Assembly (NCBI RefSeq): GCF_015679185.1
Contig: NZ_CP064939.1
Coordinates: 1,240,001 to 1,304,000, forward strand
Origin: Pedobacter endophyticus
Lineage (GTDB): Bacteria; Bacteroidota; Bacteroidia; Sphingobacteriales; Sphingobacteriaceae
DNA length: 64,000 bases
Direction of reading: 5' to 3'
The position numbers and the translations under genes were made by a program. Below are positions 1 to 64,000 of this stretch, piece by piece (position 1 is the stretch's first letter; each line of letters starts with the position of its first letter). Under the pieces are notes generated by a model. That model saw only the letters and a list, made by a program, of their open reading frames with translations. It did no database searches and was not told the origin of the DNA.

Positions 1-1
1 A

Positions 2-67
2 GAGCAGATTGTTGATGACAGCGTTTGGCCTTTACCAAAATTCAGAGAATTGTTATTCATGAAATAA
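2..67 (+). CDS. Type III-like glutamine synthetase, C-terminal end only
   Basis: Only the last 21 codons and the stop are in the window; the gene begins upstream. The tail contains the run DDSVWPLPKFRELLFMK, which from memory matches the conserved end of the large type III glutamine synthetases of Bacteroidetes (WPLPKYRELLF-type ending). These enzymes make glutamine from glutamate, ammonia and ATP in the cytoplasm. The call rests on this short tail alone. A terminator follows 25 bp after the stop. Confidence 0.65.
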   Translation, partial: EQIVDDSVWPLPKFRELLFMK

Positions 68-92
68 GTTTAAGCCGTAAGGTTTAAGGTAT

Positions 93-126
93 AGGGCGTA
101 AGGTAAAAACTTTACGCCCTTTTTTG
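93..126 (+). terminator. Rho-independent terminator after the glutamine synthetase gene
   Basis: An inverted repeat (AGGGCGTAA / TTACGCCCT) is followed at once by a run of T. It sits just after the partial upstream gene and before the purM promoter. The surrounding AAGGT-rich sequence is low complexity. Confidence 0.8.
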
Positions 127-265
127 CATCCTGATTTCGAGGATTTTTAAGATGTAAATTGAGGAGGCAATGTTCAACCTAACTGCCAACAACTAAGTTC
201 GGATCTTTTTTGCCCCATGCTAAAAACCTTTCACCTTTTACCTTCCACCTTTTACCTCTATTCAC

Positions 266-273
266 TATCTTTG
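266..273 (+). promoter_or_regulatory. Bacteroidetes -7 element of purM
   Basis: TATCTTTG matches the Bacteroidetes -7 consensus TAnnTTTG. The purM ATG lies only 7 bases after it, so the mRNA should be leaderless or nearly so. The 60 bases upstream are repeats of pyrimidine-rich blocks of the ACCTTTTACC type, and a very similar tract precedes the ABC-F gene promoter at 13546. Confidence 0.7.
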
Positions 274-280
274 CGGCAAC

Positions 281-1558
281 ATGAGTGATAATAGGTACAA
301 TCAGCGTGGCGTTTCTGCCTCAAAAGAAGATGTGCACAATGCCATCAAAAACATCGACAAGGGAATCTTCCCAAAGGCGTTTTGCAAAATCATTCCCGAT
401 ATTTTAGGTGGCGATGAAAACTATTGCAATATTATGCATGCCGATGGTGCGGGAACAAAATCTTCGCTGGCCTATGTTTACTGGAAAGAAACCGGCGATG
501 CGTCGGTATGGAAAGGAATAGCACAGGATGCCATTATCATGAACATCGACGATTTAATTTGCGTAGGTGCAACGGATAACATTCTCTTATCATCAACCAT
601 CGGGCGTAATAAAAATCTCATTCCAGGCGAAGTTATTGCCGCTATAATAAATGGCACCGAAGAGATTTTAGCAGATTTACGCGAGCAGGGAATTTCCATC
701 TACTCTACCGGTGGCGAAACTGCGGATGTAGGCGACCTGGTACGAACAATTATTGTAGACTCGACAGTGACCTGCCGCATGAAACGCGAAGACGTGATCA
801 GCAACGATAACATCAAAGCTGGCGACGTAATTGTTGGGTTGGCCTCTTATGGTCAGGCCACTTATGAAACCGAATACAATGGCGGTATGGGCTCAAACGG
901 GCTTACCTCTGCACGGCACGATGTATTTGAGAAATCGATAGCAAATAAATATCCCGAAAGCTTTGATCCTGCTGTACCGTTTGATCTGGTTTTCTCGGGC
1001 AAGAAGCAATTGACGGAGGAGGTTGATGTTTCGACTCCGCTCAACATGACAGACTCGACTCCGCTCAACATGACAGACTCGACTCCGCTCAACATGACAG
1101 ACTCGACTCCGATCAACATGACAGACTCGACTCCGCATAAAATTACGGCCGGCAAGTTAGTGCTCTCTCCTACCCGTACGTATGCGCCTGTAATAAAAAA
1201 AGTATTGGAAAGCTATCGAAGCCAAATTAACGGCATTGTACATTGTAGCGGAGGCGCACAAACCAAAGTGCTTCACTTCATCAATGATGATGTTCACGTA
1301 ATAAAAGACAATTTATTTCCCGTTCCACCGCTTTTTAGGTTGATACAGGAGCAATCGGGTACCGATTGGAAGGAAATGTATAAGGTATTTAATATGGGGC
1401 ACAGAATGGAATTATATGTACCTACGGAGATTGCACAAAGCATTATCGAAATTTCGCAAAGCTTTAATATCGATGCGCAAATTATCGGTCGGGTCGAAAG
1501 CGCTGATAAAAAACAGGTAACCATAGAAAGCGAAAAGGGAACTTTCATTTATTATTAA
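281..1558 (+). CDS. purM: Phosphoribosylformylglycinamidine cyclo-ligase (AIR synthase) with an internal octapeptide repeat
   Basis: This enzyme closes the imidazole ring of 5-aminoimidazole ribonucleotide in de novo purine synthesis, using ATP. The AIR synthase N-terminal domain is clear: HADGAGTKSS at residues 53-62 and the AQDAIIMNIDDLICVGA segment near 81-97. The C-terminal AIRS-C domain contains GKLVLSPTRTYAP and a late MGHRMELYV motif. The protein is 425 aa, while relatives in this phylum are usually about 390 aa. The excess is explained by 4.4 copies of the octapeptide STPLNMTD at residues 251-285, between GKKQLTEEVD and TAGKLVLSP. The repeat is in frame, so the gene is probably functional with an enlarged surface loop. 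The start is the ATG just after the -7 element. A terminator follows. Confidence 0.93.
   Translation: MSDNRYNQRGVSASKEDVHNAIKNIDKGIFPKAFCKIIPDILGGDENYCNIMHADGAGTKSSLAYVYWKETGDASVWKGIAQDAIIMNIDDLICVGATDNILLSSTIGRNKNLIPGEVIAAIINGTEEILADLREQGISIYSTGGETADVGDLVRTIIVDSTVTCRMKREDVISNDNIKAGDVIVGLASYGQATYETEYNGGMGSNGLTSARHDVFEKSIANKYPESFDPAVPFDLVFSGKKQLTEEVDVSTPLNMTDSTPLNMTDSTPLNMTDSTPINMTDSTPHKITAGKLVLSPTRTYAPVIKKVLESYRSQINGIVHCSGGAQTKVLHFINDDVHVIKDNLFPVPPLFRLIQEQSGTDWKEMYKVFNMGHRMELYVPTEIAQSIIEISQSFNIDAQIIGRVESADKKQVTIESEKGTFIYY
1031..1137 (+). repeat. 24-bp tandem repeat inside purM, derived from a dispersed REP-like motif
   Basis: Four full units start at 1031, 1055, 1079 and 1103, with a partial fifth at 1127. 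The units are identical by eye except for one base in unit 4 (CCGATC for CCGCTC). The period is a multiple of three, so the frame is kept. On the minus strand each unit reads TGTCATGTTGAGCGGAGTCG. The same core (TGTCA-nn-CTGAGC-nnn-TCGAAG) occurs in the intergenic elements at 42862 and 58422. Confidence 0.9.
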
Positions 1559-1577
1559 CCCTTTTTTTGATAACAGA

Positions 1578-1608
1578 AGGCTTTAGATTAACATCTAAAG
1601 CCTTTTTT
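1578..1608 (+). terminator. Rho-independent terminator after purM
   Basis: An 11-bp perfect stem (AGGCTTTAGAT / ATCTAAAGCCT) with a TAAC loop is followed by six T. It lies 20 bp after the purM stop codon. Confidence 0.9.
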
Positions 1609-1734
1609 GATGAATTAACATTTCGGATTATCGATGCGGCCTAATCCAGCGTTATGAAATAAATTCATTACAATGGTAACAATCGAAGCTAACAAAGAAA
1701 ATGGCGTTATATTAGCTAGATCAAATAACAAGAC

Positions 1735-2133
1735 ATGTACTACAAAAAATCTCTGGTGCTGGCCTTATTGGTATCCTTTGCCTTTGGCCTAAGTGCCTTT
1801 ATGCCACAGAAGTCAGATGAAAAGAAAGCTAAAAATCTAAAGGTTCTACCGAAAGACATCAGTCATGAAGATCTAGACAAGATCATGGACAACTTTAAGA
1901 TGGCGCTGGGCGTAAAATGCGGATACTGCCATGCGCCAATGGCCAATAACCCACGAAAGCTAGACTTTGCAAGTGACGCAAAACCCGAAAAGGAAACCGC
2001 CCGCGATATGATGCGGATGACTGCAAAGATCAACAAGAAATATTTTCACAATGCTATGGAAAATGGCAAAACCGTCTCTAAGATAGCCTGCGTAACCTGC
2101 CATAATGGAAAAACAGAACCAGCAGCGAAATAA
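1735..2133 (+). CDS. Exported diheme c-type cytochrome
   Basis: This 132-aa protein begins with a typical signal sequence (residues 1-22, MYYKKS then a hydrophobic stretch), so it acts in the periplasm. Two CxxCH heme-binding motifs are visible: CGYCH at 62-66 and CVTCH at 119-123. The layout (MDNFKMALGVKCGYCH ... ACVTCHNG) resembles small Bacteroidetes proteins related to the photosynthetic-reaction-centre cytochrome C subunit family. It is probably an electron carrier, but no partner oxidase or reductase is next to it, so its redox partner is unknown. It appears monocistronic. Confidence 0.8.
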   Translation: MYYKKSLVLALLVSFAFGLSAFMPQKSDEKKAKNLKVLPKDISHEDLDKIMDNFKMALGVKCGYCHAPMANNPRKLDFASDAKPEKETARDMMRMTAKINKKYFHNAMENGKTVSKIACVTCHNGKTEPAAK

Positions 2134-2318
2134 ACCCGTTTCAATGGTTGCTTAACTGGCAATACTAACTTTAATGAGGGTAGCTAAGCGCCGACTTTCC
2201 TGAAGGGGTCACTCTGGCATAAATTTCCCTTCCAAGTTAATGCGATAGCTATCAAATTCGCATCGCTTTTCATAACCTCTCCCTATTAACTTTTGGGTTA
2301 AAAGCAACGCCTTTGCTT

Positions 2319-2340
2319 TCCCTCTCCTCGAGGAGAGGGA
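2319..2340. repeat. 22-bp perfect palindrome
   Basis: A perfect inverted repeat without a loop (TCCCTCTCC then TCGA then GGAGAGGGA) lies between the cytochrome gene and the convergent 93-aa gene. There is no T run, so it is not an ordinary terminator. The rest of 2134-2385 shows no gene. Confidence 0.7.
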
Positions 2341-2385
2341 CGTACAGAGTGAGCAAAAACCACTGCTATTAAAAGAGAGAGGTTT

Positions 2386-2667
2386 TTATTCTCTTTCTAT
2401 AAACTTATGGAAAGTGCTTTCCTCTCCATCAGCTTTTTTGTCCTGATACAAAAAATCAAGCTTCTGCTCGTCGAAAGTCTTGAAGAAAGACTCCCAATCG
2501 ACCTCCTTTAAGTCTGATTTTGCATCGCTATTTTTTGGGAAATGAATCCTTAAAATTCCACCACCCTTGCCGTCTTCGGTATCTGCAACTATGGCCGGTA
2601 CGCCGTTGTGCTTTTCTGCCCAGGCCTTAATGGTATCGTGATCGTGCGTTTGTTTTGAACTGCTCAT
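2386..2667 (-). CDS. Small conserved hypothetical protein (93 aa)
   Basis: A soluble acidic protein without signal peptide or membrane segment. The core GGGILRIHFP ... LKEVDWESFFKTFDEQKLDFLYQDK matches, from memory, a family of about 90-aa bacterial proteins whose function is unknown and which are sometimes mislabelled as glucan branching enzyme. The N-terminus (HDTIKAWAEKHNGVPAIV) is also typical of that family. It stands alone on the minus strand. No function is assigned. Confidence 0.7.
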   Translation of the reverse strand: MSSSKQTHDHDTIKAWAEKHNGVPAIVADTEDGKGGGILRIHFPKNSDAKSDLKEVDWESFFKTFDEQKLDFLYQDKKADGEESTFHKFIERE

Positions 2668-2820
2668 CTTTTTTATATTAGTTTAATAATTAGACCAATA
2701 GTAAAATTCATTTTAACAGAAATGGTTTTATCAAATACAAAAAAAGCTCGCGATTTTAGAGGAGAAAGATTCGAAGATTATAACTGAATATTTTCTAACA
2801 AACTTCCGTTGATGGTTTTG

Positions 2821-3072
2821 GCAAAGCAACGAACCGGACTGGCAAAGCAACGAACCGGACTGGTAAAACAATGAACCGGACTGGCAATGTAATGAACCGG
2901 ACTGGTAAAACAATGAACCGGACTGGCAATGTAATGAACCGGACTGGCAATGCAATGAACCAGACTGGTAAAACAATGAACCGGACTGGCAATGCAATGA
3001 ACCGGACTGGCAATGCAATGAACCGGACTGGCAATGCAATGAACCAGACTGGTAAAACAATGAACCGGCCTG
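2821..3072. repeat. 21-bp minisatellite, 12 copies, in the 2668-3212 intergenic space
   Basis: Twelve head-to-tail 21-bp units fill 2821-3072. Each keeps the core GAACCGGACTG (three units have small changes) and varies in a 7-base left part, with three main types (GCAAAGC, GTAAAAC, GCAATGC/GCAATGT). Because 21 is a multiple of three, several reading frames stay open and give artefactual repetitive ORFs. The rest of 2668-3212 contains only the receptor terminator. Confidence 0.9.
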
Positions 3073-3158
3073 ACAAAGTAACTCGTGCTACTGCTAACAG
3101 GGTGATTGCAGAAGTAAATATACCTCGAGCCTTCACGCTTATGGATAGAGTTGGTGTT

Positions 3159-3191
3159 ATAAAAAAGCTCCCGATTTTCATCGGGAGCTTC
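3159..3191 (-). terminator. Terminator of the TonB-dependent receptor gene
   Basis: Read on the minus strand, AAGCTCCCGAT and ATCGGGAGCTT pair around a short A-rich loop and run into TTTTTT. It begins about 22 bp past the receptor stop codon. Confidence 0.85.
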
Positions 3192-3212
3192 AGTATTAAT
3201 TTTAATTCGGTA

Positions 3213-6200
3213 TTAGTTGAAGAAGTATTTAACACCTAACTGGCCAGTCCATCTCGATGAGTTATAGTTCGAGAAATCTTGGATGGTAAAGGCGTTATCT
3301 TTAGCACTTGTCACCGTTGGGTTAAATTGATAAGACGGAACCCTTGTAGTTGCATTCACACCTGTAACTGTTAACAACGTATAGTTATCGTTGCTTAGGT
3401 AGTAAAATCTTCCCCAATCTTTATTAATCAGGTTACCAACATTATTGATATCAAAAGAAACTGCTAAATGTTGCTTCGAATTACCAACTTTCACATAAAA
3501 GTTTTGCTCTGCATGTAAATCAAACATGTTCACAAATGGTAAGCGAGCACCATTACGCTCGGTATATTTTCCTCTTTTGTCTTTCAAATAAGGGTCGTTA
3601 TCGATAAACTTATCAAAAGCTGCAGCTTGTTCAGCCGGGGTATACGTTCTTGCCGTAGCGCCAGTTCCAACAGTTAGCGGAACGAAGTTCAATTGAGAAG
3701 CAGATTGCGGAACGAAAATAAGGTCGTTGCTGCTGCTTGTACCGTCATCACCAAGTATACTGTTTCTATAAACATAAGTATATCTTGTTCCTGATTGGCC
3801 TGTATAGAATAATCCAATTGAAGTTCCACCAAATTTAAACCAATCTTTGCTGTAAGATGCGTTTGCCTTCACCATGTGACCAAAATCGAAATCTGAATTT
3901 GATAACCTCAAATTGTTCTTTCCAAATGCCGTTTCCATATATCTCCACTGAGAAGAGTTTTGGCTACTGGTCGGTTCGTTCATCACTTGTGCTCTTGAAA
4001 AGGTATATGAACCTGATAGGTCTAAGCCGCTTTGAAACTTTTTAGATAAAGCTCCTGACACAACATATGATCTGCCAGCTCTACCACCATTTTTCACCAA
4101 CATTACATAGGTGTAAGGGTTTTGTATACCAGCTGCACTAGGGTTAAAATCAATTTTCGTTGTAGAGTATAATGGCCTGTTATCAACACCAACTGCATTG
4201 CTACTAGACGGAAGAATATTTGCATTGTAGTACATGGTTTGATTTAAATTTAAGGTATAGTTACCTTCAATTGTACCTACAATGCCGCCAGGTAATTTTT
4301 GATCAACCGCGAAGTTGAATTTAATAACTTTAGGAGATTTAAAGTTTTTGGCCATAATATTCATCTCTCCGGAAGGAGAAGTTGTTGTACCGCCAAAAGC
4401 TTCAGCTGTATATTGATTGTTAACATCTGGTTGGAAAGGCAAGGTTCCATTAGGCAAACGTGGGTTACTATTATTTGTATAACCACCTATTAATACTCCA
4501 GCGTTAGAGAACATTCCTCCAGGTGTAACAGCAGTAATTCTAGATTGAAACAGACCAATACCACCTCTAAATTGAGTTTGACCATCGTTCATTGAATGTT
4601 TAATGGCGAAACGAGGAGATAATGAAACGTAAGCATCTGGAGCTTGACCAGAACGTGCTCCGCTCAAATCGTAATACTTTTGAATGTTTCCTAAAGCCGT
4701 ATTGTTGAAATAGTTATCAACCGATGGCTGATTACCGTAGCCAATTAAATCAGCACGCAAACCTAATAAAATAGTTGTATTGGCGGTTACATCCCATTTA
4801 TCCTGGAAAGCCAAACCAACACGGTAAGTTTTAAATTTAGCGGCAGCGGCAGATCCGTCACCAGCGATATCATCTACCAGCGAATACGAATAGTTGTACG
4901 AAGCAGGACCTCGATCGTTAACAAAATCACTTATGCTATTGTATACGTATGCACCGTATGCCTGGCGGATAAATAAATTGTAGTAATCGTTATACTCGGC
5001 ATCTTCGATTAATGAGAGTGTATGATCACCAGTGTAAAACTTCGTTTCGTTAATTAAGCTGTAGGTTTTTTGCTTTAATTGGTTGGCAGCACTAAAAGCT
5101 TCCGTTCCGAAGTTGATGTTACTTGCACCGTCTCTAATTTGTACACTTGGGAAAGGGTTTCCAAGGCCTCCTCTGTCATCTAATACATTGGTATAACCTA
5201 ATAATAAACTATTAGATAATTTATTAGAAAAGTTCGATTTTAACTCTGCAGTAAATTGATGCGTTTTATTTGGATAAACAACTGCACCATTATTAAAGTT
5301 AATGGCTGTTCTAGAACTTGCCGAAGTACTTACGTTTTCTGCATCAATATAGTTGTAAAACAAAGAGAATTTGTGCTTATTGCTAATATTCCAATCTAAT
5401 TTTGCAGTTAAAGCCTTTCTGTCAACTGTTGCTGCATTATTTAAATATCCGCCCGGCTCGTAACCATATTTTGTTCTAAGCAAGTCTGCCAATCCATCAA
5501 TATCTGCTTTCGTAGTTGTTGTGTTACCATAGTTTGCAAAATCAAAAACTTTTGGCGTGTTTGATTTTTGATATTCTCCAGCCACAAATAAAAACAGCTT
5601 ATCTTTTACTATTGCACCACCAAGGTTAGCGCTATAGGTTCTAGCGGTAAAGTCAGGTAATTTAATTCGTGTTGCTGATTCATCGTTTGTTGGAGTCTTA
5701 CCTGCTAAATTCTGATTTCTTAAGAAATAAGAGAAACCTCCAACAACCTTATTAGTTCCTGATTTCGTAACAGCGTTGATAGACCCTCCTAAGAAGCCAG
5801 AATATCTCACATCAAACGGACTTACGTTAACTTGTAACTGGTCTATAGCGTCTACCGGTATCGGAGATGAATTCGCCTGACCGCCATTCGTACCTGTTGC
5901 AGCCAAACCAAACTGATCATTCGCTGGAGCACCGTTAATGCTTACAGAATTGTACTTGTTGTTCTGACCAGCGATTGAAATACCTCCGTTGTAATCTGCT
6001 CTAGCTTGAGGTGTCTGTCTTAAAAGATCATTCAAGTTACGGTTTGTAGATGGCGTAGCTGCAAGTTTTTCTGCATCAAAAACTGTAGTCGTATTCAATG
6101 AATTTTTATCAAACACAGAATTTGATCTTTGAGCACCTTTTACAACCACATCATCTAATTGTTTGGTGTCAGAGCTCAACAAAAAGTTGATTTTCATGTC

Positions 6201-6491
6201 ATCTCCCAAACTAGCGCTAACGCCGCTTTTAGTTTGAGGTTGATAACCTAAATAAGTGACGCTAATGGAGTACGGACCGCCAACGTTTACGTTTGGCAGT
6301 GTATACCTGCCGTCGCCACGCGTTTGAGTGGTGTACTTTGTACCTGAAGGCGTGTGAACAGCGACAACCGTAGCTCCCGGAACTCCTCCTCCATTGTCAC
6401 TAACAAGACCACTTATAGTAGAGGTAGTGATCTGTGCATTTAGCTTTAAGCACAACAGCGCCATAAAAAGAAGTAGTAAAGATTTCTTCAT
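3213..6491 (-). CDS. TonB-dependent outer-membrane receptor, Oar-like (1092 aa)
   Basis: The protein should import an unidentified large or scarce substrate across the outer membrane using TonB energy. It has a signal peptide (residues 1-19, ending LKLNAQ), a carboxypeptidase-like regulatory domain (about 22-110, with ISGLVSDNGGGVPGATVVAV and DGRYTLPNVNVGGPY), a plug domain (about 115-260) and a long beta-barrel ending in GQLGVKYFFN. The regulatory domain wording is that of Oar-type receptors rather than SusC, and no SusD gene is adjacent. It is transcribed alone, with a -7 element at 6550 and a terminator at 3159. Confidence 0.9.
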   Translation of the reverse strand: MKKSLLLLFMALLCLKLNAQITTSTISGLVSDNGGGVPGATVVAVHTPSGTKYTTQTRGDGRYTLPNVNVGGPYSISVTYLGYQPQTKSGVSASLGDDMKINFLLSSDTKQLDDVVVKGAQRSNSVFDKNSLNTTTVFDAEKLAATPSTNRNLNDLLRQTPQARADYNGGISIAGQNNKYNSVSINGAPANDQFGLAATGTNGGQANSSPIPVDAIDQLQVNVSPFDVRYSGFLGGSINAVTKSGTNKVVGGFSYFLRNQNLAGKTPTNDESATRIKLPDFTARTYSANLGGAIVKDKLFLFVAGEYQKSNTPKVFDFANYGNTTTTKADIDGLADLLRTKYGYEPGGYLNNAATVDRKALTAKLDWNISNKHKFSLFYNYIDAENVSTSASSRTAINFNNGAVVYPNKTHQFTAELKSNFSNKLSNSLLLGYTNVLDDRGGLGNPFPSVQIRDGASNINFGTEAFSAANQLKQKTYSLINETKFYTGDHTLSLIEDAEYNDYYNLFIRQAYGAYVYNSISDFVNDRGPASYNYSYSLVDDIAGDGSAAAAKFKTYRVGLAFQDKWDVTANTTILLGLRADLIGYGNQPSVDNYFNNTALGNIQKYYDLSGARSGQAPDAYVSLSPRFAIKHSMNDGQTQFRGGIGLFQSRITAVTPGGMFSNAGVLIGGYTNNSNPRLPNGTLPFQPDVNNQYTAEAFGGTTTSPSGEMNIMAKNFKSPKVIKFNFAVDQKLPGGIVGTIEGNYTLNLNQTMYYNANILPSSSNAVGVDNRPLYSTTKIDFNPSAAGIQNPYTYVMLVKNGGRAGRSYVVSGALSKKFQSGLDLSGSYTFSRAQVMNEPTSSQNSSQWRYMETAFGKNNLRLSNSDFDFGHMVKANASYSKDWFKFGGTSIGLFYTGQSGTRYTYVYRNSILGDDGTSSSNDLIFVPQSASQLNFVPLTVGTGATARTYTPAEQAAAFDKFIDNDPYLKDKRGKYTERNGARLPFVNMFDLHAEQNFYVKVGNSKQHLAVSFDINNVGNLINKDWGRFYYLSNDNYTLLTVTGVNATTRVPSYQFNPTVTSAKDNAFTIQDFSNYNSSRWTGQLGVKYFFN

Positions 6492-7266
6492 GCTTTGTTT
6501 TTTAATTGTTTTTGTTGTTTAAATAAATCTTAAATCGATTTTACGGCGGCAAATGTACTTATTAAAATTTAACACATTTTAACATCTAATGTTAAATTAT
6601 CATTAACAATGTCAGATTTTTTCAACATTTAACATCCTTTAACGGCGGCCTAACTGTCGCTTTATCAATACATTGAATTAAACAATAAATTTTTATCAAA
6701 AAAGCACGATTTTCATTACCAAAAACCTACTAAACAATCAACAACAGTGAAATTTTGAGAAAAAAGTTACTAACACTGTAAAATTTTCTGTGAAGCCAGT
6801 TGCAACAAAAAGTCAGCAGGATAAAACTTGCTAAAAAAAGGAATGTATGATAAAATTTACCAATGGATCAACATCAAAATTCTGACTTGCGGTAAAATTA
6901 AATTCTATAAATGTTTCGGAAGGGAATATAATTGATGTGAATTGTGCATGCTAAGTTATACACAATGTAAATTTTACGGATGATGCTGATTATCGGCTAA
7001 TCAATTGACATTTTTTTTTTAGTTTTGGCAATTGTTGAACCTTAAAATTTAACTACGTAAGGTGTTTCGTCAGATTGCGATAAACACGAGAATTATCTGC
7101 CTTAGCAGAGACTCCTTCACCCGAAGATTACGGAACAAACTGATAAATAAAATCAAATCTCTTTAAACATAGATACGAACCATCCATAATTAGATTGTGA
7201 TTGATTTTCGGCGATCATGGTTATGGTAAGCTCCATCTGAAGGAAAAGAAATAAATTAAAAAACAG
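6492..7266. other. AT-rich intergenic region between divergent receptor and lpdA genes
   Basis: This 775-bp space has no convincing ORF. It contains several TTAACA-type repeats near 6570-6640, the receptor promoter at 6550, and a plus-strand match to the -7 element (TAGTTTTG, 7020-7027) that would give lpdA a leader of roughly 240 nt. I see no riboswitch-like structure. Confidence 0.5.
6550..6557 (-). promoter_or_regulatory. -7 element of the TonB-dependent receptor gene
   Basis: On the minus strand this reads TACATTTG followed by CCGCC, a good match to TAnnTTTG. It lies 58 bases before the start codon. I did not find a clear -33 element. Confidence 0.55.
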
Positions 7267-8655
7267 ATGAATTACGACGTTATTGTTTTAGGCAGCGGCC
7301 CAGGTGGCTATGTAGCTGCAATCAGAGCTTCACAATTGGGAATGAAAGTTGCAATTGTTGAGCGTGAATCATTAGGTGGTATTTGTTTAAACTGGGGCTG
7401 TATTCCTACAAAAGCACTTTTAAAAAGCGCTCAGGTTTTCGAATATATCAACCATGCGGCCGAGTACGGAATTACAACCTCAGGCGCAACTGCCGATTTT
7501 GCAGCGGTTGTAAAGCGCAGTCGCGGCGTAGCCGATGGCATGAGCAAAGGCGTTCAATTTTTGATGAAAAAGAATAAAATTGACGTAATTATGGGCACTG
7601 GTAAATTAAAGCCAGGCAATAAACTCGAAGTAAAGGATGCCGATGGCTCTCAAAAAGAACTCACAGCAAAAAATATCATCATCGCTACAGGTGCACGCTC
7701 GAGAGAGTTGCCAAACCTGAAACAAGACGGTAAAAAAATTATCGGCTACCGCCAGGCAATGGTGCTACCCGAGCAGCCTAAAAGCATGGTTGTGGTAGGT
7801 TCTGGTGCCATAGGTGTAGAATTTGCCTATTTTTATGCTACAATGGGCACAAAGGTTACCATTGTAGAGTTTATGGAAAATGTTGTTCCCGTAGAGGATG
7901 AGGACGTATCTAAACAATTGTTGCGCAGCCTTAAAAAAGTGGGTATCGATGTAATGACATCGGCATCAGTAGAATCGGTTGACACAAGCGGAGCGGGCTG
8001 CAAGGTTTCTGTTAAAACTGCAACAGGGATGCAAACTATCGACGCTGATATTGTGCTTTCTGCCGCTGGTATTGTAGCCAACATCGAAAACATTGGCCTC
8101 GAAGAAACCGGCATTAAAACTGAAAAAGGCAAAATCGTAACCGACGAATTTTACAATACATCAGTAAAAGGTTATTATGCCATTGGCGATGTGGTTGGCG
8201 GACAAGCGCTTGCACACGTAGCATCTGCTGAAGGTATTATCTGCGTAGAAAAAATTGCCGGCCAACATGTTGAGCCTTTAGATTACAATAACATTCCGGG
8301 ATGTACTTATTGCACGCCTGAAATTGCTTCAGTAGGTTACACCGAAAAAGCAGCCAAAGCAGCCGGTTACGAGTTAAAGATCGGGAAGTTTCCATTCTCT
8401 GCCTCGGGTAAAGCCAGTGCTGCCGGTGCAAAAGATGGCTTTGTTAAGTTAATTTTCGACGCAAAATATGGCGAATTATTAGGTGCCCACATGATTGGCG
8501 CTAATGTTACCGAAATGATTGCCGAAATTGTAGTTGCTCGTAAATTAGAAACTACCGGCCACGAAATGATCAAATCTGTTCACCCCCACCCTACCATGAG
8601 CGAAGCCATTATGGAAGCTGCTGCCGATGCGTACGGAGAAGTGATACACTTGTAG
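7267..8655 (+). CDS. lpdA: Dihydrolipoyl dehydrogenase (E3)
   Basis: The flavoprotein reoxidises dihydrolipoamide in the 2-oxoacid dehydrogenase complexes, passing electrons to NAD. The FAD-binding GSGPGG lies at residues 9-14, the redox-active disulfide in GGICLNWGCIPTKALL uses C40 and C45, the NAD-binding VVVGSGAIGVEFA is near 175-187, and the C-terminal HPHPTMSEA provides the catalytic His (H441) and Glu. Length (462 aa) is normal. No E1 or E2 genes are adjacent, so this copy is encoded away from its complexes. A terminator follows at 8743. Confidence 0.95.
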   Translation: MNYDVIVLGSGPGGYVAAIRASQLGMKVAIVERESLGGICLNWGCIPTKALLKSAQVFEYINHAAEYGITTSGATADFAAVVKRSRGVADGMSKGVQFLMKKNKIDVIMGTGKLKPGNKLEVKDADGSQKELTAKNIIIATGARSRELPNLKQDGKKIIGYRQAMVLPEQPKSMVVVGSGAIGVEFAYFYATMGTKVTIVEFMENVVPVEDEDVSKQLLRSLKKVGIDVMTSASVESVDTSGAGCKVSVKTATGMQTIDADIVLSAAGIVANIENIGLEETGIKTEKGKIVTDEFYNTSVKGYYAIGDVVGGQALAHVASAEGIICVEKIAGQHVEPLDYNNIPGCTYCTPEIASVGYTEKAAKAAGYELKIGKFPFSASGKASAAGAKDGFVKLIFDAKYGELLGAHMIGANVTEMIAEIVVARKLETTGHEMIKSVHPHPTMSEAIMEAAADAYGEVIHL

Positions 8656-8742
8656 TTGGGAGTTCTGAGTTGGGAGTTGGGTGTGTGAAGACGCCTAAAC
8701 TGCAAAAACCTGCCAGCTCACATCATTTAACATAATTCACCT

Positions 8743-8775
8743 AAATCCCTTTGGTTAGTGCCAAAGGGATTTTGT
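8743..8775 (+). terminator. Terminator after lpdA
   Basis: A 12-bp perfect stem (AAATCCCTTTGG / CCAAAGGGATTT) with a six-base loop, followed by a T-rich tract. Confidence 0.85.
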
Positions 8776-8830
8776 ATTTTGATCACTCCAAAAAGTTAAC
8801 CAAATCTAACAATTAAACAGTTTACCAACA

Positions 8831-9670
8831 ATGAAACTTCACACCATAAACACAGGATTATTTAAATTGGATGGCGGCGCCATGTTTGGTGTTGTTCCAA
8901 AGGTGATTTGGCAAAAAACCAACCCGGCCGACGCCAACAACCTCTGCACCTGGGCCATGCGTTGTCTTTTAATTGAAAACGAAAACAAACTTACCTTAAT
9001 TGATACGGGTATTGGCGACAAACAAAATGAAAAGTTCTTTAGTCACTATTACCTGCACGGCGAAGATAGTATGCAAAAGTCGTTAAGTACATCGGGGTTT
9101 TCGATGACAGACATTACAGATGTTTTCTTGACCCATCTTCATTTCGATCACGTTGGCGGCGCTGTTATCAGAGAGCATGAAAGGTTGCTGCCAGCTTTTA
9201 AAAATGCAACCTATTGGAGTAATGAAAAGCATTGGAAGTGGGCTACCGAGCCAAATGCAAGAGAAAAAGCTTCCTTTTTGAAAGAAAACATTTTGCCGAT
9301 TGAAGAAAGCGGACAGCTCAAATTTGTTGAAGAAAAAGAAAACATAATATGGCAGGAGGGCATTCAAATCGGGTTCGCCTATGGACATACGGAAGCGATG
9401 ATGTTGCCGAAAATCAGCTATAAGGGCAAAACCATAGTGTACATGGCCGATTTACTACCCTCGATTGGTCATTTACCATTACCCTATGTAATGGCCTACG
9501 ATATGTTTCCCCTGAAAACGCTGACGGAAAAACAGGCGTTTTTAGAAGAAGCAGTTGAGAAAGACTACATTCTTTTCCTGGAGCACGACCCTGTTAACGA
9601 ATGTTGCACTTTACAGCGTACCGAAAAGGGAATTAAAGTTAAAGACACCTTCAAACTGAGTGAAATTTAA
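8831..9670 (+). CDS. MBL-fold metallo-hydrolase
   Basis: The 279-aa protein carries the full metallo-beta-lactamase-fold metal site: HLHFDH (H102, H104, D106, H107), GHTEAM (H186), MADLLPS (D207) and LEHDP (H252). This arrangement is typical of the branch that contains N-acyl-homoserine-lactone lactonases and related esterases or phosphodiesterases. The substrate cannot be told from sequence. No signal peptide is visible, so it is probably cytoplasmic. It appears to be transcribed alone. Confidence 0.85.
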   Translation: MKLHTINTGLFKLDGGAMFGVVPKVIWQKTNPADANNLCTWAMRCLLIENENKLTLIDTGIGDKQNEKFFSHYYLHGEDSMQKSLSTSGFSMTDITDVFLTHLHFDHVGGAVIREHERLLPAFKNATYWSNEKHWKWATEPNAREKASFLKENILPIEESGQLKFVEEKENIIWQEGIQIGFAYGHTEAMMLPKISYKGKTIVYMADLLPSIGHLPLPYVMAYDMFPLKTLTEKQAFLEEAVEKDYILFLEHDPVNECCTLQRTEKGIKVKDTFKLSEI

Positions 9671-9780
9671 CAGGATCAACATTCAGCCAAACTATCGACG
9701 TCCAAAGTGTGCAGTCTGACATGAAATTTATTTCGAGATTTATTTGTATTTAATCTAAATAATGACAACTTTTGTAATCA

Positions 9781-10140
9781 ATGGAAAAAGCTTGTATCGA
9801 TATTAATGAACTGGTTAACGTATTCTCAAATAATCACGGCGCTGTTTATCAATCTGATAAGTTAAACTGCTTTTATATTGATTTCGGCGGGAAATTTGCC
9901 CGTTTCAATTGCCTTTCGCTTCAAAAGTTAAAGAAAGTTGTAGAGCAGATCGATATTGAAGATTTACTCCTAAACACAAAAAGAGCCGATTTTGAACTGG
10001 TTACATTTAACGGCTGCGAGCATATTTATCTATTAAGTGCATTAGAAATTGTTGCTTTAAAAGACTTACTACAGGGCACTTTTACCATGCTAAAGCTTAA
10101 CCACCTAATCAGCGATTGTCTTTATCGGTTGGTTTACTAG
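9781..10140 (+). CDS. Hypothetical protein (119 aa)
   Basis: A soluble protein without signal sequence or membrane helix. The pattern (GAVYQSDKLNCFYIDFGGKFARFN, then a helical half ending ALEIVALKDLLQGTFTMLKLNHLI) looks like small Bacteroidetes proteins of unknown function with a beta-rich N-half. I do not recognise the family with confidence. It lies upstream of the ferritin gene, but the 330-bp repeat-rich gap between them argues against an operon. Confidence 0.6.
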   Translation: MEKACIDINELVNVFSNNHGAVYQSDKLNCFYIDFGGKFARFNCLSLQKLKKVVEQIDIEDLLLNTKRADFELVTFNGCEHIYLLSALEIVALKDLLQGTFTMLKLNHLISDCLYRLVY

Positions 10141-10194
10141 TTTATTGTTCATTGGTTAATTAGTCAATTGTTCATTGGTTCATGCATTGCGTTA

Positions 10195-10241
10195 AGTCAT
10201 CCGATGAATTTCTGCAAGCTGCCTATATTCATCGGATGACT
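10195..10241. repeat. Dispersed hairpin element, copy 1
   Basis: A perfect 15-bp inverted repeat (AGTCATCCGATGAAT / ATTCATCGGATGACT) encloses 17 bases. A second copy with identical arms is at 58802-58849, and truncated relatives occur around 61290-61350. Confidence 0.85.
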
Positions 10242-10442
10242 GAAATAACTGCGAATTGCTAATTGCTAATTGTTTATCGCTAACTGATCATTGCCCATTG
10301 CTAATTGCATACTGCTAATTGCTAATTCTAAACATCTCATATCCAATCAGCGCTTATTTAAACTCATTATAAATAATTAATTATCAACAATTTAGACTAA
10401 TTTCATATAGCAAATAAATTATAGATGTGAACAAATTCGCGT

Positions 10443-10450
10443 TACATTTG
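10443..10450 (+). promoter_or_regulatory. -7 element of the ferritin gene
   Basis: TACATTTG matches TAnnTTTG and lies 23 bases before the ATG at 10474. Confidence 0.65.
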
Positions 10451-10473
10451 TATAGTTATTAAAGCACAGAATT

Positions 10474-11001
10474 ATGAAAGATCTAATGCGTATTAAATGT
10501 TTAATATCACAGGATATTGAAACACTCTTAAATCAACAAATCAAAAAAGAAGCTCATTCTTCATCACTATATTTATCAATGGCATCATGGTGTAATCAAA
10601 ATGGTTACGATTATTCTGCAGATTATTTCACCAAGCAATCTGAAGAAGAAAGAATGCACCAACTTAAATTGTTCAAATATGTATTGGACATGGGCGGCAA
10701 TGCCATATCACCTGAAGTAACAGGTATAAAAACCGAATTTTTAGGTTTTAGAGAAGTTTTTGAAGATGCCCTTGAAGCTGAAATTGCCATTACCCAAAGC
10801 TTTAAGAACATCGCTTCCAGATGCCACAAAGAACAGGATTTTGTTACAATGGAATTTTTAAACTGGTTCCTGAAAGAACAACGTGAAGAAGAATACAAAG
10901 CACGTAGAGCTTTAGAACTGTTTGATGTTATCGGCGAAGAAGGAACAGGAAGATGGGAAATTGACAAACACGTAAACAAAATTACGTACTCAGAAGAATA
11001 A
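10474..11001 (+). CDS. ftnA: Non-heme ferritin
   Basis: This iron-storage protein oxidises Fe(II) and stores it as a mineral inside a 24-mer shell. The four-helix ferritin pattern is clear: QQIKKEAHSSSLYLSMASWC with ferroxidase E26 and Y33, EEERMH with E59 and H62, EAE near 101-103, and FLKEQREEE around 133-140. Length (175 aa) is normal. Most ferritins begin close to ML-SKxIExxLN, so the start may be the ATG five codons later (MRIKCLISQ); both are in frame. It is preceded by a -7 element and followed by a terminator. Confidence 0.93.
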   Translation: MKDLMRIKCLISQDIETLLNQQIKKEAHSSSLYLSMASWCNQNGYDYSADYFTKQSEEERMHQLKLFKYVLDMGGNAISPEVTGIKTEFLGFREVFEDALEAEIAITQSFKNIASRCHKEQDFVTMEFLNWFLKEQREEEYKARRALELFDVIGEEGTGRWEIDKHVNKITYSEE

Positions 11002-11024
11002 GAAACAACTAACAAAACATATAT

Positions 11025-11056
11025 CAAAAAGCTATCTTTCGAGATGGCTTTTTTTA
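11025..11056 (+). terminator. Terminator after the ferritin gene
   Basis: An 8-bp stem (AGCTATCT / AGATGGCT, one G-U pair) with a TTCG loop, flanked by A and T runs. Confidence 0.8.
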
Positions 11057-11191
11057 TGCCCTGTTTTTTTTCCTGAATGCTGGTGGCTATACTGCGCATA
11101 CCTCCCACCTCACTATTGCGACGCTCTGGTTTGCACTTGCAATCTCCTGCACGCTTTCGTCCTTTAGAAACCTTGACCTGAATGATAAGAA

Positions 11192-11233
11192 AAAAGAAAG
11201 CCTCCGAGAGTTTTCAAGGAGGCTTCTTTCTTG
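11192..11233. terminator. Orphan hairpin with T-rich flank
   Basis: AAGCCTCC and GGAGGCTT form an 8-bp core stem, extended by A/T pairs, with a GAGAGTTTTCAA loop. A run of A before and T after makes it terminator-like in both directions. Confidence 0.55.
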
Positions 11234-11284
11234 TTTAGGTGGTTTGGTTTATATAAATTATGAATAAGTCTTTAAAAGCTTGAT

Positions 11285-11311
11285 AAAAAAGCGCCGTTTC
11301 CGGCGCTTTCT
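11285..11311. terminator. Orphan GC-rich terminator hairpin
   Basis: A 9-bp stem (AAAGCGCCG / CGGCGCTTT) with a TTTC loop, preceded by AAA and followed by a short T stretch. Confidence 0.6.
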
Positions 11312-11802
11312 TAAACCAAATATATAATAATAATTAACGAGCGTCACAAAAATACACAGATTATTGTTAAAAGCAAGCTTTTTGGAAATAAAATTTAAAA
11401 TATTTTCATCTTTAACAGCAAAACACAAATAATTTAAACAAAAGTCAATTTCAAAAAGCCAAAAAAACCATCTTTAATGAGAAATATTTGAAATATTGCG
11501 TCGAATACTATACAAAAACCACAATACTAAACGAAAATTGCCGATTTGTTTCAATAAAAATCAATTATAAATCAAAATATAGCTACAAACACCCTACGAA
11601 ATTAAAAAATACGGACGATTACTATTAAGAATAAAAAAAGCAAAAGAATTTAATAGTAATCACGCTCATTGCTTACCAACAAAAAAAGCTCATTATCGCT
11701 TTGATCAGAAGAGGAAATACGCACATTCCGTTCTCAAAGTTTCTTTGAAGCTTAAATTGGCAATTGCTGGCTGAAACTACCCGTGCAATAAAGTTTTTTT
11801 CC

Positions 11803-11810
11803 TAAATTTG
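11803..11810 (+). promoter_or_regulatory. -7 element of asnS
   Basis: TAAATTTG followed by CGGC, matching TAnnTTTG. It is 21 bases before the ATG at 11832 and overlaps an upstream in-frame TTG, which argues against that TTG as the start. Confidence 0.7.
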
Positions 11811-11831
11811 CGGCTTTTACAAACAGATAAT

Positions 11832-13280
11832 ATGATTAAGAGACAGCAAATTAAAGATTTATTGAAATCGACAGCATTTGACACAGAAGTAACGGTTATG
11901 GGTTGGGTTAGAACCTTCAGAAATAATCAGTTCATTGCTTTAAATGATGGATCGTGCATGGGCAACATTCAGGTTGTAGTCGATTTTAATAATCTTCCTG
12001 AGGAGCTGTTAAAAAGAATAACAACTGGCGCTGCTATTTCAGCAACCGGTAAACTGGTAGAATCTTTAGGAAAAGGTCAGTCGGTTGAGATTAAGGCAAC
12101 CAATGTTGAAATCCTGGGCGATAGCGACCCTGAAAAGTTTCCGCTTCAACCTAAAAAGCACAGCTTGGAGTTTTTACGCGAAATTGCACACCTACGTTTC
12201 CGTACCAACACCTTTAACGCGGTGTTTAAGGTTCGCCACGCCTTGGCTTTTGCCATTCACCAGTTTTATAACGAGCGTGGATTTGTGTATATGCACACGC
12301 CTGTAATTACTGCAAGTGATGCAGAAGGCGCTGGTGAAATGTTTAAGGTTACGGCTTTAGATTTTGATAACACACCCCGTACGGATGATGGAAAAGTAGA
12401 TTTCTCACAAGATTTTTTCGGTCGTGCAACTAACTTAACAGTTTCTGGACAGCTTGAGGGTGAGTTAGCGGCAATGGCTTTTGGAAAAATTTATACTTTC
12501 GGACCTACTTTTAGGGCAGAAAACTCGAACACTACCCGCCACCTGGCCGAATTTTGGATGATTGAGCCTGAAGTTGCCTTCGCCGATTTAGAAGACAACA
12601 TGCAGCTTGCAGAAGACATGATGAAGTATGTAATTAAATATGCTTTAGATAACTGCAAGGAAGAACTAGAATTTTTAAACGCCCGATTAGCAGAAGAAGA
12701 TAAACAAAAACCGCAAAACGAGCGAAGTGAATTTGGCTTGCTAGAAAAACTAGATTTTTGTTTGGCTAATGATTTTGAGCGCCTAACCTATACAGAGGCG
12801 ATAAAAATATTAAAATCATCAAAGCCCAACCAAAAGAAACAGTTCAAATACCTTATCGATGAGTGGGGAGCGGATTTACAAAGCGAGCACGAACGCTATT
12901 TGGTAGAAAAACATTTTAAAAAACCGGTGATTTTAACGGATTACCCGGCTGATATCAAATCGTTTTATATGCGCCAGAACGAACCCGATGCCGAGGGCAG
13001 AAACACTGTTGCTGCAATGGATATTTTATTCCCGGGCATTGGCGAAATGATTGGCGGGTCGCAGCGTGAGGAACGTTTAGAGCGTTTAACAAAACGCATG
13101 GACGACATGAACATTCCACAAGAGGAACTTTGGTGGTATTTAGATACACGCCGCTTCGGTTCGGCACCCCATGCGGGTTTTGGCCTCGGCTTTGAGCGTT
13201 TAGTATTGTTCGTAACCGGCATGACCAACATACGCGATGTGATTGCATTCCCTCGCTTCCCAAAAAATGCGGAATTTTAA
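11832..13280 (+). CDS. asnS: Asparaginyl-tRNA synthetase
   Basis: The class II synthetase charges tRNA-Asn with asparagine. An N-terminal OB-fold anticodon-binding domain (about residues 8-110, [22 protein letters not shown]) is followed by the catalytic core with motif 2 ([23 protein letters not shown]) and motif 3 ([15 protein letters not shown]). The Asn-specific AEFWMIEPE wording separates it from AspRS. I take the ATG at 11832 (482 aa) because the in-frame TTG at 11808 lies inside the promoter. Confidence 0.95.
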
Positions 13281-13369
13281 GAAAGGTATAAGGCAGAAGG
13301 TTGTAAGGTAAAAGGCTTGCGTGCAAACAAAAGCTTAGAGATTAAAGCTGGATGCCTACACTTTCAAAT

Positions 13370-13478
13370 CGTCATTTAGAGAGAAGCGAAGCGCAATCGA
13401 GAAATCTTTAGCCCGTTGTACGAGGGCTAAAGATTCTCTCCACAGCAGCGCCTACGGAGCGCCACGTGCGAAATGACG
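13370..13478. repeat. MITE/REP-like element with CGTCATTT ends
   Basis: The element starts CGTCATTT and ends AAATGACG. Inside is a perfect 12-bp hairpin (AATCTTTAGCCC at 13403 / GGGCTAAAGATT at 13424). GAAGCGAAGC and CGAGAAATCT strings are typical of Bacteroidetes REP-type intergenic repeats. It fills most of the asnS-ABC-F gap. Confidence 0.7.
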
Positions 13479-13545
13479 AGCGAGCGGCACGTTAAACCTT
13501 ACACCTTTTCACCCTCCATCCTTTTCACCCTCCACCTTTTTTCCG

Positions 13546-13553
13546 TATCTTTG
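13546..13553 (+). promoter_or_regulatory. -7 element of the ABC-F gene
   Basis: TATCTTTG followed by CGGC, 20 bases before the ATG. The upstream 55 bases are a pyrimidine-rich ACCTTTT/CACCCTCC repeat like that before purM. Confidence 0.7.
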
Positions 13554-13573
13554 CGGCTTATTTCTATTTACTT

Positions 13574-15196
13574 ATGATTTCAGTTTCTAATTTATCATTA
13601 CGATACGGCAAACGCACACTTTTTGAAGATGTTAACTTAAAATTTACGCAGGGCAATTGCTATGGCGTAATTGGGGCTAACGGCGCTGGTAAGTCTACTT
13701 TTTTAAAGATCTTATCGGGCGAGGTAAATCAAACTTCGGGTAGTGTAGCTTTTACACCAGGCGAAAGAATGGCGGTTTTAAAACAAAACCACTACGAATT
13801 TGATGAGTTTTCGGTGCTGGAAACGGTCATGATCGGTCATAAGGAACTCTATGCCATCATGAAAGAGAAAGATGCCATTTACATGAAGGCCGATTTTACC
13901 GAAAAAGATGGCGAGCGTGCCGGAGAATTGGAAAATATCTTTGCGGAAATGGACGGCTGGAACATGGAAAGCAATGCGGCAACGATGTTGAGCAACCTGG
14001 GAATTACCGAAGATAACCACTATAAACTATTGAAAGAGCTGGATAACACACAAAAAGTACGTGTGTTATTGGCGCAGGCGCTGTTCGGTAATCCTGACAT
14101 CTTGTTGCTGGATGAGCCTACCAACGATTTGGACATTGAAACCATTGCCTGGCTCGAGAACTTCCTGGCCGATTATCAAAATATTGTACTTGTAGTATCG
14201 CACGACAGGCACTTTTTAGATGCCGTTTGTACGCATATTGTTGACATCGATTTCGCTAAAATGAGCATTTATACCGGTAACTATACGTTCTGGTACGAAT
14301 CGAGCCAACTGGCGCTAAAACAACGTAGCGATCAGAACAAAAAGATGGAAGACAAGGTGAAGGAATTGCAGGAGTTTATCCGCAGGTTCAGCGCTAATGC
14401 GTCGAAATCTAAACAGGCTACATCCCGTAAAAAGGCTTTGGATAAAATCGATATTACCGAAATTAAGGCTTCGAGCCGAAAATATCCTGCTATTATTTTT
14501 AACAATCTAGGCCGCGAAGCTGGAGATCAGATTTTACAGGTCGAAAATTTGGGTAAATCTGGCAACGATGGCATCTTGTTCGATAAAGTTACCTTCATGG
14601 TGAACAAGGGCGATAAGATCGCTGTTTTATCTCAAAACAGTTTGGCCACCGCAGCATTTTACGATGTGCTTACCGGTCGAGATACCGATCACAAAGGCGA
14701 ATTTAAATGGGGTGTTACCATCAGCACTGCTGATATACCAAACGATAACTCTGAATATTTCGACGGCAAGGATGAAAATTTGGTAGATTGGTTACGCGAA
14801 TACTCTGGAACGGATGCTGACGAGCAGTTTGTGCGCAGCTTTTTAGGCAGAATGTTGTTTTCGGGCGAAGAAGTACTTAAAAATGTAAAAGTACTTTCGG
14901 GAGGTGAGAAAATGCGCTGCATGTTCTCAAGAATGATGTTGCAGCAAGCCAACCTGTTGATGTTCGATGAGCCTACCAACCACCTAGACCTGGAATCGAT
15001 CGAAGCTTTGAATAATGGCATGAAAGATTTCAAGGGAACAATTCTTTTCACTTCACGAGATCACCAGCTAACGGAAACCGTGGCGAACAGAATTATCGAA
15101 ATTACGCCAAAAGGAACGATTGATAAGCTAATGACTTATGACGAATACATTAACAATCCCGATGTTGCGAAACTTCGTGAGGAAATGTATGCGTAA
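13574..15196 (+). CDS. ABC-F ATPase, YbiT-like
   Basis: ABC-F proteins are soluble tandem-ATPase factors that act on the ribosome. This one has the YbiT layout, including the RRFSANASKSKQATSRKKALDKI linker region and no membrane segment. NBD1 has a good Walker A (GANGAGKST, about 34-42) and LLLDEPTNDLD, but its signature is LDNTQK (156-161) instead of LSGGQ. NBD2 has an intact signature (LSGGEK, about 440) and FDEPTNHLD, but no Walker A (SQNSLATAAFYDVL near 350) and the His-switch motif is SRD (R495 in place of H). From memory a degenerate second Walker A recurs in Bacteroidetes relatives; the SRD change I do not recall. It is followed by a T-rich hairpin near 15215-15245. Confidence 0.88.
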   Translation: MISVSNLSLRYGKRTLFEDVNLKFTQGNCYGVIGANGAGKSTFLKILSGEVNQTSGSVAFTPGERMAVLKQNHYEFDEFSVLETVMIGHKELYAIMKEKDAIYMKADFTEKDGERAGELENIFAEMDGWNMESNAATMLSNLGITEDNHYKLLKELDNTQKVRVLLAQALFGNPDILLLDEPTNDLDIETIAWLENFLADYQNIVLVVSHDRHFLDAVCTHIVDIDFAKMSIYTGNYTFWYESSQLALKQRSDQNKKMEDKVKELQEFIRRFSANASKSKQATSRKKALDKIDITEIKASSRKYPAIIFNNLGREAGDQILQVENLGKSGNDGILFDKVTFMVNKGDKIAVLSQNSLATAAFYDVLTGRDTDHKGEFKWGVTISTADIPNDNSEYFDGKDENLVDWLREYSGTDADEQFVRSFLGRMLFSGEEVLKNVKVLSGGEKMRCMFSRMMLQQANLLMFDEPTNHLDLESIEALNNGMKDFKGTILFTSRDHQLTETVANRIIEITPKGTIDKLMTYDEYINNPDVAKLREEMYA

Positions 15197-15710
15197 TTGA
15201 TACAACATTTTTTTTAAGCCACATGCGATGCATGTGGCTTTTTTGTTTTTGTACATGAGCGTGAGAGACAATAATTGTTTGCTCTTTTTATCACTTCAGT
15301 CAAGAAAGATCGTCATCCTCAGGGGTCAGTTTAGAGTGAAGTGTTTTCGTCATTGCCCCAAAGGGGCTACTCCGTAGCGAGGCGGGCTTGTGCGAGCCGA
15401 CTTGTGCCGATTTTTCGTCGGTAAGCAATCTGGTTTACGAAAAGAGATTGCTTCGTGCCTCGCAATGACGATGGTTCACACCGCTGCCATAGGTTGCTTG
15501 ACTCGGAATTTTAATGTCAAAACGGGTTCTTGCATAGTCATCGCCGCGAAACATAACATGCATCTTTTTTTAAAAGATACTTTCTAAAAATCATATTGAG
15601 ACGGTTACAAAAAAAAACAAACCATGCTGTAGCGTTTCTGATTCATTAATCGTTTTACAAGAAAAAGCGTTAATGGCCATTAACCAATTGTATAATTGAA
15701 TTAACTACAC
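15197..15710. other. Intergenic region with a full-length dispersed repeat
   Basis: A terminator-like CCACATGC / GCATGTGG hairpin with a following T run (15220-15247) ends the ABC-F transcript. The element at 15348-15470 occupies the middle. The remaining sequence to 15710 has no supported gene; open stretches there are generated by the repeat. Confidence 0.65.
15348..15470. repeat. MITE-like element with CGTCATTG / CAATGACG ends
   Basis: A 123-bp element bounded by CGTCATTG and CAATGACG, with the internal inverted repeat AAGCAATCT ... AGATTGCTT (15423-15452). Its left half (CATTGCCCCAAAGGGGCTAC ... GTAGCGAGGC) recurs at 42582 and 55119, where the right half is missing or diverged. Confidence 0.75.
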
Positions 15711-16403
15711 ATGAAATTTAAAAATTATCTCAGCACCAGCACCAAAATTTTCTTCTCTCTATTAGCACTAACTTTAACAATATCAGCCTGTAAAAAAGAT
15801 TTTAACGACGACCCCATCGAGGCGGCGGGAATCGGTTTTGTGCATGCATCGCCCGGCACCGGACCGCTTGATTTTATTGTTGACAACCAAAAAGGTGGAA
15901 CTTTTACCTACACGAAAGACCTGGGTTATTACTCGGCCTACCCAGGAACGCGTTTACTGGGGGTTGCGAAAAAAGATTCGTTAAAATATTTAACCAACTT
16001 AAACGCGACTTTAAAACCAGGCATTTTCTATTCGGTTTTTGTTGTAGACACGTTGAAATCGACCAAGCTTTTGGTTGTTGAAGACGATTTAAAAGCGCCG
16101 GAAACTGATAAGGCAAAGGTACGTTTCATTAACCTGAGCCCGGGCTCGGCGGCTTATGACTTGGGCGTAACCGGAACTGCAGCCCCGTTGTTTACTGCAA
16201 AGGCATTTAAAGAATTTACTCCTTTTATTAATATTGCACCGAACGATAATTACTCTTTCGAGCTGAAACAAAGCGGAACGGTTAAGGTAACCCTGCCAGC
16301 AATCAAAATTGAAAAGGGAAAAATTTATACCATCTGGGCGAAAGGCTTAACAAGCGCAACAGACAGCACCGCACTTGGGCTTTCTGTTCTATCGAACAAT
16401 TAA
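15711..16403 (+). CDS. DUF4397 lipoprotein
   Basis: A lipoprotein signal peptide ends in LTISACKK with the lipobox Cys at about residue 27. The rest (IGFVHASPGTGPLDFIVD ... KAKVRFINLSPGSAAYDLGV) is two beta-sandwich repeats of the DUF4397 type, in which VRFxNxSPGxxxxD motifs recur. It should be anchored to the outer or inner membrane facing the periplasm or the surface. The function of the family is unknown. A terminator at 16430 separates it from the sigma-factor operon. Confidence 0.85.
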   Translation: MKFKNYLSTSTKIFFSLLALTLTISACKKDFNDDPIEAAGIGFVHASPGTGPLDFIVDNQKGGTFTYTKDLGYYSAYPGTRLLGVAKKDSLKYLTNLNATLKPGIFYSVFVVDTLKSTKLLVVEDDLKAPETDKAKVRFINLSPGSAAYDLGVTGTAAPLFTAKAFKEFTPFINIAPNDNYSFELKQSGTVKVTLPAIKIEKGKIYTIWAKGLTSATDSTALGLSVLSNN

Positions 16404-16429
16404 AATGCTTTTCTACCTGTGAAAATGAA

Positions 16430-16465
16430 AATGACACCATCCAAAGTTTGGGTGGTGTTATTTTC
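16430..16465 (+). terminator. Terminator after the DUF4397 gene
   Basis: A 13-bp stem with two G-U pairs (AATGACACCATCC / GGGTGGTGTTATT) and a short T run. Confidence 0.75.
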
Positions 16466-16466
16466 T

Positions 16467-16474
16467 TAAATTTG
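16467..16474 (+). promoter_or_regulatory. -7 element of the sigma-factor operon
   Basis: TAAATTTG matches TAnnTTTG, 46 bases before the GTG start at 16521 and directly after the preceding terminator. Confidence 0.55.
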
Positions 16475-16520
16475 TAACAATTAACATATGACAAACCTTT
16501 ATTAAACAGTCCTTTACAGG

Positions 16521-17105
16521 GTGATCAAAAAAATACTCAGTTTTGAGGAAATTTTAAAAGGCTGTGTTAAAAACGACAATGGCTGTAAAGAAATGATGTA
16601 CAAATCATTTTATGGCTATTTAATGGGCATTATTTTAAGGTACGTTAAAAATACATCGGATAGCGAGGAGCTCGTTAATGATACATTTATCAAGATTTTT
16701 AAGCATGTAGGCAACTTTAAACCGCCGAAGCACCCTGAAGAGCTGCATAAAACTTTTAAGGGTTGGATTGCCCAAATTGCTTCGAGAACGGCAATAGATA
16801 AGATTAGAAGTTCGAAAACGCAGTTTTACGTGGATGATTTGACGGAAAACGAGCATCCGGTAACGGCCGTATCTGTTGCCTCCGACCTGCATGTTAATGA
16901 TATCTTAAATCTACTCAATCACTTACCAGATACACAAAGATTGGTTTTTAACTTATACGAAATAGAGGGTTTCGCCCACGAGGAGATTTCGAAAATGCTT
17001 GGCATTCCTGAAAGTTCCAGCCGGGTTTACCTTACACGATCTAAAAATAAATTGCGCACGCTTTACTTAAATACCACGGTTAATTCATACAAAAAGAATG
17101 GATAA
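16521..17105 (+). CDS. ECF-type RNA polymerase sigma factor
   Basis: A 194-aa sigma factor with region 2 (YGYLMGIILRYVKNTSDSEELVNDTFIKIFKH, about 26-60) and region 4 (LPDTQRLVFNLYEIEGFAHEEISKMLGIPESSSRVYLTRSKNKLR, about 133-180). It should redirect RNA polymerase to a small regulon. The start is a GTG. Its 3' end overlaps the next gene by 8 bp, which implies translational coupling with the membrane-anchored partner. Confidence 0.9.
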   Translation: MIKKILSFEEILKGCVKNDNGCKEMMYKSFYGYLMGIILRYVKNTSDSEELVNDTFIKIFKHVGNFKPPKHPEELHKTFKGWIAQIASRTAIDKIRSSKTQFYVDDLTENEHPVTAVSVASDLHVNDILNLLNHLPDTQRLVFNLYEIEGFAHEEISKMLGIPESSSRVYLTRSKNKLRTLYLNTTVNSYKKNG

Positions 17106-18381
17106 GGAATTAATTGAGCATATAACCACCAAACTCCAAAACCACGAAGAACCTTATTCTCCGGGTTCATGGGAGCGCTTTGCTAAAAAAGAGGAGAAGC
17201 GCAAACGTCCTTTTTACTGGCCTTTGTGGGCGGCCGCAGCCATCATACTGATTTGCGGAAGTGTATTTTTGATTTTAAATGGCGATAAGAAAGAAAATGT
17301 ACTCGTAAAGAACAGGCCGCAAATTGAAAATAAAAAACGCAGCATTGAAGATTCTGATGGGACATCGCAAAGTGCAGCGGATGGTGATTTGGCTAGCTCA
17401 AAAAATAACGGCATAGTTTTGGGAAAAAATAAATCAGGGATTTACGAGAATTTATCAGAAACCAATACTATTGAGCAACAGCCTCTTAGTGGCTTAACCG
17501 CCCGATTAAAAAATGACCAATTGGATTTAGAAGCTCAAAATCTCCTTTCAAGCAACTTAACGAAGATCGATATATCGTCAGCCATGTTTAAGAACTTCGA
17601 AATTGTAACAGCAAAGAAAAAAGTTGAGTCTTCAAAAAAGCGCACATTTGAAGATTTGTTAGCGCAGGATAGTAAGAACGATCAATATAAAAAGAACAGT
17701 AAAGCCGTAGAAAATTCTAAATGGCAGCCGGGTGTTTATGTTGCTCCATCAATGGGTAACGATAATAAGGTAAACATGAATTATGGTTTTTCACTTTCGT
17801 ACAACGTGGCGGATAAGCTTTCTATCAATTCGGGCATTGCATATAGTGCCTTAAGCAGTACTTCGTTACCCAATGCTGGTGGATCGCCGTCATCGGCAGT
17901 GGCCGATGCGCCTGCATCATCGTCAATTGTATATTCGAATGTGCCTCAATCAACCGCTAAAAGTTTAGAATCGGTGAGCGCTAACGTTAATGGAATCAGT
18001 ATTCCGCTCGAAATCAGGTACAGTTTTAGCAATAAGTTTTATTCGAGTGTTGGTGTTTCAGCCTTGGCCGTTTTAAACAGCAAGCAGCAAAACAATTATG
18101 TTTTAAATCAGTTCGAAAACAGGTCTGTTACGAACGATATGGGTGTGGCAGAGCAGCGAACACTTGTTGTGGAAAAGAAAGCTACGGAAACAATACCGGA
18201 ATCGGCCGCCGATCCGGATAAGTATATTGGATTTTACAATTTTTCATTGGGTTATAAACAAAAGATCTCAAAAAAGAACAGCATGTCGGTGGAGCCTTTT
18301 TTAAGGTTGCCGATGAAGACATTTTCTAAAGAGAATTTAAACCTAACGAACGGCGGATTGAGACTAAAGATTGATTTCTAA
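17098..18381 (+). CDS. Membrane-anchored protein with C-terminal outer-membrane-type beta-barrel domain, candidate anti-sigma partner
   Basis: The 427-aa protein starts with a short cytosolic segment (1-38, MDKELIEHITTKLQNHEEPYSPGSWERF), then one transmembrane helix (about 39-59, FYWPLWAAAAIILICGSVFL) and a long polar linker. Residues 200-427 look like a small outer-membrane beta-barrel (SKWQPGVYVAPSMG ... GFYNFSLGYKQKISKKNSMSVEPFLRLPMK ... GGLRLKIDF). The topology suits a sensor that holds the sigma factor at the inner membrane. The N-terminus has no classical zinc anti-sigma motif, so the anti-sigma role is inferred from the 8-bp overlap with the sigma gene. Confidence 0.75.
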   Translation: MDKELIEHITTKLQNHEEPYSPGSWERFAKKEEKRKRPFYWPLWAAAAIILICGSVFLILNGDKKENVLVKNRPQIENKKRSIEDSDGTSQSAADGDLASSKNNGIVLGKNKSGIYENLSETNTIEQQPLSGLTARLKNDQLDLEAQNLLSSNLTKIDISSAMFKNFEIVTAKKKVESSKKRTFEDLLAQDSKNDQYKKNSKAVENSKWQPGVYVAPSMGNDNKVNMNYGFSLSYNVADKLSINSGIAYSALSSTSLPNAGGSPSSAVADAPASSSIVYSNVPQSTAKSLESVSANVNGISIPLEIRYSFSNKFYSSVGVSALAVLNSKQQNNYVLNQFENRSVTNDMGVAEQRTLVVEKKATETIPESAADPDKYIGFYNFSLGYKQKISKKNSMSVEPFLRLPMKTFSKENLNLTNGGLRLKIDF

Positions 18382-18443
18382 GCGGTTTTTGTACACCTCG
18401 AATATAAAAAGTCTTCATACTACACACACATCTTTGGAACGAA

Positions 18444-18473
18444 AAAGAGCCCGGTTTAACCAGGCTCTTTATA
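18444..18473. terminator. Bidirectional terminator between convergent genes
   Basis: AAAGAGCC and GGCTCTTT form an 8-bp stem, extended by GG/CC inside, with A run on the left and T-rich sequence on the right. It serves the plus-strand barrel gene and the minus-strand slyD. Confidence 0.85.
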
Positions 18474-18513
18474 TTATTGATGAAAGATTTTAATTCTTGA
18501 TAATGGGAATGGC

Positions 18514-19020
18514 TTAGTGGCCTGAATGTCCGTCAGCTCCATGTGCGTGGCCATGGGCCAACTCATCTTGAGTGGCTTCACGAACGTTTAAAATTACGCC
18601 GCTGAATACTAAATTTTTACCGGCCATTGGGTGGTTTAAATCTACAGCTACCGTTTCATCGTGAACTGCTGTTACGCCAGCCCGGAATTGGTTACCATTG
18701 TTATCTTGTAAAGGAATAACATCGCCAACATTTGGCACATCGCCGCCAGCGTCAGTAAACATCGATTTTGGAAGATCGGCAAAAGCTCCGGGATCAATTT
18801 CTCCGTAACCATCACCTGCTGATAATTCGAAGCCATATTCGTCGCCAGTTTTTAAACCAGCCAAATGCTCTTCAAATTTAGGTAACATCATGCCTACGCC
18901 ATATAAAAATACTAAAGGATTTTGCTCATCAGCTTTTTCTACAAAAACTTGTTGTCCTTCTTCGTTAGTAGTGTGCAATTCATAAGTTAATGCAACTACT
19001 GAGTTTGGTGAAATATTCAT
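18514..19020 (-). CDS. slyD: FKBP-type peptidyl-prolyl isomerase, SlyD type
   Basis: The 168-aa protein has the FKBP-IF arrangement of SlyD: VVALTYELHTTNEEGQ at the start, PLVFLYGVGMMLPKFEEHLAGLKTGDEYGFEL, an inserted chaperone flap, then VDLNHPMAGKNLVFSGVILNVREAT. A short His-rich tail (HGHAHGADGHSGH) can bind nickel or similar metals. It works in the cytoplasm as a folding helper and metallochaperone. The promoter is at 19126. Confidence 0.93.
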   Translation of the reverse strand: MNISPNSVVALTYELHTTNEEGQQVFVEKADEQNPLVFLYGVGMMLPKFEEHLAGLKTGDEYGFELSAGDGYGEIDPGAFADLPKSMFTDAGGDVPNVGDVIPLQDNNGNQFRAGVTAVHDETVAVDLNHPMAGKNLVFSGVILNVREATQDELAHGHAHGADGHSGH

Positions 19021-19433
19021 TCAGATTGTTTTATTGTAAATACTCTGATGCTTCCTCAACAGCTTTAACTGGCAAATGGCACCTTATTTTGGCAATATCT
19101 TCAATTTTGATTTTACGCTCTGGCGCAAAGATAGCCTAATTATTAGTTTAACAAAAAAACTACCTAATTGTTGGGAGAAATGACACAAAGTTGGATCTGC
19201 CTCTAAGAAAGGTATAAAACAACGCCAAGGATCTGATTTGCTCAAATATGAGGTTCTATTGAACCACTTTCGATGCCTCGTCAGGAGATGGGACAGTTTC
19301 ATTCATAATAACGACGAGATAACGAGTACACGAAATATAGTGTTTTTATAGGGTCATTTATACGAGTTTGTAGTTCTTAATTTAACTTACTGTGGGGTTT
19401 AAGTAAACGCCAACTCTAAAAGCTTAAATGACA
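19021..19433. other. Intergenic region upstream of slyD, with a fragment resembling a DUF255 protein tail
   Basis: On the minus strand, 19036-19119 is open without a start codon and reads IRCHLPVKAVEEASEYLQ before a stop. This resembles the end of the DUF255 protein encoded at 20080 ([20 protein letters not shown]). It may be a decayed fragment of a second copy, or chance. The rest shows no gene. Confidence 0.4.
19126..19133 (-). promoter_or_regulatory. -7 element of slyD
   Basis: Minus-strand TATCTTTG followed by CGCC, a perfect TAnnTTTG match, about 105 bases before the slyD ATG. Confidence 0.6.
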
Positions 19434-19889
19434 TTATTTTAGGTTCAAAACTTCATTTCTAAGCAAAACAACATCTTCTTCATTTTCCTTAAGTGATATT
19501 AAGTGAATATAATGATCAACTTCATCATTAATAATGATTAGCTGGTTGATATAATCACTATTGTTTTGTTTATCGAACATCGCTGAGAATAATTTGCTTC
19601 GATATTCCTGAGGGCTCATACTTTGTTTCCTTGCTCTAATAATTTCGGCATGATCGCAATAACAGTATAAAACAACATTGTTCTCTACAAGGAATTCTTT
19701 GAGAATTGACGCAAATTGACTAAGCGTTGAACCGTTATTGATACCAACATTGTTTTCAACCGATATAAGTACATCTACCACATCAGCTTTTACGCTTTGT
19801 GGAATATGTTCTTTGCCAATAAATTCGAACTGAATAAGATAATTATGTCCCTCTTTTGTTGTTAAAGGAATAATCTTTTTTTTACCCAT
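19434..19889 (-). CDS. Hypothetical protein (151 aa), second gene of a small two-gene cassette
   Basis: A soluble 151-aa protein. After an N-terminal beta-rich part (NYLIQFEFIGKEHIPQSVKADVVDVLIS) comes the motif NNVVLYCYCDHAEIIRARKQSMSPQEYRSKLFSAMFD, then a beta-strand stretch (INQLIIINDEVDHYIHLISLKENEED). The YCD...R..K motif recalls a family of uncharacterised Bacteroidetes proteins (possibly DUF6169), but I cannot confirm this. It starts 5 bp after the stop of a 45-aa gene, so the two are almost surely co-transcribed from the promoter at 20041. The arrangement resembles a toxin-antitoxin pair, which is only an inference. Confidence 0.7.
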   Translation of the reverse strand: MGKKKIIPLTTKEGHNYLIQFEFIGKEHIPQSVKADVVDVLISVENNVGINNGSTLSQFASILKEFLVENNVVLYCYCDHAEIIRARKQSMSPQEYRSKLFSAMFDKQNNSDYINQLIIINDEVDHYIHLISLKENEEDVVLLRNEVLNLK

Positions 19890-19894
19890 TAAAA

Positions 19895-20032
19895 CTATTT
19901 TTTTGTTCCGAAATATTTTTCACGTTCAGCGTCCAGTTGCTTCAATTTAGCCTCTTTATCTGATTGCAATTTCTTAACAAAAGTTATGAGCTTTACAGAT
20001 GGTTTCTCGATATGTAATGTCTTAATTGTCAT
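19895..20032 (-). CDS. Small protein (45 aa), first gene of the two-gene cassette
   Basis: The ORF encodes MTIKTLHIEKPSVKLI followed by a charged helix (FVKKLQSDKEAKLKQLDAER) and ends FGTKK. The start ATG lies 8 bases after a perfect -7 element and the stop is 5 bp before the next start codon, both good support for a real gene. The charged, probably helical sequence fits a small antitoxin or accessory peptide. No known family is recognised. Confidence 0.65.
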   Translation of the reverse strand: MTIKTLHIEKPSVKLITFVKKLQSDKEAKLKQLDAEREKYFGTKK

Positions 20033-20040
20033 TATAGTTA

Positions 20041-20048
20041 CAAATGTA
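20041..20048 (-). promoter_or_regulatory. -7 element of the small two-gene cassette
   Basis: Minus-strand TACATTTG lies 8 bases before the ATG at 20032, so the transcript should be nearly leaderless. Confidence 0.65.
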
Positions 20049-20079
20049 GAGTTATTTATTTAACTATACAAGGGGATAC

Positions 20080-22107
20080 CTAATTTGTCAATTGCAATGC
20101 CTCTTCAACCGTACTTACAGGCAACTGGCATACTTTATTTCGGCAAACATAAATCTTCGTTTCATTGCCTTGCTTACCTTCCAGAAGTGGCAACTTACTG
20201 TTTGCGCCGCCCAAAACAATTTTGTTTGGAAGATAATACTTACTCAGCTCCATTTTAACCAGATCTACTTCCATTCCCGTTATCGCAATCTCATTTGTTC
20301 CGTAAACTTCGTTAAGCAATAAGTTGGCCCAGTTAGAATAGGCCGAGCCATAGCCTTTTATTTTTGGATGCACTGCTGCGAGCATCTGCTCGGCTTTTTC
20401 CGTATAGGCTTCGTTATCAAAAAGCAAACCCAATTTTTTCAGGTTTGAGGCCATTGTAGAGTTTGAGGCAGGAATTACGTTGTCCATAATTTCGTGCTTA
20501 CGGGCAATTAAATCTTCGCTTTTTGCGGAGGTATAAAAAAACATCGGAGAATTTACATCCGTAAAGTTTTCGATTACCGAATCGGTTAATTCTTTGGCCT
20601 GATCGAGCCAGCTTTCGTCGAAATCGTATTCGTATAGCGCAATTAAAGCTTCGATGAAGAATGCGTAGTCATCAAGGAATGCGGTGATCGATGCTTTTTT
20701 GTTTTTATAATTTCGGTACAAAACACCCGTTTCAGATTTCAGTGTCGTTAAAATAAATCGAGCTGCTGTTGATGCTTTTTCATAATAAACGTCATGATTT
20801 AAAACCTGGGCTGCATCTGTAAGTGCTTTGATCATCATTCCGTTCCAGGCGGTTAAGCACTTATCATCAAGGCCCGGCCTTACCCTGATGCTCCTTACAG
20901 CAAGCAATTTACTTTTTGCTGTTTGCACCTTGTTATAAAGTGTTTCTGCATCAATTCCGTATTGGGCAATTAAATCATCATCTGCTATCGTTTTCCGAAG
21001 AATGTTGGTTTGCTCCTCTTCCCAATTTCCTTCTTCGGTAATGTTGTAATAAGCGCCGATTATCTCTGCATCTTCCCCCAAAACTTCATCGAATTCCGTT
21101 TTGTCCCAAACATAAAATTTACCTTCTACCCCTTCGCTGTCCGCATCCAAAGCAGAATAGAACAATCCCTCGGCCGAGGTCATCTCTCTTAACACCCAAT
21201 CGATGCTTTCAACCGCTGTTCGTTTAAACGAATCAAATTTGGTGCACTGATAGGCTTCGATGTATAAACTAATGAGCTGAGCATTATCGTAAAGCATTTT
21301 CTCGAAATGTGGCACATGCCATTTGTCATCAACGGAATACCGGGCAAAGCCCCCGCCAATCTGATCGTAAATTCCGCCACGGCTCATTTCTTCTAAAGTG
21401 TGGCAAACCGCCGTAAAAACGGATTCGTCATCACTTAAAAAGCCATAACGGAGCAAAAACACCCAGTTGTTTGGCAACGGAAATTTGGGCGCACGGTTAT
21501 AACCTCCAAAAGCAATATCAAAATGATGTTTCCACGGCGTTACAATCTCATCCAAATGCTCCTGAGTATAATCCGTTGTTTCAACCGCCGGAACAATACT
21601 TTCGCTTTCTCTTATGCCTGCAGTAAGCCTATCGGCATATTCAACAGCCTTTTGGGGTTCCTGCGACCAAAGACCGGCTACATTTTCTAATATGTTTATC
21701 CAATCATTTTTTCGAAAATAAGTTCCTCCGTAAATGGGTCGCTGATCGGGCAGACAAATGCAATTTAACGGCCAGCCACCGCTCCCGGTCATTAACTGAA
21801 TTGCATACATATAAATCTGATCGATATCAGGCCGTTCTTCTCGGTCTACCTTAATACAGATGTAATGCTTGTTCATTACTTCGGCAACTTCGTAATTTTC
21901 AAAACATTCCCGCTCCATAACATGGCACCAGTGGCAAGCCGAATAACCAATGCTTACCAAGATCAGTTTGTTTTCTGCCTTTGCTTTCTCAAGTGCTGTT
22001 GGTCCCCACTCGTACCAATGTACGGGGTTATAGGCATGCTGAAGTAAGTACGGCGAAGAGGCATTAATTAAACTGTTCGGCTCAGAATGGGTATGTGGCA
22101 TGTTCAT
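20080..22107 (-). CDS. DUF255 thioredoxin-domain protein (YyaL/SPATA20-like)
   Basis: The 675-aa protein has an N-terminal thioredoxin-like domain beginning [19 protein letters not shown] and the CHWCHVME motif (C58, C61), followed by an (alpha/alpha)6-barrel region related to N-acylglucosamine 2-epimerase folds ([33 protein letters not shown]). The C-terminus ([12 protein letters not shown]) carries an additional pair of Cys. The family is widespread from bacteria to human SPATA20, but its reaction is not established. The start could be the ATG at codon 1 or 3. It is transcribed away from the epimerase gene. Confidence 0.9.
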
Positions 22108-22160
22108 TTTATTAGAAGTGAATTTGTAAAGCTATTAATTATCTACAACCTGTTCAGTTT

Positions 22161-22168
22161 TAGTTTTG
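22161..22168 (+). promoter_or_regulatory. Possible -7 element of the dipeptide epimerase gene
   Basis: TAGTTTTG matches TAnnTTTG, 65 bases before the ATG at 22234. Confidence 0.45.
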
Positions 22169-22233
22169 TTTTTATACTTTAGAGATCAAAATCTAAATGG
22201 AGCCAACAAAAATGATTTATTCAATTTGATAAA

Positions 22234-23331
22234 ATGAAAATTACACATACCGAGATTTACCGCTTTAGCATTCCGATGGAACCTTTTGTAATTGCCACGG
22301 GGACCATGCATTTCGCACAAAATGTTTTAATACGAATTCATACTGACGCAGGTATCCACGGAATTGGCGAATGCTCTGCCTTTCCGATGATTGTTGGCGA
22401 AACGCAAGAAACATGTATTGCAATGGCGAAAGATTTCGCTGCGATATTGAAAGGCAAAGATCCACTTGAAATTCCTGGGCGCATGAACGATTTGCTTGGC
22501 TATGCCGACCACAACAACACGATTAAAAGCGCTTTCGACATGGCCTTATTCGATATTTCTGCAAAACACGCAGGATTGCCGCTTTACAAGTTTTTAGGCG
22601 GCGCAAAACGAACCATTGAAACGGACATGACAATCGGTATCGACTCTCCGGAGGGAATGGCGAAAACGGCTTTGAAGTATAAAAGTCAGGGTTGCCGGAT
22701 TATAAAAATTAAGCTGGGCAAAAAAATTCACGATGATATTGACCGTGTAAAATCTATCCGTGAAGCTGTTGGCGAAGAAATGATCCTCCGTTTAGATGCC
22801 AACCAAGGCTGGAGCTTTGATGATGCCTTATTTGCTTTGGGAGAATTAGAGAAATATAACATTGAATTTTGCGAACAACCGATGCGTACCTGGTACGATG
22901 ATAAGCTGCCTGAGCTGAATGTAAACTCGCCGATAAGCTTAATGGCCGATGAAAGCTGCTACAACCACCACGACGCCCGCAAGCTGATTAACAGCCAATC
23001 GACCACTTACTTAAATATCAAGTTTTCGAAATCGGGTGGAATTCTGGAAGCCCAAAAAATTCATGAGGAAGCGCTAAAAAGAGGTGTGAAATGCATGATT
23101 GGCAGTATGCTCGAAAGCAGAATTGCCTTAAGTGCCAACCTTCATTTTGCACTGGCCAGCCCGAATGTTGAGTTCTTTGACTTAGATACGGCTCTACTTG
23201 GACATTTGGTAGATCCGGTAGTTGGCGGCCTAACGTATAACGGCTATTTTCTTGATGTTCCGGAAGAAAACGGCATTGGCGCCGAACCGGATGAATTTTT
23301 CTTGGAGAAATGTGAAAGCTGGACGGTTTAG
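22234..23331 (+). CDS. Dipeptide epimerase (L-Ala-D/L-Glu type, enolase superfamily)
   Basis: The enzyme should epimerise the second residue of dipeptides such as L-Ala-D-Glu, a step in recycling murein peptides. Mandelate-racemase/muconate-lactonising features are in place: the KxK acid-base pair IKIKLGK (K158, K160), metal ligands LRLDANQG (D188), EFCEQP (E214) and MADES (D239), and the second catalytic Lys in NIKFSKSGG (K263). Length 365 aa is normal. A GH25 lysozyme gene lies convergently next to it; both concern cell-wall turnover, though they are on opposite strands. Confidence 0.88.
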   Translation: MKITHTEIYRFSIPMEPFVIATGTMHFAQNVLIRIHTDAGIHGIGECSAFPMIVGETQETCIAMAKDFAAILKGKDPLEIPGRMNDLLGYADHNNTIKSAFDMALFDISAKHAGLPLYKFLGGAKRTIETDMTIGIDSPEGMAKTALKYKSQGCRIIKIKLGKKIHDDIDRVKSIREAVGEEMILRLDANQGWSFDDALFALGELEKYNIEFCEQPMRTWYDDKLPELNVNSPISLMADESCYNHHDARKLINSQSTTYLNIKFSKSGGILEAQKIHEEALKRGVKCMIGSMLESRIALSANLHFALASPNVEFFDLDTALLGHLVDPVVGGLTYNGYFLDVPEENGIGAEPDEFFLEKCESWTV

Positions 23332-23418
23332 TCCATTGGTTCATTGGTCATTGGTTTATTAGTTTGGGCGCCTACCCCAGTTTACTAATGACTAGTGAAC
23401 TGATGAACCTTGAATGAA

Positions 23419-24285
23419 CTACTTTACAAGCATTTCAGCCAGCGATGTACTATCGCCATTAAAGGCATTAAAATCTACAACGTGGCCGATCCCGTTAATT
23501 TTTGCCTTATCAGAATGTTGCCAAAACTGCCATTTGCTCTTATCCAATCGCAACTTTGGTTGATAATAATGCGCAATCCATAATGGATATTCGTCTAATT
23601 TACCCTCAAGATTATCCTCGTAAAACTTTAGTCCGGTGTAAATGATTGGCCGAACCTTGGTTTTCATTTCAACATAGGTAAGGAAATCAGAAAGTTCAAG
23701 CCGCATCCTTAACGGCGAAACACCATCTAAAGTTTCAATATCTACCACGGGCGGTAAATCGCCTTTCTCGATGTTTACCACCTGCAAAAAGAATTTCGCT
23801 TGTGCCTTGCCGCTTTTTTTTGGCCTAAAGAAGTGATAAGCACCGCAAACAATACCTGCCTTGGGCGCTTCCCGCCAGTTGCGCTGAAAATACGGATCGA
23901 CCTGTAAAAGTCCTTCGGTAGCCTTAATGAAAGCGAAACTGACCTTTACCTCGTCTTCTTTCATGGCTTTTACCTTTGGCCAGTCTATTTTTCCTTGATA
24001 ATAAGAGACGTCGATACCGTGAACGGAAAATTTCTTCGGAATTTTAATGTTGAAGCTTTCGTAAGTGCGGTAGTTGGGGTCTTGTCCCCAATCTTTAATC
24101 CACCGCCAGGTGGCCACAAATCCATTTAATACATAGCCGTAATAGAGCGGAGAAAGCAGAATGAGCAGCAAGCCTGCAATGGCAACTTTCCATTGCATTG
24201 GAAAAGGCTTGGGCTTCTTTTTGCGTGGATTAGTTTTTCGGGTTACGGGCTTTTTTACAGCGGGATTTCTTTTCGTTGGCGGCAT
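23419..24285 (-). CDS. Glycoside hydrolase family 25 lysozyme-like protein, membrane-anchored
   Basis: A Lys/Pro-rich N-terminus (PPTKRNPAVKKPVTRKTN) precedes one transmembrane helix (about 31-51, WKVAIAGLLLILLSPLYYGYV). The GH25 domain follows from about residue 85: HGIDVSYYQGKIDWPKVK, SFAFIKATEG, GAYHFFRP, PPVVDIETLDG and PLWIAHY. The Asp and Glu acid residues expected of GH25 are present in GIDVS, VDIE and KATEG. It should cut peptidoglycan on the periplasmic side while tethered to the inner membrane. Confidence 0.9.
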   Translation of the reverse strand: MPPTKRNPAVKKPVTRKTNPRKKKPKPFPMQWKVAIAGLLLILLSPLYYGYVLNGFVATWRWIKDWGQDPNYRTYESFNIKIPKKFSVHGIDVSYYQGKIDWPKVKAMKEDEVKVSFAFIKATEGLLQVDPYFQRNWREAPKAGIVCGAYHFFRPKKSGKAQAKFFLQVVNIEKGDLPPVVDIETLDGVSPLRMRLELSDFLTYVEMKTKVRPIIYTGLKFYEDNLEGKLDEYPLWIAHYYQPKLRLDKSKWQFWQHSDKAKINGIGHVVDFNAFNGDSTSLAEMLVK

Positions 24286-24321
24286 GATTATTCTAATGCT
24301 GCAAAGTTGGGGAAATTAAGG

Positions 24322-24402
24322 AGAAATAAAAATGCCCCGCAGATAGGCGAGGCGCTAAATGTTTTCACAACGGAATAATCCTTATTGTGATTTGCTTTCT
24401 TT
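24322..24402 (-). ncRNA. tracrRNA of the type II-C CRISPR system
   Basis: Read on the minus strand, positions 24403-24385 give an anti-repeat, GAAAGAAAGCAAATCACAA. It is complementary, with one mismatch in 19, to the 5' part of the minus-strand repeat (GTTGTGATTTGCTTTC). It is followed by AAGGATTATTCC, GTTGTGAAAACAT and a terminator hairpin (GCCTCGC / GCGGGGC, 24353-24334) with a T-rich end at 24322-24333. A perfect -7 element is at 24409-24416, which places the RNA start near 24402 and gives an RNA of about 80 nt. The gene is divergent from cas9. This anti-repeat decides the crRNA strand: the array must be read on the minus strand. Confidence 0.88.
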
Positions 24403-24408
24403 CAATAC

Positions 24409-24416
24409 CAAAGATA
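24409..24416 (-). promoter_or_regulatory. -7 element of the tracrRNA gene
   Basis: Minus-strand TATCTTTG, a perfect TAnnTTTG match, immediately before the anti-repeat. No clear -33 element is seen. Confidence 0.7.
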
Positions 24417-24506
24417 GAATTTATTTCGATACATGAGATACGGGAAACCATAATTGGATAAACTTATTTTTTGTTAGCTTTAAAAAACCGCTTAAAACAA
24501 ACTATT

Positions 24507-27500
24507 ATGAAAAATATTTTAGGTCTCGACCTCGGCACCAATTCCATTGGCTGGGCGCTTATTCAGCAAGATTTCGAAAAAAAACAAGGTACAATCCTTG
24601 GAATGGGTAGTCGGATTATTCCCATGTCGCAAGATATTTTAGGCGATTTCGGAAAAGGAAATTCCGTATCTCAAACAGCTGAACGAACCAGCTATAGAGG
24701 TGTGAGGCGCTTGCGGGAACGATTTTTGTTGAGGCGAGAACGATTGCACCGCGTACTCAATATACTTAGCTTTCTACCGCAACACTATGCTGCGCAAATC
24801 GACTTCGAGAAGCGCTTAGGAAAATTTATAGATGAAAAAGAACCCAAGCTTGCCTATAGAACAGAATGGAATGAAGCGAAAGAAAAGGCGGAACATCATT
24901 TTATTTTTAAAAACGCTTTTGAAGAAATGTTAGCTGATTTTCAGCAACACCAGCCTCATGTTTTAATTAACAAGGACGGAGACGCAGCTTTAGTGCCCTA
25001 CGACTGGACTATTTATTATTTACGAAAGAAAGCGCTTACTAAAAAAATAAACAAGGAAGAACTGGCTTGGATTCTACTCAACTTTAATCAGAAACGCGGT
25101 TATTACCAGTTACGTGGCGAGGAAGAGGAAGAAAATCCCAACAAATTAATTGAGTTCCATTCGTTAAACGTTGTTGATGTTATTGCTGACGAACCGCAAA
25201 GAGGTAAAGCAGATATTTGGTACTCATTGGTTTTGGAGAATGGTTGGGTATATCGTCGGTCAAGCAAAACCCCATTGTTCGATTGGAAAGATAAAATTCA
25301 CGATTTTATAGTTACAACAGATCTCAACGACGATGGCTCTGTAAAAACCGACAAAGAGGGAAATGAGAAACGAAGTTTTCGGGCTCCGGGAGAGAGTGAT
25401 TGGACATTACTTAAAAAAAAGACGGAGCGGGAAATCGAGAAATCCGAAAAAACAGTAGGTACTTTCATATACGATACCTTACTTCAAGATCACAAACAAA
25501 AAATTAAGGGCAAATTGGTACGTACCATTGAACGCAAATTCTACAAAGATGAATTGGGTCAAATCATTCAGAAACAAAAGGAATTTCATACCGAATTGGA
25601 AAACGACGATTTGTACAACGATTGCGTACGTGAGCTTTACCGAAACAACGAAGCTCATCTGCTCCAGCTGAGTCAGAAAAACTTCACCCACCTTTTCATC
25701 AACGACATTATTTTCTATCAGCGGCCGCTTCGTAGTCAAAAGTCCTCTATTGGAAATTGTGGGTTAGAATACCGAACTTACAGGGATAACGAGGGCGTTG
25801 AACATAGGCAATATTTAAAGACCATCCCCAAGTCTAATCCCTATTATCAGGAATTTCGGGTTTGGCAATGGCTGTATAATCTTAAAATTTATCGCAAAGA
25901 TGACGATACGGATGTAACAGATAAATTGATTGGCACTACGAAGGACTTGGAGCAGCTTTTTGATTTTTTGATGGACCGAAGAGAGATAGATCAAAAAATT
26001 TTGATGAAGTATTTATTTTCCTCTTCTGATTTGAAAGGAAAAGCACTGACTACAGAGATAAATCAATACCGCTGGAACTATGTATATGATGCTGAAAAAG
26101 ATGTGTCAAAATCATATCCATGCAATGAAACTCGTGGTTTAATAAGCAGTCGGTTTGAAAAGGTAGACGGTGCTTCAGACAGCTTTTTAACCAAAGAAAT
26201 TGAGCAACAGCTTTGGCACCTGATTTATTCCGTTACCGACAAAACAGAATACGAAAAAGCGCTACGATCATTCGCTTCAAAGCACGCTTTGGACAAGGAT
26301 TCATTTGTGGAGGCCTTCAAAAAGTTTCCGCCATTCAAAAGCGAATATGGTTCTTTTTCGGAAAAAGCACTCAAAAAACTGCTTCCTTTAATGAGGCTGG
26401 GAAAGCATTGGGACGAAAAGCTCATCATTGCAAATAGCACAGCCTATTGGAATAATATTAGCAAGATACTGGAACGATTAGACAAAAAATCGAAATCTAT
26501 TACCGAAAAAGATAAGGAAGATTGGAATAAAACCATCAATACAAATCTAGAAGCTGAATTAAGCGCTTTTTTAGATGGTGAAGTACAGGCATTTCAAGGG
26601 TTGCGCCTTCATATCGCCCAATACCTTGTTTATGGCCGCCACGCTGAAGCGGCTGACACCAAAAGGTGGAACACTGTAAACGACTTGGAGAAATTTTTGG
26701 AAGAGTTTAAACAACACTCGCTTCGCAATCCTATTGTAGAGCAGGTCGTTACCGAAACGCTTCGGGTTGTAAAAGACATTTGGAAAAAATATGGCAATGG
26801 GATTAGAAATTTCTTCACTGAGATTCATGTTGAATTAGGACGAGAAATGAAAAATACGGCTGATAAGCGCAAGCAGTTGACGAATAGAATTTCTGAAAAT
26901 GAGAATACCAATTTACGCATTAAGGCCATGCTTATAGAAATGACGAATGATGACTCCGTATTCAACGTTCGCCCCTACTCCCCTATGCAGCAGGATATTT
27001 TAAAAGTATATGAAGAAGGCGTACTTAACTCAGCGATTGAAATTGATGATGAAATACTGAAAATCAGCAAAATGGCACAACCTTCTTCCTCGGATTTGAA
27101 AAGATATAAGCTTTGGCTGGAGCAAAAGTACCGTTCTCCTTACACCGGTGAAATTATTCCGCTAAATAAATTGTTTACGCCAGAGTACGAAATAGAACAT
27201 ATTATTCCTCAAAGCCGTTATTTTGACGACAGCCTAAGCAATAAAGTGATTTGCGAAGCGGCGGTGAATAAGTTAAAGGACAATCAGATGGGCTTGGCTT
27301 TTATCAAAAAATTTCCAGGCGAAATAGTACCGTTAGGAATGGGTAAATCGGTAAAGATTTTTAACGAAAACGCTTATGTAGATTTTGTAAAACACCATTA
27401 TGCTAAAAATAGGGGAAAACGCAATAAGCTTCTACTCGAAGAAATTCCGGAGGCAATGATAGAGCGGCAATTAAATGATACACGTTACATCAGTAAGTAT

Positions 27501-29033
27501 ATTTCAGGTCTGTTATCTAGCCTCGTTCGTGCCGAAGAAAACGACGAAGGTCCAAATTCGAAGTACGTTATTCCCGGTAATGGTAAAATAACTGGTGAGT
27601 TAAAACAAGATTGGGGCCTAAATGACATATGGAACGACTTGATTTTACCTCGTTTTGAGCGTTTCAATCAATTAACAGGAGAAACTCATTTTACAGCTTG
27701 GAACGAAAACCATCATAAGTACTTGCCTACGGTTCCGTTAGCGTTGTATAAAGGTTTTTCTAAAAAGAGAATCGACCACCGTCACCACGCCTTAGATGCG
27801 CTGGTAATTGCCTGTGCTACAAGGGAACATGTGAACCTCCTTAATAATAAACACGCCAAATCGAAAAACGAGCGTCACGATTTGAAACGAAATTTAATGC
27901 AGTTTGAAAGAACGGTGTATAAACATCCGCAAACTGGAGAAAGAATTGAAAGAGATGTAGCTAAAGCGTTTGAAGTGCCTTGGAATAGCTTTAAAGAGGA
28001 TGCCCGAAATGCTTTGAAAAAAATCGTCATCAGTTTTAAACAAAATCTCCGTGTAATTAATAAGGCTACCAATTATTACGAAAGTTTTAAGGATGAGGCT
28101 GGGAACTTGCGTGTTGACAAAGACGGCAAGGCTCAAAAAAGCTTTATAGAGCAGCAAAGTACCAACTGGGCAATTCGTAAAGCAATGCATAAAGAAACCG
28201 TATATGGAAAGGTTGATTTGCCACGAATCAAAGTTCCCAAAGGAAAAATTTTGACAGCTACACGAAAGTCGTTAGATAGTTCGTTTAACCTTAAATCTAT
28301 TGAAAATATCACGGATACAGGGATTCAAAAGATATTGAGGAACTATCTGGTCAGCAAGGATGGTGATTCTGAATTAGCGTTTTCTCCCGAGGGTGTAGAA
28401 GATTTGAATAAAAATATTCAACAATATAATGATGGTAAGGCACACCAGCCTATTTACAAAGTAAGGGTATTTGAGGTAGGAAGCAAGTTTCCTTTGGGAG
28501 AAAAAGGAAACAAGAGAGCAAAGTATGTTGAGGCCGCCAAAGGCACTAATTTATTTTTTGCCGTTTATTGGGATGAAGACAAACAAAAGCGAAATTATGA
28601 CACCATTCCACTCAACGAGGTCATTGAGCATCAAAAATGGCGAGCAACGTTGTCCAATGAAGAACGAAAAGACACGCCAATGATTCCGATAGATACTGAA
28701 AATGGGAAATTTCTGTTTAGTCTATCTCCTAACGATCTAGTCTACGTTCCCACCGAAGAGGAAAAGGATAGTATCGAACAGCTTGATTTTTCGAGTTTGA
28801 ATACTGAGCAGATCACACGCATTTATAAAATGGTCAGTAGTACAGGAAGCGAGTGCCATTTTATCCAGTCAACAATCGCCTCTTTAATTAAAAGCTATGA
28901 TGCAAAAAGCAAAGTTGGTGAAATGGGAAGCTTGAACAAATTGGAGATAACCATTGATACGAATCCGATTCGGATTAAAGAAACCTGTATCAAACTAAAA
29001 GTAGATCGTTTGGGCAATATCTCAAAGGCTTAA
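24507..29033 (+). CDS. cas9: Cas9 endonuclease, large type II-C form (about 1508 aa)
   Basis: Cas9 uses a crRNA-tracrRNA duplex to cut matching DNA. RuvC-I is at the N-terminus (ILGLDLGTNSIGWALI, D8), followed by an Arg-rich bridge helix (RTSYRGVRRLRERFLLRRERLH, about 57-78). RuvC-II has the IHVELGREMKN motif with E776. The HNH domain has EIEHIIPQSRYFDDS (E897, H898) with the downstream Asn residues. RuvC-III has HRHHALDALV (H1094, D1097). All catalytic residues appear intact. The ATG at 24507 is preferred to an in-frame TTG 36 bases upstream because it places RuvC-I right at the N-terminus. The size is at the upper end for II-C Cas9. cas1 starts 3 bp after the stop. Confidence 0.97.
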   Translation: MKNILGLDLGTNSIGWALIQQDFEKKQGTILGMGSRIIPMSQDILGDFGKGNSVSQTAERTSYRGVRRLRERFLLRRERLHRVLNILSFLPQHYAAQIDFEKRLGKFIDEKEPKLAYRTEWNEAKEKAEHHFIFKNAFEEMLADFQQHQPHVLINKDGDAALVPYDWTIYYLRKKALTKKINKEELAWILLNFNQKRGYYQLRGEEEEENPNKLIEFHSLNVVDVIADEPQRGKADIWYSLVLENGWVYRRSSKTPLFDWKDKIHDFIVTTDLNDDGSVKTDKEGNEKRSFRAPGESDWTLLKKKTEREIEKSEKTVGTFIYDTLLQDHKQKIKGKLVRTIERKFYKDELGQIIQKQKEFHTELENDDLYNDCVRELYRNNEAHLLQLSQKNFTHLFINDIIFYQRPLRSQKSSIGNCGLEYRTYRDNEGVEHRQYLKTIPKSNPYYQEFRVWQWLYNLKIYRKDDDTDVTDKLIGTTKDLEQLFDFLMDRREIDQKILMKYLFSSSDLKGKALTTEINQYRWNYVYDAEKDVSKSYPCNETRGLISSRFEKVDGASDSFLTKEIEQQLWHLIYSVTDKTEYEKALRSFASKHALDKDSFVEAFKKFPPFKSEYGSFSEKALKKLLPLMRLGKHWDEKLIIANSTAYWNNISKILERLDKKSKSITEKDKEDWNKTINTNLEAELSAFLDGEVQAFQGLRLHIAQYLVYGRHAEAADTKRWNTVNDLEKFLEEFKQHSLRNPIVEQVVTETLRVVKDIWKKYGNGIRNFFTEIHVELGREMKNTADKRKQLTNRISENENTNLRIKAMLIEMTNDDSVFNVRPYSPMQQDILKVYEEGVLNSAIEIDDEILKISKMAQPSSSDLKRYKLWLEQKYRSPYTGEIIPLNKLFTPEYEIEHIIPQSRYFDDSLSNKVICEAAVNKLKDNQMGLAFIKKFPGEIVPLGMGKSVKIFNENAYVDFVKHHYAKNRGKRNKLLLEEIPEAMIERQLNDTRYISKYISGLLSSLVRAEENDEGPNSKYVIPGNGKITGELKQDWGLNDIWNDLILPRFERFNQLTGETHFTAWNENHHKYLPTVPLALYKGFSKKRIDHRHHALDALVIACATREHVNLLNNKHAKSKNERHDLKRNLMQFERTVYKHPQTGERIERDVAKAFEVPWNSFKEDARNALKKIVISFKQNLRVINKATNYYESFKDEAGNLRVDKDGKAQKSFIEQQSTNWAIRKAMHKETVYGKVDLPRIKVPKGKILTATRKSLDSSFNLKSIENITDTGIQKILRNYLVSKDGDSELAFSPEGVEDLNKNIQQYNDGKAHQPIYKVRVFEVGSKFPLGEKGNKRAKYVEAAKGTNLFFAVYWDEDKQKRNYDTIPLNEVIEHQKWRATLSNEERKDTPMIPIDTENGKFLFSLSPNDLVYVPTEEEKDSIEQLDFSSLNTEQITRIYKMVSSTGSECHFIQSTIASLIKSYDAKSKVGEMGSLNKLEITIDTNPIRIKETCIKLKVDRLGNISKA

Positions 29034-29036
29034 CTA

Positions 29037-30065
29037 ATGATTAAAAGAACGCTTCATTTCAGTAACCCTGCCTATTTAAGTTTGCATCAAAACCAGCTTG
29101 CTATCGATTTACCTCATTTAAAATCATTAGGAGAAAAGGAATCCAAAAAATCAATTCCGATTGAAGATATTGGGATAATCATATTGGATAATCAACAGAT
29201 AACGATTACACACGGTTGCATTGCTGCATTGTTAGATAATAACGCTGCAATTATAACTTGCAACCAGAGCCGTCATCCCACTGGAATGATGCTCCCGATT
29301 GATGGGCATAATACCCAAAGTGAAAGGTTTCGTTATCAAATTGATGCTTCGCAACCACTTAAAAAACAATTATGGCAGCAAACCGTTCAAGCGAAAATAT
29401 TAAATCAGGCTGCTGTTCTTTTTAATCGAAATATTGCTTGCGAAAATATGGTGTATTGGGCAAAGTCTGTTCGTTCTGGAGACCCAGATAATTATGAAGG
29501 AAGAGCCGCAGCGTATTATTGGAAAAATGTTTTCCCGAAAAAGCTCGATTTCTTCCGCGGTCGTGAGGGAGATCCTCCAAATAATTTACTCAACTACGGT
29601 TATGCCATTTTAAGAGCTATTGTCGCCCGTGGTTTAGTTTGCTCGGGCTTACTCCCTACCCTTGGCATCCACCATCGAAATAAATATAATGCCTATTGCC
29701 TCGCGGATGATATTATGGAGCCTTATCGCCCCTATGTTGATGAAATTGTACTGGGAATTATAGATAGAGGAGAAAACTTTCTAGAACTTGGAACATCGAT
29801 TAAAACGCAACTTTTAGGTATTGCAACGGTGGATGTACAGTTTGAAAAGAGTACAAGCCCGCTCATGGTTGGCTTGCAAAGCACCACTTCTTCTCTTGCA
29901 AAATGTTATGAGGGAACAATTCGCCGAATTACCTATCCTATAATGACGAATTTTGATAACAAGCGAGGTTCCACTTATAAAGACAAAGAAGTTTTAAAGT
30001 CGATCCTCATAAATGAAATTACGGAATCTGGATTTACAAAACCTGAGGATGAATTACCCTTTTAG
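29037..30065 (+). CDS. cas1: CRISPR-associated endonuclease Cas1 (type II)
   Basis: Cas1 is the integrase of the spacer-acquisition complex. The metal-binding residues are visible: Glu in NYEGRAA (E154), His in LGIHHRNKYN (H212) and the acidic motif LADDIMEPYRP (224-230). Length 342 aa fits type II Cas1 proteins, somewhat longer than II-A relatives. It lies 3 bp after cas9 and is followed within a few bases by cas2, so the three form one operon. Confidence 0.97.
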   Translation: MIKRTLHFSNPAYLSLHQNQLAIDLPHLKSLGEKESKKSIPIEDIGIIILDNQQITITHGCIAALLDNNAAIITCNQSRHPTGMMLPIDGHNTQSERFRYQIDASQPLKKQLWQQTVQAKILNQAAVLFNRNIACENMVYWAKSVRSGDPDNYEGRAAAYYWKNVFPKKLDFFRGREGDPPNNLLNYGYAILRAIVARGLVCSGLLPTLGIHHRNKYNAYCLADDIMEPYRPYVDEIVLGIIDRGENFLELGTSIKTQLLGIATVDVQFEKSTSPLMVGLQSTTSSLAKCYEGTIRRITYPIMTNFDNKRGSTYKDKEVLKSILINEITESGFTKPEDELPF

Positions 30066-30398
<333 letters not shown>

Positions 30399-30431
30399 AT
30401 AAAGGCTTATTACAATTCAATAAATAATTAG

Positions 30432-30468
30432 AAAAAAAATCCTGATGTTGATTCATCAGGATTTTTTT
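30432..30468. terminator. Bidirectional terminator between cas2 and the array
   Basis: A stem with AAATCCTGATG / CATCAGGATTT and a TTGATT loop is flanked by eight A on the left and seven T on the right. It can stop the cas operon on the plus strand and the crRNA precursor on the minus strand. Confidence 0.9.
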
Positions 30469-30521
30469 AATTCTAAATCTTTGATTAATGAACTGATATT
30501 TAACTAATTGACTTATGGTAT
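30469..30521. promoter_or_regulatory. CRISPR leader with an inverted partial repeat
   Basis: The 53 bp between terminator and first repeat are AT-rich and contain TCTTTGATT (30478-30486) and ACTGATATTTAAC (30492-30504). These are reverse complements of two blocks of repeat 1 (30541-30549 and 30527-30539). An RNA from here could fold into a 22-bp hairpin with repeat 1. This side is taken as the leader because the repeats are uniform here and degenerate at the far end. Confidence 0.65.
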
Positions 30522-33500
30522 GTTGTGTTAAATATCAGTAAATCAAAGAATGAAAGCAAATCACAACTCTCCACCGCCGCTGCGTATTCTTTGCCGGGTT
30601 GTGTTAAATATCAGTAAATCAAAGAATGAAAGCAAATCACAACAGCTTTCAATCTCTGAATCTTTTTCAGATAGTTGTGTTAAATATCAGTAAATCAAAG
30701 AATGAAAGCAAATCACAACCATACTCACCCCCGCCGGCATCGCCTCCTTGTTGTGTTAAATATCAGTAAATCAAAGAATGAAAGCAAATCACAACGTAGC
30801 AAGTTACGCCCAAAAATCTTACAAGGTTGTGTTAAATATCAGTAAATCAAAGAATGAAAGCAAATCACAACTCAACATGGTGGCGCTCAAAAAAGACTGT
30901 AGTTGTGTTAAATATCAGTAAATCAAAGAATGAAAGCAAATCACAACTTAGCTATTGCCATAGTTTTTAAATGTTTTGTTGTGTTAAATATCAGTAAATC
31001 AAAGAATGAAAGCAAATCACAACAATCTTTATGAACAGAATCCAATCCATTCTGTTGTGTTAAATATCAGTAAATCAAAGAATGAAAGCAAATCACAACC
31101 TTCTACAACTCAAATTGGCACTGTTACAAGTTGTGTTAAATATCAGTAAATCAAAGAATGAAAGCAAATCACAACTGCGAGCGCTCCAGCTGGCAGAGCA
31201 GCGTTGTTGTGTTAAATATCAGTAAATCAAAGAATGAAAGCAAATCACAACTGGGTATCGCCCACCTTTACACCGATTTCAGTTGTGTTAAATATCAGTA
31301 AATCAAAGAATGAAAGCAAATCACAACGGCGTGTCGCCTTTCTTAAACCTGACATATGTTGTGTTAAATATCAGTAAATCAAAGAATGAAAGCAAATCAC
31401 AACGGGGCGTGTTTTTCGCTTCTAATGCTTTATGTTGTGTTAAATATCAGTAAATCAAAGAATGAAAGCAAATCACAACATTGTTCAACCCAAAAGGCAC
31501 GGTTTAAAAGTTGTGTTAAATATCAGTAAATCAAAGAATGAAAGCAAATCACAACTTAAGGGGCGGAAAGGTCCCGCCCCTGGTTAGTTGTGTTAAATAT
31601 CAGTAAATCAAAGAATGAAAGCAAATCACAACCCGGGGATAACGCAAAAATTAACGACAACGTTGTGTTAAATATCAGTAAATCAAAGAATGAAAGCAAA
31701 TCACAACCCAGGCCCAGGGGCGTTAAACCCAGCGGCGGTTGTGTTAAATATCAGTAAATCAAAGAATGAAAGCAAATCACAACCAGGATTTAAAAATCGA
31801 AAAAGGTAATAAGTTGTGTTAAATATCAGTAAATCAAAGAATGAAAGCAAATCACAACGGTTAACATTAGCCTTTGTTACAACGTTTAGTTGTGTTAAAT
31901 ATCAGTAAATCAAAGAATGAAAGCAAATCACAACTGGTGTAATCCTGTGGTTTGATCTTCAACGTTGTGTTAAATATCAGTAAATCAAAGAATGAAAGCA
32001 AATCACAACACGTTCCTGAAACTTCTTTAGCCCAGGCAGTTGTGTTAAATATCAGTAAATCAAAGAATGAAAGCAAATCACAACGGTTGATAGTAAATTA
32101 ATTATGGTAACAAAGTTGTGTTAAATATCAGTAAATCAAAGAATGAAAGCAAATCACAACATTTAATAGCAGCGATTAGGCGTTGATATCGTTGTGTTAA
32201 ATATCAGTAAATCAAAGAATGAAAGCAAATCACAACTAGTTCCTACTGGAAAGATTGATGACGCGGGTTGTGTTAAATATCAGTAAATCAAAGAATGAAA
32301 GCAAATCACAACAGAAGCAAGGTGTATCTGTATGTACCTGATGTTGTGTTAAATATCAGTAAATCAAAGAATGAAAGCAAATCACAACTATTAGCCGAGG
32401 CTGAAACGGCTGAAAGAAAGTTGTGTTAAATATCAGTAAATCAAAGAATGAAAGCAAATCACAACACTAAGGGATAAATGTTGTTTAAAAGCTATGTTGT
32501 GTTAAATATCAGTAAATCAAAGAATGAAAGCAAATCACAACAATTTTTAGGCAATGAACGTCGTACTCTTTGTTGTGTTAAATATCAGTAAATCAAAGAA
32601 TGAAAGCAAATCACAACTTCTTTAAATTCCGGTAGGTTCAACTTCATGTTGTGTTAAATATCAGTAAATCAAAGAATGAAAGCAAATCACAACTACCAGT
32701 TAAGCGAACTTTATTTACGGATTGTTGTGTTAAATATCAGTAAATCAAAGAATGAAAGCAAATCACAACTTGGATAGGCTTTTGCGCCAGCCTTTTTTGT
32801 TGTGTTAAATATCAGTAAATCAAAGAATGAAAGCAAATCACAACGTAAAGCCTCATTAATATTTTGAGTGTCGAGTTGTGTTAAATATCAGTAAATCAAA
32901 GAATGAAAGCAAATCACAACGCGCCAGGCCATTTTAGCAGGCATGAGCGCGTTGTGTTAAATATCAGTAAATCAAAGAATGAAAGCAAATCACAACTGGC
33001 GGCTGGGACAACACATTCGCTTACCTGTTGTGTTAAATATCAGTAAATCAAAGAATGAAAGCAAATCACAACAGAAGCTGTTTAGTGCAACCCCCTAGCC
33101 CCGTTGTGTTAAATATCAGTAAATCAAAGAATGAAAGCAAATCACAACTAGATGTCGTTCAGCTTAATCTCGTTGGCGGTTGTGTTAAATATCAGTAAAT
33201 CAAAGAATGAAAGCAAATCACAACGGGGCCAAGGTTAAATCGGGGTATTCGGACGTTGTGTTAAATATCAGTAAATCAAAGAATGAAAGCAAATCACAAC
33301 TCATCAGGTTTAAAGCCTTATCAAATTCATGTTGTGTTAAATATCAGTAAATCAAAGAATGAAAGCAAATCACAACTAAGCTTGTTTTGATAAAATATTT
33401 TTTGTTGTTGTGTTAAATATCAGTAAATCAAAGAATGAAAGCAAATCACAACGAAACTCGGCGCTGGTATTGATTAAAAGTTGTTGTGTTAAATATCAGT

Positions 33501-36500
33501 AAATCAAAGAATGAAAGCAAATCACAACCGCTATCAGTTTCTTAAAGCTGCCAACGCTGTTGTGTTAAATATCAGTAAATCAAAGAATGAAAGCAAATCA
33601 CAACAAGCGGGTAAAAGTGGGCTGAGCGATGTTAGTTGTGTTAAATATCAGTAAATCAAAGAATGAAAGCAAATCACAACGAAAGCGAAGCGGGCGAACG
33701 ACTTTTAGTGTTGTGTTAAATATCAGTAAATCAAAGAATGAAAGCAAATCACAACGATAACCAACGAAACTAGCCCATATAGTTTGTTGTGTTAAATATC
33801 AGTAAATCAAAGAATGAAAGCAAATCACAACGATGCCCTGTTAAACGCTACAACTATATCGTTGTGTTAAATATCAGTAAATCAAAGAATGAAAGCAAAT
33901 CACAACTCAACACTCGCAACGGTTGTTGATCCTGCGTTGTGTTAAATATCAGTAAATCAAAGAATGAAAGCAAATCACAACAAAGGTGGTGCGAGGGTTT
34001 GATCGATTATGGTTGTGTTAAATATCAGTAAATCAAAGAATGAAAGCAAATCACAACTGAAGATTATTTATCTTATACTAATGCTTAGTTGTGTTAAATA
34101 TCAGTAAATCAAAGAATGAAAGCAAATCACAACTATTATTTGGTGGCGCCATTCGTGGTGGTAGTTGTGTTAAATATCAGTAAATCAAAGAATGAAAGCA
34201 AATCACAACGAACCGTAATAACTTATCATATCCTTTTCCGTTGTGTTAAATATCAGTAAATCAAAGAATGAAAGCAAATCACAACAGAAAATGCCAATTT
34301 TGAATTAGAAGAATTGTTGTGTTAAATATCAGTAAATCAAAGAATGAAAGCAAATCACAACAAAAGGGAAATTCACATTTCCAAGTACGGAGGTTGTGTT
34401 AAATATCAGTAAATCAAAGAATGAAAGCAAATCACAACCTGTTGATAAAAATTGTTTTATCCCTATATGTTGTGTTAAATATCAGTAAATCAAAGAATGA
34501 AAGCAAATCACAACTAAAGTCTCCAACTAAAAATGTTCCAACAGGTTGTGTTAAATATCAGTAAATCAAAGAATGAAAGCAAATCACAACTAGCCGATGC
34601 TTGATGTTTGACTACCTGCTGTTGTGTTAAATATCAGTAAATCAAAGAATGAAAGCAAATCACAACAATAAACGGTTTTTTCGTCTATCTCAATATGTTG
34701 TGTTAAATATCAGTAAATCAAAGAATGAAAGCAAATCACAACCACATTCTGGGCATTCCATACTCGCATCATGTTGTGTTAAATATCAGTAAATCAAAGA
34801 ATGAAAGCAAATCACAACCCTCCATGATAACATGCTTTAATTTGGTCAGTTGTGTTAAATATCAGTAAATCAAAGAATGAAAGCAAATCACAACTGTCCA
34901 TTACCAAAGTAATAGTGTCATAGGGTTGTGTTAAATATCAGTAAATCAAAGAATGAAAGCAAATCACAACGCCGCGCTGGGTATTTTTGGGGTTCAATCT
35001 GTTGTGTTAAATATCAGTAAATCAAAGAATGAAAGCAAATCACAACGGCTGGTCCCAGGTACCAAAGCATCAATATGTTGTGTTAAATATCAGTAAATCA
35101 AAGAATGAAAGCAAATCACAACATTCGACGTTTGTTAACAACTGGTCGTTTTGTTGTGTTAAATATCAGTAAATCAAAGAATGAAAGCAAATCACAACAA
35201 TCCAACGACCTGTTGTTACATTAGCTACGTTGTGTTAAATATCAGTAAATCAAAGAATGAAAGCAAATCACAACAGTTAATTCCGGTAAGATTAACATTA
35301 CTATGTTGTGTTAAATATCAGTAAATCAAAGAATGAAAGCAAATCACAACGTCCTGAGTAGCTTTATTCGCCTTCTGTTGGTTGTGTTAAATATCAGTAA
35401 ATCAAAGAATGAAAGCAAATCACAACTAATTTCAGAAGATGGTGTTGAAATTTTTGGTTGTGTTAAATATCAGTAAATCAAAGAATGAAAGCAAATCACA
35501 ACGTTGTTTATTGACAAATTCAACTAGCCTTCGTTGTGTTAAATATCAGTAAATCAAAGAATGAAAGCAAATCACAACTATAACAAAAACAAAAATAAAA
35601 AGACATGGTTGTGTTAAATATCAGTAAATCAAAGAATGAAAGCAAATCACAACGGTAATCGATTAATTTGAATGGCAAGTTAGGTTGTGTTAAATATCAG
35701 TAAATCAAAGAATGAAAGCAAATCACAACCCAGGAGCGCAAAGCGTATTTAAGCTCATCGTTGTGTTAAATATCAGTAAATCAAAGAATGAAAGCAAATC
35801 ACAACTCCCAAACTGGAAATGTTACCATCCCGGTCTGTTGTGTTAAATATCAGTAAATCAAAGAATGAAAGCAAATCACAACACTTCGGCATCTATTGGT
35901 AGCGGTTTATATGTTGTGTTAAATATCAGTAAATCAAAGAATGAAAGCAAATCACAACAACCTCGTAGCTGAATATATCGAGAAGAAGGTTGTGTTAAAT
36001 ATCAGTAAATCAAAGAATGAAAGCAAATCACAACAAGTAAAGGTTTTAGAAACCAAGCGTAAATGTTGTGTTAAATATCAGTAAATCAAAGAATGAAAGC
36101 AAATCACAACGTATCGAGGTAGATGAAAACGGTTTACATGGTTGTATTAAATATCAGTAAATCAAAGAATGAAAGCAAATCACAACCCAGTGGAGACAGC
36201 TCCTCATTCCTGAGTGGTTGTGTTAAATATCAGTAAATCAAAGAATGAAAGCAAATCACAACACTCAGCTTCGTTTTGCTTATTGAATTTGGTTGTGTTA
36301 AATATCAGTAAATCAAAGAATGAAAGCAAATCACAACTAGTGTTTGCTATTAAAGGATAAGCGTAATGTTGTGTTAAATATCAGTAAATCAAAGAATGAA
36401 AGCAAATCACAACCACGATTACCGGACATGCTAAAACTACTGCGTTGTGTTAAATATCAGTAAATCAAAGAATGAAAGCAAATCACAACCTCTTTTCTCT

Positions 36501-37781
36501 ATAGGTTTTAATGCCCAAGGTTGTGTTAAATATCAGTAAATCAAAGAATGAAAGCAAATCACAACGCTGTTACGACCTCCAGTTATGACTACGGTGTTGT
36601 GTTAAATATCAGTAAATCAAAGAATGAAAGCAAATCACAACAAGAGATTCGGCTTAAATTATTAATTTACTGTTGTGTTAAATATCAGTAAATCAAAGAA
36701 TGAAAGCAAATCACAACCAGTGCTGCATAAAAGATGAAGCTGCATAAGTTGTGTTAAATATCAGTAAATCAAAGAATGAAAGCAAATCACAACCAATACC
36801 TAATTGACCGCCGATGGTAGCGAGTTGTGTTAAATATCAGTAAATCAAAGAATGAAAGCAAATCACAACACCTGGTATATTCAGGATGGCAAAGAATCAG
36901 TTGTGTTAAATATCAGTAAATCAAAGAATGAAAGCAAATCACAACTCCAACTCGGACGATATGTTATTTCGAAATGTTGTGTTAAATATCAGTAAATCAA
37001 AGAATGAAAGCAAATCACAACATCCTCCTCAAAGCCTTTTCAACAGCCACGGTTGTTGTAAATATCAGTAGTTCAAAGATTGAAAGCAAATCACAACAGA
37101 CATCACTTATGAATTTAACATGCCGGGTTGTTGTAAATATCAGTAGTTCAAAGATTGAAAGCAAATCACAACTAAAGCTGAACTTTTTCCCGCATCCCAG
37201 TAGTTGTTGTGAATATCAGTAGTTCAAAGATTGAAAGCAAATCACAACAAAGATAAGATAACTGCCTTATTAGCAAAAAGTTGTTGTAAATATCAGTAGT
37301 TCAAAGATTGAAAGCAAATCACAACAGAAAGATAATCTTGCTATTCGTGAAGAATGTTGTTGTAAATATCAGTAGTTCAAAGATTGAAAGCAAATCACAA
37401 CTGAAACAGCAAAAACTATGAAGCCTATTGCGTTGTTGTAAATATCAGTAGTTCAAAGATTGAAAGCAAATCACAACACGCTTGTATTTCGGTGTCGTTT
37501 AAACCGCGTTGTTGTAAATATCAGTAGTTCAAAGATTGAAAGCAAATCACAACATGCAGGTGGTTTAACAGTATCGGGTAATCGTTGTTGTAAATATCAG
37601 TAAAGCAATACTTGAAAGCAAATCACAACCCGTATTTACTCATGTCATGCCTAAGTTCGGTTGTTGTAAATATCAGTAGTTCAAAGATTGAAAGCAAATC
37701 ACAACGGGATGCCTTTACTACTTGGATAGCACGCTGTTGTTGTAAATATCAATAGTTCAAAGATTGAAAGCAAATCATAAC
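30522..37781 (-). CRISPR. Type II-C CRISPR array, 96 repeats of 46 bp and 95 spacers
   Basis: I walked the array repeat by repeat: 96 copies, spacers 30 bp with a minority of 29 or 31. In crRNA sense (minus strand) each repeat starts GTTGTGATTTGCTTTC, the tracrRNA-pairing part, and ends TATTTAACACAAC. By eye, repeats 1-86 (30522-37021) are identical except one base in repeat 75 (36141). Repeats 87-96 (37052-37781) form a second class differing at plus-strand repeat positions 6, 8, 20, 21 and 29. In that class repeat 94 has further changes and repeat 96, the last, is degenerate. The leader is on the cas2 side, so the newest spacers are near 30.6 kb. No spacer could be matched to a target without a search. 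Confidence 0.98.
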
Positions 37782-37815
37782 AAAAAAGATGAAAGCCAGA
37801 AAGTTAACCACTTCA

Positions 37816-38427
37816 TTACAAAACCCCGCCAGCCCTCAACACATCCATAATTGATGGAAACGTATTTTTTACGACCGGACCAACATGGTCTTTATCTAGC
37901 CAAACCGCCTGATCGATGCCTTCTTCCTTTTGAGGTATCAAATTCGGTTCGCCCTTAACCTTCATTCTGTACCAATTTGTTTTTTTGATTACCATTTTTG
38001 TGCCCATTGGGTAAACGTGGTAGGTTTTACAAAGTTTTTCTTCGCGTTTTGCCACTTTAATGCCGCATTCTTCTTCAACCTCCCGAACGGCTGTTTCTTT
38101 CATTTTTTCACCTTCTTCAAGCTTTCCCTTTGGTAAATCCCACTTTTTGTTTCGAAAAATAAAAAGATAATTTCCATTGGCGCTCTCTACCAAACCGCCC
38201 GCCGCTTTAATAATTTCGCAGTTCTTTTTCAGCTTTTTAAAAATTTCGCGTGGATTTTTAGTTAAGAAGATGTAACTCTTTTTCGATCCGTTTTTCAGTT
38301 TTTTGTAAAATGTGTGTAAATCAAAATCTTGAAATTCAAGCTGTTGAATTTTTTCCTTTTGCTCTGGTAAAACATCTGATATAAACAGGGTGTTATCGTT
38401 GATATAAATTCTGTATTTTTGCGCCAT
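37816..38427 (-). CDS. Nudix hydrolase (203 aa)
   Basis: The protein hydrolyses a nucleoside diphosphate linked to some group X; the substrate is unknown. The Nudix box GX5EX7REUXEEXGU is complete at residues 101-123 (GKLEEGEKMK ... REVEEECGI). An N-terminal extension of about 75 residues precedes the catalytic domain. The start codon overlaps that of pyrE head to head (CATG). The stop lies only 34 bp from the far end of the CRISPR array on the same strand as the crRNAs, with no terminator between. Confidence 0.9.
   Translation of the reverse strand: MAQKYRIYINDNTLFISDVLPEQKEKIQQLEFQDFDLHTFYKKLKNGSKKSYIFLTKNPREIFKKLKKNCEIIKAAGGLVESANGNYLFIFRNKKWDLPKGKLEEGEKMKETAVREVEEECGIKVAKREEKLCKTYHVYPMGTKMVIKKTNWYRMKVKGEPNLIPQKEEGIDQAVWLDKDHVGPVVKNTFPSIMDVLRAGGVL
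38414..38421 (+). promoter_or_regulatory. -7 element of pyrE
   Basis: TATTTTTG followed by CGCC matches TAnnTTTG. The pyrE ATG is 4 bases after it, so translation should start on a leaderless mRNA. The element lies within the first codons of the divergent Nudix gene. Confidence 0.65.
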
Positions 38428-39079
38428 GTATAATAAAAGTGATATTGAATTAAAGGTAGCTGAATTTTTATTACAAATAAAGGCAATTAAATTGCAACCT
38501 AATAATCCTTTTACATGGGCGTCTGGTTGGAAATCACCAATTTACTGTGATAACAGGATCACACTTTCTCACCCTCAGGTTAGAACCTACATTCGTCAGA
38601 AGTTGGCCCAGGCCATTCAGGAAGAGTTTGGTTCGGTTGACGTTATTGCTGGTGTAGCAACTGCCGGTATTCCTCAAGGTGTTTTGGTGGCGCAAGAGCT
38701 CGGTTTACCTTTTATTTATGTGAGAGCGAAAGCAAAAGAACATGGAACGGGAAGCCTGATTGAAGGCGAAGTAGTTGAAGGACAGCGTGTTGTTGTAATT
38801 GAAGATTTAATTTCGACAGGAAAAAGCAGCTTACAGGCTGTTGAAGCGCTAAGAGCAGCCGGACTTTCAGTTGCCGGTTTGGCAGCAATTTTTACCTACG
38901 GATTTGAAAAAGCCGACGAGAATTTTGCAGCAGCCAAATGCCGTTTCTTAACCCTATCCAGCTATGCCGCTTTGATTGATTATGCCGCTGAACACAGTAT
39001 TATTGCAAAAAGCGATATGGAATTGCTAGGCAAATGGCGATTAAACCCATCAGCGTGGGGACAAGATAAACTCGATTAA
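38426..39079 (+). CDS. pyrE: Orotate phosphoribosyltransferase
   Basis: The enzyme joins orotate and PRPP to form orotidine 5'-phosphate in pyrimidine synthesis. The type I phosphoribosyltransferase PRPP loop is RVVVIEDLISTGKSS. Other family marks are FTWASGWKSPIYCDNR near the N-terminus, GVATAGIPQGVLVAQELGLPFIYVRAKAKEHG and the flexible-loop Lys residues. Length 217 aa is normal. The SRPBCC gene follows 33 bp downstream and is probably co-transcribed. Confidence 0.95.
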   Translation: MYNKSDIELKVAEFLLQIKAIKLQPNNPFTWASGWKSPIYCDNRITLSHPQVRTYIRQKLAQAIQEEFGSVDVIAGVATAGIPQGVLVAQELGLPFIYVRAKAKEHGTGSLIEGEVVEGQRVVVIEDLISTGKSSLQAVEALRAAGLSVAGLAAIFTYGFEKADENFAAAKCRFLTLSSYAALIDYAAEHSIIAKSDMELLGKWRLNPSAWGQDKLD

Positions 39080-39112
39080 CGCATAGTAATAAACACTAAC
39101 CTAAAAACATAC

Positions 39113-39511
39113 ATGACCATTATTGAAAGTGCTGTAGAGATTAATAAACCCGTTGCAGAGGTTTATACTTTTCTTTCAAACATGAATAACCACCAGCAGT
39201 TGATGCCCGAAAATATTTATAATTGGGAATCGACAGAAGACGATGCCCGTTTTACCATCCAAAATATGGCGAAACTGGCGATCAAAATCTCCAACCGGGT
39301 AGAAAATCAGGAGCTTACTGCAATACCTACAGAAAAGGCGCCTTTTGAGGTAGAACTGAAGTGGACACTTGCAGATAATGGAAACGGAACAACGACCGCA
39401 AAACACATTATCTCTGCCGATTTAAATATGATGATGAAAATGTTGGCCTCTGGCCCATTGCAAAAACTCGTCGACCACGAAACGCAGAAGCTTAAAGAAA
39501 TACTTGGCTAA
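39113..39511 (+). CDS. SRPBCC (START/Bet v1-like) family protein
   Basis: A 132-aa protein with the START-like layout: TIIESAVEINKPVAEVYTFLSNMNNHQQLMPENI at the start and a long C-terminal helix (MMKMLASGPLQKLVDHETQKLKEIL). Such proteins bind hydrophobic ligands in a deep cavity. The ligand is unknown. It follows pyrE closely on the same strand. Confidence 0.82.
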   Translation: MTIIESAVEINKPVAEVYTFLSNMNNHQQLMPENIYNWESTEDDARFTIQNMAKLAIKISNRVENQELTAIPTEKAPFEVELKWTLADNGNGTTTAKHIISADLNMMMKMLASGPLQKLVDHETQKLKEILG

Positions 39512-39773
39512 TTCATCATTACTTACCATTACTTGCGAAGAAACCCTTCGCTTTTTTTATGCACTAAAAGTGCTACCGCCGTTTCCTTTGGGCTTATCAA
39601 TTTAATGTATTTAAGCTTACCTCCTTTTCTACCCCGTGCATCTAATCAGACAAAATTTCATTACAAACCATTAATTATCAGTAATTTAGTCACACAACAA
39701 CGCTATATACCGACAAAATTTCCGATTAAAAAATCAAATTGGCTGTGGCATTTGTTTTGATTCAAAGCAAAGT

Positions 39774-42374
39774 ATGAACTTCAACAATTTTACGATAAAA
39801 GCCCAGGAAGCTGTTCAACAGGCTTCTGAAATAGCCCAGGGCAACCAGCAACAGGCTATTGAAACGGCACACCTGTTAAAAGGTTTGCTCACTGTTGATG
39901 AAAATGTGGTTTCTTATGTATTAAAGAAGCTGAACGTAAACTTAAATACATTGAACCATAATTTAGATGCAGAAATTGCCCGTTTCCCGAAAGTGAGCGG
40001 CAGCAATGTTTACCTGTCATCAAATACAAATAATGTTTTACAAAAGGCGCAAACATTTTTAAAAGAATTTAAAGATGAATTTGTGTCAGTAGAACATCTG
40101 TTATTAGGAATTTTAGCCATTAACGATGCAACGTCGAAATTGTTAAAAGAACAAGGCGTTACCGAGAAAGACTTAAAAAAGGCGATTACAGAATTGCGTG
40201 GCGATAACCGGGTTACCGATCAAAATGCTGAGGCAACTTATCAGGCGTTGAGCAAATATGCACGCAATTTAAACGAATACGCTGAAAGTGGTAAGCTCGA
40301 TCCGGTAATTGGTCGCGATGAAGAAATTAGAAGAGTAATTCAAATTTTATCTCGAAGAACAAAAAACAACCCGATTTTGATTGGTGAACCCGGTGTTGGT
40401 AAAACCGCCATTGCTGAGGGCATTGCCTTTAGGATAATTAAGGGCGATGTGCCCGAAAATTTGAAGAGCAAAACCGTGTACTCGTTAGATATGGGTGCGT
40501 TAATTGCGGGCGCCAAATATAAAGGTGAGTTCGAAGAGCGCTTAAAGGCTGTAGTTAAAGAGGTTACCCAAAGTGATGGCGATATTGTTTTGTTTATAGA
40601 TGAGATACACACTTTGGTTGGCGCTGGCGGTGGCGAAGGCGCAATGGATGCGGCTAATATTTTGAAACCCGCACTGGCCCGCGGCGAACTCAGGGCCATT
40701 GGAGCCACTACGCTGGATGAGTATCAAAAATATTTGGAAAAAGATAAGGCCCTTGAGCGTCGTTTTCAAAAGGTAATGGTTGAAGAACCAGATACACAAG
40801 ATGCGATTTCAATTTTACGCGGGTTGAAAGAACGTTATGAAACACACCACAAGGTTCGGATAAAGGATGAGGCCATTATTGCTGCCGTAGAAATGAGCCA
40901 GCGCTATATTTCTGATCGTTTCTTGCCCGATAAGGCCATCGATTTAATGGACGAAGCGGCATCGAAATTGCGTATGGAAATGGACAGCGTTCCGGAAAAC
41001 GTAGATGCACTCGATCGGGAGATTATGCGTCTCGAGATTGAAAGGGAAGCCATTAAACGCGAAAAGGACGAGAAGAAAGTAAACGAACTTACCGAAGAGA
41101 TTGCTAATTTATCGGCTGAGCGTGATGAGTTAAAAGCGAAGTGGCAAGGTGAAAAAGATTTGGTAGATAGTTTGAACAGGCAAATGGAGCTTATTGAGCA
41201 GTACAAATTAGAAGCCGAACAGGCCGAGCGTGCGGGCGATTACGGCAAAGTTGCCGAAATCCGTTACGGAAAAATTAAAGAGGCGCAAGATACTTTCGAA
41301 AAATTGAAAACTGATCTCGAAAACCAGCAAACCGATAGCCGTATGCTTAAGGAAGAGGTTACTGCCGATGATATTGCAGGCGTGGTTGGCCGTTGGACAG
41401 GCATTCCGGTTACAAAATTAATTGCCAGCGAACGCGAAAAATTGCTGAACCTCGAAGAGGAATTACACAAACGTGTAGCTGGTCAGGATGAGGCAATTGA
41501 AGCCATTTCGGATGCCATTCGCCGCTCGAGAGCAGGGTTGCAGGATAAGCGCAAGCCTATCGGGTCGTTCATTTTCCTCGGAACTACCGGGGTTGGTAAA
41601 ACAGAATTAGCGAAGGCATTGGCAGAATTTCTATTCAACGATGAAAATGCGTTAACGCGTATTGATATGAGCGAATATCAGGAAAGGCATGCGGTTTCTC
41701 GCTTAATCGGAGCGCCTCCGGGCTATGTGGGTTATGATGAAGGCGGCCAATTGACAGAGGCGGTTAGGCGTAAACCTTACTCGGTTGTATTGCTTGATGA
41801 GATTGAAAAGGCGCATCCGGATGTATTTAATATTTTGTTACAGGTATTGGATGATGGACGTTTGACGGACAACAAGGGAAGAACGGTGAATTTTAAAAAC
41901 ACGATCGTCATCATGACATCGAACATCGGTGCGCATTTAATTCAGGACAATTTTAAGGATTTAAGCGATGAGAACCGCGATGAAGTGATTGCCAAAACCA
42001 AAAACGAACTGTTTGAGGTGCTAAAACAAACCATTCGTCCCGAGTTTTTAAACCGGATAGATGAGCTGATTATGTTTACGCCATTAAACCGCAGCGAAAT
42101 AAGGGATATTGTAGCCTTGCAATTTAGGCAGGTGCAACAAACGCTTGCCGAAATGGGCATTGAAATGGATGCGAGCGACGATGCTTTGGATTGGTTGGCA
42201 CAATTGGGTTACGACCCGCAGTTTGGCGCCAGACCATTGAAAAGAGTGATCCAGAAAAGAATCTTGAATGAGCTATCGAAAGAGATTTTGGCTGGCAAAG
42301 TAGATAAAGACAGCAAAATTAAGCTGGATATGTTCGATCACAAATTCGTGTTCTTGAACCAAAGGCAAGATTAA
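39774..42374 (+). CDS. clpB: ATP-dependent chaperone ClpB
   Basis: The 866-aa hexameric AAA+ disaggregase rescues aggregated proteins together with DnaK. The Clp-N repeat domain (1-145), NBD1 (GEPGVGKTA, about 202-210), a long coiled-coil middle domain (about 405-525, rich in E, K and heptads) and NBD2 (GTTGVGKTE, about 603-611) are in order, with a D2-small domain at the end. The middle domain separates it from ClpA and ClpC. Single gene with a strong terminator. No HrcA- or CIRCE-like operator was seen upstream. Confidence 0.96.
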
Positions 42375-42389
42375 GCGAAGTGATCAGGA

Positions 42390-42428
42390 AAAACTCCCGT
42401 AGATTAATTTCTACGGGAGTTTTTTTTA
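42390..42428 (+). terminator. Terminator after clpB
   Basis: A 14-bp stem (AAAACTCCCGTAGA / TCTACGGGAGTTTT) with a short loop, followed by a T run. Confidence 0.9.
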
Positions 42429-43139
42429 TATATCATTTCGAGTACCAATCAGGGTAGTCTCCTAAAGAAATGGCGTTTTAGACATTTTGAAATATATAAG
42501 CACCAACCGAGAACGGTCGCCGCCATCAGAATGAGTGTAAAAGACTAAGTAGTTGAGATGACAGGTTTTTCACCGAATCGCCATTGCCCCAAAGGGCTAC
42601 TTTGTAGCGAGGCCGGGTTTGTGTAAGCCAACCTGTGCCAATTTTTCATCGGTAAGCAATCTGATTTTACCAAATGATATGGTTTCCCGAACAAACCTAT
42701 GGTGTGGAGCCATCTTTAAAGTTTATTACATTGCACAGAAGCATCCAAATGAGAGCCAACTTTTTCAGACTTCAACGATGAACGGTCGTCATCCTCAGCT
42801 TGACTGGGGATCTTGGTGCGCAAAACTGAGGTGCCTTGCATTAATCCCCGTACGTACGGACAATGTCATTTAGTTAAGCAAGATGGGTGTCAGTCTGAGC
42901 GGAGTCGAAGACCTTTTCTATAGGATAAAGAAAAAAATATTTGTCCTTCGAATACGCCCAGGATGACAATATTTTTTGTTTTATCCTTAACTAAATAGCA
43001 TTGGAGACGTGTCCACACGACGAGAAAGGCCGCGACGCGCTGTGCCTTGCAATTATTATCCTGCGTATTAGCGTGATGTATACGATTGTTTTTCATTTCA
43101 AAAATGATTAATATTGATTACACACAAAAACACACACAA
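42429..43139. other. Repeat-dominated intergenic region after clpB
   Basis: No supported gene in about 710 bp. It contains a left-half copy of the 15348 element (42582-42665), short REP-like pieces (GTCATCCTCAGC near 42788) and a full MITE-like element at 42862-43003. Open frames here read through repeats and are not credible genes. Confidence 0.7.
42862..43003. mobile_element. MITE-like element, copy 1 (142 bp)
   Basis: Bounded by imperfect terminal inverted repeats (AATGTCATTTAGTTAAG left, CTTAACTAAATAGCATT right). Inside are two inverted copies of the REP core (TGTCAGTCTGAGCGGAGTCG and, reversed, TGTCATCCTGGGCGTATTCG) around a shared TATAGGATAAA block. It aligns over its whole length with the element at 58422. 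No transposase is encoded. Confidence 0.75.
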
Positions 43140-43793
43140 ATGAAACCTAAATTAATCATTATGGCGCTGCTATGCGTCTTTAGTTGGCGCAGCTATGCCC
43201 AAACTGAAAAGGGCGCTGGCCTGGCAGGAATAAGCGCCAGCTTTGGCACTTCGAAGCAAAATAGTACTACACCTGCAATTAACACCTTGACCTTAACGCC
43301 GCGAGGTGGCTACTTTATTAAAACCAATTTGGCTATTGGGCTAGAAATCCCTTTAAACCTCTCTAAACTTCGGAGCGAAGACTACACCAGATGGGATGAG
43401 GAAGACGGCGAGTACGAAGATGTAAGCGGGATAAAAGAATTTAGCTTCGGCATTTCTCCATTTATCAGAAAATATGTAGATGTAAGGCCACGCTTCAGGT
43501 TTTTTGCCCAGGCAAATTTATTGCTGCAAATTAACACTTTTAACCGGGTAGATGCGCAGGGCTACTTAATCCGAACGGATGTGCGACCAAAAGGTTTCGG
43601 TGCGAGCCTGACCCCGGGCTTTACCTATTTCGTTTCTGACGATTCGAGTATCGAGTTTTCATTCCCAATCTTAACCTTCTTTCATCAAAATTACTATGCT
43701 TCAGAGTCGCTGTACAATTTCGACAGGAAAAACAACCTGCGATTTCCGCTCGAGAACTTTACACCGACTTTTTCACTAAATTTTCATTTTTAA
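43140..43793 (+). CDS. Outer-membrane beta-barrel protein (217 aa)
   Basis: The signal peptide (MKPKLIIMALLCVFSWRSYAQ) is followed by a small barrel with alternating strands and a C-terminal aromatic residue (FTPTFSLNFHF). The QTEKG start of the mature part and the LTPRGGYFIKTNLAIGLEIPLNL pattern match the barrel protein at 46336, so the two are paralogues or the same fold. I take the ATG at 43140, since an upstream TTG would put 18 non-signal residues in front. The function is unknown. Confidence 0.82.
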   Translation: MKPKLIIMALLCVFSWRSYAQTEKGAGLAGISASFGTSKQNSTTPAINTLTLTPRGGYFIKTNLAIGLEIPLNLSKLRSEDYTRWDEEDGEYEDVSGIKEFSFGISPFIRKYVDVRPRFRFFAQANLLLQINTFNRVDAQGYLIRTDVRPKGFGASLTPGFTYFVSDDSSIEFSFPILTFFHQNYYASESLYNFDRKNNLRFPLENFTPTFSLNFHF

Positions 43794-44121
43794 ATCGGAT
43801 AACCACCCCCAATCTGCCGAATCGGTCGGGATAAACTCCTTTAAAATGCAGCAACTAAATCTTACTTTGATCTTTTTGTGATTGATTTTCAATAAATTAA
43901 AACAAAAACAACTAATTATTTAGTTTTATTTCGATTTTTTATTTTAATATTGAATATATAAAAACTGGATGATACTGGTTTCTACAGCAAAAGCGAAAAT
44001 ACTGTGTTCAACTTAACAAGCCAGGGTTTATCAATAACCTCAGATTTAAGATCTATATTCTATTTTAACCTCTCAAAAACTCAACTTCAGGCCTATCCTC
44101 CTAAAAAAAGGATAGGTTTTT
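43794..44121. other. AT-rich intergenic region ending in a plus-strand terminator
   Basis: No supported gene. The only structure is the terminator at 44092-44123, which lies about 300 bp past the barrel gene and is oriented for plus-strand transcripts. The barrel mRNA may have a long 3' UTR, or a small RNA may be made here. Confidence 0.5.
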
Positions 44122-44123
44122 TT
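44092..44123 (+). terminator. Plus-strand terminator overlapping the MFS gene end
   Basis: CCTATCC / GGATAGG stem followed by seven T. Its T run touches the stop codon of the convergent MFS gene. Confidence 0.65.
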
Positions 44124-45324
44124 ATTTCTTTTTGGTCTCTATGTTGGGCAAAAACCCCGTCAACAAACCAATTAAAGGCAAAAAGGAGCAAATATTAAAA
44201 ACATAGGCAATGCTTTTCGCATCGGCAAGTTTACCCAGCAATGCCGATCCTATTCCTCCCATTCCGAAAGCAAAACCGAAAAAAAGACCAGCTACCAAAC
44301 CTACCTTCCCCGGGATCAGCTCTTGTGCGTAAACCAGAATTGCCGAAAATGCCGATGAAAGAATCATTCCGATAGGCACAATTAATACACCGATCCAAAA
44401 CAGATTGGCATAAGGCAGCAGTAAGGCAAAAGGTGCGGTTCCGAGTATCGAAGCCCATATTACGTATTTACGGCCTATCCTATCCCCTATCGGTCCGCCC
44501 AGCAAAGTTCCCGCCGCAACCGAAAACAGAAAAACAAACAAATAAACCTGCGACGTTTGAACGGAAACATGGAATCTACTAATGAGGTAAAAGGTAAAGT
44601 AATTGGTTAAACTGGCCATATAAAAGTACTTGGAGAAGATGAGCAACAAAAGTATGCACACCGAAAAAATTACTTTTCGCCTCGAAAATTGATTTACAAC
44701 TGCTTCAATGCTGCTTTTTTTACTTCTCGATAAAACAAATCCTTTGTACCAATTGCCCACAAAAGTTAAAATAACGATGGCCATCAGGGCGATAAAAGAA
44801 AACCAGATTACGCTGAACTGTCCGTAGGGCACAATAATCCAGGCGGCTAGTAACGGCCCCAGCGAACTTCCTGCGTTTCCGCCCAACTGAAAAACCGATT
44901 GCGCCAAACCTTTCTTCCCACCCGAGGCCGCATGGGCCATTCGCGAGGCTTCGGGATGGAAAATTGACGATCCGATGCCAATCAATGCTACCGAAATCAA
45001 CATGGTATAATAGTGTTGCGATTGAGATAAGGTGATTAATCCCGTGAGTGTAAAACCCATACCAATCGCTAACGAATACGGCTGTGGCTTTTTATCGGTA
45101 TATAAACCCACAAAAGGTTGTAATAGCGATGCAGCCATTTGAAAAGTTAATGTAATTAAGCCAATCTGCGAAAAACTCAAGCCATAATTTGCTTTAATGA
45201 TGGGGTAAATGGCGGGAATGAACGACTGAATGGTATCGTTTAATAAGTGCGAAAAGCTTAAAGCAAATAAAATCGGGAAAACGGTTCTTTCCAGTAACCC
45301 TTGGGTGGATGTATTGTTGATCAT
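44122..45324 (-). CDS. MFS efflux transporter, fosmidomycin-resistance (Fsr) type
   Basis: A 400-aa inner-membrane protein with about 12 hydrophobic helices. The N-terminal FALSFSHLLNDTIQSFIPAIYPII and the loops GLYTDKKPQPYSL and IGIGSSIFHPEASRMAHAASGGKKGLAQSVFQLGGNAG are characteristic of the Fsr branch of the major facilitator superfamily. It probably exports a small toxic compound using the proton gradient; the substrate is not defined by sequence. Confidence 0.88.
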   Translation of the reverse strand: MINNTSTQGLLERTVFPILFALSFSHLLNDTIQSFIPAIYPIIKANYGLSFSQIGLITLTFQMAASLLQPFVGLYTDKKPQPYSLAIGMGFTLTGLITLSQSQHYYTMLISVALIGIGSSIFHPEASRMAHAASGGKKGLAQSVFQLGGNAGSSLGPLLAAWIIVPYGQFSVIWFSFIALMAIVILTFVGNWYKGFVLSRSKKSSIEAVVNQFSRRKVIFSVCILLLLIFSKYFYMASLTNYFTFYLISRFHVSVQTSQVYLFVFLFSVAAGTLLGGPIGDRIGRKYVIWASILGTAPFALLLPYANLFWIGVLIVPIGMILSSAFSAILVYAQELIPGKVGLVAGLFFGFAFGMGGIGSALLGKLADAKSIAYVFNICSFLPLIGLLTGFLPNIETKKK

Positions 45325-45425
45325 AGCGAGATTTGAGTGTCAAAAATAGCAATTAAATCTTCGTTTCGTTAACGCAGTGTCCTTGCGGCGCCAAAACATT
45401 TTTAGTAGATGTGGGTTTTATTGAA

Positions 45426-45983
45426 ATGGAAAAGAATAAACGAATTGTGGGCTTATGCGGTAGTTTGCGCAAAGGATCGTATAACGCCATGTTATTAAAA
45501 TTTGCCGGAACATTGGTACCTGAGGGAATTGATTTTGAAATTGTTCCTTTTGATGATGTTCCTGTTTACAATGCAGATTTGGATACGCCGGAAGCGGCTG
45601 AAAGACCAACAAGTGTTGTTAGGTTTAGAGATGCACTGGCCAAAGCGGATGCTTTTATTATTGCCTCACCAGAGTATAATTATTCCATTCCGGGCGGATT
45701 AAAAAATGCTATTGACTGGGCAAGCCGCGGAAAAGATGCGCCACTGATGCACAAACCTGTTGCCATGATGGGTGCCACGCAAGGGATGTGGGGAACTGTA
45801 AGGATGCAAACTGCATTTTTGCCGGTTTTTACTTTTTTAAATATGAACCCTGTTTTGCAGCCCGAGGTTTTAGTTGCGCAAGCTCAAAACAAATTTGATG
45901 CAGACGGGAATTTAACTGATGAAATGGCGGTTGGCATCATCAAAAAGAAAATTGAAAACTTGTTGGCGGCATGCAGCGTATAA
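45426..45983 (+). CDS. NADPH-dependent FMN reductase family flavoprotein
   Basis: A 185-aa flavodoxin-like protein with the FMN phosphate loop CGSLRKGSYNAML, ASPEYNYSIPGGLKNAIDWASR and MMGATQGMWGTVRMQ motifs of chromate/quinone/azo-dye reductases. It reduces FMN or a quinone or metal substrate with NADPH in the cytoplasm. I choose the ATG at 45426 over an upstream GTG, as MEKNKRIVGLCGS is the usual N-terminus. Confidence 0.88.
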   Translation: MEKNKRIVGLCGSLRKGSYNAMLLKFAGTLVPEGIDFEIVPFDDVPVYNADLDTPEAAERPTSVVRFRDALAKADAFIIASPEYNYSIPGGLKNAIDWASRGKDAPLMHKPVAMMGATQGMWGTVRMQTAFLPVFTFLNMNPVLQPEVLVAQAQNKFDADGNLTDEMAVGIIKKKIENLLAACSV

Positions 45984-46335
45984 CCCGACAAATTTTCCCT
46001 CCGGTTGTAACTAACGCCAAACCTTCCGAATAAAATCTTCGCAAAATGATGCCAAAGCATCCGATTTTAGTCTGACATTTCTACAAAAAAAGTCAGATTG
46101 TCAATTTGGCATGCTTTAAAAATTAATCACTCGATTAACTTTTGGTCACGCAAAAATAATATTGATTTAACACTAATTTTATATCTAATTAGGCATTAAG
46201 CACTTGCTTAAAAACTGATTTTTTCATGACGTTTAAAATATTTTTTTGGCACTAGTGTTGACTTTTAGCCGAATATAGTCAGAAATTAAAAAAGTAAAAC
46301 GACTATAATTTTTAACACAAATAATTAATAAAACG
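45984..46335. other. AT-rich intergenic region before an outer-membrane protein gene
   Basis: No gene. Short inverted pieces (TGCCAAA near 46050 and TTTGGCA near 46102; TCTGAC and GTCAGA) could form weak hairpins. The promoter of the barrel gene must lie here, but I see no perfect TAnnTTTG close to the start. Confidence 0.45.
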
Positions 46336-46938
46336 ATGAAAAAACTATTATTATCATTAGTAGCAGTAGCAGGTTTAATGTACAGTGCAAATGCACAGAC
46401 TGAAAAAGGAAAATTCATTTTAGGTGGTAATGTTGGCTTCAATTCTACAAAAGTAGAAGGCGCAGCAAAATCTGACGTAAGCTTTAGCATTGTGCCAAGT
46501 GCTGGCTACTTTGTAAGCGACAATTTTGCGTTAGGTACCGGTGTTGGTTACACTTACAATAAACAAGTTAGCAGATTACAATTAAACGAAGCGTTTGTTG
46601 TTGCCCCTTTCGGCCGTTACTATGTTGGCTTATCTGATCAATTTAAATTCTTCGGACAACTATCGGTTCCAATGGCATTCGGAAACAACAAAGTGGTTGA
46701 TTTAGACGGTAATGTTGGCGAAAAATACGCTTCAACAACTTCAATCGGTGTTAACTTAGCTCCAGGTTTTGCATTCTTCCCAACTAAAAGAATTGGTATC
46801 GAAGTTTCGGTTAGCGGTTTAAGCTACAACAACCTTAACGTTAAAAATGAACTTACCGGCAACGAAGTTACTTCAAACTCGTTTGGTTTAAATGCAGATA
46901 CTTTTGCACCAAAATTAGGCGTACAATTTCACTTTTAA
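46336..46938 (+). CDS. Outer-membrane beta-barrel protein (200 aa)
   Basis: Signal peptide MKKLLLSLVAVAGLMYSANAQ, then a mature part beginning TEKGKFILGGNVGFNSTK and ending in FAPKLGVQFHF. This is an eight-stranded type of barrel with alternating hydrophobic residues, as in Bacteroidetes outer_membrane_beta-barrel domain proteins. It resembles the 43140 product. A strong terminator follows. Confidence 0.87.
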   Translation: MKKLLLSLVAVAGLMYSANAQTEKGKFILGGNVGFNSTKVEGAAKSDVSFSIVPSAGYFVSDNFALGTGVGYTYNKQVSRLQLNEAFVVAPFGRYYVGLSDQFKFFGQLSVPMAFGNNKVVDLDGNVGEKYASTTSIGVNLAPGFAFFPTKRIGIEVSVSGLSYNNLNVKNELTGNEVTSNSFGLNADTFAPKLGVQFHF

Positions 46939-46941
46939 TCT

Positions 46942-46989
46942 TTGGCCCCGGCAGCTCATGCCTGGGCCAAATTTATTTTGCCTTTTTTT
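46942..46989 (+). terminator. Terminator after the barrel gene
   Basis: An imperfect 12-bp stem (TTGGCCCCGGCA / TGCCTGGGCCAA) with a short loop, then ATTTATTTTGCCTTTTTTT. Confidence 0.75.
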
Positions 46990-47245
46990 AAGAGAGCGTT
47001 TCAATTTAATTATTGGAGCGCTTTTTTGGTTTGTACCGAAGCATAAAAAAAGTCTGTTATAATGGTCTCACTTTTTCAACCATTGAAAACGCGATGAAAT
47101 GAAACTCATTTTGAAGTCTGTTACGGCTTCCCGTAATTAAAAGTTGTTTTGATATTCTATTTTTGACGGATCTAAATATACTCGTGAATTCTACTGTAAA
47201 AAGAACCTTTACAAATAAACGGACAGACTCAAAATATAGATATAT

Positions 47246-48163
47246 ATGAACAAATTCAACATTTCACTTTTGTTGACATTAACAATTTTTCTGACTTCCT
47301 GTGACAAGTCATATAAATACATTGAAAAGGTTAGCGAAGAAAGTATTTTAGGTGGAACACACATAAAAGAGAAGGACGAAACGATTATAAAAGCTAAGGA
47401 CGACTCGACTGCATACTTAGAAGCATTCCAGAAGTTTTGTATTTCTGTTAAAGTTAACAGGGATATGGCTCAATCAATGGGTAAGACATACTCTACGCCA
47501 ATAAGCTTTAAGCTTTTAAATAACAAAGGGGAAGACATAACAAAAACGACATTGTTTGCAAGCCGAACAAAACGGGAAAACGAAATTGAAAACGAAATTT
47601 TTTCGATGAAAAACAGCATTCAAGATGCCGTTGATAACAACAAAAAAGAGAAAGCAGAAAAATTTAAGCAAACTGCAAAGTTAGATTCAGTAAAAATTAA
47701 AAAATTAAAGCAATTCTTTAGAGTTCGTAAAGACGAATTTTCTCCAACCCGAACAACTTGGTATGAACCTAAATCAGCTCCGAGATATATAAATAGAAAT
47801 GGGTTATATTGCTATTTTCAATCAGAGAACGATATACCAAGCAATTTAAGATTTAGAATGCAATATTATTCGGACGATTGGTTGTTTTTTAGGAAAGTAC
47901 AATTCTTAATAGGCAATAAAGCGTATGAGTATGTTCCTATGAACACAGAAACTGATAATGGTGACGGTGGACATATCTGGGAATGGTTCGACGAAAGCAT
48001 ACGTGAAAGCGATAAAGAATTAATTAATGCTTTAGCGAATGCGAAATCGGCTAAAATGAAATTGATAGGAAGGCAATATTTCGACATAAGAAATATAACA
48101 AAAGAACAAATGAAAGACATCAAACGAACCTTGGAATTGTATCAAGCGATGGGCGGAAAATAA
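47246..48163 (+). CDS. Hypothetical lipoprotein (305 aa)
   Basis: A lipoprotein signal (SLLLTLTIFLTSCDKS, lipobox Cys at residue 19) is followed by a Lys/Glu-rich region with predicted helices (about 110-155) and a C-terminal domain with aromatic strands (NLRFRMQYYSDDWLFFRKVQFLIGNKAYEYVP). I do not recognise a family. The low GC and lysine-rich coding differ from neighbours and, with the broken gene next to it, suggest an acquired segment. Confidence 0.7.
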   Translation: MNKFNISLLLTLTIFLTSCDKSYKYIEKVSEESILGGTHIKEKDETIIKAKDDSTAYLEAFQKFCISVKVNRDMAQSMGKTYSTPISFKLLNNKGEDITKTTLFASRTKRENEIENEIFSMKNSIQDAVDNNKKEKAEKFKQTAKLDSVKIKKLKQFFRVRKDEFSPTRTTWYEPKSAPRYINRNGLYCYFQSENDIPSNLRFRMQYYSDDWLFFRKVQFLIGNKAYEYVPMNTETDNGDGGHIWEWFDESIRESDKELINALANAKSAKMKLIGRQYFDIRNITKEQMKDIKRTLELYQAMGGK

Positions 48164-48282
48164 AATGCAGCTACTGACATCGGTTTAGAAATATAATGAC
48201 AGAACCGTCGCCAATCATAGTGTATAACACTCAAAACCACATAGAAAGTTGCAAAACACTAGCGTATTTAGTAAATTCGTAA

Positions 48283-48812
48283 GTGAGGAAACAAAAAGAC
48301 ATAGGTCTTGACTTTGAAATCGATGCGCTAACAAATTCTATTAGAAATACAATGTCTGGTGACAGCTTTCGAACAGATGTGTTACTCTGACAAAGTCGGA
48401 TTTAAAACAATTAACTAAGAAAAACGGTTGGAATTTTAATTGGAAAAAGGAATTTAATGACAATAGTAAAGGGGTTTATAAACTAACTATTATTGAAAAT
48501 CCGAATATCATTCAAGGTCTAATAAGTTTCACAGTGAACGCTGACCACATTTATATGGACCTACTCGAAAACGCACCCTTTAACTTAGGAAGTAATAAAC
48601 TTTATGAAGGTGTTGCGGGCAACTTAGTAGCTTACGTTTGTAAAACCTCATTTGAAAATGGATTTGAAAGTTATGTTTCGTTTACTGCAAAAACGAGACT
48701 TATAGCGCATTATCAGAAAACATTGAATGCAATAGTTCTTGGTGGACAATTGATGATCATAAATACATTGGCAGCGAACATTTTAATTGATAAATATTTT
48801 AAAATTGCATAA
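48283..48812 (+). pseudogene. Frameshifted gene of a conserved Bacteroidetes hypothetical family
   Basis: From a GTG at 48283 the frame reads VRKQKDIGLDFEIDALTNSIRNTMSGDSFRTDVLL and stops at 48388. The next frame, open from 48363, continues LTKSDLKQLTKKNGWNFNWKKEF and runs to 48812 (YVCKTSFENGFESYVSF, then HYQKTLNAIVLGGQLMIINTLAANILIDKYFK). Together they look like one protein of about 175 aa; a single missing base near 48381 explains the break. The GNAT-like end suggests an acetyltransferase-like fold, uncertain. The 58-aa partner gene begins 2 bp after its stop. Confidence 0.65.
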
Positions 48813-48814
48813 TC

Positions 48815-48991
48815 ATGGGCTATATAAAAGAACCAGCTGGGATTGATTTCGTGATCAATGGAAAACCGCTGACAGATACACAAAAACAAACAATTAGCGA
48901 ATTTATTAAGGCTGAAAAAAAGCGTTTGGCAAAAGTAAAAACCCTAAATTTGAACGACAAGAACATTCAGGTTAACACCGCTAACGGGTAA
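48815..48991 (+). CDS. Small protein (58 aa), partner of the frameshifted gene
   Basis: The ORF starts MGYIKEPAGIDFVINGKPLT and continues with a basic helix (FIKAEKKRLAKVKTLNLN). The MGYIKEPxGIDF opening is, from memory, shared by a family of about 60-aa Bacteroidetes proteins. It begins 2 bp after the preceding stop and is followed by a terminator, which supports a two-gene unit. Its function is unknown; a toxin-antitoxin-like role is possible. Confidence 0.65.
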   Translation: MGYIKEPAGIDFVINGKPLTDTQKQTISEFIKAEKKRLAKVKTLNLNDKNIQVNTANG

Positions 48992-49001
48992 CCTATTACC
49001 A

Positions 49002-49036
49002 AAGAAGTCAAGCTTTAAAAGCTTGACTTCTTCTTA
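49002..49036 (+). terminator. Terminator after the 58-aa gene
   Basis: A 14-bp perfect stem (AAGAAGTCAAGCTT / AAGCTTGACTTCTT) with a three-base loop and a T-rich end. It can also act for the convergent minus-strand gene. Confidence 0.85.
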
Positions 49037-49083
49037 ATGTACGCCGCAGCCTTGCTCTCTGCATAACCTGAATCCACTCTTCT

Positions 49084-49527
49084 TTAATCGGCCAACTCCT
49101 TAACAAACTTACCATCGGCGGTGTACCAAACGTTAACATCGGGCGTACCCTCAATATCTACCTTGTACGAAATCTTCCCTCCGGTATTAATCAAATCTAC
49201 ATCATCAATTCTTCCTTGTGGATATTTAGCCTTGATATTCTTGACTATTAAAGCTGGCAACTGGCTATTTGGAATATCTTTTTCAAAGGATATGGCTTTC
49301 CCGGCTGAGGTGTAAGTCGCTTTATAATCTACTTTTGCCAGGTCAAAATCGGCTTCATAATTACTGCCTTTCATTTCCCAATCTACATCGGTTGCTTTTG
49401 GATAGGCTTTCATAAACGCTGATTTAACAGCCGCCGGAACCTTATTCTTATCTATATCTTGTGCATTGCTACTGGCTATTCCTGCTAACAAAAGGAATGC
49501 TGCCAAAAATGTACCCTTGTTTTTCAT
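49084..49527 (-). CDS. PepSY-like domain protein, secreted
   Basis: A 147-aa protein with a signal peptide (MKNKGTFLAAFLLLAGIASSNAQ) and two repeats of the PepSY-like (BLIP-like, DUF2874) type: VPAAVKSAFMKAYPKATDVDWEMKGSNYEADF and LPALIVKNIKAKYPQGRIDDVDLINTGGKISYKVDI. It is periplasmic. Such proteins may inhibit peptidases or sense signals, but the role is not established. Confidence 0.85.
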   Translation of the reverse strand: MKNKGTFLAAFLLLAGIASSNAQDIDKNKVPAAVKSAFMKAYPKATDVDWEMKGSNYEADFDLAKVDYKATYTSAGKAISFEKDIPNSQLPALIVKNIKAKYPQGRIDDVDLINTGGKISYKVDIEGTPDVNVWYTADGKFVKELAD

Positions 49528-49697
49528 ATTGAAACAACAGCATCAAGTTGGCAATTGTTTGAGCAGAAAACAATCGTTTCCTTTAAACACCTAAACGGAA
49601 TGTTTCAACTAATAATCATTACATTTAAAATTGGGTTAGTCATTGTGTATATTTAACGTTAATTGCATCGTGCCATAATGCCCAATAATTTAAACAG

Positions 49698-50177
49698 ATG
49701 AAAAAAACGTTATTAATAGTTCTCATAGTTACGGCATCTTTCATTTCGGGTTTTGCCTTTAAGGCTTTGATTGGCGGAGATAACTTAACGGAGCCGAAGC
49801 TTAAAAGGGTAACGGGCATTGGGGGTATTTTCTTCAAGTGCAAAGACCCAAAAAGGATAATGGAATGGTACCGCACGCATTTGGGATTAAATACGAGTGC
49901 CTACGGAGCAACATTCGAATGGTTTGAAAGCGCCGACAGCACGACGAAAGCACAAACACAATGGGCGCCGTTTTTAGAACGAACAAAATACTTTGAACCT
50001 TCGACAAAGGATTTCATGATCAATTACAGGGTTGATAATCTGAAGGCGCTTATTGCTGAATTAAAAAAAGAGAACGTAACCATTGTCGATTCGGTTTCTA
50101 CTTATGATTATGGCAAATTCGTTCATATTATGGATGTGGAGGGAAATAAAATAGAGCTTTGGGAACCTAAGAAATAA
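49698..50177 (+). CDS. VOC-family protein with N-terminal membrane or signal segment
   Basis: After a hydrophobic N-terminus (residues 3-24, LLIVLIVTASFISGFAF) comes one glyoxalase/bleomycin-resistance-type domain: VTGIGGIFFKCKDPKRIMEWYRTHLGL at the start and FVHIMDVEGNKIELWEPK at the end. The metal-binding E in IELWEP is present. The export signal is unusual for this family, so it may be periplasmic or membrane-tethered. The substrate is unknown. Confidence 0.85.
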   Translation: MKKTLLIVLIVTASFISGFAFKALIGGDNLTEPKLKRVTGIGGIFFKCKDPKRIMEWYRTHLGLNTSAYGATFEWFESADSTTKAQTQWAPFLERTKYFEPSTKDFMINYRVDNLKALIAELKKENVTIVDSVSTYDYGKFVHIMDVEGNKIELWEPKK

Positions 50178-50225
50178 GTGAAGGCGATGTGTTGGCAGCA
50201 TTAAATATAACGCTTAAGAAAAATA

Positions 50226-52001
50226 ATGAATTTTACAGCTGAACAAGTGGACATCATCAATTCGACAGGCAACATTAAAATAAATGCTGTTGCCGGTTCG
50301 GGTAAAACTACAACGGTTATCGCTTATGCTAAGGCGAGGCCAACAAGCAGTAAAATATTGTACCTGGCCTTTAACAAATCGGTAAAAATTGAGGCCGCTA
50401 AAAAATTTACCGAAAAGGGGTTGTACAATGTAAAAGTAGAAACTGCGCACTCGCTGGCTTACAAGCACATTGTATATCAAAACAACTACAAAGTAAGGGC
50501 GCAAGGATATAAGATCAACGAAATTGTGGATATTTTAAATCTGCAAGGCAATGATGAAAAACATACTGAATATGTTATCGCCAATCATATCAATAAATTT
50601 GTGGCTTATTTTTGCAATAGCGATAAACGAAAGGTGCAGGATTTGAATTACCTTGATACGGTAACGGATTTAAAGGCTCAGGCATTTGTTTCATCGTTCT
50701 ACGCGTATATTGTTGCGCAAGCCCGGCTTTTGTTGAGTATGATGGATAAAGGTAAAATTGAGATCACACACGATTTTTATCTCAAAAAGTTTCAGCTTGC
50801 AAATCCAAAACTTCAGTACGATTATATTCTTTTTGATGAGGGGCAAGATGCGTCGCCTGCCATGCTCGACGTTTTCTTTAAGCAAAGTGCTACCAAAGTG
50901 ATTGTTGGCGACACACATCAGCAAATTTACGGTTGGCGCTTCGCCGTTAACTCACTCGAAAAAGCCGATTTTAAAACCTTTCACCTATCAACCAGCTTTC
51001 GGTTTAGTCAAGATATTGCCAATTTAGCAATGGAAGTACTGCGTCTTAAAAAGCATCTCCATGCCTTTCAAACTGTGCCGATAACGGGGAAAGGTCGTGC
51101 AAAGAAAATCAAGACTAAAGCAGTTTTGGCGAGGACTAATCTTGGCCTCTTGCTTAAAGCTATTGAATACGTAACCGAGAAAAAGGATATTAAAAACATT
51201 TATTTTGAGGGTAACATCAACTCTTACACTTATGCTGACGAGGGTGCATCGCTGTACGACGTGTTAAACCTTTACAACGGCAAGAGGCATCTGATTAAAG
51301 ATAAGCTGATCAGAGCGATGAAAACACTTGAAGAATTAGAGGATTACATCGAAAAAACCGAAGATGTGCAATTGGCGATGATGGTTGATATTGTTCGCGA
51401 GTATGGCAATAGGATTCCTGAAATCATCAAAAGCATTAAAGATAAACATGTTGATAATGATGAAAAAGAAAAGGCAGAAATGATTTTCTCGACCGTACAT
51501 CGTTGTAAGGGCATGGAATATGACGCGATTCAGCTGGTAAACGATTTTATAACTGAAGAGAAGTTGGAGAAATACCAGGAGGGGAAGAAACCGGAAGAGC
51601 TAAACTTAACGAAACTGAATGAGGAAATTAACTTGCTGTATGTGGCGGTAACGCGAACAAAGAATAGTATTCACATTCCTGAAACCTTGATGCCGAAGGG
51701 TTTCCCTCCAGCTAAGCAAATTCATGTTGTAAAGGTTTCAGGCACTAATGAAAAACAACCAGCAAAAACTGTTAATGTTAGCAAACTTAAAGCTAAGGCC
51801 GAAAAAACCTACTCCGTTGAGGAAGCAAGAATAATTAATAAGGATGCTTATAAGCCATGGACTTCTGAACTGGATAACGAATTAACGGTGATGTTTTGCG
51901 AAGGCGTAAACCCGAAGGATATGGCCATACATTTTGGCCGGACAAGGGGAGCGATTTTATCACGGATTAAACAATTGGAACTTGAGCAATTGTACGGATA
52001 A
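50226..52001 (+). CDS. UvrD-like superfamily 1 helicase with C-terminal HTH
   Basis: The 591-aa protein has SF1 helicase motifs: Q-motif and Walker A (TAEQ ... INAVAGSGKTTT, about 17-30), Walker B (YILFDEGQDASP, about 200-212), GDTHQQIYGWR, STSFRFSQDIA, and late motifs STVHRCKGMEYDAIQL and LLYVAVTRTK. The C-terminal 50 residues (YKPWTSELDNELTVMFCEGVNPKDMAIHFGRTRGAILSRIKQL) look like a Myb/SANT-type helix-turn-helix. It should unwind DNA; the pathway is unknown. It stands alone. Confidence 0.88.
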   Translation: MNFTAEQVDIINSTGNIKINAVAGSGKTTTVIAYAKARPTSSKILYLAFNKSVKIEAAKKFTEKGLYNVKVETAHSLAYKHIVYQNNYKVRAQGYKINEIVDILNLQGNDEKHTEYVIANHINKFVAYFCNSDKRKVQDLNYLDTVTDLKAQAFVSSFYAYIVAQARLLLSMMDKGKIEITHDFYLKKFQLANPKLQYDYILFDEGQDASPAMLDVFFKQSATKVIVGDTHQQIYGWRFAVNSLEKADFKTFHLSTSFRFSQDIANLAMEVLRLKKHLHAFQTVPITGKGRAKKIKTKAVLARTNLGLLLKAIEYVTEKKDIKNIYFEGNINSYTYADEGASLYDVLNLYNGKRHLIKDKLIRAMKTLEELEDYIEKTEDVQLAMMVDIVREYGNRIPEIIKSIKDKHVDNDEKEKAEMIFSTVHRCKGMEYDAIQLVNDFITEEKLEKYQEGKKPEELNLTKLNEEINLLYVAVTRTKNSIHIPETLMPKGFPPAKQIHVVKVSGTNEKQPAKTVNVSKLKAKAEKTYSVEEARIINKDAYKPWTSELDNELTVMFCEGVNPKDMAIHFGRTRGAILSRIKQLELEQLYG

Positions 52002-52182
52002 AACGTGACGACAAACCGGACTCAGCAATTTTTTATTTCGCAAAGTAAAATTCCATCTTTTTACTAACTTTAAAACCATCGGCACCGAAGCACTGCTGAT
52101 TTCCTATAACCGATGCATTACATAGGCGGTTGCAGGCAATAAAAAACGAATCTTAAATTAAACACTAAACCAAAACCAAACT

Positions 52183-53307
52183 ATGGGCATTTTCGACAAA
52201 ATAAGAGAAAAACTAAGTAATGAATTTATCGACATTATCGAATGGCTGGATTACACGCCCGATACGATTTGTTACCGTTTTGAGCGCTACCAAAACGAGA
52301 TAAAAAACAACGCCAAGCTGATTGTTCGCGAAGGGCAAACCGCGGTTTTTATAAATGAGGGCAAAATGGCGGATGTTTTTGCACCCGGCACTTACACGCT
52401 TAGCACGCAGAACCTTCCGATTTTAGCTACCTTACAAGGCTGGAAATATGGTTTCAACAGTCCGTTTAAGGCTGAGGTTTATTTTGTAAACACGCATTTG
52501 TTTACTGATGAGAAATGGGGAACCAAAAATCCGATCACTTTAAACGATGATCGTTTTGGGCTGATCGAGCTTCGTGCTTTTGGAACTTATGCCTACCGGA
52601 TAAAGGATGCCGGGAAATTTATTGTAGATATTGTTGGTACAGATAACAATTTCACCAATTTCGAAATCAACGAACATTTAAAAAGCCTAATTGCTACAAG
52701 ATTTACTGATACCGTTGGCGAGGCAAAGCTTCCGATAGAGTTGTATGCCGCAAATACCAATGAGCTTTCTGAAACTTGTATGCAGGTAATGCAGCCCGAT
52801 TTCCTTAGCGTGGGCATTTCATTAGAAAAATTCTTTATCGAGAATGTTTCGATGCCTGAGGATCTTAAAAAAGAAATTTTCGAATACAGCCGGATCGAGA
52901 AAGTTGATTTGGATAAGCTGACCAAATTTAAGACCGCTAAAGCCATTGAAGCTGCTGCTGCAAATGAGGGTGGCACCGCGGGCGCCGGTATGGGCATGGG
53001 CATGGGTTTTGCCATGGCACAGCAAATGGGTACGATGATGAACCCGCAAACCGGGCAACAGCAAACGGCTCAAGCGCACACAATGCCGCCACCTGTGCCT
53101 CAAACGGTTCAATATTTTTATGCGGCAAATGGCCAGCAGGCCGGCCCGGTAAGTTTTGGCGAGCTACAAACGTTGTTTGCAGGCAGAACGGTAAATAAAG
53201 ATACGCTGGTTTGGAAAGCGGGACTTGCGGAATGGGTACCGCTGCAACAAGTAGATGAGCTTAAGCCGTTTTTAGGCGGCAGCACTCCTCCCCCGCTTCC
53301 ACAGTAA
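52183..53307 (+). CDS. SPFH-domain protein with C-terminal GYF_2 domain (YdjI-like)
   Basis: The N-terminal 250 residues match YdjI/virion core-type SPFH proteins (FIDIIEWLDYTPDTICYRFERYQNEIKNNAKLIVREGQTAVFINEGKMADVFAPGTYTL). A Gly/Met-rich low-complexity stretch (GAGMGMGMGFAMAQQMG, about 268-285) leads to a GYF_2-type domain (QYFYAANGQQAGPVSFGELQTL ... WVPLQQ, about 306-362). SPFH proteins scaffold membrane microdomains. The zinc-ribbon gene follows 72 bp downstream; in Bacillus subtilis the related ydjG and ydjI are in one operon. Confidence 0.88.
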   Translation: MGIFDKIREKLSNEFIDIIEWLDYTPDTICYRFERYQNEIKNNAKLIVREGQTAVFINEGKMADVFAPGTYTLSTQNLPILATLQGWKYGFNSPFKAEVYFVNTHLFTDEKWGTKNPITLNDDRFGLIELRAFGTYAYRIKDAGKFIVDIVGTDNNFTNFEINEHLKSLIATRFTDTVGEAKLPIELYAANTNELSETCMQVMQPDFLSVGISLEKFFIENVSMPEDLKKEIFEYSRIEKVDLDKLTKFKTAKAIEAAAANEGGTAGAGMGMGMGFAMAQQMGTMMNPQTGQQQTAQAHTMPPPVPQTVQYFYAANGQQAGPVSFGELQTLFAGRTVNKDTLVWKAGLAEWVPLQQVDELKPFLGGSTPPPLPQ

Positions 53308-53378
53308 TAAAAAACTATCGATAATTTTGAATTAACAGCATACCTCCTTTAGCTATTTTAAGGCTGCACACCACTTTC

Positions 53379-54467
53379 ATGGAAGATTACTCACCTCAAA
53401 AATCAGAGCTTAAAAAAACTTGCGTCAATTGCGGCGCTGAGCTTACCTACGCACCGGGAACTACGGAGCTGAAATGCGGATATTGCGGGTACAATGAATC
53501 CATTGCATTGCCAAAAAAAGATTTTGAGGAACTGGAGCTCAAGCCTTATCTGCAAAAAATGGGTTCGCAGCAGCATAGCGAAAAAATCAGTATGCTCAAC
53601 TGCAAAAACTGTGGCGCCAATCAGCATATCGAAGAAAATTATAAATCGCTCTCCTGCATTTATTGTGGCATGCCGCTGGTTGTTGAAGACTCCTATGAGG
53701 AGGAATGGATTCTTCCCGGAGCGGTACTTCCATTTCAAATTGACCAAAGGAAAGCATTCGAGATTTTCAGAACCTGGGTTAAGGGGCTCTGGTTTGCACC
53801 AAATAATCTTAAAAAAGCAGCCCTCGATCCTGAAAAAACCCGAGGGCTTTACTTGCCCTACTGGACTTTTGATGCTGAACTGTATGCTAATTATACCGGC
53901 GAGCGAGGTGAATATTATTATGTTACGCGAACGGTTGGCAGCGGAAAGGACGAAAAAACAGTTCAGGAGCGGCGAACCCGCTGGTACGATGTATCGGGAA
54001 GTGTCTCGGGCTTTCTCGATGACACTTTAATAAAGGCTTCGAACCAAAGAACGGGTGTGGTTCCTCAAAAAATTGCTTTCTGGAATCTCGATTTGCTTAA
54101 ACCCTTTGATAGTAGTTATCTATTGGGCTTTGTTACAGAAAAATACACCATCCCTCTTGTAACGGGGCACCAGCAAAGCAATGAGGTGGCTGAAAGCATT
54201 GCTGATGGCTGGGTTAGAAAAGATATCGGTGGCGATACACAACGGGTATCGTCGGTTGATATGAGGCTGACAAACGAAACGTTTAAGCACATTTTACTTC
54301 CTGTTTATATTAGCAGCTACCAATACAACGGCAAACGTTATGTGTTTTATGTTAACGGGCAAACGGGCGTAATATCCGGTCAAAGGCCACATTCTTTTTG
54401 GAAGATCTTCTTTTTTGTGCTTTTCATATTAGCCATAATTGGCGTTATAGCAATGTTTGCGGGTTAG
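53379..54467 (+). CDS. Double zinc-ribbon protein with C-terminal membrane helix (YdjG-like)
   Basis: Two zinc ribbons open the protein: C15-C18-C33-C36 (CVNCG ... CGYCG) and C75-C78-C93-C96 (CKNCG ... CIYCG). A central beta-rich region (LYLPYWTFDAELYANYTGERGEYYYVTRTV) and a C-terminal transmembrane helix (about 337-360, FWKIFFFVLFILAIIGVIAMFAG) follow. The layout matches YdjG-type partners of SPFH proteins, so it probably works with the gene upstream at the membrane. Confidence 0.82.
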   Translation: MEDYSPQKSELKKTCVNCGAELTYAPGTTELKCGYCGYNESIALPKKDFEELELKPYLQKMGSQQHSEKISMLNCKNCGANQHIEENYKSLSCIYCGMPLVVEDSYEEEWILPGAVLPFQIDQRKAFEIFRTWVKGLWFAPNNLKKAALDPEKTRGLYLPYWTFDAELYANYTGERGEYYYVTRTVGSGKDEKTVQERRTRWYDVSGSVSGFLDDTLIKASNQRTGVVPQKIAFWNLDLLKPFDSSYLLGFVTEKYTIPLVTGHQQSNEVAESIADGWVRKDIGGDTQRVSSVDMRLTNETFKHILLPVYISSYQYNGKRYVFYVNGQTGVISGQRPHSFWKIFFFVLFILAIIGVIAMFAG

Positions 54468-54474
54468 ATCGTCT

Positions 54475-54672
54475 CCGTCAGTTGAAACTGACGGCAATGA
54501 GCGCAATGAGCTTACAGATCACTAGCGAACTCGATGTGTTGGCACTTGCATTTATTGCCTTTTCCGTCAGTTGAAACTGACGGCAATGGAGCCGATGAGC
54601 TTACCGATCAGGAGCGAACTCGATGTGCTGGCATTTAATTTTCTTTCCCTTAGTGGAAACTGACGGCAATGA
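54475..54672. repeat. Two and a part copies of a roughly 88-bp direct repeat with hairpins
   Basis: Copies begin at 54475, 54564 and 54647 (truncated). Each starts with CCGTCAGTTGAAACTGACGG, a 9-bp hairpin, then GCAATG, GATGAGCTTAC, and GCGAACTCGATGTG. The third copy keeps only the hairpin in altered form. Not seen elsewhere in the window. Confidence 0.75.
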
Positions 54673-55267
54673 AGTTGGCTTGCAAAAAAATCAATATGAA
54701 TGGCTTTTTATTGTTCCTGTCGTCTTTCCCATGCCCGCCCAATGTCATTTAGTTAAGGAAAATACAAAAAACATTGTCATCCTGAGCATTTCGGCCTGAG
54801 TTTGTATTGAGCCTAGTCGAAATGCTCAATACAGGCTTAGTCGAAGGGCGATGTTTATTTGTTTTTTCCTACAGATGAGGTCTTCGACTGAGTTTAACAT
54901 TGTTAGGCATGACGCTATAAAATAGCCGCTTACGAACATTTAGTGTTTTTACATGTAAGCCTAAAGTTGACCACATAGAAACATAGAACACATCGCTTAG
55001 ACATAAAAATCTATGTTTTCTATGTGCCTATGTGGTCAAAAATTTTTACTGTAAGCATTAATGTCACTCATATTGATTTTTAAATTAACCCTCAGGATGA
55101 CAGCGTAAAACCAGTTGTCATTGCCCCAAAGGGGCCACTTTGTAGCGAGGCACGAAGCAGTCTGCTCTTCTACGACCTGAAAATGTTATAACATTTCATC
55201 GAAAAAGTATAACGGGCCTACCAAGTAACTATCTACTTTTGTAATTAAACAAACACCAGCATACACA
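54673..55267. other. Repeat-rich intergenic region before the HYC_CC_PP-like gene
   Basis: No gene. It contains REP-like sequence (AATGTCATTTAGTTAAGG at 54742, then GTCATCCTGAGC and TCGAAATGCTCAATAC / GTATTGAGC inversions to 54930), the long hairpin at 54967-55039, and a left-half copy of the 15348 element at 55119-55169. Confidence 0.65.
54967..55039. repeat. Long hairpin, 27-bp arms
   Basis: Arms starting TTGACCACATAG and ending CTATGTGGTCAA pair over 27 bp with three mismatches around a 19-base loop. No T run follows, so it is more like a dispersed palindrome than a terminator. Confidence 0.75.
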
Positions 55268-55648
55268 TTGAAACGTATTTTAATCATAGCTATTTTGACC
55301 GTTTATTCCATTGCATCATTTGGGATAAGCGTAAATCATTTCTACTGCTGTGGAAAACTAAAAGAGGTTTCACTTGCTGCCAATGTTGGCGCTAAATGTC
55401 TCGGTGAACAATCTTCAAAGGGCTGTTGTGAAAATAAAACGGTAACGGTAAAATTAAAGGCCGACCAAAAAAGTAATAGTCAATCTATTTTCCATTTCGA
55501 CCCTCCTTTTCCGTCGCATTTGGTTTCAACAGCTTATTCTTTCTTCCCGAATGTGGCCATCGCTGCCCGTACACACGTTATTTATAGCGAGCCGAACCGC
55601 TCCGATCGACTTCCACGACATTTATTCTTCTGCGTTTTCATTATATAA
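55268..55648 (+). CDS. HYC_CC_PP-type Cys-rich protein
   Basis: A 126-aa protein with an N-terminal signal or membrane helix (ILIIAILTVYSIASFGISV), the HFYCCGKL motif, GCCENKTV, and FDPPFPSHL in the C-terminal half. The HYC/CC/PP pattern defines a small Bacteroidetes family often found next to metal-related TonB receptors. The start is a TTG; no ATG or GTG is available. It is followed 81 bp later by the HMA-domain TonB receptor, likely in one operon. Metal binding by the Cys/His residues is an inference. Confidence 0.75.
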   Translation: MKRILIIAILTVYSIASFGISVNHFYCCGKLKEVSLAANVGAKCLGEQSSKGCCENKTVTVKLKADQKSNSQSIFHFDPPFPSHLVSTAYSFFPNVAIAARTHVIYSEPNRSDRLPRHLFFCVFII

Positions 55649-55729
55649 GAACTGTTTAGGTCGAAATTCACCCCGTTTCCAATAGGCGTAAACGGGCATT
55701 ATCACTATTCAATTACTTAAGATATTACG

Positions 55730-58303
55730 ATGAAAACAATAAGATTATTGGCTGCAATGCTATTGGTGCTGGCTGGCCTCTCAAATGCAAATGCACAAAA
55801 AAAGAACATCATTACCGAAACCTTTAGGGTTAATGGCGAGTGTATACAGTGCCAAAACAGAATCGAAAGTGCACTCAGAAGCTTTGGAACGGATAAAGCC
55901 AGCTGGAGCATCGAAACCAAAATGCTTACAGTTAGTTACGATAGCACAAAGTTATCGAAAGCTAAAATCGAAAAAAGATTGGCTGATGTTGGGCATGACA
56001 CAGAAGATTTCAAGGCAGATGCTAAGACTTATGAAAGCCTGCCATCTTGTTGCCACTATTATAGGAACAATATGCCCGTGAGCACCGGGTTAACGCCAAA
56101 CAGTTCACGAGAGCAAGGTGCCGACATGCAGACCATTCGCGGTGTGATTTTGGAAGAAAGCAAGCAGGCCGGACCGGTACCGCTTGTTGGCGCTACAATT
56201 TATTGCATTGGCACAAACCACATCAGTACCACAGATAGCGAGGGTGCTTTTTCTTTGCAATGTGCCCTACCAACCCAGGTTGCGGTTAGTTATGTTGGTT
56301 ATAAACCCGACACGCTGAACGTTAACTCAACGGATGATCTGAAGATCATTTTAAAGCCTTCATCGGCCGCAAACCTGAATGAAGTTACCGTTACCGGAAA
56401 AAACCCTACAACCTATATTTCATCGTTGAGTACGCTTAACACGCTTAATATTGGCAGCATGGAATTAACCAAGGCGGCTTGCTGTAACCTGAGCGAGAGT
56501 TTTGAAACCAGTCCTTCGGTTGATGTAACCTATAGCGATGCCGTTACGGGCATTAAACAGATTCAATTATTGGGCTTATCGGGCAATTACACGCAAATTA
56601 CCACCGAAAACACACCTGAAATCCGTGGGCTGGCAGGCAGCTATGGCCTAACTTTTATCCCCGGGCCGTGGATAGAGGGCATACAGGTTACAAAGGGTAC
56701 TGGCTCGGTGGTAAATGGCTTTGAGAGTATTGCAGGTCAGATTAATGTGGAAGAACTGAAGCCTGACAAAATGGATCGGCTTTTTGTAAATGCTTATGCG
56801 AACGAAGCCGGGCGACTGGAAACGACCACTAACCTATCGCAGGTTATTAACGATAATTGGAGCACGGCCCTGCTTTTGCATGCAAATGGCGTGGGCACAA
56901 GGAACGACAATAATGACGATGGTTTTTTAGATATCCCCAAGGGGAGGCAACTTAACGTGATAAATCGTTGGCAGTATGCCAACACCAAGGGCGTTTTTGC
57001 TCAGTTTGCCATTAAGGCATTAAGCGATCGCAGGCAGGCGGGGCAAACAGATTTTGATGCCGCTACGGATAAGCTGACTACAAACCAGTATGGTGTAGGC
57101 ATCGATGTATCGCAATATGGGCTTTCGGGTAAACTGGGCTACATATTTCCGCAACAGAAATACAAGAGCATTGGCTTTATCTTTTCTGCCCATCGCTATA
57201 ACAATAGCTCGTACTATGGTTTAACAAGCTACAATGCCAAGCAAAATTCGGTTTATGCCAATCTTATTTATCAATCTATTATTGGCACTACCAATCATAA
57301 GTTTCGTACGGGCTTAAGCTTTATTGATGATCGTTATAACGAAACCTATAATATCGAAAATTTTAAACGTAAGGAGATTGTACCGGGTGCCTTTTTCGAA
57401 TACACGTATGCGGCTAGCGACAAGTTTACGGCCATTGGGGGCTTACGGTTCGATTATCATAACGCGTATGGTTTGATGACTACGCCCCGACTGCATTTAA
57501 AATATGATTTTACACCGCAAACAAATCTTCGCTTCTCTGTGGGTTCGGGCTTTAGAACTGCTAATATTTTTGCCGAAAACTCGGGCCTTTTTGCTAGTGC
57601 CCGGCAATACAGCATCTTAAATCCTACTTCTAATTATGGTTACGGCCTCTCGCCCGAAAAGGCGTGGAATTACGGCTTTAACTTTGTGCGTAAGTTTAAG
57701 CTGAATAACCGTTCTGGCGCTTTTAGCTTTGATGCTTACCGTACCAGTTTCACTAACCAAGTGGTGGTTGATGTTGATGCCAGTCCGCAGGAGATCAATT
57801 TTTATAACCTAAAAGGAAAATCGTTCAGCAATAGTCTACAGGCCGAATTTAACTATGAACTGATTAAAAAGCTGGATGTTCGCCTGGCGTATCGTTGGTT
57901 GGATGTGCGAACAAATTACCACGGTACGGTACTGGAGAAACCGTTGATTGCCAAGCATAGGGCATTTGTAAATTTGGCTTACGAAGCCTCGAAACAATGG
58001 AAGTTTGACCTGACTACGCAATGGCTGAGTAAAAAACGTTTGCCTTATACGGGCAGCAACCCGAGCGATAAGCAATTGGGGCTTTACTCGCCTGCCTTTG
58101 TGCAAATGAGCGCTCAGGTAACCAAGCAGTTCGGAGATAAATGGGATGTGTATGTGGGTGCTGAAAACCTGACGAATTTTAAGCAGCAAAACCCAATTGT
58201 TTCGGCCGACCAGCCGTTTAGTCCTTATTTTGATGGTTCGATGGTTTGGGGACCTATTTACGGCCGGATGGTATATGTTGGCATGCGGTTTAGGATTAAA
58301 TAG
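55730..58303 (+). CDS. TonB-dependent receptor with N-terminal heavy-metal-associated domain
   Basis: The 857-aa outer-membrane protein has a signal peptide (ends NANAQ), an HMA-like domain (about 27-95) with the metal-binding pair CIQC (C38, C41), a Cys/His linker (LPSCCHYYRN), a carboxypeptidase-like domain (about 133-212), a plug domain (about 235-350, CCNLSESFETSPSVDVTYSDAVTGIKQIQLLGL) and a barrel ending GRMVYVGMRFRIK. It probably imports or senses a metal such as copper; the metal is inferred from the HMA domain only. It follows the HYC_CC_PP-type gene. Confidence 0.88.
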   Translation: MKTIRLLAAMLLVLAGLSNANAQKKNIITETFRVNGECIQCQNRIESALRSFGTDKASWSIETKMLTVSYDSTKLSKAKIEKRLADVGHDTEDFKADAKTYESLPSCCHYYRNNMPVSTGLTPNSSREQGADMQTIRGVILEESKQAGPVPLVGATIYCIGTNHISTTDSEGAFSLQCALPTQVAVSYVGYKPDTLNVNSTDDLKIILKPSSAANLNEVTVTGKNPTTYISSLSTLNTLNIGSMELTKAACCNLSESFETSPSVDVTYSDAVTGIKQIQLLGLSGNYTQITTENTPEIRGLAGSYGLTFIPGPWIEGIQVTKGTGSVVNGFESIAGQINVEELKPDKMDRLFVNAYANEAGRLETTTNLSQVINDNWSTALLLHANGVGTRNDNNDDGFLDIPKGRQLNVINRWQYANTKGVFAQFAIKALSDRRQAGQTDFDAATDKLTTNQYGVGIDVSQYGLSGKLGYIFPQQKYKSIGFIFSAHRYNNSSYYGLTSYNAKQNSVYANLIYQSIIGTTNHKFRTGLSFIDDRYNETYNIENFKRKEIVPGAFFEYTYAASDKFTAIGGLRFDYHNAYGLMTTPRLHLKYDFTPQTNLRFSVGSGFRTANIFAENSGLFASARQYSILNPTSNYGYGLSPEKAWNYGFNFVRKFKLNNRSGAFSFDAYRTSFTNQVVVDVDASPQEINFYNLKGKSFSNSLQAEFNYELIKKLDVRLAYRWLDVRTNYHGTVLEKPLIAKHRAFVNLAYEASKQWKFDLTTQWLSKKRLPYTGSNPSDKQLGLYSPAFVQMSAQVTKQFGDKWDVYVGAENLTNFKQQNPIVSADQPFSPYFDGSMVWGPIYGRMVYVGMRFRIK

Positions 58304-58421
58304 GTGATTATAGTAAACAAGGCGTTGACGCACCTGATTTTTCGCAATGGGCTCGGTTTTTGAAAATTAAAACCCGTTTTTCATGGCAAGTTCAATCCCG
58401 TCTTACGCTCATACCTGCCCG

Positions 58422-58562
58422 AATGCTATTAAGTTAAGTCTCTGGGAGTTGTCAGTCTGAGCCTGTCGAAGACCTTTTTTATAGGATAAAACAAAAAATA
58501 TCTGTCCTTCGACTACGCTCAGGATGACAATATTTTTTATTTATCCTTAACTCAATAGCATT
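58422..58562. mobile_element. MITE-like element, copy 2 (141 bp)
   Basis: Terminal inverted repeats of 17 bp with one mismatch (AATGCTATTAAGTTAAG / CTTAACTCAATAGCATT). Internal sequence aligns with the element at 42862, including GTCAGTCTGAGC, TCGAAGACCTTTT, TATAGGATAAA and CTCAGGATGACAATATTTTTT. Two inverted REP cores lie inside. Confidence 0.8.
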
Positions 58563-58801
58563 GCTGCCCGTTCGTTCACGCGTGCGCCCGCAGGCTTTAA
58601 GCGCTGGGCCGGTATCCGCTGCAACTGGGTTTAAACAGTTAAACTTGTGGGGAGAGTATTCGTGATGTTGCCGCAGCAGATTCGTCGGGTAAAAACCAGT
58701 CTTTTCACCGCTAAATTGACCTTTAAATCCATCTTCGGGAGAGCGGGAAACGAAGCGTATGGTTTGGGTTAACTCAGTTTTAAAAGTCATTTTGGGTTAG
58801 G

Positions 58802-58849
58802 AGTCATCCGATGAATAACTAGCAAGATGCAAATATTCATCGGATGACT
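58802..58849. repeat. Dispersed hairpin element, copy 2
   Basis: Arms AGTCATCCGATGAAT and ATTCATCGGATGACT are identical to those of the element at 10195; the 18-base loop differs. Confidence 0.85.
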
Positions 58850-59140
58850 GTTATTTTAGCTTTAACTCAGCACATGGCTTGTTTAAGAACGGTTTGACGG
58901 TGTGAAATCAGTAAAGCAATATTGGAAAAGTTAGTTGACTTATCAACTAAAGCTTCAAGTGAAGATTAAATTATTGGGTGGGTTACGGTTTCCCGTAAGC
59001 GATTGTAATTCTGTTTTTATACATTAGCGTATTAATTCTGGTAATTGCTCTAGTTTTGAATTTTCCATAGAACAAGTGGTGGTGACTGTCAAAGTTGAAG
59101 TAATGACTAGTATAGTGACAAATGTATTACACCGAAAATT

Positions 59141-60253
59141 ATGATTGAAGAGACAGAAAACATCGAAACCGTAGAGGACCTACTGCATTTCGAGGGTCTT
59201 CAAGAAGAAACTGATGATTATAACGAACTTCCTCCGGAAGACATTGTAGCTTATAACGAATTACGTTCTTGTGCTGACTTATTACGCATGTACCAAAGTG
59301 GTCAGCTTGAGATAAAACCTGACTTCCAAAGAGACATTGTTTGGTCGAATACTATGCAAACCAGATTGGTAGACTCCGTCGTTAAGCAACTTCCAATTCC
59401 CAGCCTTTGTATAAGCCTTGATTACAAAACACAAGAAAGATTTGTAATTGATGGATTACAACGAATTTCAAGCATTGTAAAGTTTTTAGATGCAGAAGTA
59501 ACAAATGAATGGAAGCTTTCCAAATTGGAAGATATCGACGACCGCATTTCCGGAAAAACCAATGTCTTTATTAAAATAAGATATAACGACCTCTATACCA
59601 AAGTCCAAAATACTGTTTTACCAATAACGGTTTTGAGGTGTGATTATTCAAAAAAGAGCCATATGAACTATTTGTTTACTATTTTTCATAGACTAAATAC
59701 CGGAGGTAGTAAACTTTCTAATCAAGAAATAAGAAATTGCATTTATAATGGATCATTCAATACATTTCTAAAAAAGGCGGTAACTTCAGATATTTACACT
59801 TCTGTTTTCGATGTACATCCTCAGCAAATTGATCGCTTCTCAAACGAAGAACTAGTTCTGAGATTTATCGCTTTTACATATAATGTTACGTCTTACAAGG
59901 GCCAGCTAGCTAAATTCTTAAATGAATTTATGGATCACAATAAAAGAGCTACATTAGAAAAAATTGATGAGTATATGGATCTTTTTACTCGGACAATGTC
60001 AATCTTATACGTAAGAATATTGCAAAATAATCCGATCCAAAGATTAAGTAAAGCCACAACAGAAGCTCTTTTCGTTGGCATTGCTAGAAATATAAATGCA
60101 CTTGAACAGATTCAAGAGGATGACGAGCTAATGGCAAAATATCATGACCTTCTGGAAGACCAGCTATTCTCTTTAGACAGTCTTAAAGAAGGACTTGCTC
60201 AAAAAGATAAGGTTATCACCCGCATCAATAGAGCAATAGAAATTTTTAGTTAA
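59141..60253 (+). CDS. DUF262 domain protein (GmrSD N-terminal-like), first gene of a two-gene module
   Basis: After an acidic N-terminus (1-38) comes a DUF262 domain: LEIKPDFQRDIVWSN (57-70), VVKQLPIPSLCISLD and the hallmark RFVIDGLQRISS (100-111). DUF262 has a ParB-like fold and in GmrSD-type restriction enzymes binds or hydrolyses nucleotide. The protein (370 aa) lacks the DUF1524 His-Me nuclease half usually fused to it; residues 200-370 are helical. The HEPN gene starts 3 bp after the stop, so they form an operon. A defence role is inferred from the families, not shown. Confidence 0.85.
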   Translation: MIEETENIETVEDLLHFEGLQEETDDYNELPPEDIVAYNELRSCADLLRMYQSGQLEIKPDFQRDIVWSNTMQTRLVDSVVKQLPIPSLCISLDYKTQERFVIDGLQRISSIVKFLDAEVTNEWKLSKLEDIDDRISGKTNVFIKIRYNDLYTKVQNTVLPITVLRCDYSKKSHMNYLFTIFHRLNTGGSKLSNQEIRNCIYNGSFNTFLKKAVTSDIYTSVFDVHPQQIDRFSNEELVLRFIAFTYNVTSYKGQLAKFLNEFMDHNKRATLEKIDEYMDLFTRTMSILYVRILQNNPIQRLSKATTEALFVGIARNINALEQIQEDDELMAKYHDLLEDQLFSLDSLKEGLAQKDKVITRINRAIEIFS

Positions 60254-60256
60254 GTT

Positions 60257-60757
60257 ATGATTGCTAAATCCTACATCAGCGCATCTCTTCATGAACTTGA
60301 AAAGCTCTATCTACATTCTAAGAGCCAAAAGAAAACGATTTATTTTTCCAAAATGGCTTTAATAGAACTGTGCGGATGGATTGAGGAAACATTTGACGAT
60401 ATTGTAGTTCGTCATGCGAATAGAAATTTATTAAGCTCGCATAATAGGGACTATTGCAAGAAGTCAATAGTAAAAAAAAACAATGGATTCCATTATGAAA
60501 ACAATGTACGTCCAATGTTTATCAGTCTCATCGGCCTGATTGAAGTCGAAAAGTTGGAAAATGAACTGGAGAAGACAGCAAGAATAACTTTACTTAAATC
60601 CTATTTAGAAAATCTGAAAGGAATTAGAAATGACGCAGCACATACCCATCTAAAAGGAATCACGAAGACATATAATGCTCCCTCAAAAATAATGGGGGAT
60701 TATATAAATATCCTTTCAATTCTAGAAGAAATTGACAAATGGCTAAGAAATGCTTAA
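60257..60757 (+). CDS. HEPN-domain protein, second gene of the DUF262 module
   Basis: The 166-aa all-helical protein contains GIRNDAAHTH (122-131), which fits the HEPN catalytic motif R-x4-H (R124, H129), and an upstream helix MALIELCGWIEETFDDIVVRHA (33-54) typical of HEPN proteins such as the MAE_28990/RiboL-PSP-HEPN types. HEPN proteins are often metal-independent RNases in toxin or abortive-infection systems. It lies 3 bp after the DUF262 gene. RNase activity is inferred. Confidence 0.75.
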   Translation: MIAKSYISASLHELEKLYLHSKSQKKTIYFSKMALIELCGWIEETFDDIVVRHANRNLLSSHNRDYCKKSIVKKNNGFHYENNVRPMFISLIGLIEVEKLENELEKTARITLLKSYLENLKGIRNDAAHTHLKGITKTYNAPSKIMGDYINILSILEEIDKWLRNA

Positions 60758-61361
60758 AAGCAACCTCATACCGAAGTTACGGTAAAGAGTAAAATTTACT
60801 CAAGATCAATCTTGTTAAAAAGCGTAACAAATCATTTGTATAGTTATTCGAATAATGTGCTAAAGCTTATGAAAAATCAGCATCAAAAAAAGATGCAGCA
60901 TTTCAGAATCAGTTTCCTCCGTTTGCGGCGATAAATTAAATTATTCACCGCAAATTTGCGGTGAATAACCGCATTATTCTAATTTGCTAATAAACAAAGT
61001 TTGTCATAGCCGATGAAAATCGCCCTTAAATCAACGGTGCTTCCTATTCACTGCCATAACTAAACTAAACCTGATTGGCGTGGAAAGCTTTTTTGTTGTC
61101 GGGCCGAGCAGAGCTTGTGAGCAACAAAAAACTTGCAACAGAAAGCAGGGCTGAAATAACCGAAGCATTACAGAACATTGCTTTTCTAGAAAGAAATTGA
61201 CTTATTTACTAACGCTAATTGGTGTGCAAAAGGAAAGGTTAGTAAATTGCTACAAAGAGATTGCCACAGCTGATGAAAAATCGGCCTCGCATCCGATAGC
61301 TATCGGATGACGGGTAAGATGGATGAAAATCGGCTTCCCATCGGATGACGTATTTGGTGAA
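60758..61361. other. Intergenic region with palindromes
   Basis: No supported gene. It contains the 28-bp palindrome at 60941, a diverged relative (61207-61255) of the hairpin at 61362, and several CATCCGATAGCTATCGGATGA / CATCGGATGACG pieces between 61288 and 61350 that resemble arms of the 10195 hairpin family. Confidence 0.65.
60941..60968. repeat. 28-bp perfect palindrome
   Basis: TTATTCACCGCAAA followed by its exact reverse complement TTTGCGGTGAATAA, without a loop. No T run follows, and no gene ends right before it. Confidence 0.8.
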
Positions 61362-61412
61362 TAAAAGTTACTAACGCTAATCGCCGGTTTGCAAAGTAGC
61401 GTTAGTAACTTT
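61362..61412 (-). terminator. Terminator of the S9 peptidase gene
   Basis: A 16-bp perfect stem (AAAGTTACTAACGCTA / TAGCGTTAGTAACTTT) with a 17-base loop; on the minus strand it is followed by TTTTATT. It begins 8 bp after the peptidase stop codon. Confidence 0.8.
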
Positions 61413-61419
61413 GAAAACA

Positions 61420-63936
61420 CTATTTCTGCGGTTTCCCGTTTTGTTCAATGTCTCTATCCATTTCTACAAGGTCGACCTCGCTTGGATCGGAGAAATCGCC
61501 AATCAGGTATTTATTAAAATGGTCGGCCAGTTTCCAGAACGCGTATTCTGTCATGTCGCCGAAGCCGTGGCGCTGACCGGGAATGATCAGAAAATCGAAA
61601 CGTTTGCCAGCTTTCATGAGTGCATTTGCCACACGGATAGAATTTGCCGGATGAACGTTGTTATCAACATCGCCGTGCATCAGCAATAAGTGTCCTTTAA
61701 GGTTTTTTGCCAAATCGGGATTTTTATCGATGCTGTACTTGAACGAGGTATCGCCTTTTAACGAAATAACTTCTTTCACGCCATGGTGTTTTTCGCTCCA
61801 CCAACGGTTGTAAATGCTGTTATCGTGGTTACCGGCATTAGAAACCGCAGCTTTGAAGAAATCGGGATATACGAGCATAGCGGCTGTCGACATAAAACCA
61901 CCACCGGAGTGACCAGTTATACCCACCTTATCTTCGTCGATGTAGGGGTATTTTGAGGCCAACTGCTCAATAGCGGTTTTTTTATCGGCCAAACCGTAGT
62001 CGCGAAGGTTGCCATAACCAAAAGTGTGGTACCATTTAGATCGCGATGGATTTCCGCCACGGTTACCCACCGTAACTACAATGTAGCCAAACTGGGCCAG
62101 TCGATCGGTTCTATCCATACTTTTGCTAAACGCCTTGTTTACGGCCTCGGTTTGTGGACCAGGATAAACATACTCGATAATGGGGTATTTTTTGTTCGGA
62201 TCGAAATCAAACGGTTTGTACATTACACCATATAAATCGGTAATTCCATCATCGGCCTTTACCTTAAATGGCTCAGGAAATTTGTAGCCAGCAGACATTA
62301 ACAGCGATAGATCGGTGGTTTCAAGTTCCATCACCTTTCTTCCGTTTCTATCATATAACGACGATTTTGGCGCCGTATTTACCCTCGAGTAGTTATCTAC
62401 AAAAAACGAATTGTTGTCGTTCATGCTCGATGAATGATCGAAATCGCCGGCATTGAGCAATTTCATGTTCGACCCGTCGAAATTAACGCTATACAAATGC
62501 ACGTAATAAGGATCTTCTTTTACCTCGCGGCCATTTGCAGTGAAATACAATACGCGGTTTTTTTCATCGATGTTTACAATACTTTCGCAATGAAATGAAC
62601 CATTGGTAATCTGGTTTTTCAGTTTGCCGTTTCCATCGAACAGATAAAAATGTGCCCAACCATTGCGCTCGCTCCAGTGAATCAGTTCCTTTCCATCGTT
62701 TACCAACCCCGGTCTGTTCACCTCAACATAAGTATTAAAACGCTCGTCGATTAACGGAGTTACCTTTCCTGTAGCTATTTCCACCGTGCCGATATCAATA
62801 CGTTTCAAATCGCGGCTGGTACGCGAAAAATAGAAGTGACTATCGTTGCCTAACCAAATCGACGGACGGAATTCGTTGTCTCTGTCTTTGGCTAATTCTG
62901 GCTTGCTCCAAATAGAAACACTTTGATCTTTAAAGGCGGCAACGTTTAGTTTTTTATACGATTTAGCGGCAAAATCGAAGAGCAGAATTTCATCCTGAGG
63001 GGCCTCCGCTTCGCCAGGCATTTGATATTTGTAGGTTTCTAACGTGGGCCTGCCCGCTGTTACGCTGTTTATTACCCATAAATCTTTTACTTTACGCGAG
63101 TCGGTACGATCTAAAACAAAGTATTTAGAATTTGGCGACCACAGCACATAAGCGCCCCTGCGTTTTTTGTTGTTTTTCTCGTTCTCCACATTATTTTCGC
63201 CATCTCCATCGCTTCCGTACGAGTAAAATTTAACCCCATCTTTAGTCAGTTGGTGTTCTACAATTGTGCTGTCGTCTTCATTCTTAACCGCTTTTTTGTA
63301 GTTTTCCTTATCCATCCAATACAAATTATAATTGCGTGAAAAGATAATGGCCGAAGAATCGGGCGCTACCGACCCCCAATTGGGTTTCGGTTTTGGCTTG
63401 CTGTAGTTTGGTATTTCGGTAACCTTTGCCGTTGCCAGGTCGTATTTAAACGAAAAGATTTTTTTCTGCATCGAATCCGCAGCTTTTTTGTCTTTTCTAT
63501 CTTTTTTCAATTCATCAATTGAGCTTTTAACCTCAAAAGTGATGCTTTTTTCATCGGAAGCAAACTTAACATTTTCGAGCGGCAGGTGCTCTGCATCGAA
63601 TGGGTCGCGAACAACCAAAGTGATAGCTGAGGCAAGCTTTGCATTATCGAACATCGTTTTCTTCGACTTTGTTGTGGGATCTACAAGATACCAAAATTTG
63701 CCGCCGGGACTTTCAAAGGTGTACCAGAAACGATTGCTCAGTTTAAGCCAATGCGGATCTACAGAGGTGGAATACACCATCTTTTTTAGCTTATTGGGCG
63801 AAAACCGCGCAGCCAATTGATAGTTCGCTTTAGGCTGTTGCTGAATATTCTCGGTTATTGTAAAGGTTTTGGTTTGTGCCATCAGCGTTAGGGATAAAAA
63901 CTGCGCACAAACTAGAAGTTTAGAAAGTTTGTTCAT
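61420..63936 (-). CDS. S9 family peptidase (dipeptidyl-peptidase IV-like)
   Basis: The 838-aa secreted serine peptidase has a signal peptide (LLVCAQFLSLTLMAQ), a DPP IV-type beta-propeller (about 60-560) and a C-terminal alpha/beta-hydrolase domain. The catalytic triad is visible: Ser in GITGHSGGGFMS (about 677), Asp in MHGDVDNNVH (about 757) and His in GQRHGFGD (790). It should release N-terminal dipeptides in the periplasm or at the surface. The double-Glu motif of true DPP IV was not clear, so substrate preference is open. Confidence 0.9.
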   Translation of the reverse strand: MNKLSKLLVCAQFLSLTLMAQTKTFTITENIQQQPKANYQLAARFSPNKLKKMVYSTSVDPHWLKLSNRFWYTFESPGGKFWYLVDPTTKSKKTMFDNAKLASAITLVVRDPFDAEHLPLENVKFASDEKSITFEVKSSIDELKKDRKDKKAADSMQKKIFSFKYDLATAKVTEIPNYSKPKPKPNWGSVAPDSSAIIFSRNYNLYWMDKENYKKAVKNEDDSTIVEHQLTKDGVKFYSYGSDGDGENNVENEKNNKKRRGAYVLWSPNSKYFVLDRTDSRKVKDLWVINSVTAGRPTLETYKYQMPGEAEAPQDEILLFDFAAKSYKKLNVAAFKDQSVSIWSKPELAKDRDNEFRPSIWLGNDSHFYFSRTSRDLKRIDIGTVEIATGKVTPLIDERFNTYVEVNRPGLVNDGKELIHWSERNGWAHFYLFDGNGKLKNQITNGSFHCESIVNIDEKNRVLYFTANGREVKEDPYYVHLYSVNFDGSNMKLLNAGDFDHSSSMNDNNSFFVDNYSRVNTAPKSSLYDRNGRKVMELETTDLSLLMSAGYKFPEPFKVKADDGITDLYGVMYKPFDFDPNKKYPIIEYVYPGPQTEAVNKAFSKSMDRTDRLAQFGYIVVTVGNRGGNPSRSKWYHTFGYGNLRDYGLADKKTAIEQLASKYPYIDEDKVGITGHSGGGFMSTAAMLVYPDFFKAAVSNAGNHDNSIYNRWWSEKHHGVKEVISLKGDTSFKYSIDKNPDLAKNLKGHLLLMHGDVDNNVHPANSIRVANALMKAGKRFDFLIIPGQRHGFGDMTEYAFWKLADHFNKYLIGDFSDPSEVDLVEMDRDIEQNGKPQK

Positions 63937-64000
63937 TAAGGTTTGTTTGAGGCGCTAAATTATTCAATAATAGCCTATTTTATCATTAACCATTGTAATA

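Follow-up and report, generated by a model that had tools for sequence, protein, structure and literature searches.

A type II-C CRISPR array of Pedobacter endophyticus that switched its repeat, and a leader arm that may have turned over with it

We analysed the CRISPR locus within a window of 64,000 nucleotides from Pedobacter endophyticus (contig NZ_CP064939.1, positions 1,240,001 to 1,304,000; coordinates below are those of the window, with strand where one applies). The following elements precede the array.

24322 to 24416 (minus strand): predicted tracrRNA, with promoter-like TATCTTTG at 24416-24409, the anti-repeat at 24399-24384, and a G+C-rich hairpin followed by a T run
24471 to 29033 (plus strand): cas9 (TIGR01865, E 6e-130; HNH_4, RuvC_III and bridge helix)
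29037 to 30065 (plus strand): cas1 (TIGR03639, type II Cas1, E 4e-91)
30066 to 30398 (plus strand): cas2 (TIGR01573, E 5e-20)
30432 to 30468: hairpin with an A run before and a T run after it, terminator-like on both strands as judged by sequence and fold

The genes cas9, cas1 and cas2 and the array are contiguous, leaving no space for csn2 or cas4 in the operon. With Cas9, Cas1 and Cas2, neither csn2 nor cas4, and a predicted tracrRNA complementary to the repeat, the locus is, by its sequence, a type II-C CRISPR-Cas system. The predicted duplex between the class-1 repeat described below and the tracrRNA, whose anti-repeat lies upstream of cas9, has an energy of −26.8 kcal/mol; an anti-repeat with at most 3 mismatches was found close to the cas9 start in 30 of 31 loci. 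When the genome was searched with the repeat 16-mer (at most 1 mismatch), there were 96 forward sites and 1 reverse site, the latter being the tracrRNA anti-repeat, so this is the single such array. Comparison of the array with 50,697 phage records gave no protospacers for its spacers, and no plasmid matches to the leader were found.

The array (30522-37781) consists of 96 repeats of 46 bp separated by spacers of 29-31 bp (30 bp in 79 of 95) without duplicates.

30522 to 37021: class-1 repeats (n=86), of which 85 are identical and repeat 75 (36141-36186) has one change
30522 to 30567: repeat 1, the presumed template for new repeats, a polarity based on the decayed far end and on published II-C acquisition
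37052 to 37781: class-2 repeats 87-96 (n=10), likely the oldest, of which 7 are identical; repeats 94 (37584-37629) and 96 (37736-37781) are among those altered

Alignment of all 96 repeats bore out the initial annotation's description of a two-class array of 86 and 10 repeats, with repeat 75 as the sole variant in class 1. The classes differ at positions 6, 7, 20, 21 and 29; the annotation had listed 8 in place of 7, and positions 6 and 7 are in fact adjacent (GT versus TG). As it had stated, none of the five falls within the 16-base tracrRNA-pairing stretch (31-46); by prediction the pairing extends a little further and includes position 29. Class 2 equals the common Pedobacter repeat plus one change. 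Changes within class 2 number one in repeat 89, six in repeat 94 and two in repeat 96; in the last, at the far end, the tracrRNA half has a change and the predicted pairing is weaker, at −22.8 kcal/mol versus −28.1 for class 2. Insertion at the cas2 end with transcription running towards that end, as reported for other species, is consistent with this far-end decay. Repeat 94 carries class-1 letters at positions 20-21 on a class-2 background and was considered as an intermediate; however, its block AAAGCAA (19-25) equals class-2 bases 32-38, so that local miscopying within this single old repeat looks the likelier origin. The claim that intermediate forms are absent thus held within the array but not between species, where GG/GT/A occurs in L009 and GG/AA/A in L008, L014 and L019.

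Between cas2 and repeat 1 there is an imperfect inverted copy of the leader-facing half of the repeat, which we call the leader arm.

30478 to 30486: outer part of the leader arm (TCTTTGATT), inverted copy of repeat bases 20-28
30492 to 30504: inner part of the leader arm (ACTGATATTTAAC), inverted copy of repeat bases 6-18, its match to its own repeat having p 0.0025 relative to shuffled leaders
30505 to 30521: loop and leader-repeat junction, Pedobacter-like, with 2/17 differences from P. chinensis

The letters of the arm fit class 1 at positions 6, 7, 20 and 21 and class 2 at position 29. Most Pedobacter relatives, which carry A29 in their repeats, also have the class-2-fitting letter at 29 in their leaders, as read by hand (L030 and L032 differ), and this position is therefore little informative. 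The initial annotation had matched the leader's inverted repeat to the "new class", which is correct if class 1 was meant and incorrect if repeats 87-96 were. That the arm is a mere promoter copy appears disfavoured, as arms change with species-specific repeat letters.

To compare leaders with their own repeats we used 88 loci, 43 from Sphingobacteriaceae and 45 from other Bacteroidia. The family set comprised 46 loci minus L046, L049 and L065, which had no readable array beside cas1; the initial leader-arm comparison covered 29 of 32 loci. The second set came from 108 other genomes of the class that gave a match, in many cases a weak one; these yielded 69 loci and then the 45 that passed the array filter, with repeat starts set by script and possibly off by 1-2 bases. 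A search at the level of the order gave no new loci. When leaders were permuted among loci and matched to the inverted repeat half, own pairs reached 1046 in the family set relative to a permuted mean of 849.5 (sd 20.0; 0 of 20,000), and 843 relative to 619.1 (sd 20.1; 0 of 20,000) in the other Bacteroidia. The tracrRNA-pairing half had no link to the leader (control z 0.4 in these 45 loci), and in the 35 family arrays with a readable far end the leader side gave z 8.4 versus 1.9 for the trailer side, a control that was not fully null (614 of 20,000). For pairs of loci nearest by Cas1, the own leader was preferred to the swapped one by 14 to 4 with 3 ties in the family (n=21) and by 15 to 5 with 2 ties in the second set (n=22), that is, in 29 of the 38 decided pairs combined (p 0.0008); the direct-orientation control also favoured own over swapped, 13 to 6. 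With dinucleotide-preserving shuffles of the leader as the reference, p 0.05 was reached by 28 of 43 family loci (controls: 2/43 direct, 0/43 tracrRNA half) and by only 12 of 45 other Bacteroidia loci taken singly (controls: 5/45 direct, 2/45 tracrRNA half). Chance matches of A+T-rich sequence together with shared descent, with no function for the arm, might be proposed as the source of these matches, since leaders and repeats are A+T-rich, several loci such as L054 and L057 give no signal, and some controls lean the same way. The shuffles, the own-versus-swapped pairs, the tracrRNA-half controls, and the long matches that occur for unrelated repeats, as in L134 and L161, make this very improbable.

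The two halves of the repeat also had different relationships to the Cas proteins. Distances of the leader-facing half correlated with those of Cas1 (r 0.62; 0 of 2000 permutations) and not with those of Cas9 (r −0.01; 1007 of 2000), and the idea that repeat class follows Cas9 type was rejected on the latter value. These correlations were computed for 34 of 46 loci, some with partial Cas9 frames: five loci without a large ORF upstream of cas1 were dropped, L073, L088, L090, L095 and L098 were removed by hand for another or short ORF (the family search covering L073 and L088 only), and two more were lost to filters. The Cas1 and Cas9 distances themselves were unrelated (r −0.016), indicating that II-C loci of Sphingobacteriaceae have been heavily shuffled. 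The link between Cas1 and the repeat half may reflect shared descent only.

Comparison with P. chinensis located the change within the locus. This species, the closest relative examined, is the nearest by Cas1 and ranks first or joint first by ClpB in a set of 20 genomes, and the differences from it amounted to 13 of 28 bases in the leader arm, 2 of 17 in the loop, 4 of 24 in repeat bases 6-29 and 0 of 17 in bases 30-46. The suggestion that leader and first repeat were replaced in one recombination event was thus borne out insofar as arm and repeat had both turned over around a nearly unchanged loop; a single event, or recombination, is one possible route to this, and a class-1 donor was absent from the genomes searched. 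Likewise, the half that pairs with the tracrRNA was kept, as the initial annotation had proposed under selection; however, such selection leaves the switch unaccounted for, since across the family loci that half hardly varies, irrespective of the Cas9 present. Arms can also change while the repeat stays the same, which we counted against coupling: that of L035 is 7-10 of 28 bases off other Pedobacter arms despite identical repeat bases 6-29, and among Pedobacter sharing one repeat type the arms differ by 0-10 of 28 bases.

The switch may have arisen by one multi-base event, by several quick steps with loss of repeats, or by import from an unsampled congener. Abrupt switches recur: L090 has a second one, at four positions, between 112 and 2 repeats. 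Homologous recombination with a class-1 congener could have brought in the leader along with repeat 1, or with a large share of the leader-proximal repeats, while the ten resident class-2 repeats stayed in place; the abruptness of the change with no graded repeat, the shuffling of the family's loci and the second switch in L090 are in keeping with such an import, which we nevertheless consider rather unlikely. The class-1 repeat occurred in none of the 21 stretches from a scan of one genome per species in 84,980 species, in none of 144 other genomes of the genus, and not in IMG/VR, an unsampled donor being possible; cas1 has no sign of foreign origin, given its closeness and that of ClpB to P. 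chinensis; and the Pedobacter-like character of the loop and of the leader upstream of the arm argues against import of a block from a different genus, although an unsampled congener could be its source. Stepwise drift, in which repeat 1 and the arm changed one by one and the few mixed repeats were later deleted by inter-repeat recombination, would draw on deletions, which are well known to occur in repeat arrays. The mixed states fixed in other species and the variation of Pedobacter arms under one repeat type agree with drift, but every mixed-state repeat in the array itself is better read as a local copying error and both multi-position substitution switches, here and in L090, lack intermediates, so that we regard it as somewhat unlikely. 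A single arm-to-arm copying event would be insufficient, neither arm of the relatives carrying the class-1 letters.

Pairing of the leader arm with repeat 1 might instead occur in the array transcript, for example to protect an RNA end or to silence RNA from a repeat-1 promoter. On the crRNA strand the window's leader and repeat fold strongly (−41.6 kcal/mol, z −7.45, terminator hairpin included), and single-sequence folds contained at least 10 pairs between the leader and the first 30 repeat bases in 42 of 42 loci on the plus strand and 38 of 42 on the crRNA strand; folds better than those of shuffled leaders at p 0.05 were obtained in only 17 and 13 of 42, respectively. Twelve chosen, well-matched loci gave a consensus hairpin that was stronger on the crRNA strand (−15.1 versus −6.2). 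In contrast, RNAalifold found no consensus structure on either strand in the alignment of 42 loci (L059, with a 47-bp repeat, being left out of this fixed register), indicating a lack of conserved strict pairing. Pairing occurs in 68.1% of cells in the fixed register, versus 30-43% when slid, but pairs changed on both sides were not in excess (8 versus 6.7 in shuffles; 125 of 500) and the covariation score of 0.115 was barely above those for slides of −1 (0.096) and +1 (0.107). Mismatches in own pairs were 18 A-C versus 6 G-T in the family set and 13 G-T versus 8 A-C in the class set, with swapped pairs broadly similar, and thus had no clear one-strand G-U preference. RNA hairpins between leader and repeat have been described for II-A and type VI systems, according to the available parts of PMC13187072. 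Their known purpose does not apply here, in that II-C extra crRNA arises at the opposite end in the available account of PMC12080349, and blocking of extra crRNA is unlikely because repeat 1 comes last in the published transcription order. Taken together, we regard an RNA hairpin as unlikely.

Our preferred reading, to which we give a nearly even chance, is that the leader arm turned over jointly with repeat 1, the two being predicted to be read by Cas1-Cas2 when spacers are inserted. The array would grow at its cas2 end by copying repeat 1, and with both repeat 1 and the leader arm changed every later repeat would be of the new class. A repeat change would take over most easily when the leader arm follows, which would explain the match between repeat and leader in each species. 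The arm would most likely be a Cas1-Cas2 recognition element that acts at the DNA level, by recognising or shaping the insertion site: it is located at the array's insertion end, is a mirror image of the Cas1-tracking half of the repeat and leaves out the tracrRNA half. A wider proposal, possible but doubtful, is that Bacteroidia II-C repeats have two parts: a shared tracrRNA plug that would allow unrelated Cas9-tracrRNA cassettes to be swapped, and a half which, with its leader mirror, would form a co-evolving Cas1-Cas2 lock that shows the integrase its own array end; the switch would then be a change of lock. The data distinguish the repeat's role in insertion from its role in Cas9 guidance, offer an explanation of how a multi-position switch left the repeat usable, and make a leader element mirroring the repeat of its array a concrete, testable candidate for array recognition by the II-C integrase.

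If true, such a mirror rule could account for the reported use of a single Cas1-Cas2 by arrays whose repeats differ (II-C and VI-B in Flavobacterium columnare). In F. columnare the leader-repeat junctions of two arrays sharing one Cas1 have no similarity, and motifs distant from the junction were suggested, in the available parts of PMC8092290. Template switching at inverted repeats, as the accessible text of PMC8604942 describes it, produces multi-base changes and resembles the present case in that both arms change and the loop stays; it differs in that the relatives' arms lack the class-1 letters. The decay of the extra repeat in II-C arrays (PMC12080349, in its available part) resembles the altered tracrRNA half of repeat 96, with its weaker predicted pairing, but leaves the seven identical and three altered class-2 repeats unexplained. 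Structured RNAs in CRISPR operons are treated in PMC9067536, whose available sections do not name such a II-C leader element, nor did we find it described for II-C in the open-access literature, judged mostly from listings; a leader complementary to the adjacent repeat is already known in II-A and VI, as far as the available sources go. Of the features of those hairpins, complementarity is present here and conserved RNA structure, over 42 loci, is not. In type VI (Cas13) systems of several subtypes, a leader stretch is complementary to the adjacent repeat as it is here, but that hairpin involves the transcript's first repeat and prevents it from yielding an extra crRNA (PMC13187072, same parts), whereas in II-C the insertion-end repeat is last and the extra crRNA lies at the opposite end. 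The II-A hairpin (Liao et al. 2022, as relayed in parts of PMC12080349 and PMC13187072) likewise sits at the insertion end and involves a leader complementary to the repeat next to it. That hairpin hinders tracrRNA hybridisation; the arm described here, by contrast, avoids the tracrRNA-pairing half.

The window contains a complete type II-C locus with the following features; a genome-wide search found its array to be the single one of this kind in the 5.43-Mb genome.

About 24416-24322, minus strand: predicted tracrRNA
cas9, cas1 and cas2: part of the type II-C locus
Between cas2 and the leader: hairpin with an A run before it and a T run after it
30469-30521: leader, 53 bp
30522-37781: CRISPR array, 96 repeats of 46 bp and 95 spacers

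Two stretches of the leader just ahead of repeat 1 are inverted versions of the repeat: ACTGATATTTAAC corresponds to bases 6-18 and TCTTTGATT to bases 20-28. As RNA, this leader arm and repeat 1 were predicted to fold into a hairpin of 13 + 9 bp with a 22-base loop, and the predicted DNA fold was much like it. We gathered 46 Sphingobacteriaceae loci by Cas1, and in the 43 with readable leader and array scored every leader against the inverted leader-facing half of each locus's repeat. The summed score of leaders with their own repeats was 1046, against a permutation mean of 849.5 (sd 20.0; 0 of 20,000 permutations). In the 21 Cas1-nearest pairs with different repeats, the own match exceeded the swapped one in 14, fell below it in 4 and tied in 3; over the same pairs the direct (6/8/7) and reversed (8/7/6) controls were even. 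Against dinucleotide-shuffled leaders, the own match reached p 0.05 in 28 of 43 loci and p 0.01 in 18, while at p 0.05 the direct control did so in 2 and the tracrRNA-pairing half of the repeat in none. For the 35 arrays with a readable far end, z was 8.4 on the leader side and 1.9 on the trailer side (614 of 20,000 permutations).

A search of 395 genomes across the class Bacteroidia gave a Cas1 match in 109 including this one, many of the matches being weak; 69 matching loci were examined and 45 had a usable array, with very different repeats. Own matches again summed high (843 against 619.1, sd 20.1, z 11.1, 0 of 20,000), with z of 0.6 for the direct control and 0.4 for the tracrRNA half. 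Single loci reached p 0.05 in 12 of 45 cases (controls 5 and 2, respectively). Locus L134 gave a clear match (TCCTTGAAATTCAGAGATTCGTG against CACGAATCTCTGAATTCAAAGA), as did L133, L151, L161 and L173. Among 22 nearest pairs, own exceeded swapped in 15, fell below in 5 and tied in 2; the direct control also favored own, 13 to 6, which we count against the claim of a leader match.

A strictly conserved RNA helix was rejected, since RNAalifold, run for both strands of a 42-locus alignment, gave no consensus structure; a 12-locus subset picked for good match yielded a consensus hairpin. In a fixed register 68.1% of cells paired, against 30-43% when the register was slid, and cells with a change on both sides numbered 41 against 26.7 (sd 3.9; 0 of 500 shuffles). 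Pairs changed on both sides showed no excess over shuffles in that register (125 of 500), the covariation score was only slightly above that of neighboring slides, and mismatches showed no clear strand-specific wobble.

Distances over repeat bases 1-29, computed for the 34 loci in which Cas9, Cas1 and repeat were all usable, tracked Cas1 (r 0.62; 0 of 2000 permutations) and not Cas9 (r −0.01; 1007 of 2000). Distances of Cas1 showed no relation to those of Cas9 (r −0.016); as Cas9 distances between groups are near saturation, these values say only that Cas9 was often exchanged. Pedobacter chinensis, the nearest Cas1 relative (93% identity; ClpB 96%, tied with one other genome, G082), has a Cas9 only 22% identical to that of the window. 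Of 31 loci, 30 had an anti-repeat with at most 3 mismatches close to where cas9 begins, against 6 of 31 when the scan was run inside cas9. Together these results suggest that Cas9 and tracrRNA move as a unit that plugs into one nearly constant repeat half; the other half appears to stay with Cas1 and the leader. In the family loci L072-L117, closely related Cas1-Cas2 are preceded by Cas9 proteins of many groups; members of groups other than that of the window share about 22-33% identity with the window's Cas9. Two loci (L073:3843-6467, plus strand; L088:13431-16100, minus strand) have, in the place expected for cas9 immediately ahead of cas1, a gene of about 875 codons encoding ResIII and DEAD helicase domains; similar ORFs occur in L090 and L098, the family searches covering L073 and L088.

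The array itself has two repeat classes, as the initial annotation proposed: repeats 1-86 carry G6 T7 A20 A21 A29 (altered repeat 75 excepted) and repeats 87-96 carry T6 G7 G20 T21 T29 (altered repeat 94 excepted). Four of the positions first named (6, 20, 21, 29) stood; the fifth is 7, not 8. No intermediate form was found within this array; states between the classes do occur in other species: GG/GT/A in L009, and GG/AA/A, one step short of class 1, in L008, L014 and L019. Most commonly Pedobacter repeats read TG/GT/A, which differs from class 2 at position 29 only. An exact pattern admitting either class, run on 84,980 species with a single genome apiece, matched 21 stretches, and the class 1 repeat was found nowhere outside this genome in that scan, in 144 other genomes of the genus or in IMG/VR. 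These sequence comparisons indicate that class 1 is derived and that class 2 lies close to the ancestral repeat. The oldest repeats are probably those at the far end: repeat 96 is decayed, its tracrRNA half carrying a change and its predicted pairing being weaker, and PMC12080349 reports such decay in the oldest II-C repeats. The array is also subject to multi-base copying errors, of which repeat 94 appears to be one.

Among 44 readable family arrays (7 cut by a stretch or contig end), far-end blocks of at least two repeats differing from repeat 1 at several positions were seen in three: the window (10 repeats, 5 positions), L090 (last 2 repeats, positions 5, 7, 23 and 29, the old form resembling that of its relatives) and L092 (2 repeats, one-base shift). 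In L106 a single change marks two late repeats, and L107 shows numerous small variants inside the array, unlike these block switches. Most remaining arrays were uniform, the exceptions being single repeats or the final repeat. T29 is common to all ten class 2 repeats (37052-37781) and both old L090 repeats; it moves the Bacteroidetes-type −7 box (TAnnTTTG) within the repeat one base nearer consensus. In L107 (140 repeats) each variant tends to recur two or three times in succession, a pattern resembling block duplication. In L080 and L082 the tracrRNA-pairing half of the last repeat is followed by its own inverted copy (GAAAGCAAATTTTCGC-TTC-GCGAAAATTTGCTTTC); the resulting hairpin could keep the extra repeat away from tracrRNA. 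The last repeat is broken by unrelated sequence in L081 and L106, with repeat pieces further out, and similarly in L105, with no pieces in the 100 bases covered; these interruptions are possibly insertion elements.

In an ungapped comparison with P. chinensis, differences in the leader numbered 13 of 28 positions for the arm, 2 of 17 for the loop and 0 of 8 ahead of the arm. In the repeat, bases 1-5 differed at 0 of 5 positions, bases 6-29 at 4 of 24 and bases 30-46 at 0 of 17. Among seven other Pedobacter loci sharing one repeat type, pairwise differences ranged from 0 to 10 bases for the arm and from 1 to 6 for the loop; arm differences of 7-10 all involved L035, so the leader arm can change while the repeat stays. 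Either the window's arms changed together in place or they were acquired from a congener outside the sample whose loop is similar. The closest arm among 15 loci compared, at 5 differences, was that of L040, from another genus, whose loop differs at 10 of 17 positions.

We infer that the element serves recognition of the insertion end by Cas1-Cas2, because it sits at that end, mirrors the repeat half that follows Cas1 and omits the half that serves Cas9. In types II-A and VI, the leader-repeat hairpins described so far prevent the transcript's first repeat from yielding an extra crRNA (PMC13187072). In II-C systems the extra crRNA arises at the opposite end of the array (PMC12080349), so the purpose of the II-A and VI hairpins does not fit a II-C leader.
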